NCBI GenBank assembly: GCA_947476625.1
Contig: CANJRA010000005.1
Coordinates: forward strand, 1-64,000
Length of the DNA: 64,000 nt
Direction of reading: 5' to 3'
From: Fidelibacterota bacterium
GTDB lineage: Bacteria > Pseudomonadota > Alphaproteobacteria > Rhodospirillales > Rhodospirillaceae
Shown piece after piece: positions 1 to 64,000 of this stretch. The position numbers and the translations under genes were made by a program. Numbering within the stretch: the stretch's first letter is position 1; each line of letters opens with the position of its first letter. The notes beneath the pieces were generated by a model. The model was given only the letters and a program-made list of their open reading frames with translations. It had not been told where the DNA came from and did not search any database.

Positions 1-2
1 GC

Positions 3-71
3 GACAGCTACAGGCTCAAACAGAGCAAGCGGCGCTCTCGCAACACCCCCGACGACGCCAGCCAAACCTGA
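3..71 (+). CDS. istB: IstB-like ATPase, C-terminal tail only (5' end outside window)
   Basis: Frame 3 reads DSYRLKQSKRRSRNT... to a TGA at 69-71. The pattern 'SYRLK/SWRFK' followed by a basic tail is typical of the last residues of IS21-family IstB helper ATPases, and it lies just upstream of IS21-like end repeats, where istB is expected. Only 22 codons are in the window, so the identification depends strongly on context. Confidence 0.5.
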   Translation, partial: DSYRLKQSKRRSRNTPDDASQT

Positions 72-81
72 TCGCGAAACG

Positions 82-110
82 CAGGAAGGCCCCCCGCGGG
101 GGCCTTCCTG
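82..110. terminator. Hairpin with 13-bp perfect stem, terminator-like
   Basis: CAGGAAGGCCCCC (82-94), loop CGC, and the exact complement at 98-110. It follows the istB tail and precedes the IS end repeats. There is no T-run on either side, so it may insulate the element from outside transcription rather than act as a simple intrinsic terminator. Confidence 0.55.
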
Positions 111-117
111 CTAGTCT

Positions 118-189
118 CACTGATGTATATTTACTCCGGCGCACTGATGTATATTTACTCCGGCGCACTGATGCATTTTTAGTCCGGCG
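118..189. repeat. Three tandem 24-bp IS-end repeats
   Basis: Units at 118-141, 142-165 and 166-189. The first two are identical (CACTGATGTATATTTACTCC then GGCG); the third differs at a few positions in the middle. Multiple direct repeats just inside the terminus are a hallmark of IS21-family ends and are thought to be transposase binding sites. Confidence 0.75.
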
Positions 190-2445
190 TTGACAGCGCG
201 CGGCGATCAGGACTCGATCATCGAGGGTCTTGCCGCAGGCGCCGATGACTACATCGCCAAAACCAGTGAGTTTACCGTTCTGCGCGCCCGCGTACTCGCA
301 CAGATCCGCCGCAAGCAGTTCGAAGACGAGAACCGTCATGTCCGCGAGCAGATGCTCCACCGAGAATTAGAGGCGACGGAAGCGCGCGCCGTACGCGAGG
401 TGGCAGAAGCCCGCGCAACATTAGTTGAACAAGAAAAGCTCCGGGCCGAAGCCGCAGATAAGGCGAAGGGTCAATTTCTTGCGGCCATGAGCCACGAGAT
501 TCGCACGCCGATGAACGGCGTCATCGGCGTTGTCGAACTTTTGCTCGCCACAAATCTCAATTCCGAGCAACGCCAAATGGTGGAAACAATTCGCCGCTCG
601 GGTGTCACGCTTCTCGATGTCATTAACGACATATTGGATTATTCAAAAATCGAAGCGGGACGCATGACCGTCGAGAGAACGGCGTTTTCTCTTGTCGATA
701 TCGTCGAGACGACGGCCCAATTGGTTTCGGTTCAAGCCCAGAGTAAACCCATCGAAATCGCCTGTTATATCGATCCGGCAATCGATGAAACCTTGCAGGG
801 CGACCTTGTAAGAGTTCGCCAAGTGTTACTCAATATTATGGGGAACGCTGTTAAATTCACGGAAAGCGGCTCTGTGCGCGTCGAGGCAATCGCCGAGACT
901 TTTTCGCCCGAATATGTTGCGGTCTTGTTCGAGATTACCGACACGGGAATCGGCATATCGCCGGACGCACAGACAAAACTCTTTCAGCCTTTCACACAAG
1001 CAAGCACGTCAACCGTACACGAGTTCGGTGGAACCGGCCTCGGCCTTTCGATCTGTAAGAATCTCGTTGAGTTGATGGGCGGTCAAATCGGCAGCCGCAG
1101 CGTTGTCGGTAAAGGATCGACTTTCTGGATTCGCATTCGCTTTGGGCGTGTGGGACCCGTTGCAGGCGCGCCCAACTATGGCCAACTCTTGTCCGGCTTG
1201 CGTGCCTTGGTCTACTGCCCAAAAGGTCAAGCCGTAGCGACCCTCTATCTCCGTGCCAAGGACGTAGAGGTTATTGAAAGCAATGAGCCCGACCAAGCCA
1301 TCGCAATGCTGGAGACTGAAACCCGCCTGCGACAGCCCCTGGATCTTTTGATTGTTCACGCACCGCCCGGCAGCGATGGAGCCAAAGCGCTTCTTAATGG
1401 CCTTTCCGAGCGAGCGGACATCAAGAACACCGCAACAATTCTTGTCGTGCCGCAATTGACGGCTATGCCAGACGACATCGGTTCCGATTGCCACATCCTC
1501 CCGTCGCCCATCCGTCGCGCGGCGCTCTATGATTCGGCGGCTTTTGCGACTCAAAGGACGTCCGTGCGGACTGCTGAAGCCGATGCAACGCAAAACTATG
1601 CCTACACGCCACCCACGAGCGAAGAGGCGCAGAAAGCCGGGGCCTTGGTGTTGGTCGCGGAAGACAGCAAGACGAACCAGTTTGTCGTCACGAATCAGTT
1701 GCATCGCCTTGGAATTGCATTCGAGATTGTGGATGACGGTCGCGCGGCCTGGGAGGCCATTATGCGCGATGATCGGAAGTATGGACTGCTGCTGACCGAT
1801 TGCCACATGCCGCACATCGACGGCTACAAGTTGACGGCGCTGATCCGCGATAGAGAACTGACTACCAAGCAGCGGTTGCCGATTGTGGCCCTTACTGCAA
1901 ATGCGCTTGCCGGCGAGGACGAGATTTGCCGCGCAAGCGGTATGGATGATTATCTTTCCAAGCCCACAAATCTTGAGGCCTTGAATAGCGTTCTTCGGAA
2001 GTGGCTGCCGGCGGCAATGGCTTTGCGTCGCGGCAAGGCTAACCACAGTTCGCGGTCAAAACAAAACCAAGCTCTAAAAATCGACGCCGGGCCACCGATC
2101 GACGTCGCCGCATTGGCCGGCTTGGGCGGCGGAATGGACGAAACCTTTGTGCGTGAGATGCTGGCTATGTTCAGAAACAGTGAACGCAATACAGCGGAAG
2201 CGCTGGCGCAGCTTATTGCTTCTCGAAAATCTACGGAACTGTACGCCGCTGCGCACGCGGCTAAAGGCGCGGCGAGATCGGTGTGCGCCAAACGTCTCGG
2301 CGATCTTTTGGAAGATCTCGAGCAGGCATCACGCCTTCAGGATTTGAAAGAAATAAAACTTCTGGGGCCTCAGCTCGACAAAGAAGCCCGGCGCGTGATG
2401 GAATTTATCGATAAATTCCTGGGTGACGCTTCGCGCGCACCGTAA
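190..2445 (+). CDS. Hybrid sensor histidine kinase (HisKA-HATPase-REC-HPt), N-terminus removed by IS insertion
   Basis: The readable product is 751 aa. Residues 1-45 are only the C-terminal third of a receiver domain ([21 protein letters not shown]), so the true gene began upstream and was cut by the IS21-like element; the TTG at 190 lies in the element's end. Then come a charged coiled coil (about 45-95), HisKA with H102 in SHEIRTP, an ATPase domain with N, G1 (DTGIGI) and G2 (GGTGLGL) boxes, a degenerate receiver-like stretch (about 335-420), a full receiver with D537 in [10 protein letters not shown], and an HPt domain with H689 in HAAKG. This is BarA-type phosphorelay architecture. The missing N-terminal receiver suggests the parent was a response-regulator-headed kinase without membrane segments. 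The truncated frame could still be expressed from an IS promoter. Confidence 0.85.
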
Positions 2446-2471
2446 TTCCGCGGAAACTGTTCTGTGCAATC

Positions 2472-2521
2472 GACCCTAGCGCGCTCTCAAACGCATCGTA
2501 GTGTGTGGGCGCGCTAGGGTC
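2472..2521. terminator. Long-loop hairpin between convergent genes
   Basis: GACCCTAGCGCGC (2472-2484) pairs with GCGCGCTAGGGTC (2509-2521) across a 24-nt loop, followed on the plus strand by TTTATT. It lies between the stop of the hybrid kinase and the stop of the PQQ dehydrogenase and may serve both directions. Confidence 0.55.
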
Positions 2522-2562
2522 TTTATTGCTCTTAGACGAAGGGTGTCCTCGTCCGCCTGCTC

Positions 2563-4995
2563 TTACTTCGCGTCAGCGGTTGTTATCTTCTTGCTGGTAT
2601 CGATCTTCAGCGCATCCTTGCTGGGAGGCAATTCGTTCGATTGCAGCAGGTAGGCGATGACATCGAGATAGGCGTTAGGCTCCAGGCTGCCGGGCATGGT
2701 CAACGGCATGGTGGCGCTGACACGTTCGATCAGCTCCTTTACGTTTTGACCAATCCAGTGCTGCGCGAAGATACCTCCCACCAATGCTGGAGCCTGATCG
2801 CGGCCCATCATGTCGGTGCCGTGGCAGCTTGAGCAGGATTGTGCAAAGACGGTCTTTCCGCGTGCCGCCTGTTCACCGGTGTATAGCCCATTCGCCGAAA
2901 TCTGCAGAGGCGCCTGCACGATCACTTGCCCGTATGAGAACGGGTTTAACTTATCGCGGTACAAGTACGTGCCGGGCTTGGCGAACGTCACGTAGGCTTC
3001 CTGACCGGGATTAATGGGTCCGGTCGTCCACGATCCATCTACCGCGGTCGCATCGCGAACGATCAGCGGCGAGTTGTTGACGAATGTCACACGCGCACCG
3101 ACCGGCACACGCGCACGCAAAGGATTGAAGCCATACGCGTCGAGTGAGTAGCGTCGGCCTGCCGTCAGAACGAACACCTGTTCCAAGGATGCAGTTTCGA
3201 TCATCGTGGTGTTCTCGATGCGGCCGCCGCCGCCCGCGCCGCCGGCCATGGAGGCCGGAGCGGGTTGCGGAGCAATGGTGCCGCCGATTTTAAACGTCAG
3301 GACCGATGACCCCTGAGCGATGGCTACGTACTGCTGCCCGTCCAACTCGTAAGTTGAGGCCGGGCCGCGGCTGCCTCGCACGCCGGTTTGGTATTGCCAG
3401 AGCGTTTCGCCGGTCTTGGCATCAAACGCGTTGAAATTACCATCCGCCGTGACGTGAAAGACGAGTCCGCCGGCTGTTGACAGAGGTCCGGCGCCGTTAG
3501 GGCCGTTCGGAATCTCTTTCTTCCAGGCGACCTTGCTGGTTTTGGTATCTAACGCAGCAAGAATGGTGGTCGGCGCTATGCCTAAAAGCGAAAACCCGCT
3601 GGATGCGCCGCCCATATACCACGGGTCGGTGCTGATACGTTTACGCGGGCCTATTGTGGACATGCCCTGCACGTAAATGTAGCCGGTTTGCGGACTGTAA
3701 GACATCGGTCCAACACGCACTCCAAAGCTCGTCGCGACGACATTTTGTTTGTCCATCGACGGCGGAGCAAACTGGTTGTCGATAACGAACCCAGCGGGAA
3801 TTTTATCCTTATAAAATTCCGGACCGGGAAGCACTGATTCCCCATAGACCGGGAAAGGTTGCGTCGGAGAGGTGACGTTTAGCTTGTCCTGCGTAACCTT
3901 ACGTTCTTCAACGGCGTGAATTGGCTTTCCGGTAGCGCGGTCCAGCAGGAATGCGTAACCGTCAGACCGCATTGAAGCGATCGCCTTGACGGGCTTTCCA
4001 TCGACCGTGGTTTCGTAAAGAACTGGCGGGACTGCCGAGTCCGCTTCCCACAAGTCATGATGCACGACTTGATAGTGCCACTTGAGCTTTCCGGTCTTCA
4101 TGTCCAGCGCGATAACCGAGCACGTATAGAGGTTGTCGCCCGGACGAACTTCTCCGGCATACTGCGGCACAGCGTTGCCCGTATTGAAATAGACGAGACC
4201 AAGTTCGGGATCCGCCGCGCCGTTTTGCCACACGCCGCCGCCGCCCCGTTTCCACACGTCGCTATCCTTGGCCCACGTTTCCGACCCGGCATCGCCTGGG
4301 GCGGGGATGGTGTAGAAAGTCCAAAGCTTCTTGCCGGTCTTTGCATCCAGCGCTACGACGCGACCGCGCAATGCCCAGTCACCGTTAGCCAGGCCCATGA
4401 AAATTGTGCCGTTTGCGTAAACTGCTGCGCCCGAAACCGACTGGCCGCGTTTAACCGGCGTATCGCCGATGTTGGTGCTCCACAAAGGCCATCCGGTCTT
4501 GGCGTTGAAAGCGCGCATATGGCCGTCCATCGTGCCCATATAGACATTGCCGTCCACCACGGCGACGCCTGTGGGCGAGGGGAACGCGAGGCTGCCTTGA
4601 TTCAGCGCCTGGATCAGGCCGTTTGTCGTTTGCACATTGAGGGAACTTTCCACTTCGGCCTTGTGGGTCCAGACCGTTTTGCCGGTTTTGGCATCAAAAG
4701 CGTACAAGGCAGCGCCGGCTGTGACGTACATCAAGCCATCCTTCACCACCGGCGCGGAACGCGATGATGAGCCTTCTGCGAATTTATCCGACGACCACGC
4801 GCCACTCAGGCCCTTCACGTTCTGCGTGTTGATTTGGTTCAAGCCGGAAAAACGCATATTTCCGAGGTTGCCGCCGACGTAGTCCCACGTCTGAGCGGCG
4901 GGCTGCAAAGCTCCGGCCGACGCCGCGAACGCTGTCGTTGCTAAAGCCGACGTGGCGCACAGCGCAAACGTCAGCCCATAGAAATAGTTCTTCAT
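2563..4995 (-). CDS. PQQ-dependent dehydrogenase with degenerate cupredoxin-like module and C-terminal cytochrome c
   Basis: 810 aa from the ATG at 4995, chosen because GGGGAG stands 6 nt upstream and a signal peptide (MKNYFYGLTFALCATSALA) follows directly; a frame extension to 5103 adds unlikely residues. Residues about 30-590 are an eight-bladed quinoprotein propeller with repeated DAKTGK.LW tryptophan-docking motifs and ALDMKTGKLKW around the expected catalytic Asp. The second residue after that Asp is Lys, not the Asp typical of lanthanide enzymes. Residues about 600-700 look like a cupredoxin, but the usual Cys/His/Met ligands are absent. The C-terminus is a c-type haem domain with C721-SSC-H725 and a Met-containing loop. 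It should oxidise an alcohol or aldehyde in the periplasm and pass electrons to its own haem; the substrate is unknown. Confidence 0.85.
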   Translation of the reverse strand: MKNYFYGLTFALCATSALATTAFAASAGALQPAAQTWDYVGGNLGNMRFSGLNQINTQNVKGLSGAWSSDKFAEGSSSRSAPVVKDGLMYVTAGAALYAFDAKTGKTVWTHKAEVESSLNVQTTNGLIQALNQGSLAFPSPTGVAVVDGNVYMGTMDGHMRAFNAKTGWPLWSTNIGDTPVKRGQSVSGAAVYANGTIFMGLANGDWALRGRVVALDAKTGKKLWTFYTIPAPGDAGSETWAKDSDVWKRGGGGVWQNGAADPELGLVYFNTGNAVPQYAGEVRPGDNLYTCSVIALDMKTGKLKWHYQVVHHDLWEADSAVPPVLYETTVDGKPVKAIASMRSDGYAFLLDRATGKPIHAVEERKVTQDKLNVTSPTQPFPVYGESVLPGPEFYKDKIPAGFVIDNQFAPPSMDKQNVVATSFGVRVGPMSYSPQTGYIYVQGMSTIGPRKRISTDPWYMGGASSGFSLLGIAPTTILAALDTKTSKVAWKKEIPNGPNGAGPLSTAGGLVFHVTADGNFNAFDAKTGETLWQYQTGVRGSRGPASTYELDGQQYVAIAQGSSVLTFKIGGTIAPQPAPASMAGGAGGGGRIENTTMIETASLEQVFVLTAGRRYSLDAYGFNPLRARVPVGARVTFVNNSPLIVRDATAVDGSWTTGPINPGQEAYVTFAKPGTYLYRDKLNPFSYGQVIVQAPLQISANGLYTGEQAARGKTVFAQSCSSCHGTDMMGRDQAPALVGGIFAQHWIGQNVKELIERVSATMPLTMPGSLEPNAYLDVIAYLLQSNELPPSKDALKIDTSKKITTADAK

Positions 4996-5473
4996 GTCGA
5001 CTCCCCTAAGTAGTGAGAAAATGACCCGGACGGGTACATGGCTCCCTGTGGCAATCATAGCCCCGCACAATTGGTATTGCCACGGCGGAAATGGCCTTGC
5101 CATTGAAATGTAGGGCGGAATCGCGCCGCACCCGCGCCGCCGCGAGGTGGCGTAATTACAGTTTGTTACTCTCCTTAAAATTTAGGCATCGCCTGCAGTT
5201 CGTCGGTTTGCAGCGCTGACGGGCATAGACCCGTTCGGTAAGCGCTATTGCAATGCAGCGACGCGCCCGGTTTTGATGCAACAGCGGCCACTTCGTCGCC
5301 TTGCGGGTGGCCGCAGGCGAATGCCCCCGTGTGGGGTTACCGAAAAAGACACTGCCGGCAGAATTCGGCATGATAAGATTGTATATCAAACGCTTGAAGC
5401 TCTGTCGGATGTGGAAACACACCAGAAATACATCCGGCCGGAGCGGACGTCAGTCATAAGGTGAGGTACGGGT
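4996..5473. other. Divergent intergenic region, PQQ dehydrogenase / YVTN protein
   Basis: 478 bp with no convincing gene. It must contain the divergent promoters of the dehydrogenase and the propeller protein. An 8-bp inverted repeat GCGGCCAC...GTGGCCGC (5284-5314) and a short one ACGGG-CATAGA-CCCGT (5218-5233) are visible and could be operators or transcript hairpins, but no known consensus is matched. Confidence 0.4.
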
Positions 5474-6514
5474 ATGTCGCTATCGACTAAAGCGCTATTT
5501 GCGGGATTTTGTTTCGGCGCCCTCCTGGTCGGGCCCTTAGCGTTTGCATCTGACGTTGCCTACGTCTCCAATGAGAATGGCGGCGTGTCGGTCGTGGATA
5601 TCGCCACCCTCAAGGTGATCAAAGAGATCGATGTGGGCGGTAAGACGCCGCGCGGCATCGGCCTTACGAAGGACGGCCGCTATCTAGTGACGGCAAACAA
5701 GACTTCAGGCGACATGTCTGTGATCGATACGCAGACAGGCGAAGTCGTAAAGCGTATAGCGCTGGGGCCTGGTGCTGAATTCCTGCGTGTTCACGGCGAC
5801 AAAGCCTTCGTGACTTACGAGCCCGAGGGTATGCGTGACGACGACGAAAAAAAAGGCGACAAGGAAAACGAGAAGGAACTCCCCGCACAGATCGCTATCG
5901 TTGATATCGCTGCGGGCAAAGTGCTCGTGACGTTCGCCAGCGGCGTCGAGACTGAGGGCATGGAGTTCTCAGCCGACGGCAAGCGCGTTCTGACAACAAA
6001 CGAAGGCGACGAAACGGTCTCGATCTACAATATAGCCGACGGTAAACACTTGCGTACCGTCAGCACGAAGGCTGTCGGTAAACGCCCGCGTGGCCTCGCC
6101 GCTCTCCCGGGAGGAAAAGGCTATGTGGTGACATTCGAGAATTCCTCGAACCTCGTGGTGTTCGATGAGGACTTCAATGTTATCAAGAATGTGCCGACAA
6201 AGGCCGGCCCGAACGGCGTTGCGTTCGACCCCACAGGAAAGCTCATGGTGGTTTCGGCGGCGCGCGCAAGTGCGCTGCAAGTCTTCGACGCAAGCACGTA
6301 CGCGCTTATCAAAGAAGCCCCCATCGGAAAACGGTGCTGGCATTTCACATATACGCCGGATGCAACGAAGATTCTTGTCGCCTGCGGACGCACAAATGAC
6401 TTGCAAGTGGTTGATGCGAAGACTTTTGCACCTGCTGCTCCTATCGTCGGCTTCAATTTGCCGTGGGGTGTCGTGACCTTCCCCAAGGCGAATGGCAGCC
6501 TTGACGTCCCTTGA
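5474..6514 (+). CDS. Periplasmic YVTN-type beta-propeller protein (PQQ-associated type)
   Basis: 346 aa with a Sec signal peptide (MSLSTKALFAGFCFGALLVGPLAFAS) and repeated YVSNE/NGGVSVVD and GRYLVTAN motifs of the YVTN seven-bladed propeller family. Proteins of this kind often sit beside PQQ dehydrogenases and are annotated as PQQ-associated propellers, matching the divergent dehydrogenase here. A very acidic/lysine-rich insert (about residues 120-138, including an A8 run in the DNA) interrupts a blade. The start has a good ribosome site (AAGGTGAGG). The gene is followed, 19 bp after its stop, by cytochrome b561, so the two are probably cotranscribed. Its role is unknown; substrate sensing or electron-transfer scaffolding are possibilities. 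Confidence 0.75.
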   Translation: MSLSTKALFAGFCFGALLVGPLAFASDVAYVSNENGGVSVVDIATLKVIKEIDVGGKTPRGIGLTKDGRYLVTANKTSGDMSVIDTQTGEVVKRIALGPGAEFLRVHGDKAFVTYEPEGMRDDDEKKGDKENEKELPAQIAIVDIAAGKVLVTFASGVETEGMEFSADGKRVLTTNEGDETVSIYNIADGKHLRTVSTKAVGKRPRGLAALPGGKGYVVTFENSSNLVVFDEDFNVIKNVPTKAGPNGVAFDPTGKLMVVSAARASALQVFDASTYALIKEAPIGKRCWHFTYTPDATKILVACGRTNDLQVVDAKTFAPAAPIVGFNLPWGVVTFPKANGSLDVP

Positions 6515-6533
6515 CGTGCGACAGGAGCAAGGC

Positions 6534-7058
6534 GTGATCAAACAACGATATAATACTGCGGCTATTTTGCTGCACTGGCTCACCGCACTCATTGTGTTGG
6601 CGATGATCGGCATGGGCTTATGGATGGTGACGATACCGCCCAAGACGCCGCCGCGTGAACTTTTGTTCAATTTGCACAAATCGCTCGGTATCGTCGTGAT
6701 CATGATCACGCTCGTGCGCCTCGGATGGCGCTGGTCGCATCCGCCGCCGCCATGGCCGCCGGAAATGGAGCCATGGAATAAACGGGCGGCGCAGATCGTG
6801 CACGGCTTGCTCTATGCCGCCCTCCTTGTGCAGGCATCGAGCGGTTACCTCGCTTCCGAATTCGGCGCGTATGGCATTGCATTCTTCGGTATGGATCTGC
6901 CGCGCTGGGGCTCGAACAGCCCTGATATCCGTAAGTTTTTCCTAACGATGCATGGCATTGGCGCGTTCAGCGCGATTGTGCTCATCGTGCTTCATTCTAT
7001 GGCCGCCATATATCACGCCGTGCGGCCGGGCCGACTCAGTCCGCGCAGAATGTGGTGA
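6534..7058 (+). CDS. Cytochrome b561 (prokaryotic, membrane di-haem)
   Basis: 174 aa from the GTG at 6534; AGGAG at 6523-6527 is well spaced, whereas the ATG at 6492 lies inside the preceding gene without a ribosome site. Four transmembrane helices are visible, with histidines in the expected places: LLHWLTA, NLHKSLG, IVHGLLY and MHGIGAF...LHS. These are the haem b ligands of the prokaryotic b561 family. In this setting it could connect periplasmic dehydrogenases to the quinone pool. Confidence 0.85.
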   Translation: MIKQRYNTAAILLHWLTALIVLAMIGMGLWMVTIPPKTPPRELLFNLHKSLGIVVIMITLVRLGWRWSHPPPPWPPEMEPWNKRAAQIVHGLLYAALLVQASSGYLASEFGAYGIAFFGMDLPRWGSNSPDIRKFFLTMHGIGAFSAIVLIVLHSMAAIYHAVRPGRLSPRRMW

Positions 7059-7168
7059 GAGTCGGTCGTCTCTGTAGCCGCAACGCTGCCTCGGCTCTTC
7101 GGATTTCGATGCACAAGAACAAACACCGGGCATCGGGCGTTGTACTCCGCAATTAAAGGAGTCTCAGC

Positions 7169-7351
7169 ATGCTTAAGTGGGCATTCATTTTCCTCGTGTT
7201 CGGTCTTCTCGCGGGTTTACTTGGCTTTACAGGTGTCGCCGGAGCGGCGATTGGCATCGCCAAATTCCTGTTCTTCCTCTTCGTCGCCATATTCCTGGTG
7301 ATGCTCGTGTTGGGCCTGACAATCTACCGCACAGCAACCGGGCCAAATTAG
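7169..7351 (+). CDS. DUF1328 small membrane protein
   Basis: 60 aa, two hydrophobic helices ([20 protein letters not shown] and a second at about 28-52) with the [17 protein letters not shown] pattern of DUF1328/YtjA proteins. AAAGGAG stands 7-8 nt before the ATG. Function of the family is unknown; it is often stress induced. Confidence 0.85.
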
Positions 7352-7807
7352 CCGGAGCGTTTTCCACGTTTCGTTAGCCGCTTGCGTTTTTGGGTCGCCC
7401 GAGTCGGATTTGTCAGCCGGTATAGGGCCAAATATGGCCCGAGCGAACGTGTCCCCAGGGCCGGCTGAAGCCGCCAATAATCCCCCGCAGTCTTGACGTT
7501 TTCCCCGTCGAGTACCAAGCTATCGCACGGCCTGCGAGATGTCTGCTCGGGAGGGGGCATGGGCGAAACGACGGTTCAGTTTACACCGACTTCAGCGCGA
7601 CCGACGCCTTCGATATCAAAGGCGGGAAGGCGCGTGCCTGCTTCAACGAGGCAAATATTTTCGATCATTGAATGCCGCTCATGTTGCTGGGCGGTGTCAG
7701 ACGAACCGTCGACATAAAGTTCAGATATTAAGTGTGATGAAAGCCCGAATGAGAATCCACGGGTGGGCTTAAAGCATCAGCAAACTATTCAAAACGAGGG
7801 AGACGTC
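7352..7807. other. 456-bp gap without a convincing gene
   Basis: Short frames occur here on both strands but none has a ribosome site, a recognisable family or consistent codon use. One start-less plus-strand frame (about 7420-7675) ends in protein-like sequence (TDFSATDAFDIKGGKARACF) and could be the relic of a gene tail. A small palindrome GGGCCA-AATA-TGGCCC lies near 7425-7440. The promoter of the downstream cytochrome gene must be in the 3' part. Confidence 0.35.
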
Positions 7808-9547
7808 ATGTCAAAGAAAAATGGTTCTCGGCGCACATGGGAAGTCGGATGTGTCACGGTCGGCATTATGGGCGCTTTGGGTATTGGACTCGCATCCATG
7901 CTCTTAGCTTCCGGCCCCGCAGAAGCAGCCGGCGCGACAGGCGTTATCTCGGGAAAGGTAACGGCCGATAAGGGCAAGGTACAGGCGCTGCGTGTGCAGG
8001 CGCGGGACACCGTCAATCGCGTCACCTATACGGTCTTTACGGTTGGCGGCGAGTATCATATTTACAACTTACCGCCAGCTGAATACGAGGTCAGCGTGTT
8101 GGAAGAGGAATTCAAGTCGCCGCGGCCGCTCGTTAAAGTGGCGGCAGGTAAATCCGAGAATGCGAATCTTGAACTCGAGGCGCTGAAGCCATTGCCGGCC
8201 GGCAAAGGTGTGGGTCTGTACGAGCAGCAAGGAAAAACAGTCGATCTGGTCGACTTCGATACTTTGTATCCGGCGGGGCCGGGCCGGGACATTCTCGTAC
8301 AGAAATGCTTTGGATGTCATAGCACGGCTTATGACAACCATTGGCACCGCATGCCAGGACGGACAAAGGCTGAGTGGGGCGAAGCGTTTAAGCGCATGTA
8401 CGATCCGGAGACTTATAACAAGAAGAAGATCGCGGAAATCGGTGCTCCACCCATGCTCGAATATCCGCTGTTGGAGGAAGATAAAGACACGCTGCTAACC
8501 TATCTCGCGACGAATTTTGGGCCGGGGCATCCCGAGCGCGACTACAAGCTGGATACTGTTGTCCGAAATGAAGACGCGCTCTCCAAGGTTCAGTACGTCA
8601 CGTATTATTATCCGGCACAACGCGGATCCCACGATGTGTTTCCAAGCGCGCAGCTGCCGGGCACTCTTTGGGGTGCCAGCATCGGCAGCGGCTACATTAC
8701 TGCCGTCAATACGGGGGCCAGCGATCCTGCCGCACGCTACAGGGAATGGGAGATTCCAAACCCCGAGAACCACGTGCGCGGCGTTCACCCGCACGGAGTC
8801 ATAGAGTGCAAGGATAAGATTTATTGGACGGGGATGGCCGACGATACGATTGGCGAGATGGATATCAAAACCGGTGCGATTATCCGTCATGTCATGCCGA
8901 CGCGCGGCGGCGGATCGCATACGGCACGCGCCGACTCTAAGTGCAATGTGTGGGCGACGCAGGTCTATGGTCAAAGCCGCGTGGTTCGCATGGATGCCAA
9001 GACAAAGGAAATGAAGGATTGGGTCGTGCTGGCCGGCGCGAATTGGTATGGAATCACCGTCGATCAGAAGGATCGTCCTTGGGCCGCTTCATATGGCGCG
9101 CCCGCCGCGGCAATGTTCGATCTCAAAACAGAGCAGTGGAAGGTTTATGAACTGAGCCACGGAATCCGCCGCATTACTGTGGATCCGGACGGCAAAGTTT
9201 GGGGAAATCAGTATTTCGGGAACAACCTTGTGAAGATTGATCCTGATACTGGAGCGATAAAGTACTATGAGCTGCCGGTGAAACTTGCCGCAGTCTACGA
9301 GTCCATCTCGGATGCGCAGGGAAACCAGTGGGCCGAAAGCCAGCCTTATAACGGCCTTTTCAAGCTCAATCCCAAAACAACGCAGTGGACCTACTATCCG
9401 AACCCTGTGTTGCGCGGTCATACGCCTAAGATGGAAGTCGATGAGCACGGCGACATTTGGTACAGCATGCAAGGAGCGCTTATGACGCTTAAGCCTAACG
9501 GTAATGTGCCGGCAGTGGGTACGATGAAGGCAGCATCGAATCAGTAA
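7808..9547 (+). CDS. Carboxypeptidase-regulatory-like / cytochrome c / Vgb-type propeller fusion protein
   Basis: 579 aa from the ATG at 7808, preceded by GAGGGAG; an in-frame upstream codon at 7763 has no ribosome site. It begins with a membrane anchor or signal (about residues 10-38), then a beta-sandwich like carboxypeptidase regulatory domains (about 40-115: GEYHIYNLPPAEYEVSVL), then one c-type haem site C167-FGC-H171 in a small cytochrome domain (about 150-235), and finally a Vgb/virginiamycin-lyase-like beta-propeller (about 290-570) with repeats such as GITVDQKDRPW and ITVDPDGKVWGN. The propeller probably is not a lyase here; such domains are common in multidomain periplasmic redox proteins. 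It likely transfers electrons in the periplasm together with its neighbours. Confidence 0.75.
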   Translation: MSKKNGSRRTWEVGCVTVGIMGALGIGLASMLLASGPAEAAGATGVISGKVTADKGKVQALRVQARDTVNRVTYTVFTVGGEYHIYNLPPAEYEVSVLEEEFKSPRPLVKVAAGKSENANLELEALKPLPAGKGVGLYEQQGKTVDLVDFDTLYPAGPGRDILVQKCFGCHSTAYDNHWHRMPGRTKAEWGEAFKRMYDPETYNKKKIAEIGAPPMLEYPLLEEDKDTLLTYLATNFGPGHPERDYKLDTVVRNEDALSKVQYVTYYYPAQRGSHDVFPSAQLPGTLWGASIGSGYITAVNTGASDPAARYREWEIPNPENHVRGVHPHGVIECKDKIYWTGMADDTIGEMDIKTGAIIRHVMPTRGGGSHTARADSKCNVWATQVYGQSRVVRMDAKTKEMKDWVVLAGANWYGITVDQKDRPWAASYGAPAAAMFDLKTEQWKVYELSHGIRRITVDPDGKVWGNQYFGNNLVKIDPDTGAIKYYELPVKLAAVYESISDAQGNQWAESQPYNGLFKLNPKTTQWTYYPNPVLRGHTPKMEVDEHGDIWYSMQGALMTLKPNGNVPAVGTMKAASNQ

Positions 9548-9559
9548 CGGGAATAAACC

Positions 9560-9599
9560 GGGGGCCGAATTCTGGAATATTTCCCATAGTTCGGCCCCC
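9560..9599 (+). terminator. Terminator-like hairpin after the Vgb-cytochrome gene
   Basis: GGGGGCCGAA (9560-9569) pairs with TTCGGCCCCC (9590-9599) over a 20-nt loop, 13 bp after the stop codon; a weak ATTT follows. Confidence 0.55.
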
Positions 9600-9664
9600 A
9601 TTTCCCGGCAGTTTCGCTCGTCCCGTTTTTATAGCTTGAGAGTCATTCACCTTACGGTTCGCCG

Positions 9665-10144
9665 ATGAGAAATTTTTCAAGGCGCAAGGCCCTTGTCGGC
9701 GGGGCAAGTCTTTGGGTGGCCGTGGGGTTTGCGCGCAGCGCTTTGGCCAACGGCGATGAGTTTTTCGGCGGCGTGGAAATTGTTGGCCAGACTGAATTGG
9801 TCTACTTCGGCTCCGTCAAAGATAGAGATGGTAACTATCTGGAGGGCGTCGAGGTAACGCTTACGTGCTCTGACCCATCTCTTACTTACGTCACCTACAC
9901 GGATGTTATTGGCCGTTATCGTACGGCGGATGTCGGCCGTGGCATGATCGAACTTGGCTATCGGGTGGACCCAACCAAGCTCGATATCCGCGTTGCGCGC
10001 GAAGGATATACGCAAGTGCGCCGCTTGAACCGCAGTCCGTATCTCGCGGATAGGGGCGCCTTCGAAATCACCTTCACGATGGAAAAAACCACGGGAGATG
10101 GCCCGTCCGCGGAAGCGCAACGCCGCCCGAATTCTCCCGGCTGA
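9665..10144 (+). CDS. Tat-exported carboxypeptidase-regulatory-like protein
   Basis: 159 aa. The N-terminus has a twin-arginine motif (SRRKALVGG) and a hydrophobic stretch ending ALANG, so it is probably a Tat substrate. The mature part (about 50-145) resembles the Cna-B / carboxypeptidase regulatory beta-sandwich: VKDRDGNYLEGVEVTLTC, TDVIGRYRT, IRVAREGYTQVRR. No cofactor motif is visible. Its domain resembles that in the N-terminal part of the preceding cytochrome fusion, which suggests related partners. A hairpin follows the gene. Function unknown. Confidence 0.6.
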   Translation: MRNFSRRKALVGGASLWVAVGFARSALANGDEFFGGVEIVGQTELVYFGSVKDRDGNYLEGVEVTLTCSDPSLTYVTYTDVIGRYRTADVGRGMIELGYRVDPTKLDIRVAREGYTQVRRLNRSPYLADRGAFEITFTMEKTTGDGPSAEAQRRPNSPG

Positions 10145-10154
10145 AACCTCATCT

Positions 10155-10185
10155 GACCGGCCCCAAAAAATGGGACCGGTCTTTT
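10155..10185 (+). terminator. Intrinsic terminator
   Basis: GACCGGCCCCA (10155-10165) pairs, with one mismatch, with TGGGACCGGTC (10171-10181), then TTTT. Lies 11 bp after the Tat-protein stop. Confidence 0.7.
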
Positions 10186-10216
10186 GAAGTGCGTAAGAAC
10201 GTCTTTCTATGAATTG

Positions 10217-10663
10217 TTACTTTTTCGGCGGCGCTGGCGGCGGCGGCTGCACGCTGGCAGGGAATGCCGCGACAACCGTTTTTACCGATGCATCGAACGT
10301 CGCGTGGGTACTCGCGAGTTTTGCGTCATCATGGGCTTTGGCAGCATCAGCCACGGCTTGCGAATCTGCTTCGGCTTGCTTTAACAGGGGATCGATTTTC
10401 GTTTTGAAATCGGCCGGCTCGCCGGCGACGCTTTTTTCTAAGGCTTCGGCGCCTTCCTTAAACTCTTCGTTTTCATGGGGAATGCGGTCGTAGTTTTTGG
10501 CGTCGATAAGACGCTGCGTGTGTGCAACGACGCGCGTAAGTGTACCAAGCGACTTCTTTACGGTGTCAGGCGACTTCATATCAGCGGCATAGGCAGAAGG
10601 GGCAGCGGCCCACACGAAGGCCAAAGCGCCCATACTTGTCAGTATATTTCTCATCATCGCCAT
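10217..10663 (-). CDS. Exported helical protein resembling cytochrome c' but without a haem motif
   Basis: 148 aa with a Sec signal (about 1-26, ending AYAAD). The mature chain is almost entirely amphipathic helix (SPDTVKKSLGTLTRVVAHTQRL..., then three more helices) and ends in a proline-rich tail PPPPAPPKK. The four-helix pattern recalls cytochrome c'/b562 folds, but there is no CxxCH and no cysteine in the mature chain. The start at 10663 has GGGAGAG 6 nt upstream. It follows the cupredoxin gene by 16 bp on the same strand, so the pair is likely an operon. Confidence 0.55.
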   Translation of the reverse strand: MAMMRNILTSMGALAFVWAAAPSAYAADMKSPDTVKKSLGTLTRVVAHTQRLIDAKNYDRIPHENEEFKEGAEALEKSVAGEPADFKTKIDPLLKQAEADSQAVADAAKAHDDAKLASTHATFDASVKTVVAAFPASVQPPPPAPPKK

Positions 10664-10679
10664 TGTGATCTCTCCCTTG

Positions 10680-11126
10680 TTATACGGTTACTGTAAGAAC
10701 GCCTTGCATGGTTTCGCCATGACCAGGAACTGAGCAAACAAAAGTGTACTGCCCAGGGGCTGGCGCAACGAAATCAACCATTGTTATTTCTCCCTTGCCG
10801 CAGATCGGCGTCGCCGTCAGAACCATGGCCGCGTCGCCGTCGGGTATAGCCTTCACGTCGCTCTGCTTATCGGCATCGGCGAAAAATGCGGCTTCCGTTC
10901 CGGGTTTCAATAATACCCAATTGTGCGGATCACTAATAATCTCGCCGGCATGATGGAAAATGAGCCTAACAGAAGCACCGGTTGGACAGGTTAAATGATC
11001 AGGCTCGAAAGCCAACTCATCACCGACGCTCGCAATACGTAGCTCAATCGGTGCGCCTGCATTTGCATGGAGGGTCATGCAACTCAGCGCAAAAGCCGTT
11101 CCTAAGAAACCGCGCCGAGAATACAT
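10680..11126 (-). CDS. Tat-exported blue-copper protein (azurin/plastocyanin-like cupredoxin)
   Basis: 148 aa from the ATG at 11126, chosen because the twin-arginine motif YSRRGFLGTA then starts at once; upstream TTG/ATG codons to 11174 are possible alternatives. The mature domain has the azurin-like order of type-1 copper ligands: a His in SDPHNW, then FVCSVPGHGETMQG giving Cys, His and Met. The section FEPDHLTCPTGASVRLIFHHAGE is the usual strand before the first ligand, and TPICGK adds a possible disulfide partner. It should be a soluble one-electron carrier in the periplasm, a natural partner for the c-type haem and PQQ proteins upstream. Confidence 0.8.
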   Translation of the reverse strand: MYSRRGFLGTAFALSCMTLHANAGAPIELRIASVGDELAFEPDHLTCPTGASVRLIFHHAGEIISDPHNWVLLKPGTEAAFFADADKQSDVKAIPDGDAAMVLTATPICGKGEITMVDFVAPAPGQYTFVCSVPGHGETMQGVLTVTV

Positions 11127-11327
11127 ATCTACGAAACGCGCGCTATGTGAAGTATTTGGCATTTGCTGGCCCAAATCTGACAGCAGAGATATATCATGAG
11201 TAAATCCGCATGTTCGAGAACATAGCCGCTTTGTAATGTCGGGCAGAATTATCTTTGGATTAACACGTCTTTATCCCGCCATAATGATCATCATGTTGGC
11301 TTCACTATGGGAATCTTTGGAACTGGT

Positions 11328-12821
11328 ATGACCGCACTAACCGAGTCTACGGAGATTTTTGCATTCGAGCCGGGCTACGCGCGGTTGCCGGAACGGTCTT
11401 TCGCGCGGATTCAGCCGACACCGGTGGCCGCGCCGCAGCTTATTCGGGTCAACAAAAACCTGGCCGAGCACCTTGGATTGGATCCAGAAAAACTGGCGTC
11501 GACCGAAGGCGTGGAGATGCTCGCAGGCAATCGTACCGCCGCGAGCGGCGACGCGCTGGCTATGGCTTATGCCGGCCACCAATTTGGACAATTTGTGCCG
11601 CAACTCGGTGACGGCCGCGCCATTTTGTTGGGCGAGGTGACCGATCGTGCCGGCATGAAGCGCGAGATCCAGCTTAAAGGTGCCGGACCAACGCCTTTCT
11701 CGCGGCGAGGCGATGGCCGCGCAGCGCTGGGGCCGGTATTGCGCGAGTATGTCGTCAGCGAAACCATGGCTGCCCTTGGCATTCCGACGACGCGCGCACT
11801 CGCGGCTGTAACAACAGGCGAATACGTTATGCGTGACAGACCTTTGCCCGGGGCGGTGCTGACACGCGTCGCGGCAAGTCATATTCGTGTTGGCACGTTC
11901 CAATTCTTTGCGGCGCGCGGTGATGGCGAGGGCATTAAGCTGCTGGCCGATTACGTTATCGCGCGGCACTACCCGGACGCAGTAGGTGCCGCGAATCCTT
12001 ACGCCGCGCTGTTCGATATGATAGTCGCGCGGCAAGCCGACCTCATTGCCCAATGGATGCTGGTTGGCTTTATTCACGGTGTCATGAACACGGATAACAT
12101 GACGGTATCGGGTGAGACCATCGATTACGGCCCGTGCGCTTTTATGGATGCCTACCATGCCGGCACCGTCTACAGCTCCATCGACGCGCGGGGGCGTTAT
12201 GCTTTTTCCAATCAACCGGCGATGGCCCATTGGAATCTGACGCGGTTGGCGGAATCACTTTTGCCGCTGTTTTCCGCGGACGAAGATGCTGCGGTGAAAA
12301 CGGCGCAAAGCGTATTGGATAGGTTTCCGGCACGCTTCGAGGCGTCGTATTCCGCCGGTCTTTGCCGCAAACTGGGCTTGCTGACACCGCGGCCCGACGA
12401 CACGGCGTTAGCGCTCGACCTTCTGGAACGCATGGACCGCAACAACGCGGACTTTACGCTCACGTTTCGCGGTCTGGGTGATCTGGCCCTCGCGCCTGAT
12501 GAGAGTGCGGTCGGCGATCTATTCGCTGATCGGAAGGATTTTGATGCGTGGGCAGTGCGTTGGCGGCAACGACTCGCGGAAGGGGGTGGAGATCCGCAAG
12601 CGCGCCGTGCGGCTATGCACGCCGTCAATCCGGCTTTCATTCCCCGCAATCATTTGGTGGAAGAAATGATCGTCGCGGCTGTTGATAACGGGAGCTTTCA
12701 ACCCTTCGAACAGCTCTTAGCCGTGCTGTCCCGACCTTATGAAGATCAGCCCGCTTTCAGTCGGTATGCCAATCCGCCGCAACCCCACGAAATTGTGCAT
12801 CAAACATTCTGCGGCACTTAG
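11328..12821 (+). CDS. selO: SelO/YdiU-type protein adenylyltransferase
   Basis: 497 aa from the ATG at 11328 (GGAA just upstream); a codon at 11307 would add seven residues. Hallmarks of the pseudokinase family are present: GHQFGQFVPQLGDGRAILLGE, LKGAGPTPFSRRGDGRA, REYVVSETMAALGIPTTRA, HGVMNTDNM (metal and catalytic residues) and DYGPCAFMDAY. SelO enzymes transfer AMP to Ser/Thr/Tyr of redox-related proteins. The chain ends TFCGT, placing a Cys where eukaryotic SelO carries selenocysteine. Full length for the family. Confidence 0.9.
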   Translation: MTALTESTEIFAFEPGYARLPERSFARIQPTPVAAPQLIRVNKNLAEHLGLDPEKLASTEGVEMLAGNRTAASGDALAMAYAGHQFGQFVPQLGDGRAILLGEVTDRAGMKREIQLKGAGPTPFSRRGDGRAALGPVLREYVVSETMAALGIPTTRALAAVTTGEYVMRDRPLPGAVLTRVAASHIRVGTFQFFAARGDGEGIKLLADYVIARHYPDAVGAANPYAALFDMIVARQADLIAQWMLVGFIHGVMNTDNMTVSGETIDYGPCAFMDAYHAGTVYSSIDARGRYAFSNQPAMAHWNLTRLAESLLPLFSADEDAAVKTAQSVLDRFPARFEASYSAGLCRKLGLLTPRPDDTALALDLLERMDRNNADFTLTFRGLGDLALAPDESAVGDLFADRKDFDAWAVRWRQRLAEGGGDPQARRAAMHAVNPAFIPRNHLVEEMIVAAVDNGSFQPFEQLLAVLSRPYEDQPAFSRYANPPQPHEIVHQTFCGT

Positions 12822-12904
12822 CCGATTATTTTGCGAGAAATGCGCGAGACTTTCAAATCCGTCCGGCCAAATTGGATGTAGTCCATATATCTTCTCTCCA
12901 AATA

Positions 12905-12937
12905 AAAAGCCCGGCGCTTTATGAGCGCCGGGCTTTT
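12905..12937. terminator. Bidirectional intrinsic terminator, selO / csp
   Basis: AAAAGCCCGGCGCT (12905-12918), loop TTATG, AGCGCCGGGCTTTT (12924-12937). Perfect 14-bp stem flanked by A and T tracts, so it works for both convergent genes. Confidence 0.9.
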
Positions 12938-12960
12938 AGTCGCAAGCGACGTCTGGCGGC

Positions 12961-13164
12961 TTAGCCGACCTTCAAGTTCGCGGCGGCATCCTTGCCGCGC
13001 TCATTGACGACGTCATAATTGATGCTCTGGCCTTCGTTGAGTGTGCTGAGGCCAGCGCGTTCAACTGCGCTGATGTGTACGAATACATCTTTGCCGCCGT
13101 TGCTGGGTTGAATGAAGCCGTAACCTTTCTGCGCGTTAAACCACTTAACAGTACCTTGTGCCAA
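12961..13164 (-). CDS. CspA-family cold-shock protein
   Basis: 67 aa: GTVKWFNAQKGYGFIQP (RNP1), KDVFVHISAVERAG (RNP2) and a compact OB-fold ending AANLKVG. Such proteins bind single-stranded RNA/DNA and act as RNA chaperones. The first codon is TTG (13162-13164) rather than ATG, with GGAGG placed about 6 nt upstream, so the start is well supported. It shares a bidirectional terminator with selO. Confidence 0.95.
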   Translation of the reverse strand: MAQGTVKWFNAQKGYGFIQPSNGGKDVFVHISAVERAGLSTLNEGQSINYDVVNERGKDAAANLKVG

Positions 13165-13632
13165 ATTGGCCTCCTGGAGAATGCATCGTCATATACGCTG
13201 CGCGACCATCGCACAGCTTATCCGAATCCAGCGTTGTCTTGGGGAAGGCCTTATAAGGCGTGCAGCAAGGCAGGCGTAGAACTCGAGTCTTTTAAATATA
13301 TTGGAAATTCGGCTTGTTTTCAATTAGTTCGCGGCGCGAGCGGCCTGTCGGCTGGGGATGTGGCGGGTGTAATGCGTGTCCAGACCCCATCATTTGGTGG
13401 AGAATTGGTCGCGCGCCGCGATTTTTATCGCAGCGCAAAATGCGATTCCTACCCGTTGTCGCATAAATTTTCTCAATAACTATTTGAAGATTATATATTT
13501 ATTTGGCCCGCGAAAGGGCGGCGCGCATACTGCGTTGCGATAGCTGCGCATCAATAGATAGTGCCCACGCATTTTCTGAGTGGGGGCGGCTGCACGCGCA
13601 CTCTCCCGTGCCAAAACAATAGGAGCTGTGTG
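13165..13632. other. Divergent gap between csp and hemD
   Basis: 468 bp. It holds the promoter and probably a long 5' leader of the cold-shock gene, and the hemD promoter. A plus-strand frame (13075-13479) overlaps csp in antisense, has no ribosome site and no recognisable family, so I treat it as non-coding. I see no clear operator or strong hairpin. Confidence 0.4.
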
Positions 13633-14463
13633 GTGAAAGCGAACAAGATGACGGACTCTCTGACGAACCGTCGGATCGCGCTCGCTGAATCGCGCGAACT
13701 CGATTTGCTGGCCAGCATGCTGGAACGCGAAGGTGCTGTGGTCCTGCGGTGTCCACTGGTTTCCATTCGCGATGTGCCCGATGCGGCTCCCGTGGAAGCG
13801 TGGCTCAAGCGTCTCGCTGCCGGCACCATGCAGGACGTGATTTTTTATACGGGCGAAGGATTGCGCCGGTTGCTGGGCTTTGCCGAACGCGTCGGTATGA
13901 AAGCCGAGTTCATCAGCGCTCTTACCCGTGTTCGCAAAATCACGCGTGGTCCTAAACCCGTTCGCGCTCTGCGCGAGGTCGGTTTGGAACCCGATCTTGT
14001 CACTGATGTTCCCACCACCGCCGGGCTTATCGCAATTATAGAGCCATTGAAGATCGAGGGGCGGCACATAGGTCTGCAGATTTACGGCCAAGAGCCGAAT
14101 CGCCAGCTGGTTGATTTCCTCGTCAGCCAAGGCGCCGTAGTCGATATTGTTGCGCCCTATATCTATTCCTCCGAAGCCGACGATCTCCTGGTTATCGATT
14201 GCATCCATCAGCTGGCTGATGGGCGCATCGACGCCATTGCTTTTACAAGCTCGCCGCAAATCCAGCGCCTAGAAGATGTCGCGCGCGAGAACGAACTGTC
14301 CCATGCGCTGCGGTTAGGCTTGAGTCGTACCAAGATTGCTGCGGTCGGGCCGATCATGGCGGCGGAATTGGAACGCCGCGGTTTTCACGCCGATGTCATG
14401 CCGGAGAGTTCATTCACCATGAAGCCGCTGGTAAAATCTATCGCGCGGATGCTTGGCACCTGA
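13633..14463 (+). CDS. hemD: Uroporphyrinogen-III synthase
   Basis: 276 aa from the GTG at 13633, with AGGAG at 13621-13625; the longer frame from 13561 would start without a ribosome site. The sequence has the loosely conserved HemD pattern: an N-terminal RRIALAESRE.., DVIFYTGEGLRRLL, a middle GRHIGLQIYGQEPNRQLVDFL, VAPYIYSSEAD, and AIAFTSSPQIQRLEDVA...KIAAVGPIMAAELERRG at the end. It closes hydroxymethylbilane into uroporphyrinogen III. It stands alone, about 5 kb from the main haem run, convergent with the radical SAM gene. Confidence 0.85.
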   Translation: MKANKMTDSLTNRRIALAESRELDLLASMLEREGAVVLRCPLVSIRDVPDAAPVEAWLKRLAAGTMQDVIFYTGEGLRRLLGFAERVGMKAEFISALTRVRKITRGPKPVRALREVGLEPDLVTDVPTTAGLIAIIEPLKIEGRHIGLQIYGQEPNRQLVDFLVSQGAVVDIVAPYIYSSEADDLLVIDCIHQLADGRIDAIAFTSSPQIQRLEDVARENELSHALRLGLSRTKIAAVGPIMAAELERRGFHADVMPESSFTMKPLVKSIARMLGT

Positions 14464-14480
14464 AGCAGGCGCGACAAGAC

Positions 14481-16517
14481 TCACTTGCGCGGGATCGGCA
14501 CGCCTTTGGTCAGGAAACGCTGTGTCCTGTGTTTCTGGCCCATGCGCCGGCCTTCGCCGCCGTTGTCGCCGGTACCTTTTGGCTGCCAGCTCGGCACTAA
14601 CTGGTGTTTGCCTGGACCAATCAAATCGGCGCGGCCCATCTTCTTCAGGGCTTCGCGCAAAAGCGGCCAATTCTCGGCGTCGTGATAACGCAAGAACGCT
14701 TTATGCAAACGGCGTTGGCGCAGGCCCGTGATCGCATTGACAGGATCCGACGCGCCGCGGCGTATCGGTCGCAACGGGTTACTGCCCGAATGATACATCG
14801 CCGTCGCTAGAGCCATGGGTGAGGGCAGGAAGGTCTGCACTTGGTCGGCTCTGTACTTATGTCGCTTCAGCCATATCGCCAAGTTCATCATGTCTTCATC
14901 CGATGTGCCCGGATGCGCTGCGATGAAATAGGGGATCAGGAAATATTCTTTGCCGGCCTGCTTGGCGGCCGCGTCGAACAACTGCTTAAAGCGGTCGTAC
15001 GCGCCGATGCCTGGCTTCATCATCTTCGACAACGGTCCGGCTTCGGTATGTTCCGGTGCGATCTTCAGATAGCCGCCGACGTGATGCGTCACCAGCTCTT
15101 TAATATAAGCCGGGCTTTTCACGGCGAGGTCATAGCGTACGCCTGATGCTACCATGACTTTTTTGATGCCGGGCAGCTCGCGTGCTTTGCGATACAGTTG
15201 GATCAGTGAATCATGACTGGTGTTCAGGTTCGGGCAAATATCCGGATACACGCATGATGGCTTACGGCACAAAGCCTCTGTCTCTTTATCCTTGCAGGCG
15301 ATGCGATACATATTCGCAGTCGGCCCGCCGATATCCGAGATGATCCCCGTAAAGCCTGGGGTCTTGTCGCGGATTTTGCCGATCTCCTGCAGGACCGAGT
15401 CTTCCGAGCGGTTCTGTATAATACGGCCTTCGTGTTCGGTAATTGAGCAGAACGAGCAGCCGCCAAAGCATCCGCGCATGATCGTGACCGAGAAACGGAT
15501 CATGTCCCACGCCGGTATTTTAGCGTCGCCATAAGCAGGATGCGGCCCGCGCGCGTAGGGCAGCTCGTATACGCTGTCCATTTCCGGCGTCGTCAGCGGA
15601 ATTGGCGGCGGCGTCACCCACAATTCACGGTCGCCGTGCTTTTGCACCAATGGGCGCGCGTTGCCGGGGTTGCTCTCCCGGTGCAGCACACGGCTCGCGC
15701 GCGCATAAGCTTCCTTATCTTGTTCGACTTGCTCGAATGATGGCAGGCGTATCACGCTCATAGGACCGCTGGCGCGCGCGCCTTCGTCGCTCGACTCAAT
15801 GTCGTCGGCGGGAAGTTCAGTCCAACCCTCGGGAACCGCCGGTTTCAACAGCGCTATGCCGCGCATGTCGTCGAGATCGGATGGCTTCTCACCTTTGGCC
15901 AGGCGATGCGTTACTTCCACAATCGCGCGCTCGGCGTTGCCGTATAAAAGAATGTCGCCCTTGGCGTCAGCGAGAATTGAACGCCGCACCTTATCGGACC
16001 AGTAGTCGTAGTGAGCGATGCGTCGCAGCGAGCTTTCGATGCCGCCCAGCACAATCGGCACATCCTTGAAGGCCTCGCGGCAACGCTGCGCGTATACGAT
16101 CACAGCGCGGTCGGGACGCTTGCCGCCTTCACCGCCCGGCGTGTAGCTGTCGTTGTGACGCAACCGCTTATCGGACGTGTAGCGGTTGACCATGGAATCC
16201 ATGTTGCCGCCGGTGATGCCGAAATAGAGTGTGGGTTTCCCGAGCGCTGCGAAAGGTTCGGCGCTTTGCCAGTCCGGCTGGGCAATGATGCCGACGCGAA
16301 AACCTTGCGCTTCCAACAGCCGGCCAACGATCGCCATCCCGAAACTCGGGTGATCGACATAAGCATCGCCGGTTACCAGGATGACGTCGCAGGCATCCCA
16401 GCCCAATGAATCCATTTCCGCGCGCGACATCGGCAAAAAGGGCGCCGTCCCGAAGCGCTGCGCCCAGTGCTTTCGGTAGGAAAAGAGCGGTTTTGATGTC
16501 GTCGTAACAGCGTTCAT
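14481..16517 (-). CDS. YgiQ-family radical SAM protein
   Basis: 678 aa from the ATG at 16517 (AAGG 6 nt upstream). An N-terminal domain ([34 protein letters not shown]) is followed by the radical SAM core with [16 protein letters not shown], the three-cysteine motif binding the 4Fe-4S cluster, and the C-terminal YgiQ region ([25 protein letters not shown]) that ends in a basic tail. Full length for the family, whose biochemical role is not established. It is convergent with hemD (17 bp between stops). Confidence 0.9.
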
Positions 16518-16608
16518 GCGCGACCTTGTGAGCCACAGGGACGGGCCCGTCAATGGCGCCACGCCTCACATATAGGTTAATCCCTATATATCAAGCCTTT
16601 ACGCCTTG

Positions 16609-17306
16609 TTACAACGTGAAGGCTTCCGCCAGGAAATATTGCATGGCCGTCCATGCGCGGCGGTCGGTCGGCTCATGGTATTTGAAATTGGGCCCCATTG
16701 AGCCGTCTGCTGCCGGGTTCGTAAAGCTATGCCCGGCCCCGCCGTAGCTGATCACCTGCCAGTCGGCGCCGGCTTTGCGCATTTCTTTCTGGAAGGCATT
16801 AACCTGTTCTGGCGGCACAAGCGGGTCGTCCGCGCCCGTACAAACCAGGACCTTGGCTTTCACTTCATCAGGCTTTGCAGGCGTCGATGTTTCGAGCCCG
16901 CCGTGAAAGCTAACGACACCACGCATATCTGCACCGTCGCGCCGCCGAAACAAAAGCCTATCCCTGCCAATCTGTTCGCATCTACTTGTGGCAAGCTTGC
17001 AAGTGCTGTGAGGGCTGCGCGAGCGCGCACCCGCAGCTTTTGGCGATTTGTATACAAATCGCCCACCAACTTTTGCATCTCTTCCATTTTTTTGGCGAGC
17101 TGGCGTCCGCCGTACAGATCCGCCGCCAACGCGACATAGCCTAATGCCGCAAGTTTCTTCGCCCGGTCCATGGCGTGTTCACCAAGGCCCCAGGCCTCGT
17201 GCACGACCAGCACGCCGGGGCGTTTGCCGGACGTGGTGTCGTCGTAGGCGATGAAGCCATTTAAATCGAGCGTACCGTCACGATAAACGAGGTCTTCAGT
17301 TTTCAT
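16609..17306 (-). pseudogene. Dienelactone hydrolase family protein, frameshifted
   Basis: The 5' part (start 17306, AAGGGTG upstream) reads as a dienelactone hydrolase: PGVLVVHEAWGL, YVALAADLYGG, and the nucleophile motif GFCFGG. Just after GGATV the frame shifts near 16931-16945; the remainder (DMRGVVSFHGGLET, LVCTGADDPLVPPEQV with the catalytic Asp, GAGHSFTNP with the catalytic His) is intact in another frame down to 16609. Compared with the family, about five residues are also missing at the junction, so this is a small deletion rather than a single-base slip. As written the gene gives only a truncated product lacking Asp and His. Confidence 0.75.
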
Positions 17307-17384
17307 AGCGGCACCCTTTTTAAAATCAGGGAGAGCAACAATATTTTCTAAGCGAAGTATCGTGCGCAAGAAGCGCTTTATTGG

Positions 17385-18419
17385 CTAGGCCGCGTGCGGA
17401 CATTTACTGAAGGAAGCGGGGCAAATCCGCTTTCCGGTCGCCGAACACGGCGTTTTTTTGTCGCGGAGAAAATTGGCAAGATCCGCTAACGCCCCGATAA
17501 ATCGTTGATCAGCCCGCACCGCCGCCAGGCGCGCGAAATGCGGTACGCCGCATTCCGCCGCCAAATCGCGCATAGTCACGTCCAGTTCGATAAGCGTCTC
17601 GACATGTTCGGAAACGAACGCAATCGGCACGATAATGATTGGCACGCCGTCGGCACCGGCACGCCGGATTTCATTTTCAATAGATGGGCCCAGCCACTTC
17701 ACCGGCGTTACGCGGCTCTGATAGCAAATGACCCAATCCAAATCCGCAACATTCAGGTGTGCGATCACGGCCTTGGTTGATTGGGCTACTTGCCATTCAT
17801 AGGGATCGCCATCAGCGATAATTTTCTCCGGCAGGCCGTGTGCCGAGAATAATATGCGCGGCTTGCCGTGCGCGCGTGCGCTCTCGTAAGCATTGCGCAA
17901 GTGTTCAGTTATCGGTTCGATAAAACCATCGGATGTTGGATAGCAACACAGTTTCTCCATTGGCACCGTTAGGCATTGCTTGCGTGCTTCGGCTTCTAAG
18001 GCGGTGTATGAGGTGCCGGTCGTCGTCGTGGAGAATTGTGGATAGAGCGGCAGTACTACAATGCGCGTTGGGTTGTACGCCTTGACCTCCGCCACGACCT
18101 CGCGTGCCATCGGATGCCAATAGCGCATGTACACAAAGACTTTCCCGTCTTGTCCTGTGCGCGTCAGGGTATCTTGCAAGCTCTGCGCCTGCGCCTCTGT
18201 TTCCGGCAGCAATACGGATTTCCCGCCCAACTGGGCGTAATAGCCGCGCGATTTTTTTGCTCGCAGAGTCGAGATCAAGGTCGCAAACAGCCAGCGCGCC
18301 GGGGCGGGCAGGGGAATGATCGACGGATCGTTGAACAGATTGAACAGAAACGGCCGCACGGCGGCGGGACTGTCGGGGCCGCCGAGGTTGAAGACGATAA
18401 TGGCTAAGCGTTCGGTCAT
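17385..18419 (-). CDS. hemH: Ferrochelatase
   Basis: 344 aa from the ATG at 18419 (MTERLAIIVFNLGGPDS). Family signatures: PFLFNLFNDPSIIPLP, YPQFSTTTTG, LFSAHGLPEKII with the active-site His, and SEHVETLIELD with the second conserved His/Glu pair. Inserts ferrous iron into protoporphyrin IX at the membrane. The C-terminus carries three cysteines (PCSATGKRICPASFSKCPHAA, written here in order), and an internal KLCCYP gives more; several alphaproteobacterial ferrochelatases bind a 2Fe-2S cluster through C-terminal and internal cysteines. It is divergent from the haem run, 117 bp from hemA. Confidence 0.93.
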   Translation of the reverse strand: MTERLAIIVFNLGGPDSPAAVRPFLFNLFNDPSIIPLPAPARWLFATLISTLRAKKSRGYYAQLGGKSVLLPETEAQAQSLQDTLTRTGQDGKVFVYMRYWHPMAREVVAEVKAYNPTRIVVLPLYPQFSTTTTGTSYTALEAEARKQCLTVPMEKLCCYPTSDGFIEPITEHLRNAYESARAHGKPRILFSAHGLPEKIIADGDPYEWQVAQSTKAVIAHLNVADLDWVICYQSRVTPVKWLGPSIENEIRRAGADGVPIIIVPIAFVSEHVETLIELDVTMRDLAAECGVPHFARLAAVRADQRFIGALADLANFLRDKKTPCSATGKRICPASFSKCPHAA

Positions 18420-18536
18420 GATCAAAGGATATGCCACAGACCGTTGCAGTGCTAAAAGCGCCAAATTTCTATGGTCGCGTGACGGCTTTGACATTGCCGT
18501 GACAATTCTTAACGGCGGCTATGTTATCGACCCAGC

Positions 18537-19781
18537 ATGAATCGATTCGCACTCATAGGCGCTTCCTACAAAACCGCCGGTGTTGAACGGCTGGGCCAGT
18601 TAGCCCTGCCGAAAAACCAAATTGCGCGGCGCCTGCCCGAACTGGCGGCGGAAATCGGTGCGCAGGAACTCGCTTATATCGGCACCTGCAATCGTATTGA
18701 GTTCGTCCTGGCCGGTGACAGTCCTCTGGCCGTGCAATCCTGCCGCGATAAGCTTGGGCGCTTGCTGACGTCTACGCCGCTGGCGGAAACCGAGACGCGG
18801 CGTATTTTTCGCGCCTGGACCGACGAAGGCGCGGTCGAGCACCTGTTCCTGGTCGCCTCGGGACTGGACTCGGCCCAAGCCGGAGAGCGTGAGATTTACG
18901 CCCAGGTGCGCGGCGCCTGGACTACGGCGCGTGCCGCCGGCACCTGCGGTCCGCAGCTCGATTACATTTTCGGCGAAGCCTTACGCGCCGCGCAGGATGT
19001 CCATCAACAGGCCGCGCGGCCAAGCAACGCCGACTCTCTCGCCAATTTCGCCGTCAAGCGCGCGCTCGAACATCTCGGCACCCGCGCCGGTCGCATAGCA
19101 CTGATCGGCGTTTCGGCCATGACGCGCCATTGCGCGCGCGCCTTCATGGCGCGTCACATTCCCATGGTCATCGTTAATCGTACGCTCGAGACGGCGCAGG
19201 AATTTGCCGCTGAAGTCAAAGCCGCGGCCCAATCGCTCGACGACTTCAAGCAAAACGCCGCCGATTTTGATGTCATTATCACTGCTGTCGGCGGTGCTGA
19301 ACCTGTATTGGATAAAGCGGTTCTGGCTAAGCTTGCCGATAAAAAGCCGCTGCTCATCGATCTGGGCGTTCCACCGAACATCGATGCCGATGCCGCCGAG
19401 CAAGCAGGTCTGCACAGGGTCGGCATGGATGAGGTGATCGCCGATGCAGCGTCCGGACGCACCGCCAAGCTCGGCGAGTTGGCTTCGGCCCGCGTCGTGA
19501 TCGACGAACATTTGGAGCGTCTGCGCAGCGAATATGCGGTGCGCGAAGCATCAGCCTTGTTGCAGCGTTTGAGTACGCAGTATCAGCAAGCCGCCGTAGA
19601 AAGTCTGCGCCGTGTTCAGAAAACCGCCGACTTGGATAAATGGGCGGAAGCCTTTGCGCGTCGCATGGCCCATGCTCCCATTAAAGGTCTGCGCGCACTT
19701 GCGGCGGCGTCCGGTCCCGCCGCTGTGCAGGCATTTTTAGACGGCATGCAGGAATCCCTCGGCGACGAAGATGAGAAGTAA
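18537..19781 (+). CDS. hemA: Glutamyl-tRNA reductase (C5 pathway)
   Basis: 414 aa. N-terminal catalytic domain with the nucleophile C51 in YIGTCNRIEF, GLDSAQAGEREIYAQVR (a diverged version of the family's GLDS..GE.QI.GQV block), an NADPH-binding domain (GRIALIGVSAMTRHCARAF... VIVNRT, DVIITAVGGAEP, LLIDLGVPPNID) and a C-terminal dimerisation helix. It reduces glutamyl-tRNA(Glu) to glutamate-1-semialdehyde, the first committed step of the C5 route. Alphaproteobacteria usually make 5-aminolevulinate by the one-step ALAS (Shemin) route, so this enzyme is unexpected. hemL follows with 12 bp between stop and start. Confidence 0.9.
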   Translation: MNRFALIGASYKTAGVERLGQLALPKNQIARRLPELAAEIGAQELAYIGTCNRIEFVLAGDSPLAVQSCRDKLGRLLTSTPLAETETRRIFRAWTDEGAVEHLFLVASGLDSAQAGEREIYAQVRGAWTTARAAGTCGPQLDYIFGEALRAAQDVHQQAARPSNADSLANFAVKRALEHLGTRAGRIALIGVSAMTRHCARAFMARHIPMVIVNRTLETAQEFAAEVKAAAQSLDDFKQNAADFDVIITAVGGAEPVLDKAVLAKLADKKPLLIDLGVPPNIDADAAEQAGLHRVGMDEVIADAASGRTAKLGELASARVVIDEHLERLRSEYAVREASALLQRLSTQYQQAAVESLRRVQKTADLDKWAEAFARRMAHAPIKGLRALAAASGPAAVQAFLDGMQESLGDEDEK

Positions 19782-19793
19782 GGAGAGTTTGTT

Positions 19794-21074
19794 GTGACGA
19801 AAGAGACCAATGCTGAGCTTTACGACCGTGCGCGCCGCGTCACGCCTGGCGGCGTCAATTCGCCGGTACGCGCTTTTCGCGCGGTAGAAGGCGCGCCGCG
19901 TTTCATCTCGCGCGGCGAAGGCGCCTATATCATTGACGAGGAAGGCACACGCTATCTCGATTTTGTTGGCTCTTGGGGGCCGCTGATTCTCGGCCATAGT
20001 CACCCCGAGGTCATTGAAACCATCCAGAACAAAGCCGCACTGGGTACGACCTTTGGTGCGCCCTGCCGCGCCGAAATCGAATTGGCTGAAGCCGTTACTG
20101 CAGCTTATCCGGGCCTTGAACAAGTGCGGTTCGTATCATCCGGCACCGAAGCGACCATGAGCGCGATCCGTCTCGCGCGCGGCGCTACGGGACGCGATCT
20201 CATCGTCAAGTTCTCAGGCTGTTATCACGGCCACGCCGATCATCTGTTGGTGGCAGCAGGTTCGGGTCTTGTCACCGCCGGTCAGCCGTCTTCCGCCGGC
20301 GTGCCGAAAGACTTCGCCGCGTTGACGCTGGTTCTACCTTTGGATGACGAAGAAAAACTCAGCGCGTTATTTGCGGCTGAGGGCGAGCGGATCGCCGCCG
20401 TCATTATTGAGCCGATACCCGCGAACAACGGCCTGCTCTTGCAGCGCAAAGAGTACTTGCTGACTTTGCGCCGTCTGACGCGCGAGTCCGGTACCCTACT
20501 GATATTCGATGAAGTCATCTCCGGCTTCCGTATCGCCAAAGGCGGCGCTGCCGAGTATTACGGCATCACGCCCGACCTTGCGACTTTTGGTAAAGTTATT
20601 GGCGGCGGTCTGCCCGTCGGCGCTTACGGTGGTAGCGCGCAGCTGATGTCGCATATCGCCCCGGAAGGTCCGGTGTATCAAGCCGGAACGCTCTCGGGAA
20701 ACCCCGTTGCGATGGCGGCTGGGCTTGCCACACTTCGCATCCTTGAACGTGAGAAAGCCTGGGCAAAGCTTGAAGATCTCGGCGCGCAGTTTGAAAGCGC
20801 CGTTGCGCCCGTGCTGGAAAATTCACCCTGGGCCCTCACACGTATTGGCTCGCTCGTTTGGCTGCGCTCGAAAGGCGAAAGTCCGCGCGCCGCCGAGGCG
20901 GTCGACTCTGGCGCAGGTGCGCGCTTCCGTCCGCTGTTTCATGCGCTGTTAGAACGCGGCATCTATATTCCACCCTCGGCTTACGAGGTGCTCTTCCTGT
21001 CTCTCGCGCATACGCCCGAAGATATCGCGAAGTTTGCCGCCGGTCTCAAAGATGCATTGGCATCTGTCCCATGA
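19794..21074 (+). CDS. hemL: Glutamate-1-semialdehyde 2,1-aminomutase
   Basis: 426 aa from the GTG at 19794; its ribosome site AAGGAGAG overlaps the hemA stop. Class-III aminotransferase features: VTPGGVNSPVRAF, SSGTEATMSAIRLARG, GCYHGHAD, LLIFDEVISGFR, and the PLP lysine K267 in TFGKVIGGGLPVGA. Converts glutamate-1-semialdehyde to 5-aminolevulinate, completing the C5 entry begun by hemA. The stop codon overlaps the start of the next gene (ATGA at 21071-21074), so a sensor kinase is translationally coupled to it. Confidence 0.95.
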   Translation: MTKETNAELYDRARRVTPGGVNSPVRAFRAVEGAPRFISRGEGAYIIDEEGTRYLDFVGSWGPLILGHSHPEVIETIQNKAALGTTFGAPCRAEIELAEAVTAAYPGLEQVRFVSSGTEATMSAIRLARGATGRDLIVKFSGCYHGHADHLLVAAGSGLVTAGQPSSAGVPKDFAALTLVLPLDDEEKLSALFAAEGERIAAVIIEPIPANNGLLLQRKEYLLTLRRLTRESGTLLIFDEVISGFRIAKGGAAEYYGITPDLATFGKVIGGGLPVGAYGGSAQLMSHIAPEGPVYQAGTLSGNPVAMAAGLATLRILEREKAWAKLEDLGAQFESAVAPVLENSPWALTRIGSLVWLRSKGESPRAAEAVDSGAGARFRPLFHALLERGIYIPPSAYEVLFLSLAHTPEDIAKFAAGLKDALASVP

Positions 21075-22168
21075 AGTCCACATTCCGCATCGACAGCACC
21101 CGTCTCTTGCATATGGCGATCATATTCCTGCAGGTGTTTTCGGTTGCCCAGGTGGTGTGGTGGTTTGTCGATCAGCGGTCCTATGCCGCAAACAACGCCA
21201 ATCAAGTGCGCACACTTTATACTCACGAAATGGTCGCCGCGCAAAAGCTGTACGATCTCGGGGTTTCACCGCAGCAGGTAAGCGATATTTTCCCCCATGC
21301 GCATGTTGAAAACGGCGTGGCTGCGCTTACCGAAGCGGCGCTGGCTGACGTCGACAAGGCGCAAGCCAGTCACGTTAACCAGTATGCGTGGGAAAGCGGT
21401 TTCTTCCTGGTCGTCCAGGCGTTGGCGATTTTGGTGTTGTGGCGCGGCCTCACCACCGAGGCCAAAATCCGCGCGCAGCAGGACAACTTCCTCGCCACCG
21501 TATCGCATCAATTCAAGACGCCAATTGCCAGTCTGCAGCTTTCCCTTGAAACGATGATGCTGCGTCAGGTGTCGCCCGTGCGGTTCCAGCAGCTTTCGCA
21601 ACGTATGCTGGATGACCTTCGCCGTATGCAGAATATGGTGGCCAAAATCCTCGATAGCGCCCGGCTCGACCGTGGCCGCGTGCACCTGAACAAAGAACGC
21701 CTGTCCTTAGGCGAAGCGGTGCGTCACGTCCTCGGCACACTCGAAGACATTGCGCGCCGTGAAAATGTGAACTTCGACGTTGATATCGCACCCGGCCTGG
21801 AAGTGCGGGCCGATCCTATGGCTGTGGACGGCGTACTGCGTAACCTTATTGAAAATGCCATGTCCGCTATGAAGCCCACCGGCGGCGGCACGGTGACGAT
21901 TCGCGGCTATCACGGCGGTAGCGGCGACGCCGTTTTTGACATCAAGGATACCGGCGTGGGTTTCGAGCCGGGCCAGGGCGCCAAACTCTTCGATAAATTC
22001 TTCCGTATCGACAATCACGGCGGCCGCGACGCTGCAGGTACCGGTTTAGGGCTTTTCATTGTCCGGCGTTTCATGCATTTCGAGAACGGTCGGGTCCATG
22101 CCCAAAGCGAAGGGCCGGGCAAAGGTGCCACCTTCACGGTGATCTGGCCGGTCGCGCAGGAGTCTTGA
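21071..22168 (+). CDS. Membrane sensor histidine kinase inside the haem operon
   Basis: 365 aa from the ATG at 21071. Two transmembrane helices (about 13-35 and 117-135) enclose a small periplasmic domain of about 80 residues rich in Gln/Ala, with no haem or metal motif I can recognise. Then HisKA with H146 in SHQFKTPIASL, N box NLIENAM, G1 DTGVGF and G2 GTGLGLFIVRRFM. There is no HAMP domain. Because it is coupled to hemL upstream and only 6 bp from its regulator, it is expected to be coexpressed with haem synthesis and may sense a haem-related or envelope signal; that is inference. Confidence 0.9.
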   Translation: MKSTFRIDSTRLLHMAIIFLQVFSVAQVVWWFVDQRSYAANNANQVRTLYTHEMVAAQKLYDLGVSPQQVSDIFPHAHVENGVAALTEAALADVDKAQASHVNQYAWESGFFLVVQALAILVLWRGLTTEAKIRAQQDNFLATVSHQFKTPIASLQLSLETMMLRQVSPVRFQQLSQRMLDDLRRMQNMVAKILDSARLDRGRVHLNKERLSLGEAVRHVLGTLEDIARRENVNFDVDIAPGLEVRADPMAVDGVLRNLIENAMSAMKPTGGGTVTIRGYHGGSGDAVFDIKDTGVGFEPGQGAKLFDKFFRIDNHGGRDAAGTGLGLFIVRRFMHFENGRVHAQSEGPGKGATFTVIWPVAQES

Positions 22169-22174
22169 GGAAAT

Positions 22175-22903
22175 ATGACTGAACAAAGTCCCAGCCGTAT
22201 TCTGGTTGTAGAAGATGACCTTCATCTGGCCGAAGGCATGGCCGAGAATATGCGCGCCGAAGGTTATGTGGCCGATACCGCCCATGACGGCCGTTTGGGC
22301 TTAGAGAAGGCGCTTACAGGCGACTACGACCTTCTCGTGCTTGATGTGATGCTGCCGCAGATGGATGGCTTCGCGGTCTGCCGCGCGCTGCGCAGCGAGG
22401 GCAAAAGTACGCCGGTATTGTTCCTTACCGCGCGCGGTAATCCGCAAGACCGCGTGCGCGGGCTCGAGGCCGGCGGTGACGATTACCTAACCAAGCCCTT
22501 CCATCTCGAGGAGTTTTTGCTGCGCATCCGCGCCATTTTGCGGCGCTGGGAATGGTTCAAGAGCTCGCTGTCGCGTCCCGCTGGCGAAACCAGCCTGAAG
22601 TTTGCCGGCTCGGAAGCCAACTTCCGCACTTTCCAGGCGCATGCTTGGGACGGTACGACTCACGACCTCACCGAAAAAGAAGCCATGATCTTGAAGGTCC
22701 TTGCCGAGAAACCAGGCGAAGTTGTCACGCGCGACGACCTGTTGGAAAAGGTCTGGGGCTGCGAGGTGTATCCCTCTACGCGCACAGTCGATAACTTCAT
22801 TCTGCGGCTGCGCAAGATTTTCGAGCGTGACCCGCATAACCCACGTCACTTCCTGACGGTGCGCGGCGTCGGCTATCGCTTCTTGCCGGAAGGCGAATCA
22901 TGA
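22175..22903 (+). CDS. OmpR-family response regulator
   Basis: 242 aa. Receiver with the acidic pair EDD at 13-15, phospho-acceptor D57 in LVLDVMLPQMDG and the switch residues LTARG and TKPF; C-terminal winged helix (LTEKEAMILKVL, VWGCEVYPSTRTVDNFILRLRK). It is the partner of the kinase directly upstream. Its stop overlaps the hemC start (ATGA at 22900-22903), so it is translationally coupled to haem genes on both sides. Confidence 0.95.
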   Translation: MTEQSPSRILVVEDDLHLAEGMAENMRAEGYVADTAHDGRLGLEKALTGDYDLLVLDVMLPQMDGFAVCRALRSEGKSTPVLFLTARGNPQDRVRGLEAGGDDYLTKPFHLEEFLLRIRAILRRWEWFKSSLSRPAGETSLKFAGSEANFRTFQAHAWDGTTHDLTEKEAMILKVLAEKPGEVVTRDDLLEKVWGCEVYPSTRTVDNFILRLRKIFERDPHNPRHFLTVRGVGYRFLPEGES

Positions 22904-23844
22904 GCCGGAAATTAAAAATCGGCACGCGCGGTTCGGCGCTCGCACTCTGGCAGGCGGAAGAAGTCGCGCGCCTCATCCGCACGCTGCCCGGCGCGCCGCC
23001 GGTGGAACTCGTCATCATCAAAACCCAAGGCGATCTGCAGCAGAACATTCCGCTTTGGCAAACGCCGGGCAAGGGCTTCTTTACCGCCGAGCTCGACCGC
23101 GCGCAGTTAGATAAAGAGGTCGATGTCGTTGTTCATAGCCTTAAGGATCTTGCGACGGTCATGACCGAGGGCCTTGCGCTGACGGCAGTGCTCGAACGCG
23201 AGGACCCGCGTGATGCACTTGTGACCAGCAGCGGCGGCGATCTCGCGTCCCTACCCAAAGGCGCGCGCATCGGCACCAGCAGCTTGCGCCGCCGCGCTTT
23301 CCTCGCCTACGCGCGTCCCGATCTGCAGCATATGGAATTACGCGGTAACGTGCCGACACGTATTCGCAAGCTCGATGACGGTGAATATGACGCCATCATT
23401 CTCGCCACTGCTGGATTGAAGCGCCTCGGCCTCGGTGATCGCATTTCAGCGCGCCTGCCGACACCAGAGTTTCCTTCAGCGGTCGCTCAAGGAATCGTCG
23501 GCATCTGTACGCGCGCGGGCGATGTTGACACCGATAAATGGATTCTGCCGCTCAACCACGTCGCCTCTCGCATCGCCGCCGAGGCCGAGCGCGGTTTGCT
23601 GCGCAAGCTAGAAGGCGGCTGCCAGGTGCCTGTGGGGGCGTTGGCGACGATCAATGCAGATACGGTCACGCTCTATTCCGCAGCCTGTAATCTCGACGGC
23701 TCTGATTTTGTCTCGGCGCAAGCCGCTGCGCCGGTGTCGGACGCAGCAGCGCTCGGCGTGAGAGTCGCTACCGAACTTCTTGAAAAGGGCGCCTGGCGCG
23801 TCCTTGAACAAGCCAACGCGCGCCGCCAAGCGGCCACGAAATAA
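22900..23844 (+). CDS. hemC: Hydroxymethylbilane synthase (porphobilinogen deaminase)
   Basis: 314 aa. RKLKIGTRGSALALWQA, VDVVVHSLKDLAT, GTSSLRRRA, RGNVPTRIRKLD and LRKLEGGCQVPVGA, in which C241 should carry the dipyrromethane cofactor. Polymerises four porphobilinogens. The next gene, hemE, begins 15 bp downstream. Confidence 0.95.
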   Translation: MSRKLKIGTRGSALALWQAEEVARLIRTLPGAPPVELVIIKTQGDLQQNIPLWQTPGKGFFTAELDRAQLDKEVDVVVHSLKDLATVMTEGLALTAVLEREDPRDALVTSSGGDLASLPKGARIGTSSLRRRAFLAYARPDLQHMELRGNVPTRIRKLDDGEYDAIILATAGLKRLGLGDRISARLPTPEFPSAVAQGIVGICTRAGDVDTDKWILPLNHVASRIAAEAERGLLRKLEGGCQVPVGALATINADTVTLYSAACNLDGSDFVSAQAAAPVSDAAALGVRVATELLEKGAWRVLEQANARRQAATK

Positions 23845-23859
23845 GGAAACCCTTTTCTC

Positions 23860-24915
23860 ATGTCCTCGCCCGCGCTCAAAACCGAAACTGCTCTTCCGAC
23901 ATTCCTCGCTGCCTGCCGCCGCCAACCTGTCGCGCATACGCCCATCTGGATCATGCGCCAAGCGGGCCGCTATCTGCCGGAATATCGGGCCATACGTTCA
24001 AAGGTCGGCTTCACTGAACTTACGCGCTCGCCCGAGTTGGCCGCCGAAGTCACACTGCAGCCAATCCGGCGCTTTGCTTTGGATGCGTCGATCATCTTCA
24101 GCGACATCATGGTGCCTATTGAAGGCATGGGTGTGGATCTGGAATATGCGCCGGGCCCGGTTATCGGCACGCCGATCCGCACACTAAAGCAGGTGGAAGA
24201 GCTGCGTCCGCTGGTTCCCGAGCAGGATGTGCCCTTCATGCTTGAAGCTGTCAAACTGACGCGCGCCGGGCTGCCCGCACATGTGCCGCTCATTGGCTTC
24301 GCCGGTTCGCCGTTTACGCTGTTCTCGTATTTGGTGGCCGGAAAGCCTTCCAAAGAATTCTCTGTGCCGCGCGCCTTTGCTCAGGCTGAGCCGGAAATCT
24401 CCGCACGCCTGCTGGATAAGCTCGCCGACGCCATGATCGTGTATCTCCGTGCCCAAGTAAATGCCGGCGCCCAGGCGCTTATGCTGTTCGAATCCTGGGG
24501 CGGCCTACTGGGTCCCAGCGACTACAAGCGCATTGCTCTGCCGCCCGTGAAAAAAATTATCGAAGGCCTCAAGGATTTGGGCGTGCCGCTGATTTATTTC
24601 GCTAATCAGTGCGGTGGCAGTCTTGAATATATCGCGACGCTCGATGTCGATGTCGTCGGACTCGACTGGCGCACGTCGCTTGGCGGCGCACGCGAAATTC
24701 TCGGTCCTCAACGCGCCATCCAGGGCAATCTCGATCCGGCCCACCTGTTCTCGCCGCCGGCTGAACTCAAGAAGCGTGTTGATGAAGTTTTCACCGACAT
24801 CGGTCCGGGACCGGGCCATATCTTCAATCTCGGCCATGGCATCTGGCCCGAGACCGATCCCGATACCGTCGCGCGTTTGGTCGATTACGTCCACGAGCGT
24901 TCCGCGAAAGCCTAG
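23860..24915 (+). CDS. hemE: Uroporphyrinogen decarboxylase
   Basis: 351 aa. Shows the UroD signatures PIWIMRQAGRYLPEYR, FSDIMVPIEGMGV, GFAGSPFTL, LFESWGG, and the C-terminal FNLGHGI. Removes four acetate carboxyls to give coproporphyrinogen III. AAGGAAA lies upstream; only 2 bp separate its stop from hemF. Confidence 0.95.
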   Translation: MSSPALKTETALPTFLAACRRQPVAHTPIWIMRQAGRYLPEYRAIRSKVGFTELTRSPELAAEVTLQPIRRFALDASIIFSDIMVPIEGMGVDLEYAPGPVIGTPIRTLKQVEELRPLVPEQDVPFMLEAVKLTRAGLPAHVPLIGFAGSPFTLFSYLVAGKPSKEFSVPRAFAQAEPEISARLLDKLADAMIVYLRAQVNAGAQALMLFESWGGLLGPSDYKRIALPPVKKIIEGLKDLGVPLIYFANQCGGSLEYIATLDVDVVGLDWRTSLGGAREILGPQRAIQGNLDPAHLFSPPAELKKRVDEVFTDIGPGPGHIFNLGHGIWPETDPDTVARLVDYVHERSAKA

Positions 24916-24917
24916 CC

Positions 24918-25772
24918 ATGAATACGATTACCCCCACCGCTGACCCGGAAACCGGCTTTACCGTTGAAGCGGTGAAATTCTACCGCGATCTTCAGGAGCG
25001 CATTATCGTTGCGTTCGAGGAGTTGGACGGCGGCGGCAAGTTCGAGCGTAATGATTGGACGCGCGAACCCGGCCACCGGCTTAAGGGCGGCGGATACATG
25101 CGTGTCATGCGCGGCAAGGTTTTCGAAAAAGTCGGCGTCAACGTCAGTCACGTATGGGGAACGGCCAGCGAGCAGGGCATCGCTCAGATGCCGGGCGCCA
25201 AAGAATCCGGCGGTAAGTTCGCGGCCTGCGGTATTTCGCTTGTGGCGCATATGGCAAACCCGTTTGTACCCACCGTGCATATGAACATTCGCTCTATGGC
25301 CACCAGCAAGACGTGGCTTGGCGGTGGCGCGGACCTCACGCCCACGTTTCCGTTCGACGAAGACACTGCCGACTTCCATGCCAGCCTGAAGCAGGCTTGC
25401 GACGGCTATCGCGCCGACGCCTACAAGGAATACAAAGAGTGGTGCGATAAATACTTTTATCTACCCCACCGCAAGGAACCGCGCGGCGTCGGCGGTATTT
25501 TCTTTGACGATCTTGATAGCGGCAACCAAGCGGCAGACTTCGTATTTCAGCGCTCTGTCGGTGAAGCTTTCCTCGACATTTATCCGCGTATCGTCCGTCG
25601 CCGCAAGGATATGCCGTTCACCGAAGCCGACCGTGATGCGCAGCTCGTCAAACGCGGCCGCTATGTCGAATTCAATCTGGTCTATGATCGCGGTACAAAA
25701 TTCGGCTTTGTCACCGACGCCAATCCTGAGGCGTATCTCATGAGCATGCCGCCGGTCGCGAAGTGGCCATAA
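24918..25772 (+). CDS. hemF: Aerobic coproporphyrinogen-III oxidase
   Basis: 284 aa. Family blocks WTREPGHRLKGGGYMRVMRG, FAACGISLVAHMANPFVPTVHMNIR, WLGGGADLTPTFPFDED, YFYLPHRKEPRGVGGIFFDD and RRGRYVEFNLVYDRGTKFG-like sequence at the end. Oxygen-dependent oxidative decarboxylation to protoporphyrinogen IX, which implies aerobic growth. Confidence 0.95.
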   Translation: MNTITPTADPETGFTVEAVKFYRDLQERIIVAFEELDGGGKFERNDWTREPGHRLKGGGYMRVMRGKVFEKVGVNVSHVWGTASEQGIAQMPGAKESGGKFAACGISLVAHMANPFVPTVHMNIRSMATSKTWLGGGADLTPTFPFDEDTADFHASLKQACDGYRADAYKEYKEWCDKYFYLPHRKEPRGVGGIFFDDLDSGNQAADFVFQRSVGEAFLDIYPRIVRRRKDMPFTEADRDAQLVKRGRYVEFNLVYDRGTKFGFVTDANPEAYLMSMPPVAKWP

Positions 25773-25796
25773 AGCTATAAAAGGGGGAGAAGCCGC

Positions 25797-26234
25797 ATGG
25801 CCGAAATGTATCCGTGGTTCAAGGCGTTGCACATTATTTCGGTCATCTCTTGGATGGCCGGCCTTTTGTATCTTCCGCGCCTCTTTATCAATCACACACA
25901 GGTTGCGGTTGGGTCAGAAGCGTCCGAAATGCTGAAGGGCATGGAACGCAGGCTCATGAAAATCATCATGCGCCCGGCCTCCGTCGCCACGTTCATTTTC
26001 GGCGGCGCGCTGTTGTCCATGCCTGGCGTCGTCGACTGGTCCATGGGCTGGATCTGGCTGAAGCTGGCTTTCGTTCTGGGCTTGGGGGCAACGCATGGCA
26101 TGATGGAGAAATGGCAGAAGGATTTTGCCAACGACCGCAACGCGCGCCCGGCTAAATTCTTCCGCATCATGAACGAAGTGCCGACGCTGCTGATGATATT
26201 TATTGTGCTGCTTGTGGTAGCGAAACCTTTTTAA
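25797..26234 (+). CDS. hemJ: Protoporphyrinogen oxidase HemJ
   Basis: 145 aa integral membrane protein with four helices. Conserved His in WFKALHIISVISWMAGLLYLPRLF and conserved Lys in WIWLKLAFVLGLG match the HemJ family, the usual protoporphyrinogen oxidase of alphaproteobacteria. GGGGGAG upstream of the ATG. It ends the haem run; its 3' end overlaps the convergent O-antigen-ligase-like gene by 35 bp. Confidence 0.92.
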   Translation: MAEMYPWFKALHIISVISWMAGLLYLPRLFINHTQVAVGSEASEMLKGMERRLMKIIMRPASVATFIFGGALLSMPGVVDWSMGWIWLKLAFVLGLGATHGMMEKWQKDFANDRNARPAKFFRIMNEVPTLLMIFIVLLVVAKPF

Positions 26235-27468
26235 GGTTTCGCAGGGCCAGCACCAGCAGGGCCGCCGTAAACATCCACGTCGCAATCCACCAATGCTGCC
26301 AGACGCCGTAACTGGTCAGGATCATCACTGCCGTGCTGGCGATGGTCGCAAGCGTCACGGCCAATCGTGTCGGCTCAGCTGTCATCGGCCATAAGGCACG
26401 CGCTGCGGCGCCCAGCATGGCGATGACTATCGCGATTCCTACGCCGCCCAACTCCAGCCAAATCTGAATCACTGCATTATGCGTATGCAACGGCAACGCC
26501 AGCCACGGTGTGCCGGGCGTTACTTCACCTTGCGCGGCTTTCGCCAGTACACGTGTTGAATCGAAGCCGTAACCCACCACCGGTCGTTGCGCGATAAGCT
26601 GTGATGCCTTGTGCCAAATGCCGACGCGCGAGGCCGTGCCGACCATCGCTTTGCCGCTGTCGACGCCTATGGTTTCCGGCGTCAGAAGCGTCGTTGAAAT
26701 GACCGGCGCCCATACGGCGTAAGCGATCAATCCGCCGAACAGGGCTACCAGGGCAAAGCGCGGCAAGCGCAACGTCACGCCAAAGCCGATCGCGCCCGCT
26801 AAAATCGCGACCCATGCGGCATCGATGGTCGAGGACGCGCACACCGCCAGCGCGGCTACCACGAACAGCGCTGCGAGCCCAAACCGACCGGCCTTCGCAT
26901 AGACCAGTTGGGCATACACAAATGTCAGCGGTGCCAAAATCGCTGTACCGCGCGAAGCGATCTCATACAGCGGGTCGGTCTGGCCCGGCGGCAACGGTCC
27001 CCAATCGGGTGCGCCGATCCTCAAGAAGGCTCCGGCACTCCAGACTTCAAGTCCGAGGAAGGCAACCATTAAAAGGCTACCGATCATGGCCCATTTTACT
27101 GCGCGCGCCGCATCGGCCTCCGGCATCTTGCGCACGGCGCTGATCAACAGCAGGCCCATCACCAGTACCAGCAATACGCGCACAAAATCGAAGCCGGGGT
27201 GTGGTGTCCAGAAGAGCGACACAGCCGCCCATGCCGTAAACAGCATGCCAATCTGCACAATTAAATTTCGGCTGTAGTCCCGCAAGGCGTCCAGCGCCTC
27301 AAGCACGCCGGTCTGCGCAGCGATAGACAGGATCAGCAAAACCACCAAGCCCTGTTTGGCATAGACCGCCATGAGGCCCAGGGCAAAGAAGACGGCGCAC
27401 AACGCCAGCCGCACGCGCGCGGCTTTGTAGGCAGCAATCATGGGCGGGGCGGAAGGTGCAGAGTCCAT
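26200..27468 (-). CDS. O-antigen ligase family membrane protein (Wzy/WaaL-like)
   Basis: 422 aa, about ten hydrophobic helices, with the Wzy_C-type periplasmic loop: GTASRVGIWHKASQLIAQRPVVGYGFDSTRV followed by LHTHNAVIQIWLELGG, where the conserved Arg/His residues lie. Such proteins join or polymerise surface polysaccharide on an isoprenoid carrier. No other polysaccharide genes are next to it, so the substrate is unclear. Confidence 0.8.
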   Translation of the reverse strand: MDSAPSAPPMIAAYKAARVRLALCAVFFALGLMAVYAKQGLVVLLILSIAAQTGVLEALDALRDYSRNLIVQIGMLFTAWAAVSLFWTPHPGFDFVRVLLVLVMGLLLISAVRKMPEADAARAVKWAMIGSLLMVAFLGLEVWSAGAFLRIGAPDWGPLPPGQTDPLYEIASRGTAILAPLTFVYAQLVYAKAGRFGLAALFVVAALAVCASSTIDAAWVAILAGAIGFGVTLRLPRFALVALFGGLIAYAVWAPVISTTLLTPETIGVDSGKAMVGTASRVGIWHKASQLIAQRPVVGYGFDSTRVLAKAAQGEVTPGTPWLALPLHTHNAVIQIWLELGGVGIAIVIAMLGAAARALWPMTAEPTRLAVTLATIASTAVMILTSYGVWQHWWIATWMFTAALLVLALRNLKKVSLPQAAQ

Positions 27469-27522
27469 CCCCCGGTTTTGGCCGATCCACGACGGGGGTG
27501 CAATCCCTTACAAGGCGCTTTA

Positions 27523-28743
27523 ATGTGCGCGCCCATGTCGCAAAATACCTTGCCCCCGACTCGTCACCCACGTTTGAAGCTCAAGCCTGGCGCCCATAAG
27601 CGCCTGCGCACGGGCTATCCTTGGGTCTATTCCAACGAAGTCGAAATGGACCCCGCGGCCAAAGCGCTACCGGCGGGCACGGTCGTCACCCTTGCCGATG
27701 CCGGGGGGCAGGCGCTTGCCACGGCGCAGTTCAATCCGCGCACCCTGATCTCAGCCCGCGTTCTTGCGCACCAACCCGACACCGCCATCGACGCGGATTT
27801 TCTCTCACAGCGCCTTCAGGCCGCTTTCAAACTCCGCGATCGCCTGTTCGACAAACCGTACTACCGCTTGATCCATGCCGAGGCTGATGGCTTGCCTGGT
27901 CTGATTATCGACCGTTTCGGCGATGCCTTCGTGATGCAGCCCAATACCGCAGGCATGAACCTGCTGGCCCATCAAATTTCTGCAGTTCTGCAAAGCATCG
28001 CAGGCGCACGTACCGTCATTCTGCGAGGCGACAATGCCGCCCGCACACTGGAAGGCTTGGACGAGGAAGTGCGCCTTCTCGCGGGCACGGTCGATGGCCC
28101 CGTAAAAGTCGAGGAGAATGGCGTCACCTTCTTCGCGGATCTCATGTCCGGCCAGAAGACCGGTTGGTTTTTTGACCAGCGCGACAACCACGCTTTTATG
28201 GCCGCGCTCAGCAAGGGCGCGACGTTTCTCGATCTTTATACGCATACCGGCGGCTTCGCGGTGCCGGCGGCCCGGGTGGGGGCTTCATCGGCTCTCGGTG
28301 TTGATCGCTCCGCGCCGTCACTGGAACTTGCCGCCAAAGCCGCGCATGAAAACGGCGTCGCCAAAACGTGCGCTTTCGAACGTGCCGAAGTGTTTCCATT
28401 CCTTGAAGCCGCGCTTGGCCGGAAAGCGAGCTGGGATGTCGTCATTGGCGATCCCCCGGCCTTCGTGAAATCAAAGAAAGATCTCAAGGCCGGCATGCAG
28501 GGCTACCGCAAGTTGGCGCGCCTCTGCGCAGGCGTCACCGCGCCCGGCGGAATTTTGTTCATGGCTTCGTGCAGCCACAACGCACCGCTCGAGGAATTCA
28601 TAACCTCTGTCGCGCGCGGCCTTACCGACGCCGGACGGGAAGGGCGCATCATCCGCATTTCGGGTGCGTCGCCCGATCACCCCATTCACCCGCTGCTGCC
28701 GGAAAGCGCTTACTTAAAAGCGATTGTGCTGCAGCTAGATTAG
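27523..28743 (+). CDS. RlmI-like class I rRNA cytosine methyltransferase (PUA + SAM domain)
   Basis: 406 aa from the ATG at 27523 (AAGG 7 nt upstream; another ATG at 27535 is possible). N-terminal PUA domain (LKLKPGAHKRLRTGYPWVYSNEV), then an EEHEE-like segment (YYRLIHAEADGLPGLIIDRFGD), then a Rossmann methyltransferase (GWFFDQRDNHAFM, FLDLYTHTGGFAVPAARVGA, WDVVIGDPPAFVKSKKDL) and the MASCSHNAP block. The family methylates C5 of a cytosine in 23S rRNA. The stop overlaps the convergent gene by 4 bp. Confidence 0.88.
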   Translation: MCAPMSQNTLPPTRHPRLKLKPGAHKRLRTGYPWVYSNEVEMDPAAKALPAGTVVTLADAGGQALATAQFNPRTLISARVLAHQPDTAIDADFLSQRLQAAFKLRDRLFDKPYYRLIHAEADGLPGLIIDRFGDAFVMQPNTAGMNLLAHQISAVLQSIAGARTVILRGDNAARTLEGLDEEVRLLAGTVDGPVKVEENGVTFFADLMSGQKTGWFFDQRDNHAFMAALSKGATFLDLYTHTGGFAVPAARVGASSALGVDRSAPSLELAAKAAHENGVAKTCAFERAEVFPFLEAALGRKASWDVVIGDPPAFVKSKKDLKAGMQGYRKLARLCAGVTAPGGILFMASCSHNAPLEEFITSVARGLTDAGREGRIIRISGASPDHPIHPLLPESAYLKAIVLQLD

Positions 28744-29633
28744 CGTGCGCGGAATACCGCCGCGAGACCGGGCGCGTCGACGCCCTTTTCCTGGCGGCTG
28801 ACGGCGTTCTCTAAATACGAAATCGAGAACTGCGCGGTTGCCGCGATATCTTCGATATAAGTGCGGCTATGGCTGAAACGGTGTTCCGCGCCCAGCACGA
28901 AACCGTCGCCCTCATGCCGCTGGACGGTGAAGGCAAACAGACCCTCCGACGTTAGTCGCGCGCGCACCGCATGCATAACGTCGGTCAAGTCGCCCACATA
29001 CGTCAGTACATCCGCGGCTACCATCAGGTCGCACGGCTCACCTAAAGCCAAAACCGCCGCCACCATGTCGCCAACCAGCAACTGATCGTAGATGTTTTTG
29101 TCTTCTGCGCCGCGCACCATAGCGGGTGCCAGGTCCACACCGCCCAGCCAGCCTGCGCGATCCCGCAAAGCCATGCCCATCAGTCCCGTGCCGCAGCCCA
29201 AGTCGAATGCGCGCGCGAAGGTTCCGTCCGGTTGCACGGTATCTATTGCCGCCCGCAAAATTTCCGGCGCGCGATAGCGTAATTTTTCCAACAGGGCTTT
29301 CTCGAAACGCGGCGCGTATTCGTCGAAGAGCCTGCGCAAATAAGCTTCCGGCATTTGTTTAGGCGCGGCTTCCGTCAGCAAAGCCAACTTGATCGCAGCC
29401 CCCATGGAGTCGGCGGGATCAGCCGTAAGGTAATTCTCAAAAGCCGCGATGGCGTCGTATTTGCGCCCGGCTTCGGCCAGCGTCTCGGCCAGGGCGAAGC
29501 GTCCCTCGGCCCAGTCCGGCACCAGTTCCAATGTTTGTGCCAGCACGTCGGCGGCGGCTTCAGCATCGCCGTCGCGGCGCAGAAGCAGCGCATAGGCAAA
29601 GCGGCGATCAGCGGTCAGGTTTCCCGAGGACAT
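28740..29633 (-). CDS. TPR-linked SAM-dependent methyltransferase
   Basis: 297 aa. The first about 95 residues are two to three TPR-like helical repeats (AYALLLRRDGDAEAAADVL, WAEGRFALAETLAEAGRKYDAI). The methyltransferase domain follows, with AFDLGCGTGLMGMAL as motif I, GVDLAPAMV, and DLMVAADVLTYVGDL. The substrate is not known; similar proteins are found widely in alphaproteobacteria. Confidence 0.8.
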   Translation of the reverse strand: MSSGNLTADRRFAYALLLRRDGDAEAAADVLAQTLELVPDWAEGRFALAETLAEAGRKYDAIAAFENYLTADPADSMGAAIKLALLTEAAPKQMPEAYLRRLFDEYAPRFEKALLEKLRYRAPEILRAAIDTVQPDGTFARAFDLGCGTGLMGMALRDRAGWLGGVDLAPAMVRGAEDKNIYDQLLVGDMVAAVLALGEPCDLMVAADVLTYVGDLTDVMHAVRARLTSEGLFAFTVQRHEGDGFVLGAEHRFSHSRTYIEDIAATAQFSISYLENAVSRQEKGVDAPGLAAVFRAR

Positions 29634-29711
29634 GGCTCTTTATACACGCTTCGCCGGATTTTCATGATTCCGTCATTGCATGACGGGTCGCGAGACAGTA
29701 GATGACGTTTC

Positions 29712-30740
29712 ATGACAAAACCCGATTTCATGCAGCCCGCAGAGTGGGAACCGCACAGCGCCGTCTGGTCCGCTTGGCCCAGCCATGCCGACTTATGGCT
29801 GGAGGATCTGGAGCCCGCGCGCGCCCAAGTCGGCGCATTGTTTAAAGCCATCGCCGATGTCGACGGCGGCAAGCCGCGTGGCGAAGCACTTAAAATCCTC
29901 GCTTGCGGCGACGAAGCGGTCGCCTCTGCCACCGCAGCTCTTGCCGGAACCGGTGCCGAGATCGTTCCCGCCACCTTCGGCGACATCTGGCTGCGCGATA
30001 CCGCGCCAATTTTTGTGCGCGGCGCCGCCAAACTCGGCGCGGCCTGTTTTCAGTTCAACGGTTGGGGCGGTAAGTACCTCCTCGAAGGCGACGACTTGGT
30101 CGCGCCTTTTGTTGCCGCGCGTACCGGCGTTCCCGCGACCGCCAATGCCTGGGTTTTAGAAGGCGGCTCAATTGATGTGGACGGGCAGGGTAGCTGCCTT
30201 ACCACGCGCCAATGCCTGCTCAATGCCAACCGCAACCCGCATTTATCTCAGCGTGAGATCGAAGAACGGTTGTACGCGTCTCTCGGCATTCAAAAGATGA
30301 TTTGGCTCGGTGATGGCCTTGCTAACGATCACACTGACGGCCATGTCGACAATATCGCCCGCTTCATAGCCCCCGGCGTTGTCATGTGCATGGAGCCTGC
30401 CGGCACCGACGATCCGAACACCGACGCCCTGAAGGCCATCATCGCCGACTTGAAGGCCGCCACCGACATCAATGGCCGTAAGCTCGAGGTTGTGACTGTG
30501 CCTTCGCCTGGCCGCGTTGAAAATGAAGACGGCGATGTTATTCCCGCCAGTTCCATGAACTTTTATATCGGCAATACCACGGTGATTGTGCCGCTCTACG
30601 GCAGCGCCACCGATGACGCCGCAGTGAAAGCCATCGAAAAGGCTTTCCCTGGCCGCTGCACGATAGGTTTGCCCGCCGGACATGTTATAACCGGCGGCGG
30701 CTCTTTCCACTGCATTACCCAGCAGCAGCCGAAGGTTTGA
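29712..30740 (+). CDS. aguA: Agmatine deiminase
   Basis: 342 aa. MQPAEWEPHSAVWSAWPSH at the N-terminus, the guanidine-binding WLRDTAPIFVR, NGWGGKY, ANDHTDGHVDNIARF and the catalytic Cys in GGGSFHCITQQQP near the end. Hydrolyses agmatine to N-carbamoylputrescine. aguB begins 2 bp after the stop, making a two-gene putrescine operon. Confidence 0.95.
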   Translation: MTKPDFMQPAEWEPHSAVWSAWPSHADLWLEDLEPARAQVGALFKAIADVDGGKPRGEALKILACGDEAVASATAALAGTGAEIVPATFGDIWLRDTAPIFVRGAAKLGAACFQFNGWGGKYLLEGDDLVAPFVAARTGVPATANAWVLEGGSIDVDGQGSCLTTRQCLLNANRNPHLSQREIEERLYASLGIQKMIWLGDGLANDHTDGHVDNIARFIAPGVVMCMEPAGTDDPNTDALKAIIADLKAATDINGRKLEVVTVPSPGRVENEDGDVIPASSMNFYIGNTTVIVPLYGSATDDAAVKAIEKAFPGRCTIGLPAGHVITGGGSFHCITQQQPKV

Positions 30741-30742
30741 CG

Positions 30743-31591
30743 ATGAGCAAGATTAAGGTCGCGTCCATCCAATGTGCCTTCTCCGACGATATGGCGGAGA
30801 ACATCGACCGCATTTCAGGCTTTATCGAACAGGCCGCGAAGCAAGGCGCGCAGGTCATCCTGCCGCCCGAGCTGCTGCAGGGACACTATTTTTGCCGTGA
30901 GGAAAAAGAAAAGCATTTCGATAGCGCCTTTCCCGCCGCGATACACCCGGTCACGGTCAAACTCGCGGCGCTTGCCAAGAAACTCAATGTCGCCATCCCG
31001 GCTTCGATCTTCGAGCGCGATGGCCAGCACTTCTATAACAGCCTCGCCATGATCGATGCCGGCGGCGAGCTCATGGGCGTCTATCGCAAAAGCCACATTC
31101 CCGACGGTCCGGGCTACGAAGAAAAATTCTATTTCCGGCCCGGCAATACCGGGTTCAAAGCCTGGGAAACCAAGTTCGGTAAAATCGGTGTCGGTATCTG
31201 CTGGGATCAATGGTTCCCGGAAACCGCGCGCGCCATGATGCTTCTGGGCGCCGACATTCTGTTTTATCCCACCGCCATCGGTTCAGAACCCGACAACGCC
31301 GAGCTTGATACCAAAGACCTTTGGCAGCGCGCTATGGTTGGTCATGCTGTTTCCAATGTGGTGCCCGTCGTTGCGGCCAACCGCATCGGCAACGAACATG
31401 GTCAGGTATTTTACGGCGCATCGTTCATCGCCAACCATCGCGGCGATAAGGTCGCCGAACTGGGTCGCGCTGATACCGGTGTTATCACCGCCGAATTCGA
31501 CATTGCTGAAATCCACCGCAACCGCGCTGCCTTTGGATTTTTCCGGGATCGACGCCCCGATCTGTACGGCCTGCTCGCGGCGGACAAATAG
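30743..31591 (+). CDS. aguB: N-carbamoylputrescine amidase
   Basis: 282 aa from the ATG at 30743. Nitrilase-fold enzyme with the catalytic triad in context: Glu in LPPELLQGHYF, Lys in YRKSHIPDGPGYEEKFYF, Cys in GICWDQWFPE. Converts N-carbamoylputrescine to putrescine, ammonia and CO2, completing the route begun by AguA. Confidence 0.95.
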   Translation: MSKIKVASIQCAFSDDMAENIDRISGFIEQAAKQGAQVILPPELLQGHYFCREEKEKHFDSAFPAAIHPVTVKLAALAKKLNVAIPASIFERDGQHFYNSLAMIDAGGELMGVYRKSHIPDGPGYEEKFYFRPGNTGFKAWETKFGKIGVGICWDQWFPETARAMMLLGADILFYPTAIGSEPDNAELDTKDLWQRAMVGHAVSNVVPVVAANRIGNEHGQVFYGASFIANHRGDKVAELGRADTGVITAEFDIAEIHRNRAAFGFFRDRRPDLYGLLAADK

Positions 31592-31593
31592 CC

Positions 31594-32502
31594 TTAGCTT
31601 TTGAGGCCGCCGAGGAACGCGAGAATATCCTGTCTGCTCAGGGCTTTCGGGCGGCTGTCGGTCAGATTGAAAAAGCCGTGGATGCCGCCGGCATAAACTT
31701 TAGAGGTCACTTTGTGACCCTCAGCACGTAAGTGCTTGGCGTAGCGTTCCTGCGAGACCAACAGCGGATCGGCGTCGCCGCAAATCAGCAAGCACGGCGG
31801 GTGTTTCTTAAATGTCAGGTCCATCGGCGTAATCGCGTGATGCTCGTCCACGGTTTCGCCCAGCGCTCCCGGCCCCGCATAGGATTCGATCATCGTATCG
31901 GCACCGAAGATTGACCCATCCAGGCACGTTTGCCGATCCATCACGCCATAAAGCGAGATCACGCTCAGCACCTTTGGCACATCGGCGACGTTTAGGTCGG
32001 GCAGGATCGTTTTTAGAAGCGCGGGGTTCGCAATCTTGAGCGCCGCCATGACGGCAAGATTTCCGCCCGCGGAATCTCCCATCAGATGTGCGGCTTTGAT
32101 ATCAGGAAAGGTCTGTTTGATAAATTTCAGCGCGCTAAACACCGACTGCAAAATGCCGGGATGCGGATGATCGGGCGCTTTCGGATATTCAACATTGAAC
32201 ACCGGATATCCGGCTTCACCCAAAAACAAAAGATCGTGCGAGTAGGCGTCGGTCGATCCCATCATCCAGCCGCCGCCGTGGATAAATACCACGGGCGCAT
32301 GGTGGGGACCGTTCTCGTCTACAGCCAAATAATCTAGCGTCTCTTCGCGGTGCAGGCCGTAACGGAGCGTATCCCAGCCGGGCGGGTGAAAGCCGCGCGT
32401 TAAGCACATGGCGCTGGTCATAGCACCGAACAGCATGCGCGCGCTGGCGACAGTAAGGTGCTGACCAATCGTCAGCGGTGTGGGCGGTTTGCGGCGGCTC
32501 AT
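31594..32502 (-). CDS. Alpha/beta hydrolase, hormone-sensitive-lipase-type esterase
   Basis: 302 aa. Oxyanion-hole motif FIHGGGWMMGS and nucleophile elbow GDSAGGN identify the HSL-like esterase group; Asp in CGDADPLLV and His in GGIHGFFN complete the triad. Its ATG abuts the stop of the upstream dipeptidase (TAAATG), so the two are cotranscribed. Substrate unknown. Confidence 0.85.
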   Translation of the reverse strand: MSRRKPPTPLTIGQHLTVASARMLFGAMTSAMCLTRGFHPPGWDTLRYGLHREETLDYLAVDENGPHHAPVVFIHGGGWMMGSTDAYSHDLLFLGEAGYPVFNVEYPKAPDHPHPGILQSVFSALKFIKQTFPDIKAAHLMGDSAGGNLAVMAALKIANPALLKTILPDLNVADVPKVLSVISLYGVMDRQTCLDGSIFGADTMIESYAGPGALGETVDEHHAITPMDLTFKKHPPCLLICGDADPLLVSQERYAKHLRAEGHKVTSKVYAGGIHGFFNLTDSRPKALSRQDILAFLGGLKS

Positions 32503-33762
32503 TTATGGCGTTTTTTGTTTGATCGCGAGTTTCTGAACCTGCTCCATGACACGCAGCAGGTTTCCGCCCCAGATTTTCGCAATATCCCCTTCGCTATAAC
32601 CGCGTTTCACCAATTCCAGCGTGACGTTGAAAGTTTCTCCGGCATTGCTCCAGCCGTCGATTCCGCCGCCGCCGTTGAAATCCGAGGAAATGCCGACATG
32701 ATCGACCCCGATCTTCCTCACGGCATAATCGATATGGTCGACATAGTCTCGCACATTCGCCTTTGGCCACATCTTGTCGATTTCGGCCATCCGGGCATCA
32801 TAGGCTTTGCTTTGGTCGGCCGTCATTTTGAGCATGTCGTCCCGAGTCTTCATTCCCATCTCCTGAGACAACGCCTTAATAGCCTCAGCTTTTTCCGGTG
32901 TTTGGGTGTGCAAGTAAGTGTCGAAAGCGATGATTTGCACCACGCCGCCAGAGCGTTTAATGCCCTCCAAGTTCTCGTCGCTTAAATTGCGCGGATGATC
33001 GTAAACGCCTTTTACGCCCGAATGGCTGGCGATCACGGGTGCCTTTGATGCCGCCAAAATGTCGTGTGTGGCCTTGTCCGAGGAATGCGACACGTCGACC
33101 ATAATGCCCAGCTCGTTCAGGCGTTTTCCCACCTGCTTGCCGAGCGGCGATATTCCGTTCCACTCGCTCGCAGGTTCGTTACGCTTTTTGTCGGGCTGCG
33201 CGGAATCCGCGAGGTCGTTGTGGCCGTTATGCACTAAGCCGAAATAACGTGCGCCATAATCGTGGAATTGATCCAGTAGGCGCAAATCCTTGCCCATGGA
33301 AAAGCCGTTCTCCATGCCGATCAGCGCGACTTTTTTCCCGGCAGCGTGAATACGCCGCACGTCGGCGGCGCTCACAGCGAGTTCGATTTTATCGGGATAA
33401 AGTTGCTCCGTCAGTTTGTGGATCGCGGCAAACTTTACAAAAGCATCTGCCAGCGCTTTAGCGCAACCGGCCGTTGTGCGCTCGCCCTGCTCCACGAATA
33501 CGATGAGAAACGGCGCATCGAGCCCGCCGCTGCTCAATGTCGGCAAATGCACCTGCTGGCCGCGCGGACCGGGTTTCATCATATCGTAGGCATCGGTCGA
33601 GAAGTCGGGCGGAATATCGACGTGCGTGTCGATCGTAATCACCCTGTCGTGAATTGCATGCGCGCGGGCGAGCAGCTCCGCATCGGTTTCGGCACGCGCG
33701 CCGGAGATGGTCAAAACCACACTCGCGCATAAAATCCAGCGTACCGCCGCGCATATCTTCAT
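32503..33762 (-). CDS. Exported M19 (renal-type) dipeptidase
   Basis: 419 aa with a signal peptide (MKICAAVRWILCASVVLTISGARA). Zinc ligands of membrane dipeptidases are visible: ITIDTHVDIP, the bridging Glu in ALIGMENGFSMG, LVHNGHNDLA, DVSHSSDKATHD and ASHSGVKGVYDHPRN. Cleaves dipeptides, probably in the periplasm. It is longer than short M19 members because of an insertion (about residues 285-325). Confidence 0.88.
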   Translation of the reverse strand: MKICAAVRWILCASVVLTISGARAETDAELLARAHAIHDRVITIDTHVDIPPDFSTDAYDMMKPGPRGQQVHLPTLSSGGLDAPFLIVFVEQGERTTAGCAKALADAFVKFAAIHKLTEQLYPDKIELAVSAADVRRIHAAGKKVALIGMENGFSMGKDLRLLDQFHDYGARYFGLVHNGHNDLADSAQPDKKRNEPASEWNGISPLGKQVGKRLNELGIMVDVSHSSDKATHDILAASKAPVIASHSGVKGVYDHPRNLSDENLEGIKRSGGVVQIIAFDTYLHTQTPEKAEAIKALSQEMGMKTRDDMLKMTADQSKAYDARMAEIDKMWPKANVRDYVDHIDYAVRKIGVDHVGISSDFNGGGGIDGWSNAGETFNVTLELVKRGYSEGDIAKIWGGNLLRVMEQVQKLAIKQKTP

Positions 33763-33779
33763 CGCCGTCTCCCCCGCGA

Positions 33780-34772
33780 TTACATCCCGAAAGCTTTGAG
33801 TATCTTCTCTACCGCCAGCGCCGGCGTCAATTTGCCAGCGCCGATATCTTTTCCCAGATCTGGCACCAAAGACTTCACGTGTGATTCCGATTTCAAGCTG
33901 GTCATCACCCGGTCTTCAACCATCGCCCACATCCAGCGGATCATCTGCGCCTGGCGCTTGGCCTCACGTTCGCCGCTTGCCGCCAGCAACGTGCGATGAC
34001 GGTGGATATTCTCCCAAAGAATATCGAGGCCTTTGTTTTCAACCGCGCTCACCGTCACGACCTCTGGAGTCCACGTTGGGCTGGCTGGCGTAATAATTCG
34101 CATCGCATGCTGATAGTCAGAAGCTGTAACTTTGGCGCGGGTGGCATTATCTCCGTCGGCCTTGGTAATGGCGATCATATCCGCGACCTCCAGCACACCC
34201 TTCTTGATGCCCTGCAATTCGTCGCCGCCGCCCGCGATCATCAGCACCAGGAAGAAATCGACCATTTCTGAAACGGTGATCTCGCTTTGCCCCACGCCGA
34301 CGGTCTCCACCAGAATAATATCGAAGCCGGCAGCTTCGCAGATCAAAATCGCCTCCCGCGTCGCGCGCGCCACACCGCCCAATGTTCCGCCTGTGGGCGA
34401 GGGACGAATAAATGCATTGGCATCTTGCGACAGCCGCGCCATACGCGTTTTGTCGCCCAGGATGCTGCCGCCAGTGCGCGACGACGTCGGATCTACCGCC
34501 AGTACGGCGACCTTGTGTCCAGCCGCCGTCAGCATGCTGCCGAACGCATCGATGAAAGTGCTTTTGCCGGCACCCGGCAGTCCGCTCACACCGATACGCA
34601 AACTGTTGCCGGCCTTGGGCAGCAACGTCACCAGCATCTCTTGGGCTATCTGTTGATGATCGGCGTTGCGTGACTCAATAAGCGTTATTGCTTGCGCGAG
34701 GCGCGCTCTGTCGCCCGAAAGAACGCCCTCAGCGTATTCTGCAGCCGTTAGCTTTGTTTGCGTCGGCGACAC
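33780..34772 (-). CDS. meaB: Methylmalonyl-CoA mutase-associated GTPase MeaB
   Basis: 330 aa from a GTG at 34772. G3E-type GTPase: Walker A GLPGAGKSTFID, LAVDPTSSRTGGSILGDKTRM (switch region), ETVGVGQSE, and ITKADGDN. Loads and protects the B12 cofactor of methylmalonyl-CoA mutase; it lies 2 bp downstream of the mutase large subunit gene. Confidence 0.93.
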   Translation of the reverse strand: MSPTQTKLTAAEYAEGVLSGDRARLAQAITLIESRNADHQQIAQEMLVTLLPKAGNSLRIGVSGLPGAGKSTFIDAFGSMLTAAGHKVAVLAVDPTSSRTGGSILGDKTRMARLSQDANAFIRPSPTGGTLGGVARATREAILICEAAGFDIILVETVGVGQSEITVSEMVDFFLVLMIAGGGDELQGIKKGVLEVADMIAITKADGDNATRAKVTASDYQHAMRIITPASPTWTPEVVTVSAVENKGLDILWENIHRHRTLLAASGEREAKRQAQMIRWMWAMVEDRVMTSLKSESHVKSLVPDLGKDIGAGKLTPALAVEKILKAFGM

Positions 34773-34774
34773 GT

Positions 34775-36952
34775 CTAGTGGCCCAGCGCTGTGTTTAGCT
34801 TTTGCAGCAAGCCCACAGCGGCCTCGCTGATAATGGTGCCGGGCGGGAAGATCGCAGCGGCGCCGGCTTTATACAATGCATCGAAATCTTGCGGCGGTAT
34901 CACGCCACCCACTACCACGAGGATGTCTGGGCGCCCCAGTTTCTTCAATGCGTCTTTCAACGCGGGCACCAAAGTCAGGTGACCCGCAGCCAGCGATGAT
35001 GCGCCGATGATGTGTACGTCGTTCTCCACCGCTTGTTTCGCGGCCTCGGCGGGTGTTTGAAACAAAGGACCAATGTCGACATCGAACCCTAAGTCGGCAA
35101 AGGCGGAAGCGATAACTTTTTGGCCGCGGTCGTGACCGTCTTGGCCCATCTTCGCAATTAAAATGCGCGGGCGTCGGCCTTCCTTCTCGGCGAAGGTCTC
35201 GACCATTTTTAATACGTTCTCCACGTCTTTCCCCGCTCCCACTTCCTTACGATACACGCCGGAGATGGATTTGATCTCGGCTATATGCCGGCCATAGATC
35301 TTTTCCAGCGCGCTGGTGATTTCGCCCACAGTGGCTTTCGCACGCCCCGCATTCACAGCCAGCTCCAGCAGGTTCCCCTTGCCGGTTTTTGCGGCGCGCG
35401 TCAAAGCGTCGAGTGTTGCTTGGCAAGCAGCTTCATCGCGCTCCGCACGCAGCCGTTGCAGTTTCTCCAACTGCGCCGCGCGCACGGCGCTATTATCGAC
35501 GCTGCGCACAGGAATGTCTTCCGTCGCATCCAGCTTATATTTGTTAACGCCGACCACGGTCTGCCGGCCAGAATCGATCCGCGCTTGTGCGCGCGCAGCC
35601 GCCTCTTCGATGCGCAATTTCGGAATGCCGGTTTCGATCGCCTTGGCCATGCCGCCTAGCGTTTCGACTTCCTGAATATGCATCCAGGCCTTTTGCGCTA
35701 GCTCGTAGGTTAAGCGTTCAACGTAATAACTGCCGCCCCAAGGATCGACGCCGCGGGTTGTCCCCGTCTCTTGTTGGATGAACAGCTGCGTATTGCGCGC
35801 GATCCGCGCCGAGAAGTCCGTAGGTAGGGCCAGAGCTTCGTCGAGCGCATTTGTGTGCAGCGATTGTGTATGCCCTTGCGTCGCCGCCATGGCTTCTACA
35901 CAGGTCCGCACGACGTTGTTGTAGACGTCCTGTGCCGTAAGGCTCCAGCCCGATGTCTGGCAGTGCGTGCGCAGGTTCAGCGATTTGTCGCTCTTAGGAT
36001 TGAACGGCTTGATCAGCTTTGCCCATAGCAGGCGCGCGGCGCGCATCTTGGCGACTTCCATGTAGAAGTTCATGCCGACCGCCCAAAAGAACGACAACCT
36101 CGGTGCAAATGCGTCAATATCGAGCCCGGCTTTTAGTCCGGTGCGCACATATTCCACGCCGTCGGCCAATGTATAGGCCAGTTCCAGGTCGGCAGTCGCT
36201 CCGGCTTCCTGCATGTGATAGCCGGAGATCGAAATGGAATTGAACTTCGGCATGTGCTGAGACGTGTAGGCGAAGATGTCCGAGATGATGCGCAGGCTCG
36301 GCATGGGCGGAAAGATGTAGGTGTTGCGCACCATGAATTCTTTTAAGATATCGTTCTGAATCGTTCCGGTAAGTTGCGCAGGCTTCACGCCCTGTTCTTC
36401 CGCCGCCACGATATACAAAGCCAGGATCGGCAGGACGGCGCCGTTCATGGTCATGGACACGCTCATCTGGTCGAGCGGAATGCCGTCAAACAACGTGCGC
36501 ATATCAAGGATGGAATCTACTGCGACACCGGCCATGCCGACATCGCTCACCACACGCGGATGATCGCTGTCATAGCCGCGGTGCGTGGCCAGATCGAATG
36601 CGATCGACAGACCCTTTTGTCCGGCAGCAAGGTTGCGGCGATAAAATGCGTTAGAGTCTTCCGCCGTCGAAAACCCGGCATATTGGCGCACCGTCCACGG
36701 CTGCGTGACGTACATCGCAGGATAGGGCCCGCGCAGAAACGGCGCCATGCCGGGGCGGGTGTCGAGGAAATCGAGCCCCTCCAGATCGGCCGCCGTGAAT
36801 ACTGGTTTCACAGCGATGCCTTCCGGTGTCTGCCAGGCAATCTCGGATTCCTGGTTGCTCGGGGCTTTCCATTCTCTCTCCGTCAGTCCGCCCGCATTGG
36901 TCTTTAGGCTGACATTGGCGAAGTTGGGAATCTTGGATGTAATTTTATTCAT
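34775..36952 (-). CDS. Methylmalonyl-CoA mutase, large (catalytic) subunit
   Basis: 725 aa. TIM-barrel substrate domain ([70 protein letters not shown]) followed by a C-terminal cobalamin domain with the base-off His motif GQDGHDRG. Interconverts methylmalonyl-CoA and succinyl-CoA, needed for propionate and odd-chain or branched-chain breakdown. Partner of the small-subunit gene 5 bp upstream. Confidence 0.95.
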
Positions 36953-36957
36953 GCGGC

Positions 36958-38970
36958 TTACCGACCGACCTTGAGACGCTGATGCGCGCCTTCCAAAATG
37001 GTCTTCGCATCACAACCGACAAAGATGAAATCGTCGACACCGGCAGACTTCAGCGTCGCCTCCAAATCGCCGCCGCGGCCTGCGAGATAAACGGTTGCAG
37101 CGCCTGCATCTTTGAGTGCCTTGGCGACATGTGTCGCGTGCACGACGTAAAGCGCATCGGTGCTGCAGATGATCGCCAAGCCGGCGCCGCTTGATGTGAA
37201 GTCACGCACAATAGCGGCGATCTCAGTGCCGCCTGCGCTCGGCACGGCCGCGATGCCGCCGGCTTCGAAGAAGTTCTTGGCGAAGGCCGCGCGCGCCGTG
37301 AACTCGCCTGAGGTGCCGATAGCCGCGAGAAAAACCTTCGGCCGCTGACCGTATGCTGCTTTGAAGGTGTCGCTGGCATCGCGCAATTTTTCAAAGTCTT
37401 CCGCCAGACGAATGCACGGCAGCGGCGTCATTGTCAGTCGCATCTTGCCGCTACCAAGAGCCGCGACCATCGCCGCGATATTCGCTCCGCCACGCGCGGC
37501 CTTGACCAGGCTTTCCATGAAAGCACCTTGTCCCGGCGCTGTCAGCGGCACGATACCCTCTGCCTTGTCCCCGCTCGTGGGCGCGCGCCTAATCGATTCT
37601 ACCGGCACTTCGTCGACATGCGGAAATTCGCTAACGCCCGTAATCGCGTCCTTGCGCTTGGCGATATTCGTGGCGCGAGCAGTCTGAACCGCCGCGATCT
37701 TGGCGGCAACAAAGCCCGATATCAGTGCATTGCCCATGCCGCCTTGCTTTTCGATATCTTGCAAGACGCTCCAGGCTTTTTCCGCCAGATCGTCCGTCAG
37801 CTTCTCGAACATCCAGGCGCCGCCAGCGGGATCGATGACTTTGGCTATGTGCGCCTCTTCCTGCAGAAGTACCTGCGTATTGCGCGCAACGCGGCGGCCA
37901 AGCTCGCTCGGCAAGCCCAGTGCGTTATCAAACGGCAGCACTGTTACGGCGTCGGCACCGCCCACGCCGGCGGCAAAGCAGGCCACGGTCGTGCGCAACA
38001 TATTCACCCATGGGTCGCGCTGGCTCATCATCCGCGGTGCGGTACAGGCCGTAATGGGCGCGATACGGCTTTCGGCATTCGCACCGCAGGCTTCCGCCAC
38101 ACGGGCCCACAATTTCCGCAAGGCGCGCAGCTTGGCAATGCCGAGGAAAAAGTCCGCATCCACGGCTATTGTGAACGCGATCTGCCCGCAGGCCGCGTCA
38201 ATGCTCATTCCGGCGTGCGTTAAGGCGCGCAAATACTCTGCAGCCGTTCCCAAGGCGCAGCCCAGCTCCTGCGCTTCGGCCGCGCCCGCGGAATGATAGG
38301 CGACGGTGTTCACGTTCAGCCCGCGCGCCTTGGGATGTGCCTTGGCGATATAAGCTGCCGCATCGGCAACGCGCGCATATGCGGTTTCGAGATCGGCAAC
38401 TAACTGCCCGCTGGTTGCCAGCGCGTTCAAGGGGTCGAGACCAAAATTGCCGGTGAACGCGTCTGCCTTGATGCCGCGGTTTTCCAACAACGCCAGCAAC
38501 AGCGCGGCATAGGGCAGGGGCGGTGAGGCCGCCTCCAGCACGACCGGGGCCATGTCGAGGAGAACATCTTTCAAAGCACGGTCGAGATCGACCAGCGCGC
38601 GGATGGTCGTGCCCTTCGCGCCACCAGCGTCGACTTTCAACGCGATGGAAGAGGCGCCGCGCTCTAAATCCTTCAGGATCCCGGCATTGGCAGTGGCGGG
38701 GTCTGGATGGCCTTGAGTCGGTCGGATATCCCAACCCTTCGCCGCTGTGCCGGGCATCTTGGGCAGACCAGATGTATCGTCCGGCGTCCAGTCTGCGCGG
38801 GTGTACAGCGGCTGTAGCGCAATGCCGTCGTATGTCCGCGAGACCAGCTTCTTGTCGAAGGGTGCACCGCCCAGAATTTTATCGACGAGTTTCAGCCACT
38901 GATCATGGGTCGCGGGCGGGAAGTCCCCGGCCAAGCTCAAAGTGCCATCAGACGTCTCTTGAGCAGACAA
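36958..38970 (-). CDS. Methylmalonyl-CoA mutase, small subunit
   Basis: 670 aa, start codon TTG at 38970 with GGGGA upstream. It has the same mutase fold ([49 protein letters not shown]) but a degenerate C-terminal cobalamin domain: the DxHxxG motif is missing, as expected for the non-catalytic subunit of the heterodimer. First gene of the mutase-meaB operon, preceded by an unusual 16-bp tandem repeat. Confidence 0.92.
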
Positions 38971-38984
38971 CGTGCAAGGTCCCC

Positions 38985-39030
38985 GTCGTTTGTCTTATCT
39001 GTCGTTTGTCTTATCTGTCGTTTGTCTTAT
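38985..39030. repeat. 16-bp tandem repeat, 2.9 copies, upstream of the mutase operon
   Basis: GTCGTTTGTCTTATCT at 38985-39000 and 39001-39016, then 14 bases of a third copy to 39030. Lies 15-60 bp upstream of the TTG start of the mutase small subunit, so it overlaps its promoter or 5' leader. Confidence 0.9.
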
Positions 39031-39056
39031 TTTATGGCGCTGAGAGGTTCTGTCTT

Positions 39057-39102
39057 AGTGGCTTAAAACCAGCCCGTCAAACGCCCCGAAGTGGCTTAAA
39101 AC
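39057..39102. repeat. Pair of 13-bp direct repeats, 33 bp apart
   Basis: AGTGGCTTAAAAC at 39057-39069 and again at 39090-39102. Start-to-start distance is 33 bp, about three helical turns, just upstream of the methyltransferase start. They could be a regulator's half-sites. Confidence 0.6.
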
Positions 39103-39132
39103 TGCCATATAATGCCCTTCCAAGGACAGCAC

Positions 39133-39726
39133 ATGAACGACCCCACTATACCCTTCCCAAGCCTCGGAAAGCCTAGTTTTGATCGACCGGCGGACCCGGC
39201 GATTTCGCCGTCTGTCTGGGTTCAGCGCTGGATGCATCTGATCCGCCCGGGCGGGCGGGTTCTGGACCTGGCCGCAGGTCATGGCCGGCATGCCCGGGTC
39301 ATGGCGGCGGCGGGTTTTAAGGTCGTTGCGGTGGATCTGGACGTCTCGGGTCTTGCCGATCTTAAGGTTGATAGCGGAGTTGAAGTGCTGGCGGCCGATC
39401 TGGAAAACGGTACGTGGCCTTTTGAGGATGACGCCTTCGACGCCATTGTCGTCGCCAACTACCTGCACCGGCCCCATTTCCCGCATCTGGCGGCAAGCCT
39501 TGCGCCGGGCGGTGTATTGATCTTCGAGACTTTTGGGCGTGGTAATGAAGTCTATGGTCGTCCGCGCAATCCCGATTTTCTGCTGGCCCCCGGCGAATTG
39601 CTGACGGCTTTTTCACCGCAACTCGAAATCGTCGCTTACGAACACGGTCATGAACAAACACCGCGTCCCGCCGTCCGTCAGCGGATATGCGCGGTCAAGG
39701 GATCCGGTCCCTTCGCGCTTACTTAA
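39133..39726 (+). CDS. Class I SAM-dependent methyltransferase
   Basis: 197 aa from the ATG at 39133 (39112 is an alternative). Motif I GRVLDLAAGHGRHARVMA, then VVAVDLDVSG, EVLAADLENGTWPFEDDAFDAIVVANYLHRP. Similar short methyltransferases are common; substrate unknown. The 3' end overlaps the convergent Moco-fold gene by 8 bp. Confidence 0.8.
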   Translation: MNDPTIPFPSLGKPSFDRPADPAISPSVWVQRWMHLIRPGGRVLDLAAGHGRHARVMAAAGFKVVAVDLDVSGLADLKVDSGVEVLAADLENGTWPFEDDAFDAIVVANYLHRPHFPHLAASLAPGGVLIFETFGRGNEVYGRPRNPDFLLAPGELLTAFSPQLEIVAYEHGHEQTPRPAVRQRICAVKGSGPFALT

Positions 39727-40189
39727 TTTCAACAGCCGCAAGCTTGCGTACAGCGCGTCCGCCGTGTTTGTCGCCGCCGACAATCAGACGCATGCCGCCG
39801 TCGGATATCGCGACGTTATCGCGCGTCAGCGCGACGATAACCTGGGCGTTTCCGTAGTCTGGATCAAGCTCCGCGAGCGACATCGTAATCACATAGTCAT
39901 CGCTTGATCTCACCAGTAAACTATGATGCAGCGCGGCGTTCTTTTGTTTGTCTGTCAGCGCGACGCGCTGTAACACGGCCCATAATAGAGGGCCCTTATA
40001 GACCGCCTCTTCCTTACCTTTGCCGTTAATGAACGACACCGCCATCTCGGTTTGCGGCATCGCCGCTAGTTCTGCCACCGTCAGCTTCAAAGGCTTGGCG
40101 ATTGTTCCGGAAATGGAAAGTGTCTCGTCCGCATATGCCGGCGCCGCAAGAAGTAGCAGGAGTGCAAACCGTAAAACTTTCGTCATCAT
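39719..40189 (-). CDS. Exported molybdopterin-oxidoreductase-fold protein, no cysteine
   Basis: 156 aa with a signal peptide (MMTKVLRFALLLLLAAPAYA). The mature part (LSISGTIAKPLKLTVAELAAMP..., YKGPLLWAVLQRVAL, LDPDYGN, MRLIVGGDKHGGRAVRKLAAVEI) matches a trimmed sulfite-oxidase-type Moco domain. The cysteine that binds molybdenum in that family is absent, indeed the whole chain has no cysteine. It is 3 bp downstream of mop, next to molybdate transport genes, so a role around molybdenum or pterin binding is plausible, but catalysis is doubtful. Confidence 0.65.
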   Translation of the reverse strand: MMTKVLRFALLLLLAAPAYADETLSISGTIAKPLKLTVAELAAMPQTEMAVSFINGKGKEEAVYKGPLLWAVLQRVALTDKQKNAALHHSLLVRSSDDYVITMSLAELDPDYGNAQVIVALTRDNVAISDGGMRLIVGGDKHGGRAVRKLAAVEIK

Positions 40190-40192
40190 GGT

Positions 40193-40399
40193 CTATTTCC
40201 CAATCATCACGTCTGATGCCTTAATGATCGCGGTCACTTTATCGCCCTTTTTGAGGCGCAATTCCTCGACCGCCTCATTGGTAACAGACGATGTCAAAAT
40301 CACGCCGCGTCCAACGTCAATTTGCACATGCGCCGTGGTTTGCCCTTTTTTGACCGTTACGATCTTGCCCTTAACCTGATTGCGCGCGCTGAGTTTCAT
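40193..40399 (-). CDS. mop: Mop-type molybdopterin/molybdate-binding protein
   Basis: 68 aa, a single TOBE/Mop domain: MKLSARNQVKGKIVTVKKGQ, HVQIDVGRGVILTSSVT, LRLKKGDKVTAIIKASDVMIGK. The ATG at 40399 is preferred because the longer frame to 40465 would run through the operator-like palindrome. Mop proteins assemble into hexamers that bind molybdate. Since ModC in this locus lacks the usual TOBE domain, this separate Mop may store molybdate or report its level. Confidence 0.85.
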   Translation of the reverse strand: MKLSARNQVKGKIVTVKKGQTTAHVQIDVGRGVILTSSVTNEAVEELRLKKGDKVTAIIKASDVMIGK

Positions 40400-40447
40400 A
40401 ATGTTTCCCGCATGTGTGACTTCGATATATCCATAATAATATTTCAT

Positions 40448-40471
40448 CGTTATATTTTCACGCATATATCG
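40448..40471. promoter_or_regulatory. ModE-like operator between mop and modA
   Basis: CGTTATATT-TTCACGC-ATATATCG at 40448-40471. Size and half-sites agree with the ModE molybdate-repressor palindrome (CGTTATAT...ATATAACG). It is centred between the divergent mop and modA starts, where ModE would repress both when molybdate is plentiful. No modE gene is in the window. Confidence 0.6.
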
Positions 40472-40493
40472 TTAGCGTAACTAAAGGATGGCT

Positions 40494-41264
40494 ATGTCTC
40501 GCTTAACAAACGTGGTGATAGGCTTTGCCGCTGTGGCCCTATGGCTGGCACCCGCTGCCAAAGCTGCCGATGCCGCGCTCGTGGTTTACGCCGCCGCCAG
40601 TTTAACCGACGCACTGAACGAAGTTGCCGAGGCGTATGGCAAAACCGGAAAGCCGAAACCGGTCTTTTCCTACGCCGCCAGTTCAGCCCTCGCGCGCCAG
40701 ATCGAGAACGGCGCACCGGCCGGAATTTTCATTTCCGCCGACGAGCAATGGATGGATTACATCGCCGACCGCAAACTGGTTGCGCCCGGTACGCGCGCAT
40801 CTTTTCTTAGTAACACCCTGGTCCTGATTGCGCCCGCCGACCGTCCGCTGAAGATCGATATCGTGCCCGGTTTCCCTCTGGCGAAGGCGCTCGGCACCGG
40901 CAAACTCTCCATGGCCGATCCCGAAAGCGTGCCCGCCGGCAAATACGGTAAATCCGCTCTCGAAAATATGGGCGTCTGGCGCGCGGTCGAAGGCAACGCC
41001 ATACGCAGCGAAAATGTCCGTGCCGCATTAGCGTTTGTTGAACGCGGTGAGGCCGCTGCCGGCATCGTCTATGCCACGGATGCCGCCGCCACGAAGAAAG
41101 TCGCGATCGTCGGCACGTTTCCTGCCGCCAGTCACGAACCGATCTCCTATCCGATCGGCATCATCGCTGCCCATGACACGCCCGCCGCGCGCGACTTTCA
41201 AAGCTTTGTGCTGGGCGATGCGGCCAAAGCCGTTTTTGTCAAATACGGCTTCTCGCTGAAATAA
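40494..41264 (+). CDS. modA: Molybdate ABC transporter, substrate-binding protein
   Basis: 256 aa from the ATG at 40494 (AAGG 6 nt upstream; an ATG at 40488 has no spacing). Signal peptide ending AKAAD, then LVVYAAASLTDALNEVAEAYGK, YAASSALARQIENGAPAGIFISADEQWMD, the ModA pattern for oxyanion binding, and GIVYATDAA. Periplasmic molybdate/tungstate capture. Confidence 0.94.
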   Translation: MSRLTNVVIGFAAVALWLAPAAKAADAALVVYAAASLTDALNEVAEAYGKTGKPKPVFSYAASSALARQIENGAPAGIFISADEQWMDYIADRKLVAPGTRASFLSNTLVLIAPADRPLKIDIVPGFPLAKALGTGKLSMADPESVPAGKYGKSALENMGVWRAVEGNAIRSENVRAALAFVERGEAAAGIVYATDAAATKKVAIVGTFPAASHEPISYPIGIIAAHDTPAARDFQSFVLGDAAKAVFVKYGFSLK

Positions 41265-41346
41265 GGTGCTGTTCCCACTTACAGGCGATCTATATCCACG
41301 CCAATATGTGCACCGCGTGCGCGCATCGATAAATCCAGGAACGTGA

Positions 41347-42042
41347 ATGTTCGAACTAACACCGGCGGAATGGCAGGCCGTCCAACTCAGTCTGAAAGTC
41401 GGACTGTGGGCAACTGTGCTTAGCTTGCCGCCGGGATTCCTGCTGGCTTATGTGCTGGCGCGTTTCCAGTTTCCGTTGAAGAGCCTGCTCAACGGCTTGG
41501 TCTACATGCCGCTGGTGCTGCCGCCCGTGGTGACCGGCATGATTCTCCTTTTGTTGTTCGGCACGCGCGGGCCCATCGGGCAGTTCCTCGAGAATGTCTT
41601 CGGCATCACGATTGCTTTTAAATGGACTGGCGCAGCGCTTGCCGCCGCTATCATGGGCTTGCCCTTGATGGTGCGCGCCATGCGCCTGTCTATTGAAGCC
41701 GTCGATCGCCGTCTTGAGTTGGCCGCGCGCACCTTAGGCGCAAGTTGGTGGCGGGCTTTCTTCACCATCACGCTGCCGCTGTCGCTGCCTGGCATCATTG
41801 CCGGCGCTATCCTTTCTTTCGCCAAAAGCTTCGGCGAATTTGGTGCGACGATTACCTTCGTCTCCAACATTCCCGGCGAAACGCAAACGCTGCCTATCGC
41901 CATTTACAGTTTTTTGCAGTCTCCCACCGGCGACGGTCCCGCCATCCGCTTGGCGATCTTGTCCGTTGTTGTTTCGATGCTTGCGATTGTCGGCTCCGAA
42001 TGGCTTGAGCGCCGCGTGACCGACCGCGTGCGGACGGTGTAA
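41347..42042 (+). CDS. modB: Molybdate ABC transporter, permease
   Basis: 231 aa, five to six helices. The EAA-loop that contacts the ATPase is seen as ELAARTLGASWWRAFFTITLPLSLPGIIAGA, and SFAKSFGEFGATITFVSNIPGETQTLPIAIY is typical of ModB. AGGA precedes the ATG. Confidence 0.94.
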   Translation: MFELTPAEWQAVQLSLKVGLWATVLSLPPGFLLAYVLARFQFPLKSLLNGLVYMPLVLPPVVTGMILLLLFGTRGPIGQFLENVFGITIAFKWTGAALAAAIMGLPLMVRAMRLSIEAVDRRLELAARTLGASWWRAFFTITLPLSLPGIIAGAILSFAKSFGEFGATITFVSNIPGETQTLPIAIYSFLQSPTGDGPAIRLAILSVVVSMLAIVGSEWLERRVTDRVRTV

Positions 42043-42044
42043 CG

Positions 42045-42689
42045 ATGAGTTTCGATATCGACGTTGAAGCCCGTCGTGGGGCTTTCCATATCGCCGCCGC
42101 ATTTCAGGCCGCCCCTGGGATCACCGCGCTGTTTGGTCCTTCCGGCGCAGGCAAAACCTCGATCTTGAATATGATAGCGGGCGTGATGAAACCCGCGCGC
42201 GGGCGCATTGCGGTTGATGGCCAGGTTTTGTTTGATTCCGCCGCGCGCATCGATGTCAAACCCGAACGCCGCCGTGTTGGCTATATCTTCCAGGATGCGC
42301 GGTTGTTCCCGCATATGTCGGTGGAAAACAATTTGCTCTACGGCTTCAAGCTCGCGCCGCCAGAGGGTCGCTATGCGTCGCCCGAGCACGTCACCGCGCT
42401 CCTCGGTATCTCACATCTGCTCGCGCGTCGCCCCGCTTCGCTCTCGGGCGGCGAGCAGCAGCGTGTTGCTATCGGGCGGGTCATTCTTGCAAGTCCGCGC
42501 CTGCTGTTGATGGACGAGCCGCTCGCCTCATTGGACGATGCCCGTAAACAGGAAGTCCTGCCCTATATCGAGCGGCTTCGAGACGATTTGAAAATCCCGA
42601 TCCTTTACGTCACGCACGCGCGCGCCGAGGTCGACCGCCTCGCGGCGATCGTCATTACGCTTGAGAATGGAAAGATAAAGGCGGCTTAG
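42045..42689 (+). CDS. modC: Molybdate ABC transporter, ATP-binding protein lacking the TOBE domain
   Basis: 214 aa. Walker A GPSGAGKTSIL, Q-loop YIFQDARLFPHM, signature LSGGEQQRVAIGR, Walker B LLLMDEPLASLD, switch His in YVTHARAEVDRL. Usual ModC proteins are about 350 aa with C-terminal Mop/TOBE domains that sense molybdate; this one stops right after the ATPase core. A separate Mop protein is encoded upstream. The stop is intact; the flanking DNA contains mobile debris, so loss of a C-terminal extension is conceivable. Confidence 0.92.
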   Translation: MSFDIDVEARRGAFHIAAAFQAAPGITALFGPSGAGKTSILNMIAGVMKPARGRIAVDGQVLFDSAARIDVKPERRRVGYIFQDARLFPHMSVENNLLYGFKLAPPEGRYASPEHVTALLGISHLLARRPASLSGGEQQRVAIGRVILASPRLLLMDEPLASLDDARKQEVLPYIERLRDDLKIPILYVTHARAEVDRLAAIVITLENGKIKAA

Positions 42690-42872
42690 ACGCTGGTTGG
42701 CTCTGCCAACGGCGGTGGGGCGCCCGCGGTGCCGTCGTAGGCTGGTGTCACTGTCTGCGCAACGGGGCTCTCTTGCACGACGGCGTTTTTTGCCTTCCGT
42801 CGTACCACGCGGTTAACGGCAAGGGAGCGGGACCGGGCCCGGGCGGCGTCCAGTGACGAGGTGAAGGATCTG
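42686..42872 (-). pseudogene. C-terminal fragment of an unidentified gene
   Basis: A frame open for about 62 codons (RSFTSSLDAARARSRSL..., NRVVRRKAKNAVVQESP..., AGAPPPLAEPTSV then TAA) with host-like codon use and an Ala/Pro-rich end but no start. It joins the IS3-like remnant at about 42870. It may be the tail of a gene whose body was deleted by the IS; it overlaps the modC stop by 4 bp. Family not recognised. Confidence 0.35.
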
Positions 42873-43104
42873 CGCCGTTCGAAAACACCTCCGACAAGCC
42901 GTCCATCGCCTGGCGCTTCCAGGTGCTCACCTGATTCGGATGCACCTAATGACGGGCCGCGATCTCCTGGACCGTCTTGTCGCCCCGTAGAGCCTCAAGC
43001 GCCTTGAACTCGCCCGTAAACCGTCGCCGTGTCGTCATAGCCAATCCCTCCGTTACCGAGGGAATACACCTTAACACCCTGTCCGATTTCCTGGGACCAG
43101 CTCA
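42869..43104 (-). mobile_element. Remnant of an IS3-family element (left end plus orfA fragment)
   Basis: The terminus at 43104 reads TGAGCTGGTCCCAGGAAATC on the minus strand, a typical IS3-family end. Inside is orfA from ATG at 43038: MTTRRRFTGEFKALEALRGD, VQEIAARH, stop, VHPNQVSTWKRQAMDGLSEVFSNGAD. Compared with intact relatives it has lost three codons (KVA-like) early, carries an in-frame TAG, and ends abruptly at about 42869. No orfB remains. Confidence 0.75.
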
Positions 43105-43263
43105 GTGACCCGCATTATGCCGCTGGCCTTTCTGGCACCGGACATTGTTCAGGCTATCTACGAGGGACGTCAGCCTGCCGATCTGAAGGTAAAGGCGTTA
43201 TCGGCGAACCTCCCACTCGAATGGACCGAGCAACGTCGTGCTCTCGGGTTCTCCGCGCGCTGA
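43105..43263 (+). pseudogene. C-terminal fragment of a site-specific (serine) recombinase
   Basis: The frame VTRIMPLAFLAPDIVQAIYEG, RQPADLKVKAL, PLEWTEQRRALGF, stop at 43261 matches the conserved tail of large 'recombinase family' proteins. It starts exactly where the IS3-like end stops, so the element inserted into the recombinase gene and the upstream part has been lost. Confidence 0.65.
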
Positions 43264-43527
43264 GGCCGAGGTTTCATCATTCTCCGACCGGTGTTGCGTA
43301 GCAACATAAGCGAGCGTTTGTTGCGCTGCGGATATGCGATTTTGACTCCAAATTCTCAAATTCACAGAGCTGAAAGGGATCTCTGGGGCAAAAAGTTGAT
43401 CTGGAAATGGGGCTTCGGAGAAAAACCGGGAGGTCTAAGGCTAAATGCCGCCATCGAGCGGAAAAATAGGCATGGAGAGTGCATCGTGTTGGCTGTAACT
43501 ATCTGAAATATAAACATTAATCCGACT

Positions 43528-43544
43528 AAGCGCTGAGAGCGCTT
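43528..43544 (-). terminator. Hairpin downstream of tRNA-Gln
   Basis: AAGCGCT-GAG-AGCGCTT, a perfect 7-bp stem that can be extended by TCCG/CGGA on the outside. It lies 18 bp past the tRNA 3' end and probably ends the tRNA transcript, although the T-run is poor. Confidence 0.5.
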
Positions 43545-43561
43545 CGGACAGCTAGCCTGGT

Positions 43562-43635
43562 TGGCTGGGGCGCCAGGGATCGAACCTGGGATGCCGGTAC
43601 CAAAAACCGGTGCCTTACCGCTTGGCGACGCCCCA
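43562..43635 (-). tRNA. tRNA-Gln(UUG)
   Basis: 74 nt on the minus strand. Acceptor TGGGGCG pairs with CGCCCCA; D arm GCCAAGCGGTAAGGC; anticodon arm CCGGTTTTTGGTACCGG with anticodon TTG; T arm CAGGTTCGAATCCTG; discriminator G and encoded CCA at 43562-43564. All arms pair correctly. Confidence 0.95.
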
Positions 43636-43744
43636 ACAAGCCTGGGAAACGGCGCGGACATTAAGGGACATCAGGTACTTCCCGCAACGGTGAAAGTTCG
43701 TTCCGGTGCAGGAACTTACTTCCCCGGAGCTACCGGCCCCAGAA

Positions 43745-45811
43745 CTACCGGCCTGAGATGGTATCGATCACAATTGAGGGTGTCAGGACCTGCGGCAGGA
43801 TCGCCGGCGCTGCCGCTTTGGGCGGGTAATAGAGATAAAGCGGCACGCCGTCGCGCCCGACGGCCTGCAAGGCACTGCTGATCTCGGGGTTGCGATTGGT
43901 CCAGTCGCCCTTCAGGTAGGCGACATTCTGGCTTTTGAAGTGGGCCTCGACCTCGGGCTTCAACAGCGCGACGCGCTCATTCACTTTACAGGTGATGCAC
44001 CAAGCGGCGGTGAAGTTCACGAATACGGGCCGGCCCTCGGCGCGCAAAGCTTCCAAGCGTGCGGCGGAATAGGGCTCGCTGGGTCCGCTCGCGGTCTGTG
44101 TACCCGAAACGGCCGGCTCGCTGCTCAAGGTGGTGATCAAGGCGACGGCTGCGATCAGGGCCACGGCGGCGCTGCCTAAGGCCCAACCGCGTCCACCGCC
44201 CGAGGATTGTTGCGACAACCCATAAAGCCAAGCGACAAAGCCGATCAGCACAAGCGCTGCGAACGCGGCCGCGAGGCCGGTCGAATTGAGTTGCTGCGCG
44301 ACCACCCACATCAGCCAGGCGGCAGCGCCATACAGCGGGAACGCGAGCACTTGTTTGACGCGGTCCATCCACATGCCGGGACGCGGCAGTTTTTTAGCGG
44401 CCGCCGGCACGAAGCTCAGCAGCAGGTAAGGCGACGCTAACCCCAACGCCAGCGCCTCGAAAATCAGCACGGCTTCGAGCGGCGATTGCGTCACCGCAAA
44501 ACCGATCGCCGTTCCCATGAATGGGGCTGTGCAAGGTGTCGCGACAACCACGGCCAGCATGCCGGTGAAGAACGATCCGGTCACACCGCCGCGCGCGGCG
44601 AGTTCCTGGCCGACGCCGAAGGTGCCGCCGATATTGAACACGCCCGAAAGATTAAGGCCCAGCGTCAACATCACATAAGACAGCGCCGCGACAAAAATCG
44701 GCGACTGTAACTGGAAGCCCCAGCCCACTGCGTCGCCGGCTGCGCGTAAGACAAGCAGCAAGCCGATCAATGCACCAAAGGTCACCATAACGCCGGCGGT
44801 ATAAGCGAGACCGTCACGGCGCAACGCGCCGGGATCTTGTGTGCCGCGTTGCATGAAGCTGAGGGCTTTCATGACCAGCACCGGCAGCACGCAGGGCATG
44901 ACGTTGAGAACGAGGCCGCCGAGGAACGCTAAGCCCAGCGCAATCAATACCGGCAGCAGGCCACCCGCCGATGCAGGCGGCGCAGCGCTGACGACGGCGT
45001 TGATGGTGTATCCAACGCGCTCGTCGCCGTCTTCGATCACAAGCACGCCATCGACTTTGCCGGTCGCGGCTTCGGCGGCGGTCATATCGAGGCGCAGCGT
45101 ATTTTTTTCGATCTCGGAGGTTTGCGGCGCGGCGTTGACGATGACTTTTTCCGCGAACGGAAAGAACGCGGCTTCGGTTGCCTTATCAAAGTTGGCATCA
45201 GGCCCGGCGGTGAGCTGCAGTGTCTTGCCGTTGCGGGTCAAGCTCACCGGCCATGGTGCGGGCTTGGGCAACTGCGCGCGCGCGGCTTCAATGGCGGCCG
45301 AGACGGGTGTGTTTACGCGGGGAGGCTTTGTGTCGATCGTGACCGGCAACGTAAAGCTGCCGTTTTCGGGGATGCAGACTTCGGCGCAGACCAGCCAGGT
45401 CGCATTGGCCTGCAGCGGCAACGTCCCAGGCGCAACGTTCGACGCGATCTTGAGTTCGGTCAGCATGGTTACCTGACCGCCGTAGCCGTAGTTCATCAGA
45501 TCGCCTTCGTAGGCGATGCGTTCCGGCGGCGGGAACTGGAGATCGCCCGCGGTAAAGCCTTCGGGCAGAACCCAATCGATATGGGCCGGTTGGCCGGAAT
45601 CGCCGGGGGTGCGCCAATAGGTATGCCAGCCCGGCTTGATGGTGAACGTCAGCGCGACCCACAGACTATCGCCGGGCGCGACGCTTCCGTGCTCGGCTGT
45701 CAGTTCCGCCTTGATCTGCGGCGTCTCGACAGTGGTTTCGGCGCGTGCGGCGGCGGCTGTTAGCAGCAGCGCTGCGGCACATACAAGGCGGAGGAAGGAT
45801 GCATTTTTCAT
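43745..45811 (-). CDS. DsbD/ScsB-type thiol:disulfide interchange protein
   Basis: 688 aa. A signal peptide and an N-terminal DsbD-alpha-like domain with WLVCAEVCIPENG; eight-helix membrane domain with the two redox cysteines in NVMPCVLPVLVMKAL and VATPCTAPFMGTAIG; C-terminal thioredoxin-like domain with FTAAWCITCKVNERVAL. Moves reducing equivalents from cytosolic thioredoxin to periplasmic partners, for example for cytochrome c maturation, which the c-type proteins of this window need. Confidence 0.9.
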   Translation of the reverse strand: MKNASFLRLVCAAALLLTAAAARAETTVETPQIKAELTAEHGSVAPGDSLWVALTFTIKPGWHTYWRTPGDSGQPAHIDWVLPEGFTAGDLQFPPPERIAYEGDLMNYGYGGQVTMLTELKIASNVAPGTLPLQANATWLVCAEVCIPENGSFTLPVTIDTKPPRVNTPVSAAIEAARAQLPKPAPWPVSLTRNGKTLQLTAGPDANFDKATEAAFFPFAEKVIVNAAPQTSEIEKNTLRLDMTAAEAATGKVDGVLVIEDGDERVGYTINAVVSAAPPASAGGLLPVLIALGLAFLGGLVLNVMPCVLPVLVMKALSFMQRGTQDPGALRRDGLAYTAGVMVTFGALIGLLLVLRAAGDAVGWGFQLQSPIFVAALSYVMLTLGLNLSGVFNIGGTFGVGQELAARGGVTGSFFTGMLAVVVATPCTAPFMGTAIGFAVTQSPLEAVLIFEALALGLASPYLLLSFVPAAAKKLPRPGMWMDRVKQVLAFPLYGAAAWLMWVVAQQLNSTGLAAAFAALVLIGFVAWLYGLSQQSSGGGRGWALGSAAVALIAAVALITTLSSEPAVSGTQTASGPSEPYSAARLEALRAEGRPVFVNFTAAWCITCKVNERVALLKPEVEAHFKSQNVAYLKGDWTNRNPEISSALQAVGRDGVPLYLYYPPKAAAPAILPQVLTPSIVIDTISGR

Positions 45812-45847
45812 GGCGGGACCATAGAATCTAAGTGGTCGGAATTAAAC

Positions 45848-46741
45848 TCACATTTTCGCGTGCGGCGGCGATGTGAGGATTTGGCCCAGGATCGAAGCCG
45901 GGGCGACCCACCAGCTTTTATACCGGCCGGCGATGTCCCCGGCCGCTTTTTGGGCCGAGGCCGCGTCGGGGAAAACCCCAAAACATGTGGGGCCGCTGCC
46001 CGAAAGGCGGGCTAACAGGCAGCCCGGGCTTTGCGCCAGGGTATCCAGCACCGTGCCGACCGACGGCAGCAGCTCTCTCGCCGGGGCCATCAGGTCGTTG
46101 CCGTAGGTCCGTAAAACCTCCGCCAGGTCCGCCGCATGCCCAAGACCCTCGAAAGGCGCCCGGTTCATCGGCGCTGAAAACCGGCCGTTGAGCGCACCGA
46201 AGACGGCTTTGGTGGCGAGCGGTTCACCGGGGTTGGCCAGCACCAGCCAGGCATTGGGGAGGCCGCGCGCGGGTTCGACGATGTCGCCGATCCCGCTCAT
46301 GAACGCCGGCACGCCGCGCAGGCAGACCGGTACATCCGCGCCAAGTTGTGCGGCGATCTCGCTGTCGGACAGCGCCAGCGGGTCGACATTCCACAGGCGG
46401 CCGCAGGCGATCAGGGTCGCGGCGGCATCGGCCGAGCCGCCGCCGATGCCCGATGCGACCGGCAAATTCTTTTCGAGATAGATCTCGGCGCCGTGTTTGA
46501 TGTCGTGCTTGGCGGCCAACAGCCGTGCGGCGCGCAGCACTAAATTATGGGGCTCGCTGGCGAGCGCCGCACCGAACGGACCGCCGATTGTGAGACTCAG
46601 CGTATCACTTGCGCTAACCGTGATGCGGTCGCCGACACCGGCAAACACGACGAGAGAATCGAGCAGGTGATAGTTATCGGCGCGCCGCCCGCAGACGTGC
46701 AGCGTCAAATTGATCTTTGCCGGGGCCTCGACCGTTATCAC
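45848..46741 (-). CDS. ispE: 4-diphosphocytidyl-2-C-methyl-D-erythritol kinase
   Basis: 297 aa from a GTG at 46741. GHMP kinase: APAKINLTLHVCGRRADNYHLLDSLVVF, ATP loop LPVASGIGGGSADAAATL, and LARLSGSGPTCFGVF. Fourth step of the non-mevalonate isoprenoid pathway. Follows the TPR gene in an order seen in many alphaproteobacteria. Confidence 0.94.
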   Translation of the reverse strand: MITVEAPAKINLTLHVCGRRADNYHLLDSLVVFAGVGDRITVSASDTLSLTIGGPFGAALASEPHNLVLRAARLLAAKHDIKHGAEIYLEKNLPVASGIGGGSADAAATLIACGRLWNVDPLALSDSEIAAQLGADVPVCLRGVPAFMSGIGDIVEPARGLPNAWLVLANPGEPLATKAVFGALNGRFSAPMNRAPFEGLGHAADLAEVLRTYGNDLMAPARELLPSVGTVLDTLAQSPGCLLARLSGSGPTCFGVFPDAASAQKAAGDIAGRYKSWWVAPASILGQILTSPPHAKM

Positions 46742-46760
46742 GCGGAGAATATCCTGATTA

Positions 46761-46801
46761 CGCGCGGCGCCTACTGTTGAGCGCGCGGCGCTACTGTTGA
46801 G
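46761..46801. repeat. Tandem duplication of 20-21 bp at the TPR gene end
   Basis: CGCGCGGCGCCTACTGTTGA then G (46761-46781), and CGCGCGGCGCTACTGTTGAG (46782-46801), differing by one C. The second copy contains the stop codon of the TPR gene, and the first fills the space before ispE. Confidence 0.85.
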
Positions 46802-48572
46802 CTAGGCCGCGCTCCAGTTTGCCGCGGATGGCAGCCCGCTGCGGGTCTTCGATTTCCAAGCTCAGGCTGCGCTGCCATTGAAAACGGGCTTCGTTACGCC
46901 GCCCGACCTTCCAATAAACGTCGCCTAGATGCTCGTTGATGGTGCCGTCGGAAGGCGTGGATTCGACGGCCTTCTCTAAATTGATCAAGGCTTTTTCGTA
47001 CTCGCCGTTCATGTAGAGCGCCCAGCCATAGCTATCGATAATGTAGCCGTCGTTGGGCCGCTGCTGGTAGGCGCTTTCGATCAGCTTGCGGGCTTCAGGC
47101 AGTTTCACGCCGCGGTCGAGGTATGAGTAGCCGAGATAGTTGAGCACGCTGGGTTCGTTGGGCTGCAATTCGAGCGCCTTGCGGAGATCGCGCTCGGCTT
47201 GGTCCCAGTTTTTGTTGCGCTCGGCGGCGATGCCGCGGGTGTAGTAGATCGCCCAGTTTTCAGTCTTGCCGGTCGGCGCGAATTTGATGGCGTTGTCATA
47301 CGCGCTGACGGCTTCGCCGTATTTCTTTTCCTGGCGCAGAATATCACCCATGGCGACATGCGCTTCGGACCAGGACGGCTTTTCCTTCAAGACAGTTTGC
47401 AAGATGCCGATGGCGGCGTCGGCGCGGTTAAGGCGCACGTTGTTTTCCACCATCTGCATTTGCACGTCGAGATACCCCGGCGCGGACTTCTTTAAGCTGG
47501 CGAGCATCGCGTTTGATTCCGCGAAACGTCCGCGCGCTGCCAACGTGCTGCCGATGAACCGGCGCGCAATATCCATATCGGGGTTCAGATAAATCGCGGA
47601 CTGCGCATACACCGTCGCCATCCGTGCGCGGAATTCGTCCGGCTCGCTCATGACGAGCAGTTCCGCCGCGCCGTACAGGGCTTCGGACATGCCCTGCTGC
47701 GCGGTGATCTTCTGCGGCTGTGCCGCGATAACACTCGCGGCGTAGGCGTCGAGCGTCGTCGCGGCGTCGTGCATCTTGATGTAGCGCGCGAAGATGTCTT
47801 TCAGCTGATCGATTTTGCCGAGGCGGCGATACCCTTCGGCGACTTGGCGCAAGGTCGAGAAGCGGCTGGTTTCGATGCGCGATGCCAACAGGTCGTATTG
47901 TTTCAGGGCTTCGTCCGGGCGGCCGTAAAACTCATTAAGCATCGCCGACATAACGACGATCAGATCATCGATTTCGCGGAAAGCCTTCAGCGCCGTGAGT
48001 TCTTCTAAAGCGGCCTCGACCGGCTGCGTGGGCGCGACCGCCCAGCTGCGCAACAAGGGCAGCGAGAATGTGTTGATGCTTTGCTGGCCATTTTTCTCGA
48101 GATACCGAAGTGCCTGCGCATATTCCTGGCGTTTGAAGTGGTCGACTGCGAGCACGATGCTGGCCATGCCTTTGCGGGGCAGCGAGTCATAGGCGCGGCT
48201 TGCGGCGCGGACGGCGGCCGGATAGTCGCCGGTTTGCGCGGCCAGGAAGTAGGCGTTCTGCAGCAAAGCGGTGTTTTGCGGATCCAGCTCCATGGCGCGG
48301 CTGTAGAAATCGACCGCGATGCGGCCGTCGGCGGCCGCTTCGGCATGACGCCCGACCAGGTAAGAGGCCGCCAAGCCGGCCGTCTTGGCCGAGGGTGGCA
48401 GCGACGTCGCGGCCGCAGATTTGGGCGTGTCGCCGACGATGGCGAAGGCCGATGTCGCGACACCCGCCGCCACGCCAATCCCCGCGCCGATGAGGACGCC
48501 AATAAACAGGGTCCAGGGCAAACCGATCCGGTTGATGGTGGCCTTAATGCTGAATTGCTCTCGCGTCATCAT
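46791..48572 (-). CDS. Tetratricopeptide-repeat protein, membrane-anchored
   Basis: 593 aa. One N-terminal transmembrane segment (about 17-45), then TPR repeats throughout (for example AAADGRIAVDFYSRAMELDPQN, YGEAVSAYDNAIKFAP, WDQAERDLRKALELQPNEPSVLNYLGYSYLDRG). Related to the alphaproteobacterial TPR proteins found next to ispE and ETF-QO; probably a periplasmic scaffold. Exact role unknown. Confidence 0.85.
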   Translation of the reverse strand: MMTREQFSIKATINRIGLPWTLFIGVLIGAGIGVAAGVATSAFAIVGDTPKSAAATSLPPSAKTAGLAASYLVGRHAEAAADGRIAVDFYSRAMELDPQNTALLQNAYFLAAQTGDYPAAVRAASRAYDSLPRKGMASIVLAVDHFKRQEYAQALRYLEKNGQQSINTFSLPLLRSWAVAPTQPVEAALEELTALKAFREIDDLIVVMSAMLNEFYGRPDEALKQYDLLASRIETSRFSTLRQVAEGYRRLGKIDQLKDIFARYIKMHDAATTLDAYAASVIAAQPQKITAQQGMSEALYGAAELLVMSEPDEFRARMATVYAQSAIYLNPDMDIARRFIGSTLAARGRFAESNAMLASLKKSAPGYLDVQMQMVENNVRLNRADAAIGILQTVLKEKPSWSEAHVAMGDILRQEKKYGEAVSAYDNAIKFAPTGKTENWAIYYTRGIAAERNKNWDQAERDLRKALELQPNEPSVLNYLGYSYLDRGVKLPEARKLIESAYQQRPNDGYIIDSYGWALYMNGEYEKALINLEKAVESTPSDGTINEHLGDVYWKVGRRNEARFQWQRSLSLEIEDPQRAAIRGKLERGLAQQ

Positions 48573-48688
48573 AGACCCTCATACGCCTCCACACGCGGTG
48601 CAAGCACCGGGGTTCATCGGCTTCAAGTCTACCTGGATGGGGGGCGCACGGGAAACCCCTCACATGACCCGGTAACACCAGAATACCA

Positions 48689-50350
48689 TTACATATTTGG
48701 ATAGTTGGGGCCCCCGCCGCCTTGGGGAACCGTCCAATTGATGTTCCGGCTGGGGTCCTTGATGTCGCAGGTTTTGCAGTGGACGCAGTTCTGGGCGTTG
48801 ATCTGAAAGCGTTTTCCGCCGCTGGTGCCCTCAATGTCGACCACTTCGTAAACCCCTGCCGGGCAGTAGCGCTGCGCCGGTTCGGCCCATAACGGCAGAT
48901 TGACCGCGATCGGCATGCTGGGGTCGAGAAGCTTGAGATGGACCGGCTGATTCTCCTCGTGATTGGTGTTCGAGATGAACACCGACGAGAGTTTGTCGAA
49001 GGAGATTTTGCCGTCGGGCTTAGGGTACGCGATAGGCTTGGCCTGCGCCGCCGGCAGCAGCGTGTCTGAGTCAGGCTTGCCGTGTTTCAGCGTGAACGGC
49101 AGGCCGATGCCCAACTGGTTCATCCACATGTCGATGCCGCCCAACATCAATCCAATATAGAGGCCGAACTTGCTCCAGAGCGGCTTCACGTTGCGCACGC
49201 GCTTCAGGTCTTTGTAGACCCAGCTGTTGCGGTACGCGGCGGGATAGTCGGTGAGTTCGTCGTGCGTGCGGCCGGCGACGATGGCGGCGAAAGCGGCTTC
49301 GGCCGCCATCATGCCGGTCTTCATGGCGTTGTGGCTGCCCTTGATACGCGGCACGTTCACAAAACCCGCTGAACAGCCGATCAGCGCGCCGCCCGGGAAT
49401 GTCAGCTTCGGGACGGATTGTAATCCGCCTTCGGTGATGGCGCGCGCACCGTACGAAATACGGCGTCCGCCCTCGAGTGTGGGCTGTATCGCTGCGTGGT
49501 GCTTGAAGCGCTGAAACTCATCGAAGGGCGAGAGATACGGATTTTTATAATTGAGATGCAGCACGAAACCGACCGCTACCTGATTATTTTCCAGGTGATA
49601 CATGAAAGAACCACCGCCCGTGGACGCATCCAAGGGCCAGCCCATGGTGTGCACAACCAAACCCGGTTTGTGCTTCGAGGGCTCGACTTCCCATAGTTCT
49701 TTAATGCCGATGCCGAATTTCGGCGCGTCGCTCTCGGCGGCGAGGCCGTATTTCGCGATCAGCATTTTAGCCAGAGAGCCGCGCACACCTTCGGCGATCA
49801 GCGTGTATTTGGCGTGAAGCTCGATGCCGGGTTCGTAGTGGTCGGTCTTCTCGCCGTCGCGGCCGATGCCCATGTCGCCGGTGGCCACGCCGCGCACCGC
49901 GCCGTTTTCGTCGTAAAGCACTTCAGCCGCGGCGAAGCCGGGATAAATCTCGATGCCCATGCTCTCGGCCTGGGTCGCGAGCCAGCGGCAGACGTTGCCG
50001 AGGCTGACGATGTAATTGCCGTGATTGCCCATCAAGGGCGGCATCATGAAATTGGGAACGCGCAGCGACCCCTTTTCCGTCAGATACAAGAAGCGGTCAT
50101 CGGTGACCGGCGTGTGAAGGGGCGCGCCCTTTTCTTTCCAATCGGGGATCAGTTCGTTGAGCGCGATGGGGTCTATGACGGCGCCGGAGAGGATATGGGC
50201 ACCGACTTCCGAGCCCTTTTCGATGACGCATACGGTAATGTCGCGGTCTTGAGCCGACGCCAGCTGTTTCAGACGGATAGCCGCGGATAGGCCGGCCGGA
50301 CCGGCCCCTACCACCACGACGTCGAATTCCATTGCTTCCCGTTCGCTCAT
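48689..50350 (-). CDS. Electron-transfer flavoprotein-ubiquinone oxidoreductase
   Basis: 553 aa from the ATG at 50350 (MSEREAMEFDVVVVGAGPAGLSAAI). FAD-binding GxGxxG at the N-terminus, GCSAGFVNVPRIKGSHNAMKTG in the ubiquinone region, and a C-terminal 4Fe-4S site with CPAGVYEV and NCVHCKTCDIKDP. Passes electrons from fatty-acid and amino-acid dehydrogenases, via ETF, to ubiquinone. Confidence 0.95.
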   Translation of the reverse strand: MSEREAMEFDVVVVGAGPAGLSAAIRLKQLASAQDRDITVCVIEKGSEVGAHILSGAVIDPIALNELIPDWKEKGAPLHTPVTDDRFLYLTEKGSLRVPNFMMPPLMGNHGNYIVSLGNVCRWLATQAESMGIEIYPGFAAAEVLYDENGAVRGVATGDMGIGRDGEKTDHYEPGIELHAKYTLIAEGVRGSLAKMLIAKYGLAAESDAPKFGIGIKELWEVEPSKHKPGLVVHTMGWPLDASTGGGSFMYHLENNQVAVGFVLHLNYKNPYLSPFDEFQRFKHHAAIQPTLEGGRRISYGARAITEGGLQSVPKLTFPGGALIGCSAGFVNVPRIKGSHNAMKTGMMAAEAAFAAIVAGRTHDELTDYPAAYRNSWVYKDLKRVRNVKPLWSKFGLYIGLMLGGIDMWMNQLGIGLPFTLKHGKPDSDTLLPAAQAKPIAYPKPDGKISFDKLSSVFISNTNHEENQPVHLKLLDPSMPIAVNLPLWAEPAQRYCPAGVYEVVDIEGTSGGKRFQINAQNCVHCKTCDIKDPSRNINWTVPQGGGGPNYPNM

Positions 50351-50501
50351 TCCACCCTCGTGCAGCCCCCAGGACGACGCCAATCCCCACGCTGTGGCAA
50401 TGGGTTAGGTATACGCCTCCGTTTGTGGTTCTCCAAGGGCCCTTGCCTCGGCTTGCCGTCTGGGGCAAAAACGCTGGCCATAATATTGAGGACCACAGCT
50501 C

Positions 50502-50801
50502 TTGAGCAAAAACCCCGTCTTTATCGCCGTTCTGACCACCGTGCTGTTTGCCGGGACACTCGGTGTTCTGATGGCGGTCGGCGGCTTCGGAATCATTCGC
50601 CTCGGCGAAGAAATGCTCGAGGGTCTGGGTGTGCTGCCGGCGCGGTGGGGCGAAAATAACGTTGGGCTGTTGCTGCAGCTTGCCGGTGTGTTCAGCGTTC
50701 CCGTGGTGCTGTGGTTCAGCGTCTGGTTTTATCGCAAGGCGCTCGCGGCGGAAAAGCTTCTGACCGCCCAGGAAGCCAGCGCGCGCAGCACCGCGCCGTA
50801 A
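50502..50801 (+). CDS. Small two-helix membrane protein
   Basis: 99 aa from a TTG at 50502 with GAGGA about 9 nt upstream. Hydrophobic segments at about 7-32 (FIAVLTTVLFAGTLGVLMAVGGFGII) and 56-75 (LLQLAGVFSVPVVLWFSVWFY), joined by a short charged loop. No family recognised. Divergent from the ETF-QO gene (151 bp). Confidence 0.6.
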   Translation: MSKNPVFIAVLTTVLFAGTLGVLMAVGGFGIIRLGEEMLEGLGVLPARWGENNVGLLLQLAGVFSVPVVLWFSVWFYRKALAAEKLLTAQEASARSTAP

Positions 50802-50898
50802 ACCCATCTCCCATCAAACCCGCCTCCCATCAAAAATGTGCCTGTGTAACAAGCACGATTTCTACGCGCGCTTGACTTCATCCAGTGCCGACGCTTGA

Positions 50899-51963
50899 GT
50901 GACGGTTATGTGGACTGAAGACGAATCCAAACCACCGCAGATATCGCAGCCCGTGATCATCGATCAGGCGCGGCTTGAAACCATTACGTTGGTTCTCGCC
51001 GGGATCGCGCTGTTCGGCATCATCGACTTGGGCCTGTTGTCGGCGTTGTTGCCGGGCCTGTTGGTGTACCTGGTGGTGCGCTCGGCGGTGCCGATGTTCC
51101 GGCGCTTAGGCCTGACGCGGCGGGTTGGCGCGGCGATCGTGTTGCTGCTGCTTGCCGGTGTGATTGGTGTCGCTTTGGCCTTCGGTGCGATTGAAGCGAT
51201 TAAACTGCTGACGACCGGATCCGACAGTGTCGTGGCGCTGTTGCAGCAGATGGCCGATGTCGTCAGCACGGCGCGCGAGCGCACGCCGGCCTGGGCGCAC
51301 GATTATTTACCGTCGAGCATGCAGGAGCTGGAAAGCGCGGCCGCGAAATGGCTGCGTGAACATGCCGGGCAGATCGGCACCATCGGCCAGGGCTTCGGCA
51401 AATTTCTGTTTCATGTGCTGATCGGCATCATTATCGGCGGCCTGCTTGCTTTCTATCGCGGTCAGGGCGACGGCGAGATGCGCCCCATGGCCCGCGCCAT
51501 GGCGGCGCGCGTGTCGATGCTGAGCATCGCTTTCCGCAATGTAGTGTTCTCGCAAATCCGCATTTCGGCGCTGAACACAACGCTCACCGCGATCTATCTC
51601 GTCGGCGTTTTGCCGATGCTGGACATTCATTTGCCGCTGCTGAAAACCATGATCCTGGTCACGTTCATCGTCGGGTTGATTCCGATTTTGGGGAACCTGA
51701 TTTCCAATACCGTGATCGTTATCGTCAGCCTCAGTGTATCGCCGTGGGTGGCGATTGCTTCGCTGGTGTTTTTGATTTTGATCCACAAACTCGAGTACTT
51801 CGTGAATGCGCGCATCATTGGTTCGCGCATCAATGCGCGCGCCTGGGAGCTGCTGACCGCCATGCTGGTGATGGAAGCCGCCTTTGGTATTCCCGGCCTT
51901 ATCGCCGCACCGATCTACTATGCTTATCTCAAGGACGAGTTGTCCGTACGCCGCCTGATTTAG
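50899..51963 (+). CDS. AI-2E/PerM-family membrane permease
   Basis: 354 aa (GTG at 50899; ATG at 50908 is an alternative). N-terminal helices, a central charged stretch, and the C-terminal family core (ISALNTTLTAIYLVGVLPML, GLIPILGNLISNTVIVIVSLSVSP, LEYFVNARIIGSRINARAWELLTAMLVME). Members transport varied small molecules or ions; the substrate here cannot be told. Its stop lies in the first of three 15-bp repeats. Confidence 0.85.
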   Translation: MTVMWTEDESKPPQISQPVIIDQARLETITLVLAGIALFGIIDLGLLSALLPGLLVYLVVRSAVPMFRRLGLTRRVGAAIVLLLLAGVIGVALAFGAIEAIKLLTTGSDSVVALLQQMADVVSTARERTPAWAHDYLPSSMQELESAAAKWLREHAGQIGTIGQGFGKFLFHVLIGIIIGGLLAFYRGQGDGEMRPMARAMAARVSMLSIAFRNVVFSQIRISALNTTLTAIYLVGVLPMLDIHLPLLKTMILVTFIVGLIPILGNLISNTVIVIVSLSVSPWVAIASLVFLILIHKLEYFVNARIIGSRINARAWELLTAMLVMEAAFGIPGLIAAPIYYAYLKDELSVRRLI

Positions 51964-52000
51964 CGTTGTTTGATTTAGCGTCGTTTGATTTAACCGCGTT
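51956..52000. repeat. Three tandem 15-bp units over the permease stop codon
   Basis: TGATTTAGCGTTGTT (51956-51970), TGATTTAGCGTCGTT (51971-51985) and a diverged TGATTTAACCGCGTT (51986-52000). The permease stop TAG is in the first copy. Confidence 0.8.
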
Positions 52001-52014
52001 TCGGGTTTTGCCGC

Positions 52015-52845
52015 ATGGACACCCCCGCCGATAGCCTGGCTTCCGACCCCGCCGCGCTCTTGCGTTGGTATGTCGACGCGGGCGTGGACGAGGCGGTTGG
52101 CGAACACACCGTTGATCGTTTCAATCTTTCCAAGACTACTGCGCCTTCGCCTATCGTAGCACCGCGCGTTGCGGCGGCGTCGCCCATAGGCGCGCCCGCA
52201 CCGACAACGCCCGCACCCATGGCTCCTGTCCAGGACGGCGGCGCAACGCATATCGCGCAAGCGGCGCGCAGTGTCCCGGAATTGCGGGCAGCAGTGGAAA
52301 GCTATACCGGCTGCGGCCTCAAGCAGTTCGCGAGCCGCACCGTATTTGCCGATGGAAACCCTGCCGCGCGCGTGATGTTTGTCGGCGAAGCGCCCGGTGC
52401 CGATGAAGACCGCCAGGGATTACCGTTCGTGGGTGTGTCGGGAAAGCTACTTGACCGCATGCTTGGTTCGATTGGGCTCGATCGCGCGACCAACGCCTAT
52501 ATCACCAACGTCGTCTTCTGGCGTCCGCCGGGAAACCGCGCGCCGACCGATGAAGAAATCGCCGCCTGTTTACCGTTTGTCGTGCGTCACATTGAGTTGG
52601 TCGATCCCGCCGTGCTGGTGTTTGTCGGCGGCCTTGCCGCCAAGACACTGCTGGCGAAGCCTTTAGGCATCACCAAGCTGCGCGGACACTGGTATGACTA
52701 CGAGACACCCGGCCTCGCGCGCCCGGTGCCGTCAACGCCGCTGTTCCATCCGGCCTATCTGTTGCGCTCGCCGCAGCAGAAACGCCTGGCCTGGCGGGAT
52801 TTGTTGGCGATCAAGCAAAAGCTCGACAGCAGCGCACCACTATAA
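52015..52845 (+). CDS. Family-4 uracil-DNA glycosylase
   Basis: 276 aa. A variable Ala/Pro-rich N-terminus (to about 90), then [31 protein letters not shown] (active site), [41 protein letters not shown], and the C-terminal [15 protein letters not shown] with the catalytic His. Cysteines at GCGLK and AACLPF fit a 4Fe-4S site. Removes uracil from DNA. Confidence 0.9.
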
Positions 52846-52880
52846 TTCAGGCTTTTATAACTCGGAATTCGGATGGCGTT

Positions 52881-53408
52881 ATGGGCATCGACGACAGCAA
52901 GACTTTCAAATCCATCAACATCGCGGTCATGACGGTGTCGGACACGCGCACGCTGGAAAACGACACCTCGGGACAAGCGCTGATCGACAGGTTTACAGCC
53001 GCCGGTCACAGGCTGGCCGAACGCACCATTATAAAAGACGACGTCGCGACAATTGCCGCCAAGTTGAAACAATGGATTGCCGATCCCAACGTCGATTGTG
53101 TCATCACCTCGGGCGGAACCGGCGTGACCGGGCGCGATGTGACGCCGGAAGCCTTCAAGCAGGTCTGCGAGAAAGAGATCCCCGGCTTTGGCGAGTTGTT
53201 CCGCTGGATCAGTCTCAAGAGTATCGGCACCTCGACTGTGCAATCGCGCGCCACGGCGGGCGTGGCCAGCGGCACCTATCTTTTCGCGCTGCCGGGTTCG
53301 ACCAGCGCGGTGAAGGAAGGCTGGGACGAAATTCTGAAGTACCAGCTCGACTCAAGGCATATGCCCTGCAACTTCGTCGAGCTTATGCCGCGGCTTAAGG
53401 AAAAATAA
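52881..53408 (+). CDS. moaB: Molybdenum cofactor biosynthesis protein B
   Basis: 175 aa. MogA/MoaB fold with SDTRTLENDTSGQ, DCVITSGGTGVTGRDVTPEA and FALPGSTSAVKEGWDEIL. Adenylylates molybdopterin before metal insertion. rnhB follows 2 bp after its stop. Confidence 0.93.
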   Translation: MGIDDSKTFKSINIAVMTVSDTRTLENDTSGQALIDRFTAAGHRLAERTIIKDDVATIAAKLKQWIADPNVDCVITSGGTGVTGRDVTPEAFKQVCEKEIPGFGELFRWISLKSIGTSTVQSRATAGVASGTYLFALPGSTSAVKEGWDEILKYQLDSRHMPCNFVELMPRLKEK

Positions 53409-53410
53409 CC

Positions 53411-54046
53411 GTGCCCGGACCCAGCTTTCGTTTCGAGCGCGCTGTGCTGAAACGTCTGCCGGATGCGATTATCGCGGGCGTCGACGAAGTGGGGCGCGGA
53501 CCTCTCGCCGGGCCGGTGACGGCGGCCGCAGTCATTCTCGATCTAGAAAAAACGCCCGCGGCGCTGCTCAAAGGTCTCGACGACTCAAAAAAACTCTCGG
53601 CGGCACAGCGCGAGGAATTGTACGCGGCGCTGTATGCTTGCGGCACGGCAGTGATTGGCCTCGGTCAGGCCGGCGTGCTTGAAATAGACAGCATCAACAT
53701 TCTGAATGCGTCGCACCGCGCCATGGAACGCGCCGTCGCTTCACTGGGGCGCGTCGTGACGGTGGCGCTGGTGGACGGTAACCGTGCGCCGAAACTCGAT
53801 TGCGAGGTCGAGACAATCGTTCAAGGCGACGGCAAAAGCTTTTCGATTGCCGCGGCTTCCATTGTTGCCAAGGTTACCCGCGACCGTCTGATGACCGCGC
53901 TTGCCGCGGCGCATCCGGGGTATGGCTGGGACACCAACATGGGCTACGGCACGCGCGAACACATCGACGGCATCGCGCGGCTCGGCGTCACGCCGCATCA
54001 TCGGCGTTCTTTTGCGCCGGTGCGTGACTACATCGCAGGCCAATAG
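53411..54046 (+). CDS. rnhB: Ribonuclease HII
   Basis: 211 aa from a GTG at 53411. IIAGVDEVGRGPLAGPVTAAAVIL (catalytic Asp-Glu), GLDDSKKLSAAQRE, ALVDGN, and ASIVAKVTRDRLM...YGWDTNMGYGTREH. Removes RNA from RNA:DNA hybrids. Directly upstream of ccrM, an order common in alphaproteobacteria. Confidence 0.95.
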   Translation: MPGPSFRFERAVLKRLPDAIIAGVDEVGRGPLAGPVTAAAVILDLEKTPAALLKGLDDSKKLSAAQREELYAALYACGTAVIGLGQAGVLEIDSINILNASHRAMERAVASLGRVVTVALVDGNRAPKLDCEVETIVQGDGKSFSIAAASIVAKVTRDRLMTALAAAHPGYGWDTNMGYGTREHIDGIARLGVTPHHRRSFAPVRDYIAGQ

Positions 54047-54118
54047 TCGGTGCAGGTCGCTTTAATTTAAGCAGCCGCCGATTTTTTTTATCAGTGGCCA
54101 CACCTCGCGCTAGGGGTT

Positions 54119-54141
54119 GAGTCCGCGATTCGGCGGGACTC
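54119..54141. promoter_or_regulatory. Cluster of GANTC methylation sites upstream of ccrM
   Basis: GAGTC at 54119, GATTC at 54127 and GACTC at 54137, three sites in 23 bp, with a fourth (GATTC) at 54201-54205. The outer two lie within inverted arms TTGAGTCC...GGACTCAA. GANTC is the target of CcrM. In Caulobacter, methylation of sites in its own leader helps switch ccrM off, so the same feedback is likely here. Confidence 0.65.
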
Positions 54142-54285
54142 AACATCTTGTGTCTCTCTTCCTCTTCACTGCGAGCTTTATTAAACAATGATAAGGATTT
54201 GATTCTTATGATGCTTCCTAACGGGCCCCCGCTGTCCTGAGAGACGGCGCGACGCTAAAAAAGGGAGCCTTGTTGGGAAGTCCTG

Positions 54286-54360
54286 CCCCAACTTCGGCCG
54301 TATGCCCGCTTTCGGCATAGGCGCGGAGTTGCGGGGTGGGGAGGGTAATCGCCCCGAGTT
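54286..54360 (+). ncRNA. Structured ccrM leader with alternative pairings
   Basis: CCCCAACT (54286-54293) can pair with AGTTGcGGGG (54327-54336), enclosing a second stem GCCgTATGCC / GGCATAGGC (about 54297-54320) with one bulged G. The same GGGG (54333-54336) can instead pair with CCCC at 54352-54355, a hairpin followed by AGTTTT that looks terminator-like. The two folds exclude each other. No known riboswitch consensus is met. Confidence 0.4.
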
Positions 54361-54382
54361 TTCCGGGACGCACAAAGCTTGA

Positions 54383-55555
<1,173 letters not shown>

Positions 55556-55559
55556 GCGG

Positions 55560-56513
55560 CTATTTCCGGACGAGACGTTCCGCGACCGCCGACGCCACGC
55601 GCGCGAGATCGGTCAGCATTGCCTTTTCTAAATCCGTGAATGTCGTTGTGTACTGTCGCCACAATTGCAGGTGACCGATCGGCTTGGTCTTATCAAGACC
55701 GATCAGAAATCCCATCCACGAACCCTTCTCAGCGGCACCCTGGTTTTGCGTCACGTCCTTAGCGGTCGCTGCGGTGAATAACCCGCGCGCCTGCCAGGGA
55801 ATCTCGGCGGGCGCCGGACTCTTTTTGCCGTCGCGCGTGGCGACAAAATCACCGCCTTTTGAAAAATGTACACAGGTCGCATCCGCTACGGCCAAGGCGC
55901 GGGCGGAATCAGCCAGCATCCGTCCGACGTCAGCCAAGGTAGATGCCTGCGAGAGTGCGACGATATTTTCGGCTAGCTGCGTCATCATACGCGCTTGGTG
56001 CTGCGCCCGCATCGCCAGGCGCCGACTTTCCATGGCATTCACCACCATACGCGCCAGCAGCGTTAAGATGGTCTCGGCGTCGGCGCTCAATCCATCGTGG
56101 GGCTGTGTGTCGATGACGCACAGCGTTCCAAGGCGGAAGTTATCGGGTGTGATCAGCGGCGCACCGGCATAGAAACGGATGTCGGGTGCGCCGGTCACAA
56201 GCGGATTTTCGCTGAACAGCGGGTTCTTGGTCGCGTCATCAACAACATAAACGTTATCGCTTTTGATCGCGTGCGCGCAGAAGGCATATTCGCGCGGCGT
56301 TTCGATAGCATTGAGCCCATAACGCGCCTTGAACCAATGCCGGTCGCGGTCGACTAACGAAACAAGCGAAATCGGTGCGCCAATGAGTTTGGCGGCGATT
56401 TGCGTAATCTCGTCGAATTCTTTTTCCGGCGGTGTATCGAGGATTTGATACTCGGCCAGCTTGCCGAGGCGGGCAGTTTCAGAAGAAGGCGAGGCTAACG
56501 CGACAACCGTCAT
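55560..56513 (-). CDS. GAF-domain protein
   Basis: 317 aa. Residues about 15-170 form a clear GAF domain of the type ETARLGKLAEYQILDTPPEKEFDEI, AKLIGAPISLVSLVDRDRHWFKARYGL, YAGAPLITPDNFRLGTLCVID. The rest (about 185-315) looks like a second, diverged GAF-like domain. There is no kinase or cyclase output domain, so it may regulate a partner. Convergent with ccrM. Confidence 0.8.
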   Translation of the reverse strand: MTVVALASPSSETARLGKLAEYQILDTPPEKEFDEITQIAAKLIGAPISLVSLVDRDRHWFKARYGLNAIETPREYAFCAHAIKSDNVYVVDDATKNPLFSENPLVTGAPDIRFYAGAPLITPDNFRLGTLCVIDTQPHDGLSADAETILTLLARMVVNAMESRRLAMRAQHQARMMTQLAENIVALSQASTLADVGRMLADSARALAVADATCVHFSKGGDFVATRDGKKSPAPAEIPWQARGLFTAATAKDVTQNQGAAEKGSWMGFLIGLDKTKPIGHLQLWRQYTTTFTDLEKAMLTDLARVASAVAERLVRK

Positions 56514-56563
56514 GGTGTTTCCTCTCCTGCGCCGATCACAACGCGCGCGGCAATGACCTTACG

Positions 56564-58651
56564 TTACCTGCCTTCGCGCCACCATGCCAGCATCGCACCG
56601 CCCATGATCGCCAGCAGAATAAGGGCGATGGGCGAGAGCGGTGTTTGGGTGACGCCGGTGACCGTGTTTTGCTTGTTGGCGCGCAGGCCGAGCCAGCCGG
56701 CGCCATGGGCGACGCGGTCCTGCGCCACACGCCGGATGGATGGCGCCACAGTGTCCTCGAGCCAGAACACGCCGCCGTCGGTGAGCTGCGCAAGCGGCCC
56801 GACTTTTTTGTCGGTGGCGAGCATGTCGTAGCTCTCCAGCGGATTGGGCGTGCCGACGGCGACGATGGTGCTCTTGTCGCCGTCCGTCAGGGTGTAAAGC
56901 CCCGGCTGCGTGGCGTTGAGGAAGGTGGTGAAGACGCCGGGCGCAGTGCTTTTTGGCGTCACGGATAAACCCGCACCGTCGGGATAGGTCACGTTTACGA
57001 CGCGCTCGTCGGCGGACAAACTGCGGCGCGTGATTTGCAGGCCCGCGCCGCGCGCTTCCGCGGTCAAAGCTTCTTCGTCCAGTTCGGGTTCTTTCATCAG
57101 CCAATGCGAAACGCGGCGCAGAAGTTCCGTCTGCGGTCCGCCACCGTCGAATCCTTTGCCCCACAGCCAGACCGTATCACTGAGCAGAAGTGCTACGCGG
57201 CCTTCGCCGACGCGGTTCAGAATCAGCAGGGGTTCGTCGCCGCGGCCCGTCAGGACCTTCTCGCCGGTGGATGCCGTCACGCCGACCTGGCGCAGCCAGC
57301 GGCCCCACGAAGGTTCCGCATCAACGCCGGAAGCGCCTTCAAGCGACGCCGTCACCGGATGACGCCGTCCGGCTTCACTCAGATGTGGACGCACGCCGCC
57401 GTTGAAAACTGTGCCGTTCGGCTCGGCCGGCAGAACGCCCTGCAGCGGTCCGCCGAACAGAGTGGTGTGGTTGTCGCCATATTCCGCGCCCACGGCCAGC
57501 ATGACCGCGCCGCCGCGACGGACGTACGCCGCGATGGCGGCCATGTACGGCGGCTTGATGAGGCCTTGCTGAGTGTAACGGTCGAAAATGATCAGATCGA
57601 AATCCTTGAGCTGATCTTCGAACAACTCGCGGATCGGAAACGGGATCAAGGCCAGTTCGTCGGTCGGGGTTGCATCGTCGGCATCGGGCGGACGTAAGAT
57701 CGTGAAATGGATCAGATCGATATTTGGGTCCGATTTCAAAAGATTGCGCCAGGCGCGCTCGCCGACATGCGGCTGGCCCGAGATCAGCAACACGCGCATG
57801 CGGTCGCGGATGCCGTTGATCGACACCAGAGTGCGGTTATTGAGCGTCGAGATTTCGCCGGGTGCTGCTTCGGCTTCGACTTCGAACACATTGGCGCCTG
57901 TGTTTTCGATGAGAACCGGCACTTCCGTGGTTGTGCCGGCGGGCAGGGCGACCTGCAGCGGTGCGCCGTTGTTGCGTTTGATAATCACCGGAATCATCGT
58001 GCCGTCGGGTGCGGCGGTATCTTCTACCCTGAGGCGCACGCGCGCCGTGTGACCGACGAGATCGAAGTCGGGCGCATTCTCTACACGAACACGCCGGTCG
58101 TATTCCTTGCGCGCGCCGGTGATCAGCAGATGCAGCGGCGCTTTCAAATAGCTTGCATGTGTTTGCGCCGCACGATCGGCCGGTAAGGCGTCGTGCACCT
58201 GGCCGTCGGTAATCAAGATTGACCCGGCCAACCGCGCGGCCGGCACATCGCTGAGCGCCGACGACAGCGCCTCGAACAGGTGTGTGCCGTCCTGCTTGCC
58301 GGTGCTGCCGGCGCCGCCGGCGCGAACGGTGCGGACTTCGATGTCGTCCAGGGTGCCAAGTTCGGCGGTGAGTTTTTCCAATGCCTTTGTCGTGCGCTGC
58401 GTGCGCTCGCCCAGTTTCTGGCTATCGCTGTCGTCGATGACCACGGCGACCACGTCCTTAAGCGGCGTGCGGTTTTCGCGCACGAGCTGCGGGTCGGCGA
58501 TGGCGATGACCAGCGCGGCGACGGGCAGCGCGCGCAACAACGCGCCCTTGGCGCGGTGGATCAGGCCGTAAACGATCAACGCAAACGCAATGACGCCGAG
58601 CGCAACAATCAGCGGAATTGGAACCAGCGGCGAGAAGGCAATACTCGTCAT
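56564..58651 (-). CDS. Large membrane protein of MoxR/DUF58 operon (glutamine-amidotransferase-like fold)
   Basis: 695 aa. Two N-terminal helices, a region with DDSDSQ and SILITDGQVHDALP that recalls a VWA-type domain, an amidotransferase-like segment (RVLLISGQPHVGERAWRNLLKSDP, FDLIIFDRYTQQG, YVRRGGAVMLAVGAEYG), and a C-terminal helix. No catalytic Cys is seen. Its start overlaps the stop of the DUF4159 gene (ATGA), so the two proteins are probably partners at the membrane. Confidence 0.75.
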   Translation of the reverse strand: MTSIAFSPLVPIPLIVALGVIAFALIVYGLIHRAKGALLRALPVAALVIAIADPQLVRENRTPLKDVVAVVIDDSDSQKLGERTQRTTKALEKLTAELGTLDDIEVRTVRAGGAGSTGKQDGTHLFEALSSALSDVPAARLAGSILITDGQVHDALPADRAAQTHASYLKAPLHLLITGARKEYDRRVRVENAPDFDLVGHTARVRLRVEDTAAPDGTMIPVIIKRNNGAPLQVALPAGTTTEVPVLIENTGANVFEVEAEAAPGEISTLNNRTLVSINGIRDRMRVLLISGQPHVGERAWRNLLKSDPNIDLIHFTILRPPDADDATPTDELALIPFPIRELFEDQLKDFDLIIFDRYTQQGLIKPPYMAAIAAYVRRGGAVMLAVGAEYGDNHTTLFGGPLQGVLPAEPNGTVFNGGVRPHLSEAGRRHPVTASLEGASGVDAEPSWGRWLRQVGVTASTGEKVLTGRGDEPLLILNRVGEGRVALLLSDTVWLWGKGFDGGGPQTELLRRVSHWLMKEPELDEEALTAEARGAGLQITRRSLSADERVVNVTYPDGAGLSVTPKSTAPGVFTTFLNATQPGLYTLTDGDKSTIVAVGTPNPLESYDMLATDKKVGPLAQLTDGGVFWLEDTVAPSIRRVAQDRVAHGAGWLGLRANKQNTVTGVTQTPLSPIALILLAIMGGAMLAWWREGR

Positions 58652-61458
58652 TGGGTCAGCCGCTTCATGATCGCAGGCACATGCACCTGATCAGATTTGT
58701 AGCTGCCCGTCAGGGCATACATCACCAGATTGACTCCAGCGCGGTAGGCCATTTCGCGCTGCTGTTCGCCGCCCGGGATGGTGGCATACAAGGGCAAGCC
58801 GCTGGCATCTTTCGCCCACGCTGCGGCCCAATCGTTGCCGCCGATGACAACCGATGACACAGCGTCGTTGGCGGCGGAATCGCGCACCACCAAGACGCGG
58901 CCATCGGCGTAGCGGCCGGGCAGGCCGTGCAAAAGATAGAAGCTGCGGTTCAGAACGTGATCTTGTGCCAGCGCCGTGACCGGTGGAATGTCGAGACCCG
59001 CAAGAATGGCGTCGAGTTTTTCGCGGATGGCGCCGGGTGCGCCGCCGCCCAGCGCACCCACCTGCTCGGGCGCGTCGAACATGACGACGCCGCCGTGCTG
59101 CAGGTAGTTGGTGAGCGCCAAAAACGCATGACGCGATGGCTGCGTTTGCGCAGCGGTAATGCGCCAGTAAATCATCGGATAAGGTACCAGCGTATCGGAA
59201 CTGAGAGACGCCGCGCCTAAATCAACGCGCGCGGGCTGTGCCAACGCCGCCGCCGTGCGCGTGGCGAGAACTTTAGTAAGACTTGTGAGACCCAGCTCCG
59301 CGGTGCGATCGATTTCAGGCGTGCCCGTGACGACATACGCCAGCCGCGTTTCCAGCACGGCGGCCAGTATCGCCGGGCTGAAGTCCGACGCCACCGGCTC
59401 TTTATCGGCGGCGCGCAGGTCAGACGCAAAGCCGCCGGCCAGAACCAATATGACGGCAACACCGGCTTTGGCGAAGGCCGGGAAGCGCGGCGTCAGGCGG
59501 CGCATGAAGAAGCTGACAATGATATCGGCGATCAGCAGGACGAGGGCTGCCGTCAAAAGCCAGGGCTTGAAGACGCGTTCGCGCGCCACGGCATCGAGTG
59601 TCAGGTGCGCGGCACCGGCAGATCCGGCGATGGCTTCCGGCTGCGGCAGATGCGCGGCGAGATTTAAGGCGTGTGTTGCGCCCGGCGGTCCATAAAGACC
59701 GGGTGGTGTTTCTGGCGCGGCTTTTGCTTCGGCGAAAGCAGGCCCTTGAATCGGCGTAGCGGTCGGACCCGGCGGGCTGAGATGTCCGAAGCCGTCGAGC
59801 AGCGCATAGGGTGCGAGGGTGGCCGCGGATTCGTTGCCGTCATCACCCGGCACGCCGCGGCTGACATCGACCAATCGCCGCAACATGTCGACAAAAATGC
59901 CCGACAAGGGAAGCTTCGACCATTCCGGCGTCGCCGAAACGTGAAACAGCACCACCCACCCTTGGCCGCGCCGCTCGGCCGTGACCAGCGGTGTGCCGTC
60001 GGCGAGGCGTGCCCAGGTCTTGGCGGCAAGATCGGACGACGGCTCGGCCAGAACTTGCGTCGAAACCGTCACGTCCTCGGGCGTCGGCATGCCGTTGAAC
60101 GGTGATGTTTCAGGGAAGGGCGCCAGCGTTGCCGGTGTGCCCCATGACATCGCGCCGCCGAAGGTGCGTCCGCCGCCGCTGCGCAAACGCACCGGCAGCA
60201 ACGCGTCGACATTGCCGTCGAGCCGCGGGCCGGCAAAGCGCACCAGCAAGCCGCCGTTTTCTATCCAGGCACTGATGCGTTCGGCTTCGGCGTCCAGGAT
60301 GCGGCCGCCGCCGGCCATCATCAACGCGGCCAAAGGCTGCTTGAGAAGTTCATCAAGCGAGCCGCTGCGTACATCGGCGAAGGGTGCGAGTGCTTCGCGC
60401 AGATAATAGGCGTCTTGCAGCAACGGCGCGGCGATGCCTGTGTCGGTCGCGCTGGCGATGCCGACCGGACGGCGCTGCCAGCGGTCGTCGGCGAGCGCCG
60501 TCGCTGCGGCTGTCGCACTGCCGTCCACGTCAAAGCGTGTGATGCGATTGGCGAGTTCTGCCGGCAACGCCATCACGGCATTACCGCGTGCTTCACCCGC
60601 GGCGATATCCACGGACGCGCGTGCAACCACCTGACTGTCCTTGTCCACGGCACGCACGTTGTAGGATGCGGCGGGACTGGCGGATGTCGCCGGACGGCTC
60701 ACGGCAATTTTAACGCTGTCGGTGGCCCCGCGTGGCGCATCTTTGTTGTCGCCGGGACCGAACGCGCGTTCGGGCGGCGACAGCACCACAGGCGCATTTG
60801 CGGCATCGGCTTCGACCGTCGTGACAGGCTTGAAGCGTTGCAGGGTCGCGCGCAGTTCTTCAGTGCCGATGCTTTCGACGCCGTCGCTGATCCATGTCGC
60901 CGCTGCGCCGTCGGCGCCTTGCAAGGCGCTGAGCTGCTTCGCGGCGGCAGCGCGGTCCGTCGGCCAGGGACGCGGCGCAATGCGCGACAATTGCGTGAGA
61001 ATCTCACGAGCCGGCAGCATTTGCGGCGGCGTTGCCGCGTCGGCGGACGCAGGCGCTGTTGTGATCAACGTCGCCGGCTGATTGCGCCGGTCGGCGCTTT
61101 CCAGAATGTCGCGGGCGATGGCGATGCGCTTTTCCCATTGCGTGGCGGCGGCCCAGCCGTTGTCGATCACCACGATCACCGGGCCGTTATTGTCGGTCTT
61201 GCGCAGATTGAGGATCGGATCGGCCAGTCCTAGCAACGCCAGCAACAGAATCGCCACGCGCAGGATGATGAGCCACGGCGGCGTATGCGCGGTCGTGCGC
61301 TGCGTCGGATCAAGACCGAACAGCAACCGCACCGCCGGAAATTCCACATGCCGGATGCTGGGCGGCGTCAGGCGCAACACCAGCCATACCAGCGGCAATG
61401 CGAGTGCTCCCGCCAATGCCCAGGGAGCCGCAAAAGAAAGTGCGCCGAGACTTAACAT
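58648..61458 (-). CDS. BatA-like / DUF4159 membrane protein
   Basis: 936 aa from the ATG at 61458 (MLSLGALSFAAPWALAGALALPLVW); earlier in-frame codons run into the DUF58 gene. N-terminal BatA-type helices (about 1-90), a VWA-like region starting VIVVIDNGWAAATQ, a middle beta-rich part, a helix near 650, and the C-terminal DUF4159 domain (about 720-936: RLAYVVTG, PMIYWRITAAQ, YLQHGGVVMFDAPE). A standard member of alphaproteobacterial MoxR operons; function not established. Confidence 0.82.
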   Translation of the reverse strand: MLSLGALSFAAPWALAGALALPLVWLVLRLTPPSIRHVEFPAVRLLFGLDPTQRTTAHTPPWLIILRVAILLLALLGLADPILNLRKTDNNGPVIVVIDNGWAAATQWEKRIAIARDILESADRRNQPATLITTAPASADAATPPQMLPAREILTQLSRIAPRPWPTDRAAAAKQLSALQGADGAAATWISDGVESIGTEELRATLQRFKPVTTVEADAANAPVVLSPPERAFGPGDNKDAPRGATDSVKIAVSRPATSASPAASYNVRAVDKDSQVVARASVDIAAGEARGNAVMALPAELANRITRFDVDGSATAAATALADDRWQRRPVGIASATDTGIAAPLLQDAYYLREALAPFADVRSGSLDELLKQPLAALMMAGGGRILDAEAERISAWIENGGLLVRFAGPRLDGNVDALLPVRLRSGGGRTFGGAMSWGTPATLAPFPETSPFNGMPTPEDVTVSTQVLAEPSSDLAAKTWARLADGTPLVTAERRGQGWVVLFHVSATPEWSKLPLSGIFVDMLRRLVDVSRGVPGDDGNESAATLAPYALLDGFGHLSPPGPTATPIQGPAFAEAKAAPETPPGLYGPPGATHALNLAAHLPQPEAIAGSAGAAHLTLDAVARERVFKPWLLTAALVLLIADIIVSFFMRRLTPRFPAFAKAGVAVILVLAGGFASDLRAADKEPVASDFSPAILAAVLETRLAYVVTGTPEIDRTAELGLTSLTKVLATRTAAALAQPARVDLGAASLSSDTLVPYPMIYWRITAAQTQPSRHAFLALTNYLQHGGVVMFDAPEQVGALGGGAPGAIREKLDAILAGLDIPPVTALAQDHVLNRSFYLLHGLPGRYADGRVLVVRDSAANDAVSSVVIGGNDWAAAWAKDASGLPLYATIPGGEQQREMAYRAGVNLVMYALTGSYKSDQVHVPAIMKRLTQ

Positions 61459-61465
61459 GAAACGC

Positions 61466-62383
61466 TCATCGGAAATGACTGGTGACGGCGTTATGCAGCG
61501 CAGCCATGGTGGCTTGCGGTGTGCGGTCGGTATGATGCAATCCGAAACTCCAGCCAGCACTTGCCACGATGGCTTTCAAACCGTCGCGGTGGGCGGCGAG
61601 TTTGCGCATGTAGGCCGCGCGCGCTTCCTCGGCGCGATCGATGACCGTAGCACCTTCTTTTTCCAGGCCGATGAAACGAATGCGTCCCGAAAACGGCAAC
61701 GTCTCTTCGGCGGGATCAAGTACCTGCACCATGTGCCCTACGACGCCTTGGCGCGTCAGACCGCTCAAAGCGGCAGCGATATCTTCCAGCGGCGCGAGAA
61801 AATCGCTGATCAGAATAACGGTGGCATGGCGCGGCAAGGCCGATGCGAAAGACGGCATGCTTGATTCGGGGGCATCGGCGAGGAGTTCACCTGCGACGGC
61901 ATCGGCCATTTGCGCGACGGCGAGGCGGCCCGCGGCGGCGGCGCGTTGCGCACGTCCATCGGCGGTGAGGCGAATGATGCGCTCGCCGCCGTCGATCAGC
62001 AATTCGGCCATGGCGAGCATCATCACCGCGGCACGTTCGGCCTTGGTCGGCAGCTTGGGCGACGAGCGATAGCGCATGGAAGGTGACGTATCGCACCACA
62101 CGGCAGCGGTCTGTGCCGCGACCCACTCACGTTCGCGCACGAAGACTGTGCCGAACTTTGCGGTCTGGCGCCAATCGATAGCTTGCGGTGTGTCGTCTTT
62201 GGAATAGGGACGGAACTGCCAGAAACTATCGCCGACACCGGCGCGCCGTCTGCCGTGACTGCCCATGGTCACCGACGCCGCGATACGGCGCGCTGACACA
62301 AGCAACGGCGGCAGCGTGGCGGAAACGGCATCCGCCGCCACGCGCAGACGATGACTCTCTTTGCGTTTCACAGCGAGGGTCAT
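61466..62383 (-). CDS. DUF58 domain protein
   Basis: 305 aa. Contains GVGDSFWQFRPYSKDDTPQAIDWRQTAKFGTVFVREREW, the DUF58 signature, and a VWA-like fold after it (DTSPSMRYRSS). DUF58 proteins accompany MoxR ATPases and are thought to take part in envelope or complex assembly. 9 bp downstream of moxR. Confidence 0.88.
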   Translation of the reverse strand: MTLAVKRKESHRLRVAADAVSATLPPLLVSARRIAASVTMGSHGRRRAGVGDSFWQFRPYSKDDTPQAIDWRQTAKFGTVFVREREWVAAQTAAVWCDTSPSMRYRSSPKLPTKAERAAVMMLAMAELLIDGGERIIRLTADGRAQRAAAAGRLAVAQMADAVAGELLADAPESSMPSFASALPRHATVILISDFLAPLEDIAAALSGLTRQGVVGHMVQVLDPAEETLPFSGRIRFIGLEKEGATVIDRAEEARAAYMRKLAAHRDGLKAIVASAGWSFGLHHTDRTPQATMAALHNAVTSHFR

Positions 62384-62392
62384 GTGGTTCTA

Positions 62393-63424
62393 TCAGCCGG
62401 CGTCGACGTGACGGCAAAGCAGATCGATCAGCCCCGCCACCGTATGACCATCGGCGCGCGCGCCGAAGTTCAGCGCCATGCGGTGCTGAAGGACCGGACG
62501 GGCCAAAGCCAGCACGTCGTCGATGGACGGCGCGAGACGGCCTTGCAGCAAGGCGCGTGCGCGTGTCGCTTGCATCAAGGCTTGGCTGGCGCGCGGGCCT
62601 GGTCCCCAGGCGACGCGGTCTTTGACTTCCTGCAAGGTTGTAGTTTCGGGGCGTCCGGCACGCACGAGTTTCAGGATCGCGTTCACGACGCTTTCGCCGA
62701 CCGGTACCTGGCGCACAAGTCTCTGCGCGGCGACCAAATCGTCGGGGCTCAGAACTTGTTTGGGCTCGGGCGCATCGAGACCGGTCGTGCGCAGCATGAT
62801 CTGCCGCTCGGCGTCGAGATCGGGATAATGAATGTCGACCTGCATCAAGAAGCGATCGAGCTGAGCTTCGGGCAGGGGATACGTGCCTTCCTGCTCGATG
62901 GGGTTCTGTGTTGCGAGCACATGAAACGGATGCGGCAGCGGATGATACTGACCGGCGACGGACACGCGGCCTTCCTGCATGGCCTGCAAGAGCGCCGACT
63001 GTGTACGCGGGCTGGCGCGGTTGATTTCGTCGGCCATCAACAACTGACAGAACACCGGACCTTCGATGAAACGGAAGAAGCGTTTTCCCGCGCTATCTTC
63101 TTCCAGCACTTCCGAACCGATAATATCAGCCGGCATAAGGTCGGGCGTGAACTGCACGCGTTTTTCGGCAAGGCCCAGCACGACGCCCAGCGCCTGCACC
63201 ATTTTTGTTTTGGCGAGACCGGGAACGCCGATCAACAAAACGTGGCCGCCTGCCAAAATCGTGATCAGGCTTTCTTCGACCACCAGGCCCTGACCGTAAA
63301 TGACTTGCTCTACAGCGGTTTTTGCTTTTTGAATCAGACCGGCAACACGCTCCATGTCTGCCACGGTGCCGTCGTCGGGCGCGTGGCTCGCAGCGCCGAG
63401 AGATTGTGTTATCGTTGAATTCAA
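62393..63424 (-). CDS. MoxR-type AAA+ ATPase
   Basis: 343 aa from a TTG at 63424, which has GGGAG at good spacing; the frame is open to 63445. Walker A LIGVPGLAKTKM, Walker B LLMADEINRASPRTQSALLQAMQE, sensor ATQNPIEQEGTYPLPEAQLDRFLM. Chaperone-like ATPase, first gene of the DUF58/DUF4159 operon and divergent from the DUF1285 gene. Confidence 0.92.
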   Translation of the reverse strand: MNSTITQSLGAASHAPDDGTVADMERVAGLIQKAKTAVEQVIYGQGLVVEESLITILAGGHVLLIGVPGLAKTKMVQALGVVLGLAEKRVQFTPDLMPADIIGSEVLEEDSAGKRFFRFIEGPVFCQLLMADEINRASPRTQSALLQAMQEGRVSVAGQYHPLPHPFHVLATQNPIEQEGTYPLPEAQLDRFLMQVDIHYPDLDAERQIMLRTTGLDAPEPKQVLSPDDLVAAQRLVRQVPVGESVVNAILKLVRAGRPETTTLQEVKDRVAWGPGPRASQALMQATRARALLQGRLAPSIDDVLALARPVLQHRMALNFGARADGHTVAGLIDLLCRHVDAG

Positions 63425-63514
63425 AGTCTTCGCTCCCAAGTTCAAATTTCAGCGTAAAATTTCAGCGGCAGATATAACAGGGCGCAGATAGGCAGGCCCT
63501 CGGCGGCGGTGAGT

Positions 63515-64000
63515 ATGGAACCCCGGACACTTCCTGGAGAAGCAGAATCTAAGCCCGGCGCACCTCCCAGTCTGGTGCCGGACCTCTGCGGCGATTTTAA
63601 CATGCGGATCGACCGCAATGGCACATGGTATTATCGGGGCTCGCCGATTGGCCGGTTGGCCTTGGTGAAACTGTTTTCGACCGTGCTGCGCCGCGATGAC
63701 CAGGGCCTGCATTGGCTGACGACACCGGTCGAAAATGGCCGAATCGAGGTTGAGGACGCAGCCTTTATCGCCGTGGAACTGATGACTGAAGGCCAAGGTC
63801 AGACGCAAATCGTTACATTTCGGACCAATGTCGACGATCTCGTGACGCTCGATGACGCACATGCATTGCGCGTGGTGTCTGATGCCGGCAGCGGTGAGCC
63901 CCGCCCCTACATCCACGTGCGCAAAGGTCTGGAGGCCCGGCTTGCACGCGCCGTGTATTACCACCTCGTCGAGATCGGCGAGGAAAATGGGCAAGGCATC
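63515..64000 (+). CDS. DUF1285 protein (3' end outside window)
   Basis: 162 codons from the ATG at 63515 to the window end with no stop. FNMRIDRNGTWYYRGSPIGRLALVKLFSTVLRRDDQG, then DDLVTLDDAHALRVV and PYIHVRKGLEARLARAVYYHLVEIGE match DUF1285, usually about 180-200 aa. Such genes commonly stand next to MoxR operons in alphaproteobacteria. The start has only GGTGAG nearby, so an upstream start is possible. Confidence 0.85.
   Translation, partial: MEPRTLPGEAESKPGAPPSLVPDLCGDFNMRIDRNGTWYYRGSPIGRLALVKLFSTVLRRDDQGLHWLTTPVENGRIEVEDAAFIAVELMTEGQGQTQIVTFRTNVDDLVTLDDAHALRVVSDAGSGEPRPYIHVRKGLEARLARAVYYHLVEIGEENGQGI

Follow-up and report, generated by a model that had tools for sequence, protein, structure and literature searches.

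Predicted NrdR-like operator with embedded CcrM sites and a structured leader RNA in front of ccrM in an alphaproteobacterium

We have identified a new predicted control element on ccrM, in which a methylation-bearing NrdR-like operator is combined with a structured leader. The GANTC cluster upstream of the gene is rather probably composed of two ccrM promoter modules, a distal NrdR-type operator bearing CcrM sites and a proximal CtrA-type promoter. On the best reading of the sequence, ccrM is a predicted target of NrdR, and its operator is a putative substrate of CcrM.

Background

The timing of ccrM outside Caulobacter, and the tie of methylation to replication and dNTP supply, form the open question addressed here. 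NrdR sites are described as pairs of 16-bp boxes, mostly 15-16 bp apart, and E. coli NrdR as binding 530-1000 times more weakly when one of the two boxes is mutated (PMC12051234). In Pseudomonas aeruginosa, NrdR is described as repressing nrd genes and activating topA (PMC4409342). Deletion of nrdR in Caulobacter is reported to give 10% more spread in soft agar, which its authors relate to raised dNTPs (PMC12186491).

The host genome studied here is alphaproteobacterial and comprises 2,616,184 bases in 50 contigs. ccrM, an adenine DNA methyltransferase gene, lies at 54437..55555 on the forward strand of the window, by which we mean the whole 64,000-nucleotide stretch of DNA that was analysed. 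Its product has N6_N4_Mtase and RAMA domains and scores 633.5 bits against NF050803 (cut-off 830), with the RAMA domain, strong homology and synteny all seen. Among named records, the most similar ccrM genes belong to MAGs labelled Rhodospirillaceae, Caenispirillum or Marinimicrobia, the last label being probably wrong; identity within the genus is 81-92% where the gene is full length. The upstream neighbor is rnhB (ribonuclease HII; 53411..54046, forward strand; NCBIfam NF000595, 234.5 bits, cut-off 167; Pfam RNase_HII), an arrangement shared with many relatives, in which the rnhB C-terminus was recognized 5' of ccrM. At E up to 0.001, 56 of 61 relatives have the methylase gene, with G027, G036 and G037 counted on weak matches only; stricter limits of 1e-50 and 1e-80 gave it in 67 of 73 family genomes and 82 of 114 class genomes, respectively. 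CtrA (NF045991, 397 bits, cut-off 350), GcrA (PF07750, 61 bits, cut-off 26.9) and NrdR (TIGR00244, 180 bits, cut-off 124.65) are encoded in the same genome as the window.

Methods

Upstream regions of ccrM were compared across 119 alphaproteobacterial genomes. The 40 class regions were new ones chosen from 82 class genomes with ccrM, mostly those with the best-scoring ccrM matches, and one short contig was skipped. Twelve contig loci that duplicated whole-genome loci were left out, as were L062 and L065 (no upstream side) and L019 and L039 (contig start). A separate scoring covered the other 20 named loci, among which L042 and L043 repeat L099 and L101, and L114, a contig end without ccrM, is absent from the score tables. 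Where the end of rnhB was not recognized, the last 330 or 350 bases were used instead, and the triplet of L011 was thereby hidden, though present. Boxes were scored with a matrix of 26 boxes, taken from 13 hand-picked pairs (31-32 bp) in nrdA and nrdJ promoters of the genus. This nrd matrix is a single-box matrix that is free of ccrM sequence and excludes spacing.

Results

GANTC sites upstream of ccrM

Four GANTC sites stand between rnhB and ccrM, as the initial annotation had claimed: site 1 (GAGTC, 54119..54123), site 2 (GATTC, 54127..54131), site 3 (GACTC, 54137..54141) and site 4 (GATTC, 54201..54205). A decayed fifth site (54210..54214) reads GATGC here and GATTC in most aligned relatives. 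Two of the sites had been placed in inverted arms, and sites 1 and 3 indeed fall within the perfect 9-bp arms of an inverted repeat, GTTGAGTCC-N11-GGACTCAAC (54116..54144). These arms, N11 apart, occur once in the 2,616,184-base genome; the pattern GAGTC-N2-6-GANTC-N2-7-GACTC also has one occurrence genome-wide, and its reversed-pattern control has none.

The background rate of one GANTC per 500 bp given in that annotation is correct, with 932 sites counted in 464,000 bases of the genome (2.01/kb). Across the whole window GANTC is under-represented, with 136 sites seen versus 245.6 expected from dinucleotide shuffles. At least four sites in a 343-bp intergenic stretch have a Poisson P of 0.005, so that the count by itself is just moderately unusual; what stands out is the triplet formed by sites 1 to 3, together with its conservation. 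In 464 kb, only two places have three GANTC within 30 bp, namely the ccrM triplet and L195:7965-7989 (C3 of the same genome).

Comparison with the ccrM upstream regions of relatives, which had been proposed as a check, showed GANTC positions to be conserved: the distal triplet is kept in 15 of the 16 same-genus regions read with ccrM (19 genomes in the genus), counts that are not independent, as the sequences are related. L009 retains two of the three sites, and a 17th region (L114, at the end of a broken contig) also has the triplet. The middle site is GATTC, GACTC, GAGTC or GAATC by species, and its neighbors change too. Since the middle N varies while GA and TC stay, a CcrM site is kept and not a fixed word. 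These changes bear on the reading of the inverted repeat as an RNA hairpin or terminator after rnhB: RNA of 54100-54160 does fold at -24.3 kcal/mol (z -3.05), but the arms have no T run behind them, the middle site changes its base yet stays GANTC, and the spacing of the boxes described below is kept. We regard that reading as very improbable.

On the 3' side of the triplet, relatives carry a proximal pair, GATTC-TTAT-GATTC, the second member of which is GATGC in the window, and at least one core-promoter GANTC is found in 20 of 20 aligned leaders. The density of GANTC before ccrM is 15.0/kb in 61 family regions, 21.8/kb in 18 order regions and 17.3/kb in 40 class regions, thus 15-22/kb over the 119 genomes versus the 2.01/kb of 464 kb of the host genome; regions with no GANTC at all number zero in the family, zero in the order and two of 40 in the class. 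An earlier survey of alphaproteobacterial promoters gives averages of 0.4-1.5 sites per promoter and, in the part concerned, draws no conclusion on control (PMC2877005). The density had been called unusual, and this stands for the triplet, which is unique in the genome. It does not stand as a peculiarity of this organism, because, among the regions read, those of the order generally and those of the class commonly have dense GANTC before ccrM.

An NrdR-like box pair over the triplet

The triplet overlaps two 16-bp boxes, the starts of which are 31 bp apart, and the sequence around it is similar to the NrdR-box consensus. Box 1, GCGCTAGGGGTTGAGT (54107..54122), is weak (0.3 with the nrd-only matrix) and has GG in place of the central AT; its last four bases and the next base make up the GAGTC of site 1. 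Box 2, ACTCAACATCTTGTGT (54138..54153), is strong (12.1) and is separated from box 1 by a 15-bp spacer, within which site 2 lies, while site 3 overlaps its left half. Box 1 scores from -5.9 to 6.5 in the genus (15 regions scored), and in some relatives, such as L130 and L136, both boxes exceed 10. The window thus holds a box pair with the 15-16 bp spacer of NrdR operators, and a central AT in box 2 and not in box 1. Because box 1 fails the match, we term the site NrdR-like and not a proven NrdR operator. Box 2 of E. coli nrdAB is described as having a non-canonical centre (-AG-) and as still being bound in its pair (PMC12176259). The same source says of nrd operons that NrdR boxes overlap the polymerase site; in the window, box 2 lies upstream of the CtrA-like box, its end being about 27 bp away.

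At spacings of 31-32 bp, the pair 54107/54138 ranks first in the window (12.4, the next being 8.9). When its own region was shuffled 100 times, two of the shuffles gave at least this score. Ranked by distinct loci over 464 kb of the genome, the ccrM pair comes fifth, after nrdA (33.1), nrdJ (22.2), C4:57072 (14.1) and C8:20378 (12.6); outside this sample a pair at ctrA also scores higher. The latter (L256:1025-1071 in C24; 20.2, 31 bp) lies 5' of ctrA, and its box 2 overlaps the ctrA start codon. A weaker pair at L209:15378 in C8 (12.6) is about 2 kb from nrdR and near glyA- and rpiB-like ORFs, as named by eye.

Box pairs across genomes

Taken alone, the pair in the window is modest (fifth in 464 kb, 2 of 100 shuffles), but it is not modest across genomes, in view of a spacing peak and of the controls. 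Of the 119 ccrM regions, 22 have a pair scoring at least 12 at 31 bp and 23 have one at 32 bp, and each of the other spacings from 18 to 59 accounts for 0-5 regions. The real matrix gave 44 of 119; 200 column-permuted matrices averaged 1.2, peaked at 33 and never came as high. At 31-32 bp, a score of at least 10 was reached by 33 family regions (of 61), 10 order regions (of 18) and 11 class regions (of 40). By eye, the class match L213 (rnhB end unrecognized) looks like rnhB coding sequence, as does locus L044, and the class count is 10 of 40 without L213. Four other pairs of spacings gave 0-3 regions at this threshold, and rnhB coding controls gave 0 of 47, 0 of 15 and 1 of 32 in family, order and class, respectively. 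Scores of at least 15 were reached in 13 family, nine order and nine class regions, and in the best pairs (L136, 24.9; L130, 23.6; L245, 25.3) both boxes are strong. Scores of 7 or less, for a weak or missing pair, were seen in genera g4, g12, g13, g14, g15, g17, g45 and g47 and in most of g16, and scores were negative in all 13 of the Bosea, Methylobacterium, Methylorubrum and Hyphomicrobiales loci that were scored.

Two regulator genes were scored in the same way. For gcrA, the best score in its locus was 1.7, and it was rejected as a further target of the box pair. At ctrA, pairs reaching 12 number five at 31 bp and seven at 32 bp, and 0-2 at other spacings from 20 to 49 (best 30 ctrA loci of 51 genomes); they are confined to the genus of the window and two near genera (g7 and g9). 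Since box 2 lies half within coding sequence and box 1 is possibly a -10 element, the ctrA pair may be chance plus constraint.

The spacing peak also bears on another account, in which classical CcrM feedback acts alone: as in Caulobacter, the GANTC sites would work through hemimethylation and through GcrA and CtrA, with the box-like pattern being incidental. The genes for CtrA and GcrA are present, and the sites at 54127 and 54201 fit the motif YGAKTCK as given in PMC7987155, which those at 54119 and 54137 do not. However, two 16-bp boxes at 31-32 bp are not predicted by such feedback, nor are pairs that have no internal GANTC (L146, L238 and L245). We consider classical feedback alone to be possible, if doubtful.

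GANTC within the operator

Among ccrM pairs scoring at least 8, a facing half-site or the spacer contains a GANTC in 35 of 38 from the family, 9 of 11 from the order and 6 of 11 from the class, and both facing half-sites contain one in 21, five and one, respectively. For nrd operators, all taken from the genus of the window, the corresponding count is 0 of 21 (22 were scored, one falling below 8); as an exception, one nrdJ box-like word of the host genome, in a 33-bp pair, contains GATTC. The half-site ACTC departs from the nrd form at its third base, and with the preceding G it becomes GACTC, which is why inverted arms with GANTC were visible in the initial annotation.

These half-sites are relevant to the identity of the protein, as the distal element could be bound by another dimeric protein with a similar palindrome and not by NrdR. 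Box 1 departs from nrd boxes, the facing half-sites are TTGAGTC and GACTCAA and so not of the nrd form, and binding by NrdR is a prediction. Against this, both the match to the nrd-only matrix and the helical spacing are as expected for NrdR; of 73 family genomes, 66 carry nrdR, and 64 of these matches exceed the cut-off. A protein other than NrdR appears unlikely to us.

Core promoter and predicted start

A CtrA-like box, TTAA-N7-TAAG (54181..54195, forward strand), occupies the -35 position, and the module is also found in relatives. It is followed by a candidate -10, TATGAT (54207..54212, forward strand), and site 4 has the CtrA-like box on one side and this -10 on the other. The core promoter of the window thus reads TTAAACAATGATAAG-GATTTGATTC-T-TATGAT, with the CtrA-like box at -35, GANTC in the spacer and then the -10. 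A simple consensus scan of the stretch upstream of ccrM returned no sigma-70 promoter, and the placement rests on conservation. Among the 61 family, 18 order and 40 class regions, a TAA-N2-9-TTGANTC module was present in 30, 13 and 13, respectively, and a second promoter-like word, TTGAC-N1-4-GANTC, in 15, 11 and 23, with zero matches to the reversed control in both cases. At order-level loci such as L133, L141 and L145, TTGACG-N2-GANTC-N6-GACTC-AT stands so near the ATG that ccrM may be transcribed there without a leader.

From this promoter, the ccrM transcript is predicted to start near 54219, about where the conserved stem of the leader RNA begins. This would place the triplet upstream of the core promoter, between about -100 and -78, and the site at 54201 inside that promoter. 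The four sites had been assigned to the ccrM leader; a start near 54219 would instead put all of them upstream of the transcribed leader. The site at 54201 adjoins the candidate -10 of this predicted promoter and GcrA is encoded, as in GcrA-dependent promoters, and conserved GANTC sites in the control region are a feature of CcrM-regulated promoters. Because the sites are conserved and CcrM, CtrA, GcrA and NrdR are all encoded, a methylation-sensitive ccrM promoter is likely. The methylation switch put forward in the initial annotation is supported by the conserved site positions and by the encoded CcrM, CtrA and GcrA; the location in the leader and a density peculiar to this organism are not supported, and the NrdR-like operator and the structured leader had been missed. 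We therefore consider that mechanism plausible, yet incomplete and misplaced.

Structured leader RNA

The stretch 54206-54430 folds at -109.5 kcal/mol (z -5.05). Its features, all on the forward strand, begin with a stem, P0 (54213..54281), found by folding and covariation, which encloses hairpin P1 (54230-54249). Hairpin P2 (54282..54345), found by folding, alignment and covariation, holds the conserved GGGGTGGGGAGGG (54333-54345), and the alignment shows a further conserved element, GGGACGCACA, at 54365..54374. GGGGTGGGGAGGG is more strictly kept than its pairing partner, hinting at a second role, and contains three G tracts, as in the idea of a G-quadruplex. A long terminator-like hairpin (54381..54422) precedes ccrM; it was rejected as a conserved terminator, being present in part of the genus only and having a weak T tail.

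P1 is paired in 20 of 20 aligned leaders, with two-sided changes at five of its seven pairs. The structure made up of P1, P2 and P3 exceeds 500 of 500 shuffles in cells paired, in cells with two-sided changes and in covariation score; its number of two-sided pairs is reached by 4 of 500 shuffles and its number of further pair types by 86 of 500, and all slid versions are lower. For P0, strands matched within species gave -18.2 kcal/mol and strands mismatched between species -12.4 kcal/mol, a result found in 0 of 20000 permutations, which is not a strict probability, as the sequences are related.

A model of the leader, R1, found it in 26 of 73 family genomes and 5 of 23 genera, with one copy each (E up to 0.01, strict filters), 20 of these 26 matches being sequences used to build the model and six being new. 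Of the 26 matches, 25 directly precede ccrM on one contig with it, and the remaining one is at the end of a contig. A general small RNA was rejected, given the single copy per genome and the position of 25 of 26 before ccrM. No credible Rfam match was seen in this stretch of the window (a chance match to mir-379 only) or in seven relatives (a chance match to mir-598 elsewhere only). The leader thus has the covarying structure of a cis-regulatory RNA and matches no known Rfam family; 54213-54374 is a possible riboswitch or attenuator candidate.

Discussion

In our proposal, the distal module (54107-54153) would be a tandem operator, in which 15 bp separate two palindromic 16-bp boxes and CcrM sites lie in the facing half-sites and the spacer. 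The proximal module (54181-54214) would be a CtrA-type promoter with GANTC upstream of the -10, and on both sides of it in most aligned relatives. When dNTPs are plentiful, NrdR with ATP and dATP would bind the distal operator and adjust ccrM together with the ribonucleotide reductase genes, repression being assumed as the sign of its action on ccrM. Methylation of the facing half-sites by CcrM would alter the binding of NrdR, and methylation at the proximal sites would alter use of the promoter by CtrA, GcrA or RNA polymerase. The window of ccrM expression would then be set jointly by dNTP use and by replication, through hemimethylation, and the structured leader may add a third, post-initiation control. 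We extend this only tentatively, as a conjecture that may well fail, to the hypothesis that NrdR, which senses dATP and represses ribonucleotide reductase, directly controls ccrM in much of the Alphaproteobacteria and that CcrM methylation of the operator half-sites in the family gates NrdR binding. If true, a single operator would act as an epigenetic switch sensing both dNTP supply and the passage of the replication fork.

The predicted link, if true, would bring an epigenetic gene into a regulon so far known chiefly for ribonucleotide reductases. A nucleotide-sensing operator with methylation sites in its half-sites would couple metabolism to an epigenetic clock in a new way and, apart from this, the covarying leader RNA is a candidate for control of a DNA methylase after initiation. 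We found no literature on NrdR acting on ccrM or GANTC, in a search whose scope stopped short of the 2005 NrdR regulon paper, the RegPrecise tables and supplements. The main text of PMC12186491 does not contain the word ccrM, and that of PMC5343134 contains neither ccrM nor methyltransferase. The link between NrdR and ccrM is testable at once in culturable relatives.

The closest known system is the CtrA-activated, hemimethylation-dependent ccrM promoter of Caulobacter crescentus, with which the window shares the CcrM gene, a CtrA-type box and GANTC in the control region. In C. crescentus the GANTC sites of ccrM lie in the leader, whereas those of the window lie upstream of or within the predicted promoter, and the window adds a distal NrdR-like pair with embedded GANTC as well as a structured leader. 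GcrA-bound methylated promoters, such as mipZ and ctrA P1 as described in PMC3667746, likewise have GANTC in the promoter and an encoded GcrA; in comparison with them, the window has more sites and an added operator, and its link to GcrA is drawn from sequence. The topA gene of P. aeruginosa, a non-RNR target of NrdR as described in PMC4409342, is like ccrM a DNA-maintenance gene, although topA has a single box and is activated and ccrM has a spaced pair and is a predicted target. With the NrdR operators of ribonucleotide reductase genes, the window shares two 16-bp boxes, a 15-16 bp spacer and the matrix; it differs in that box 1 is weak in the genus, the boxes lie upstream of the core promoter, the facing half-sites carry GANTC and the predicted target is ccrM.
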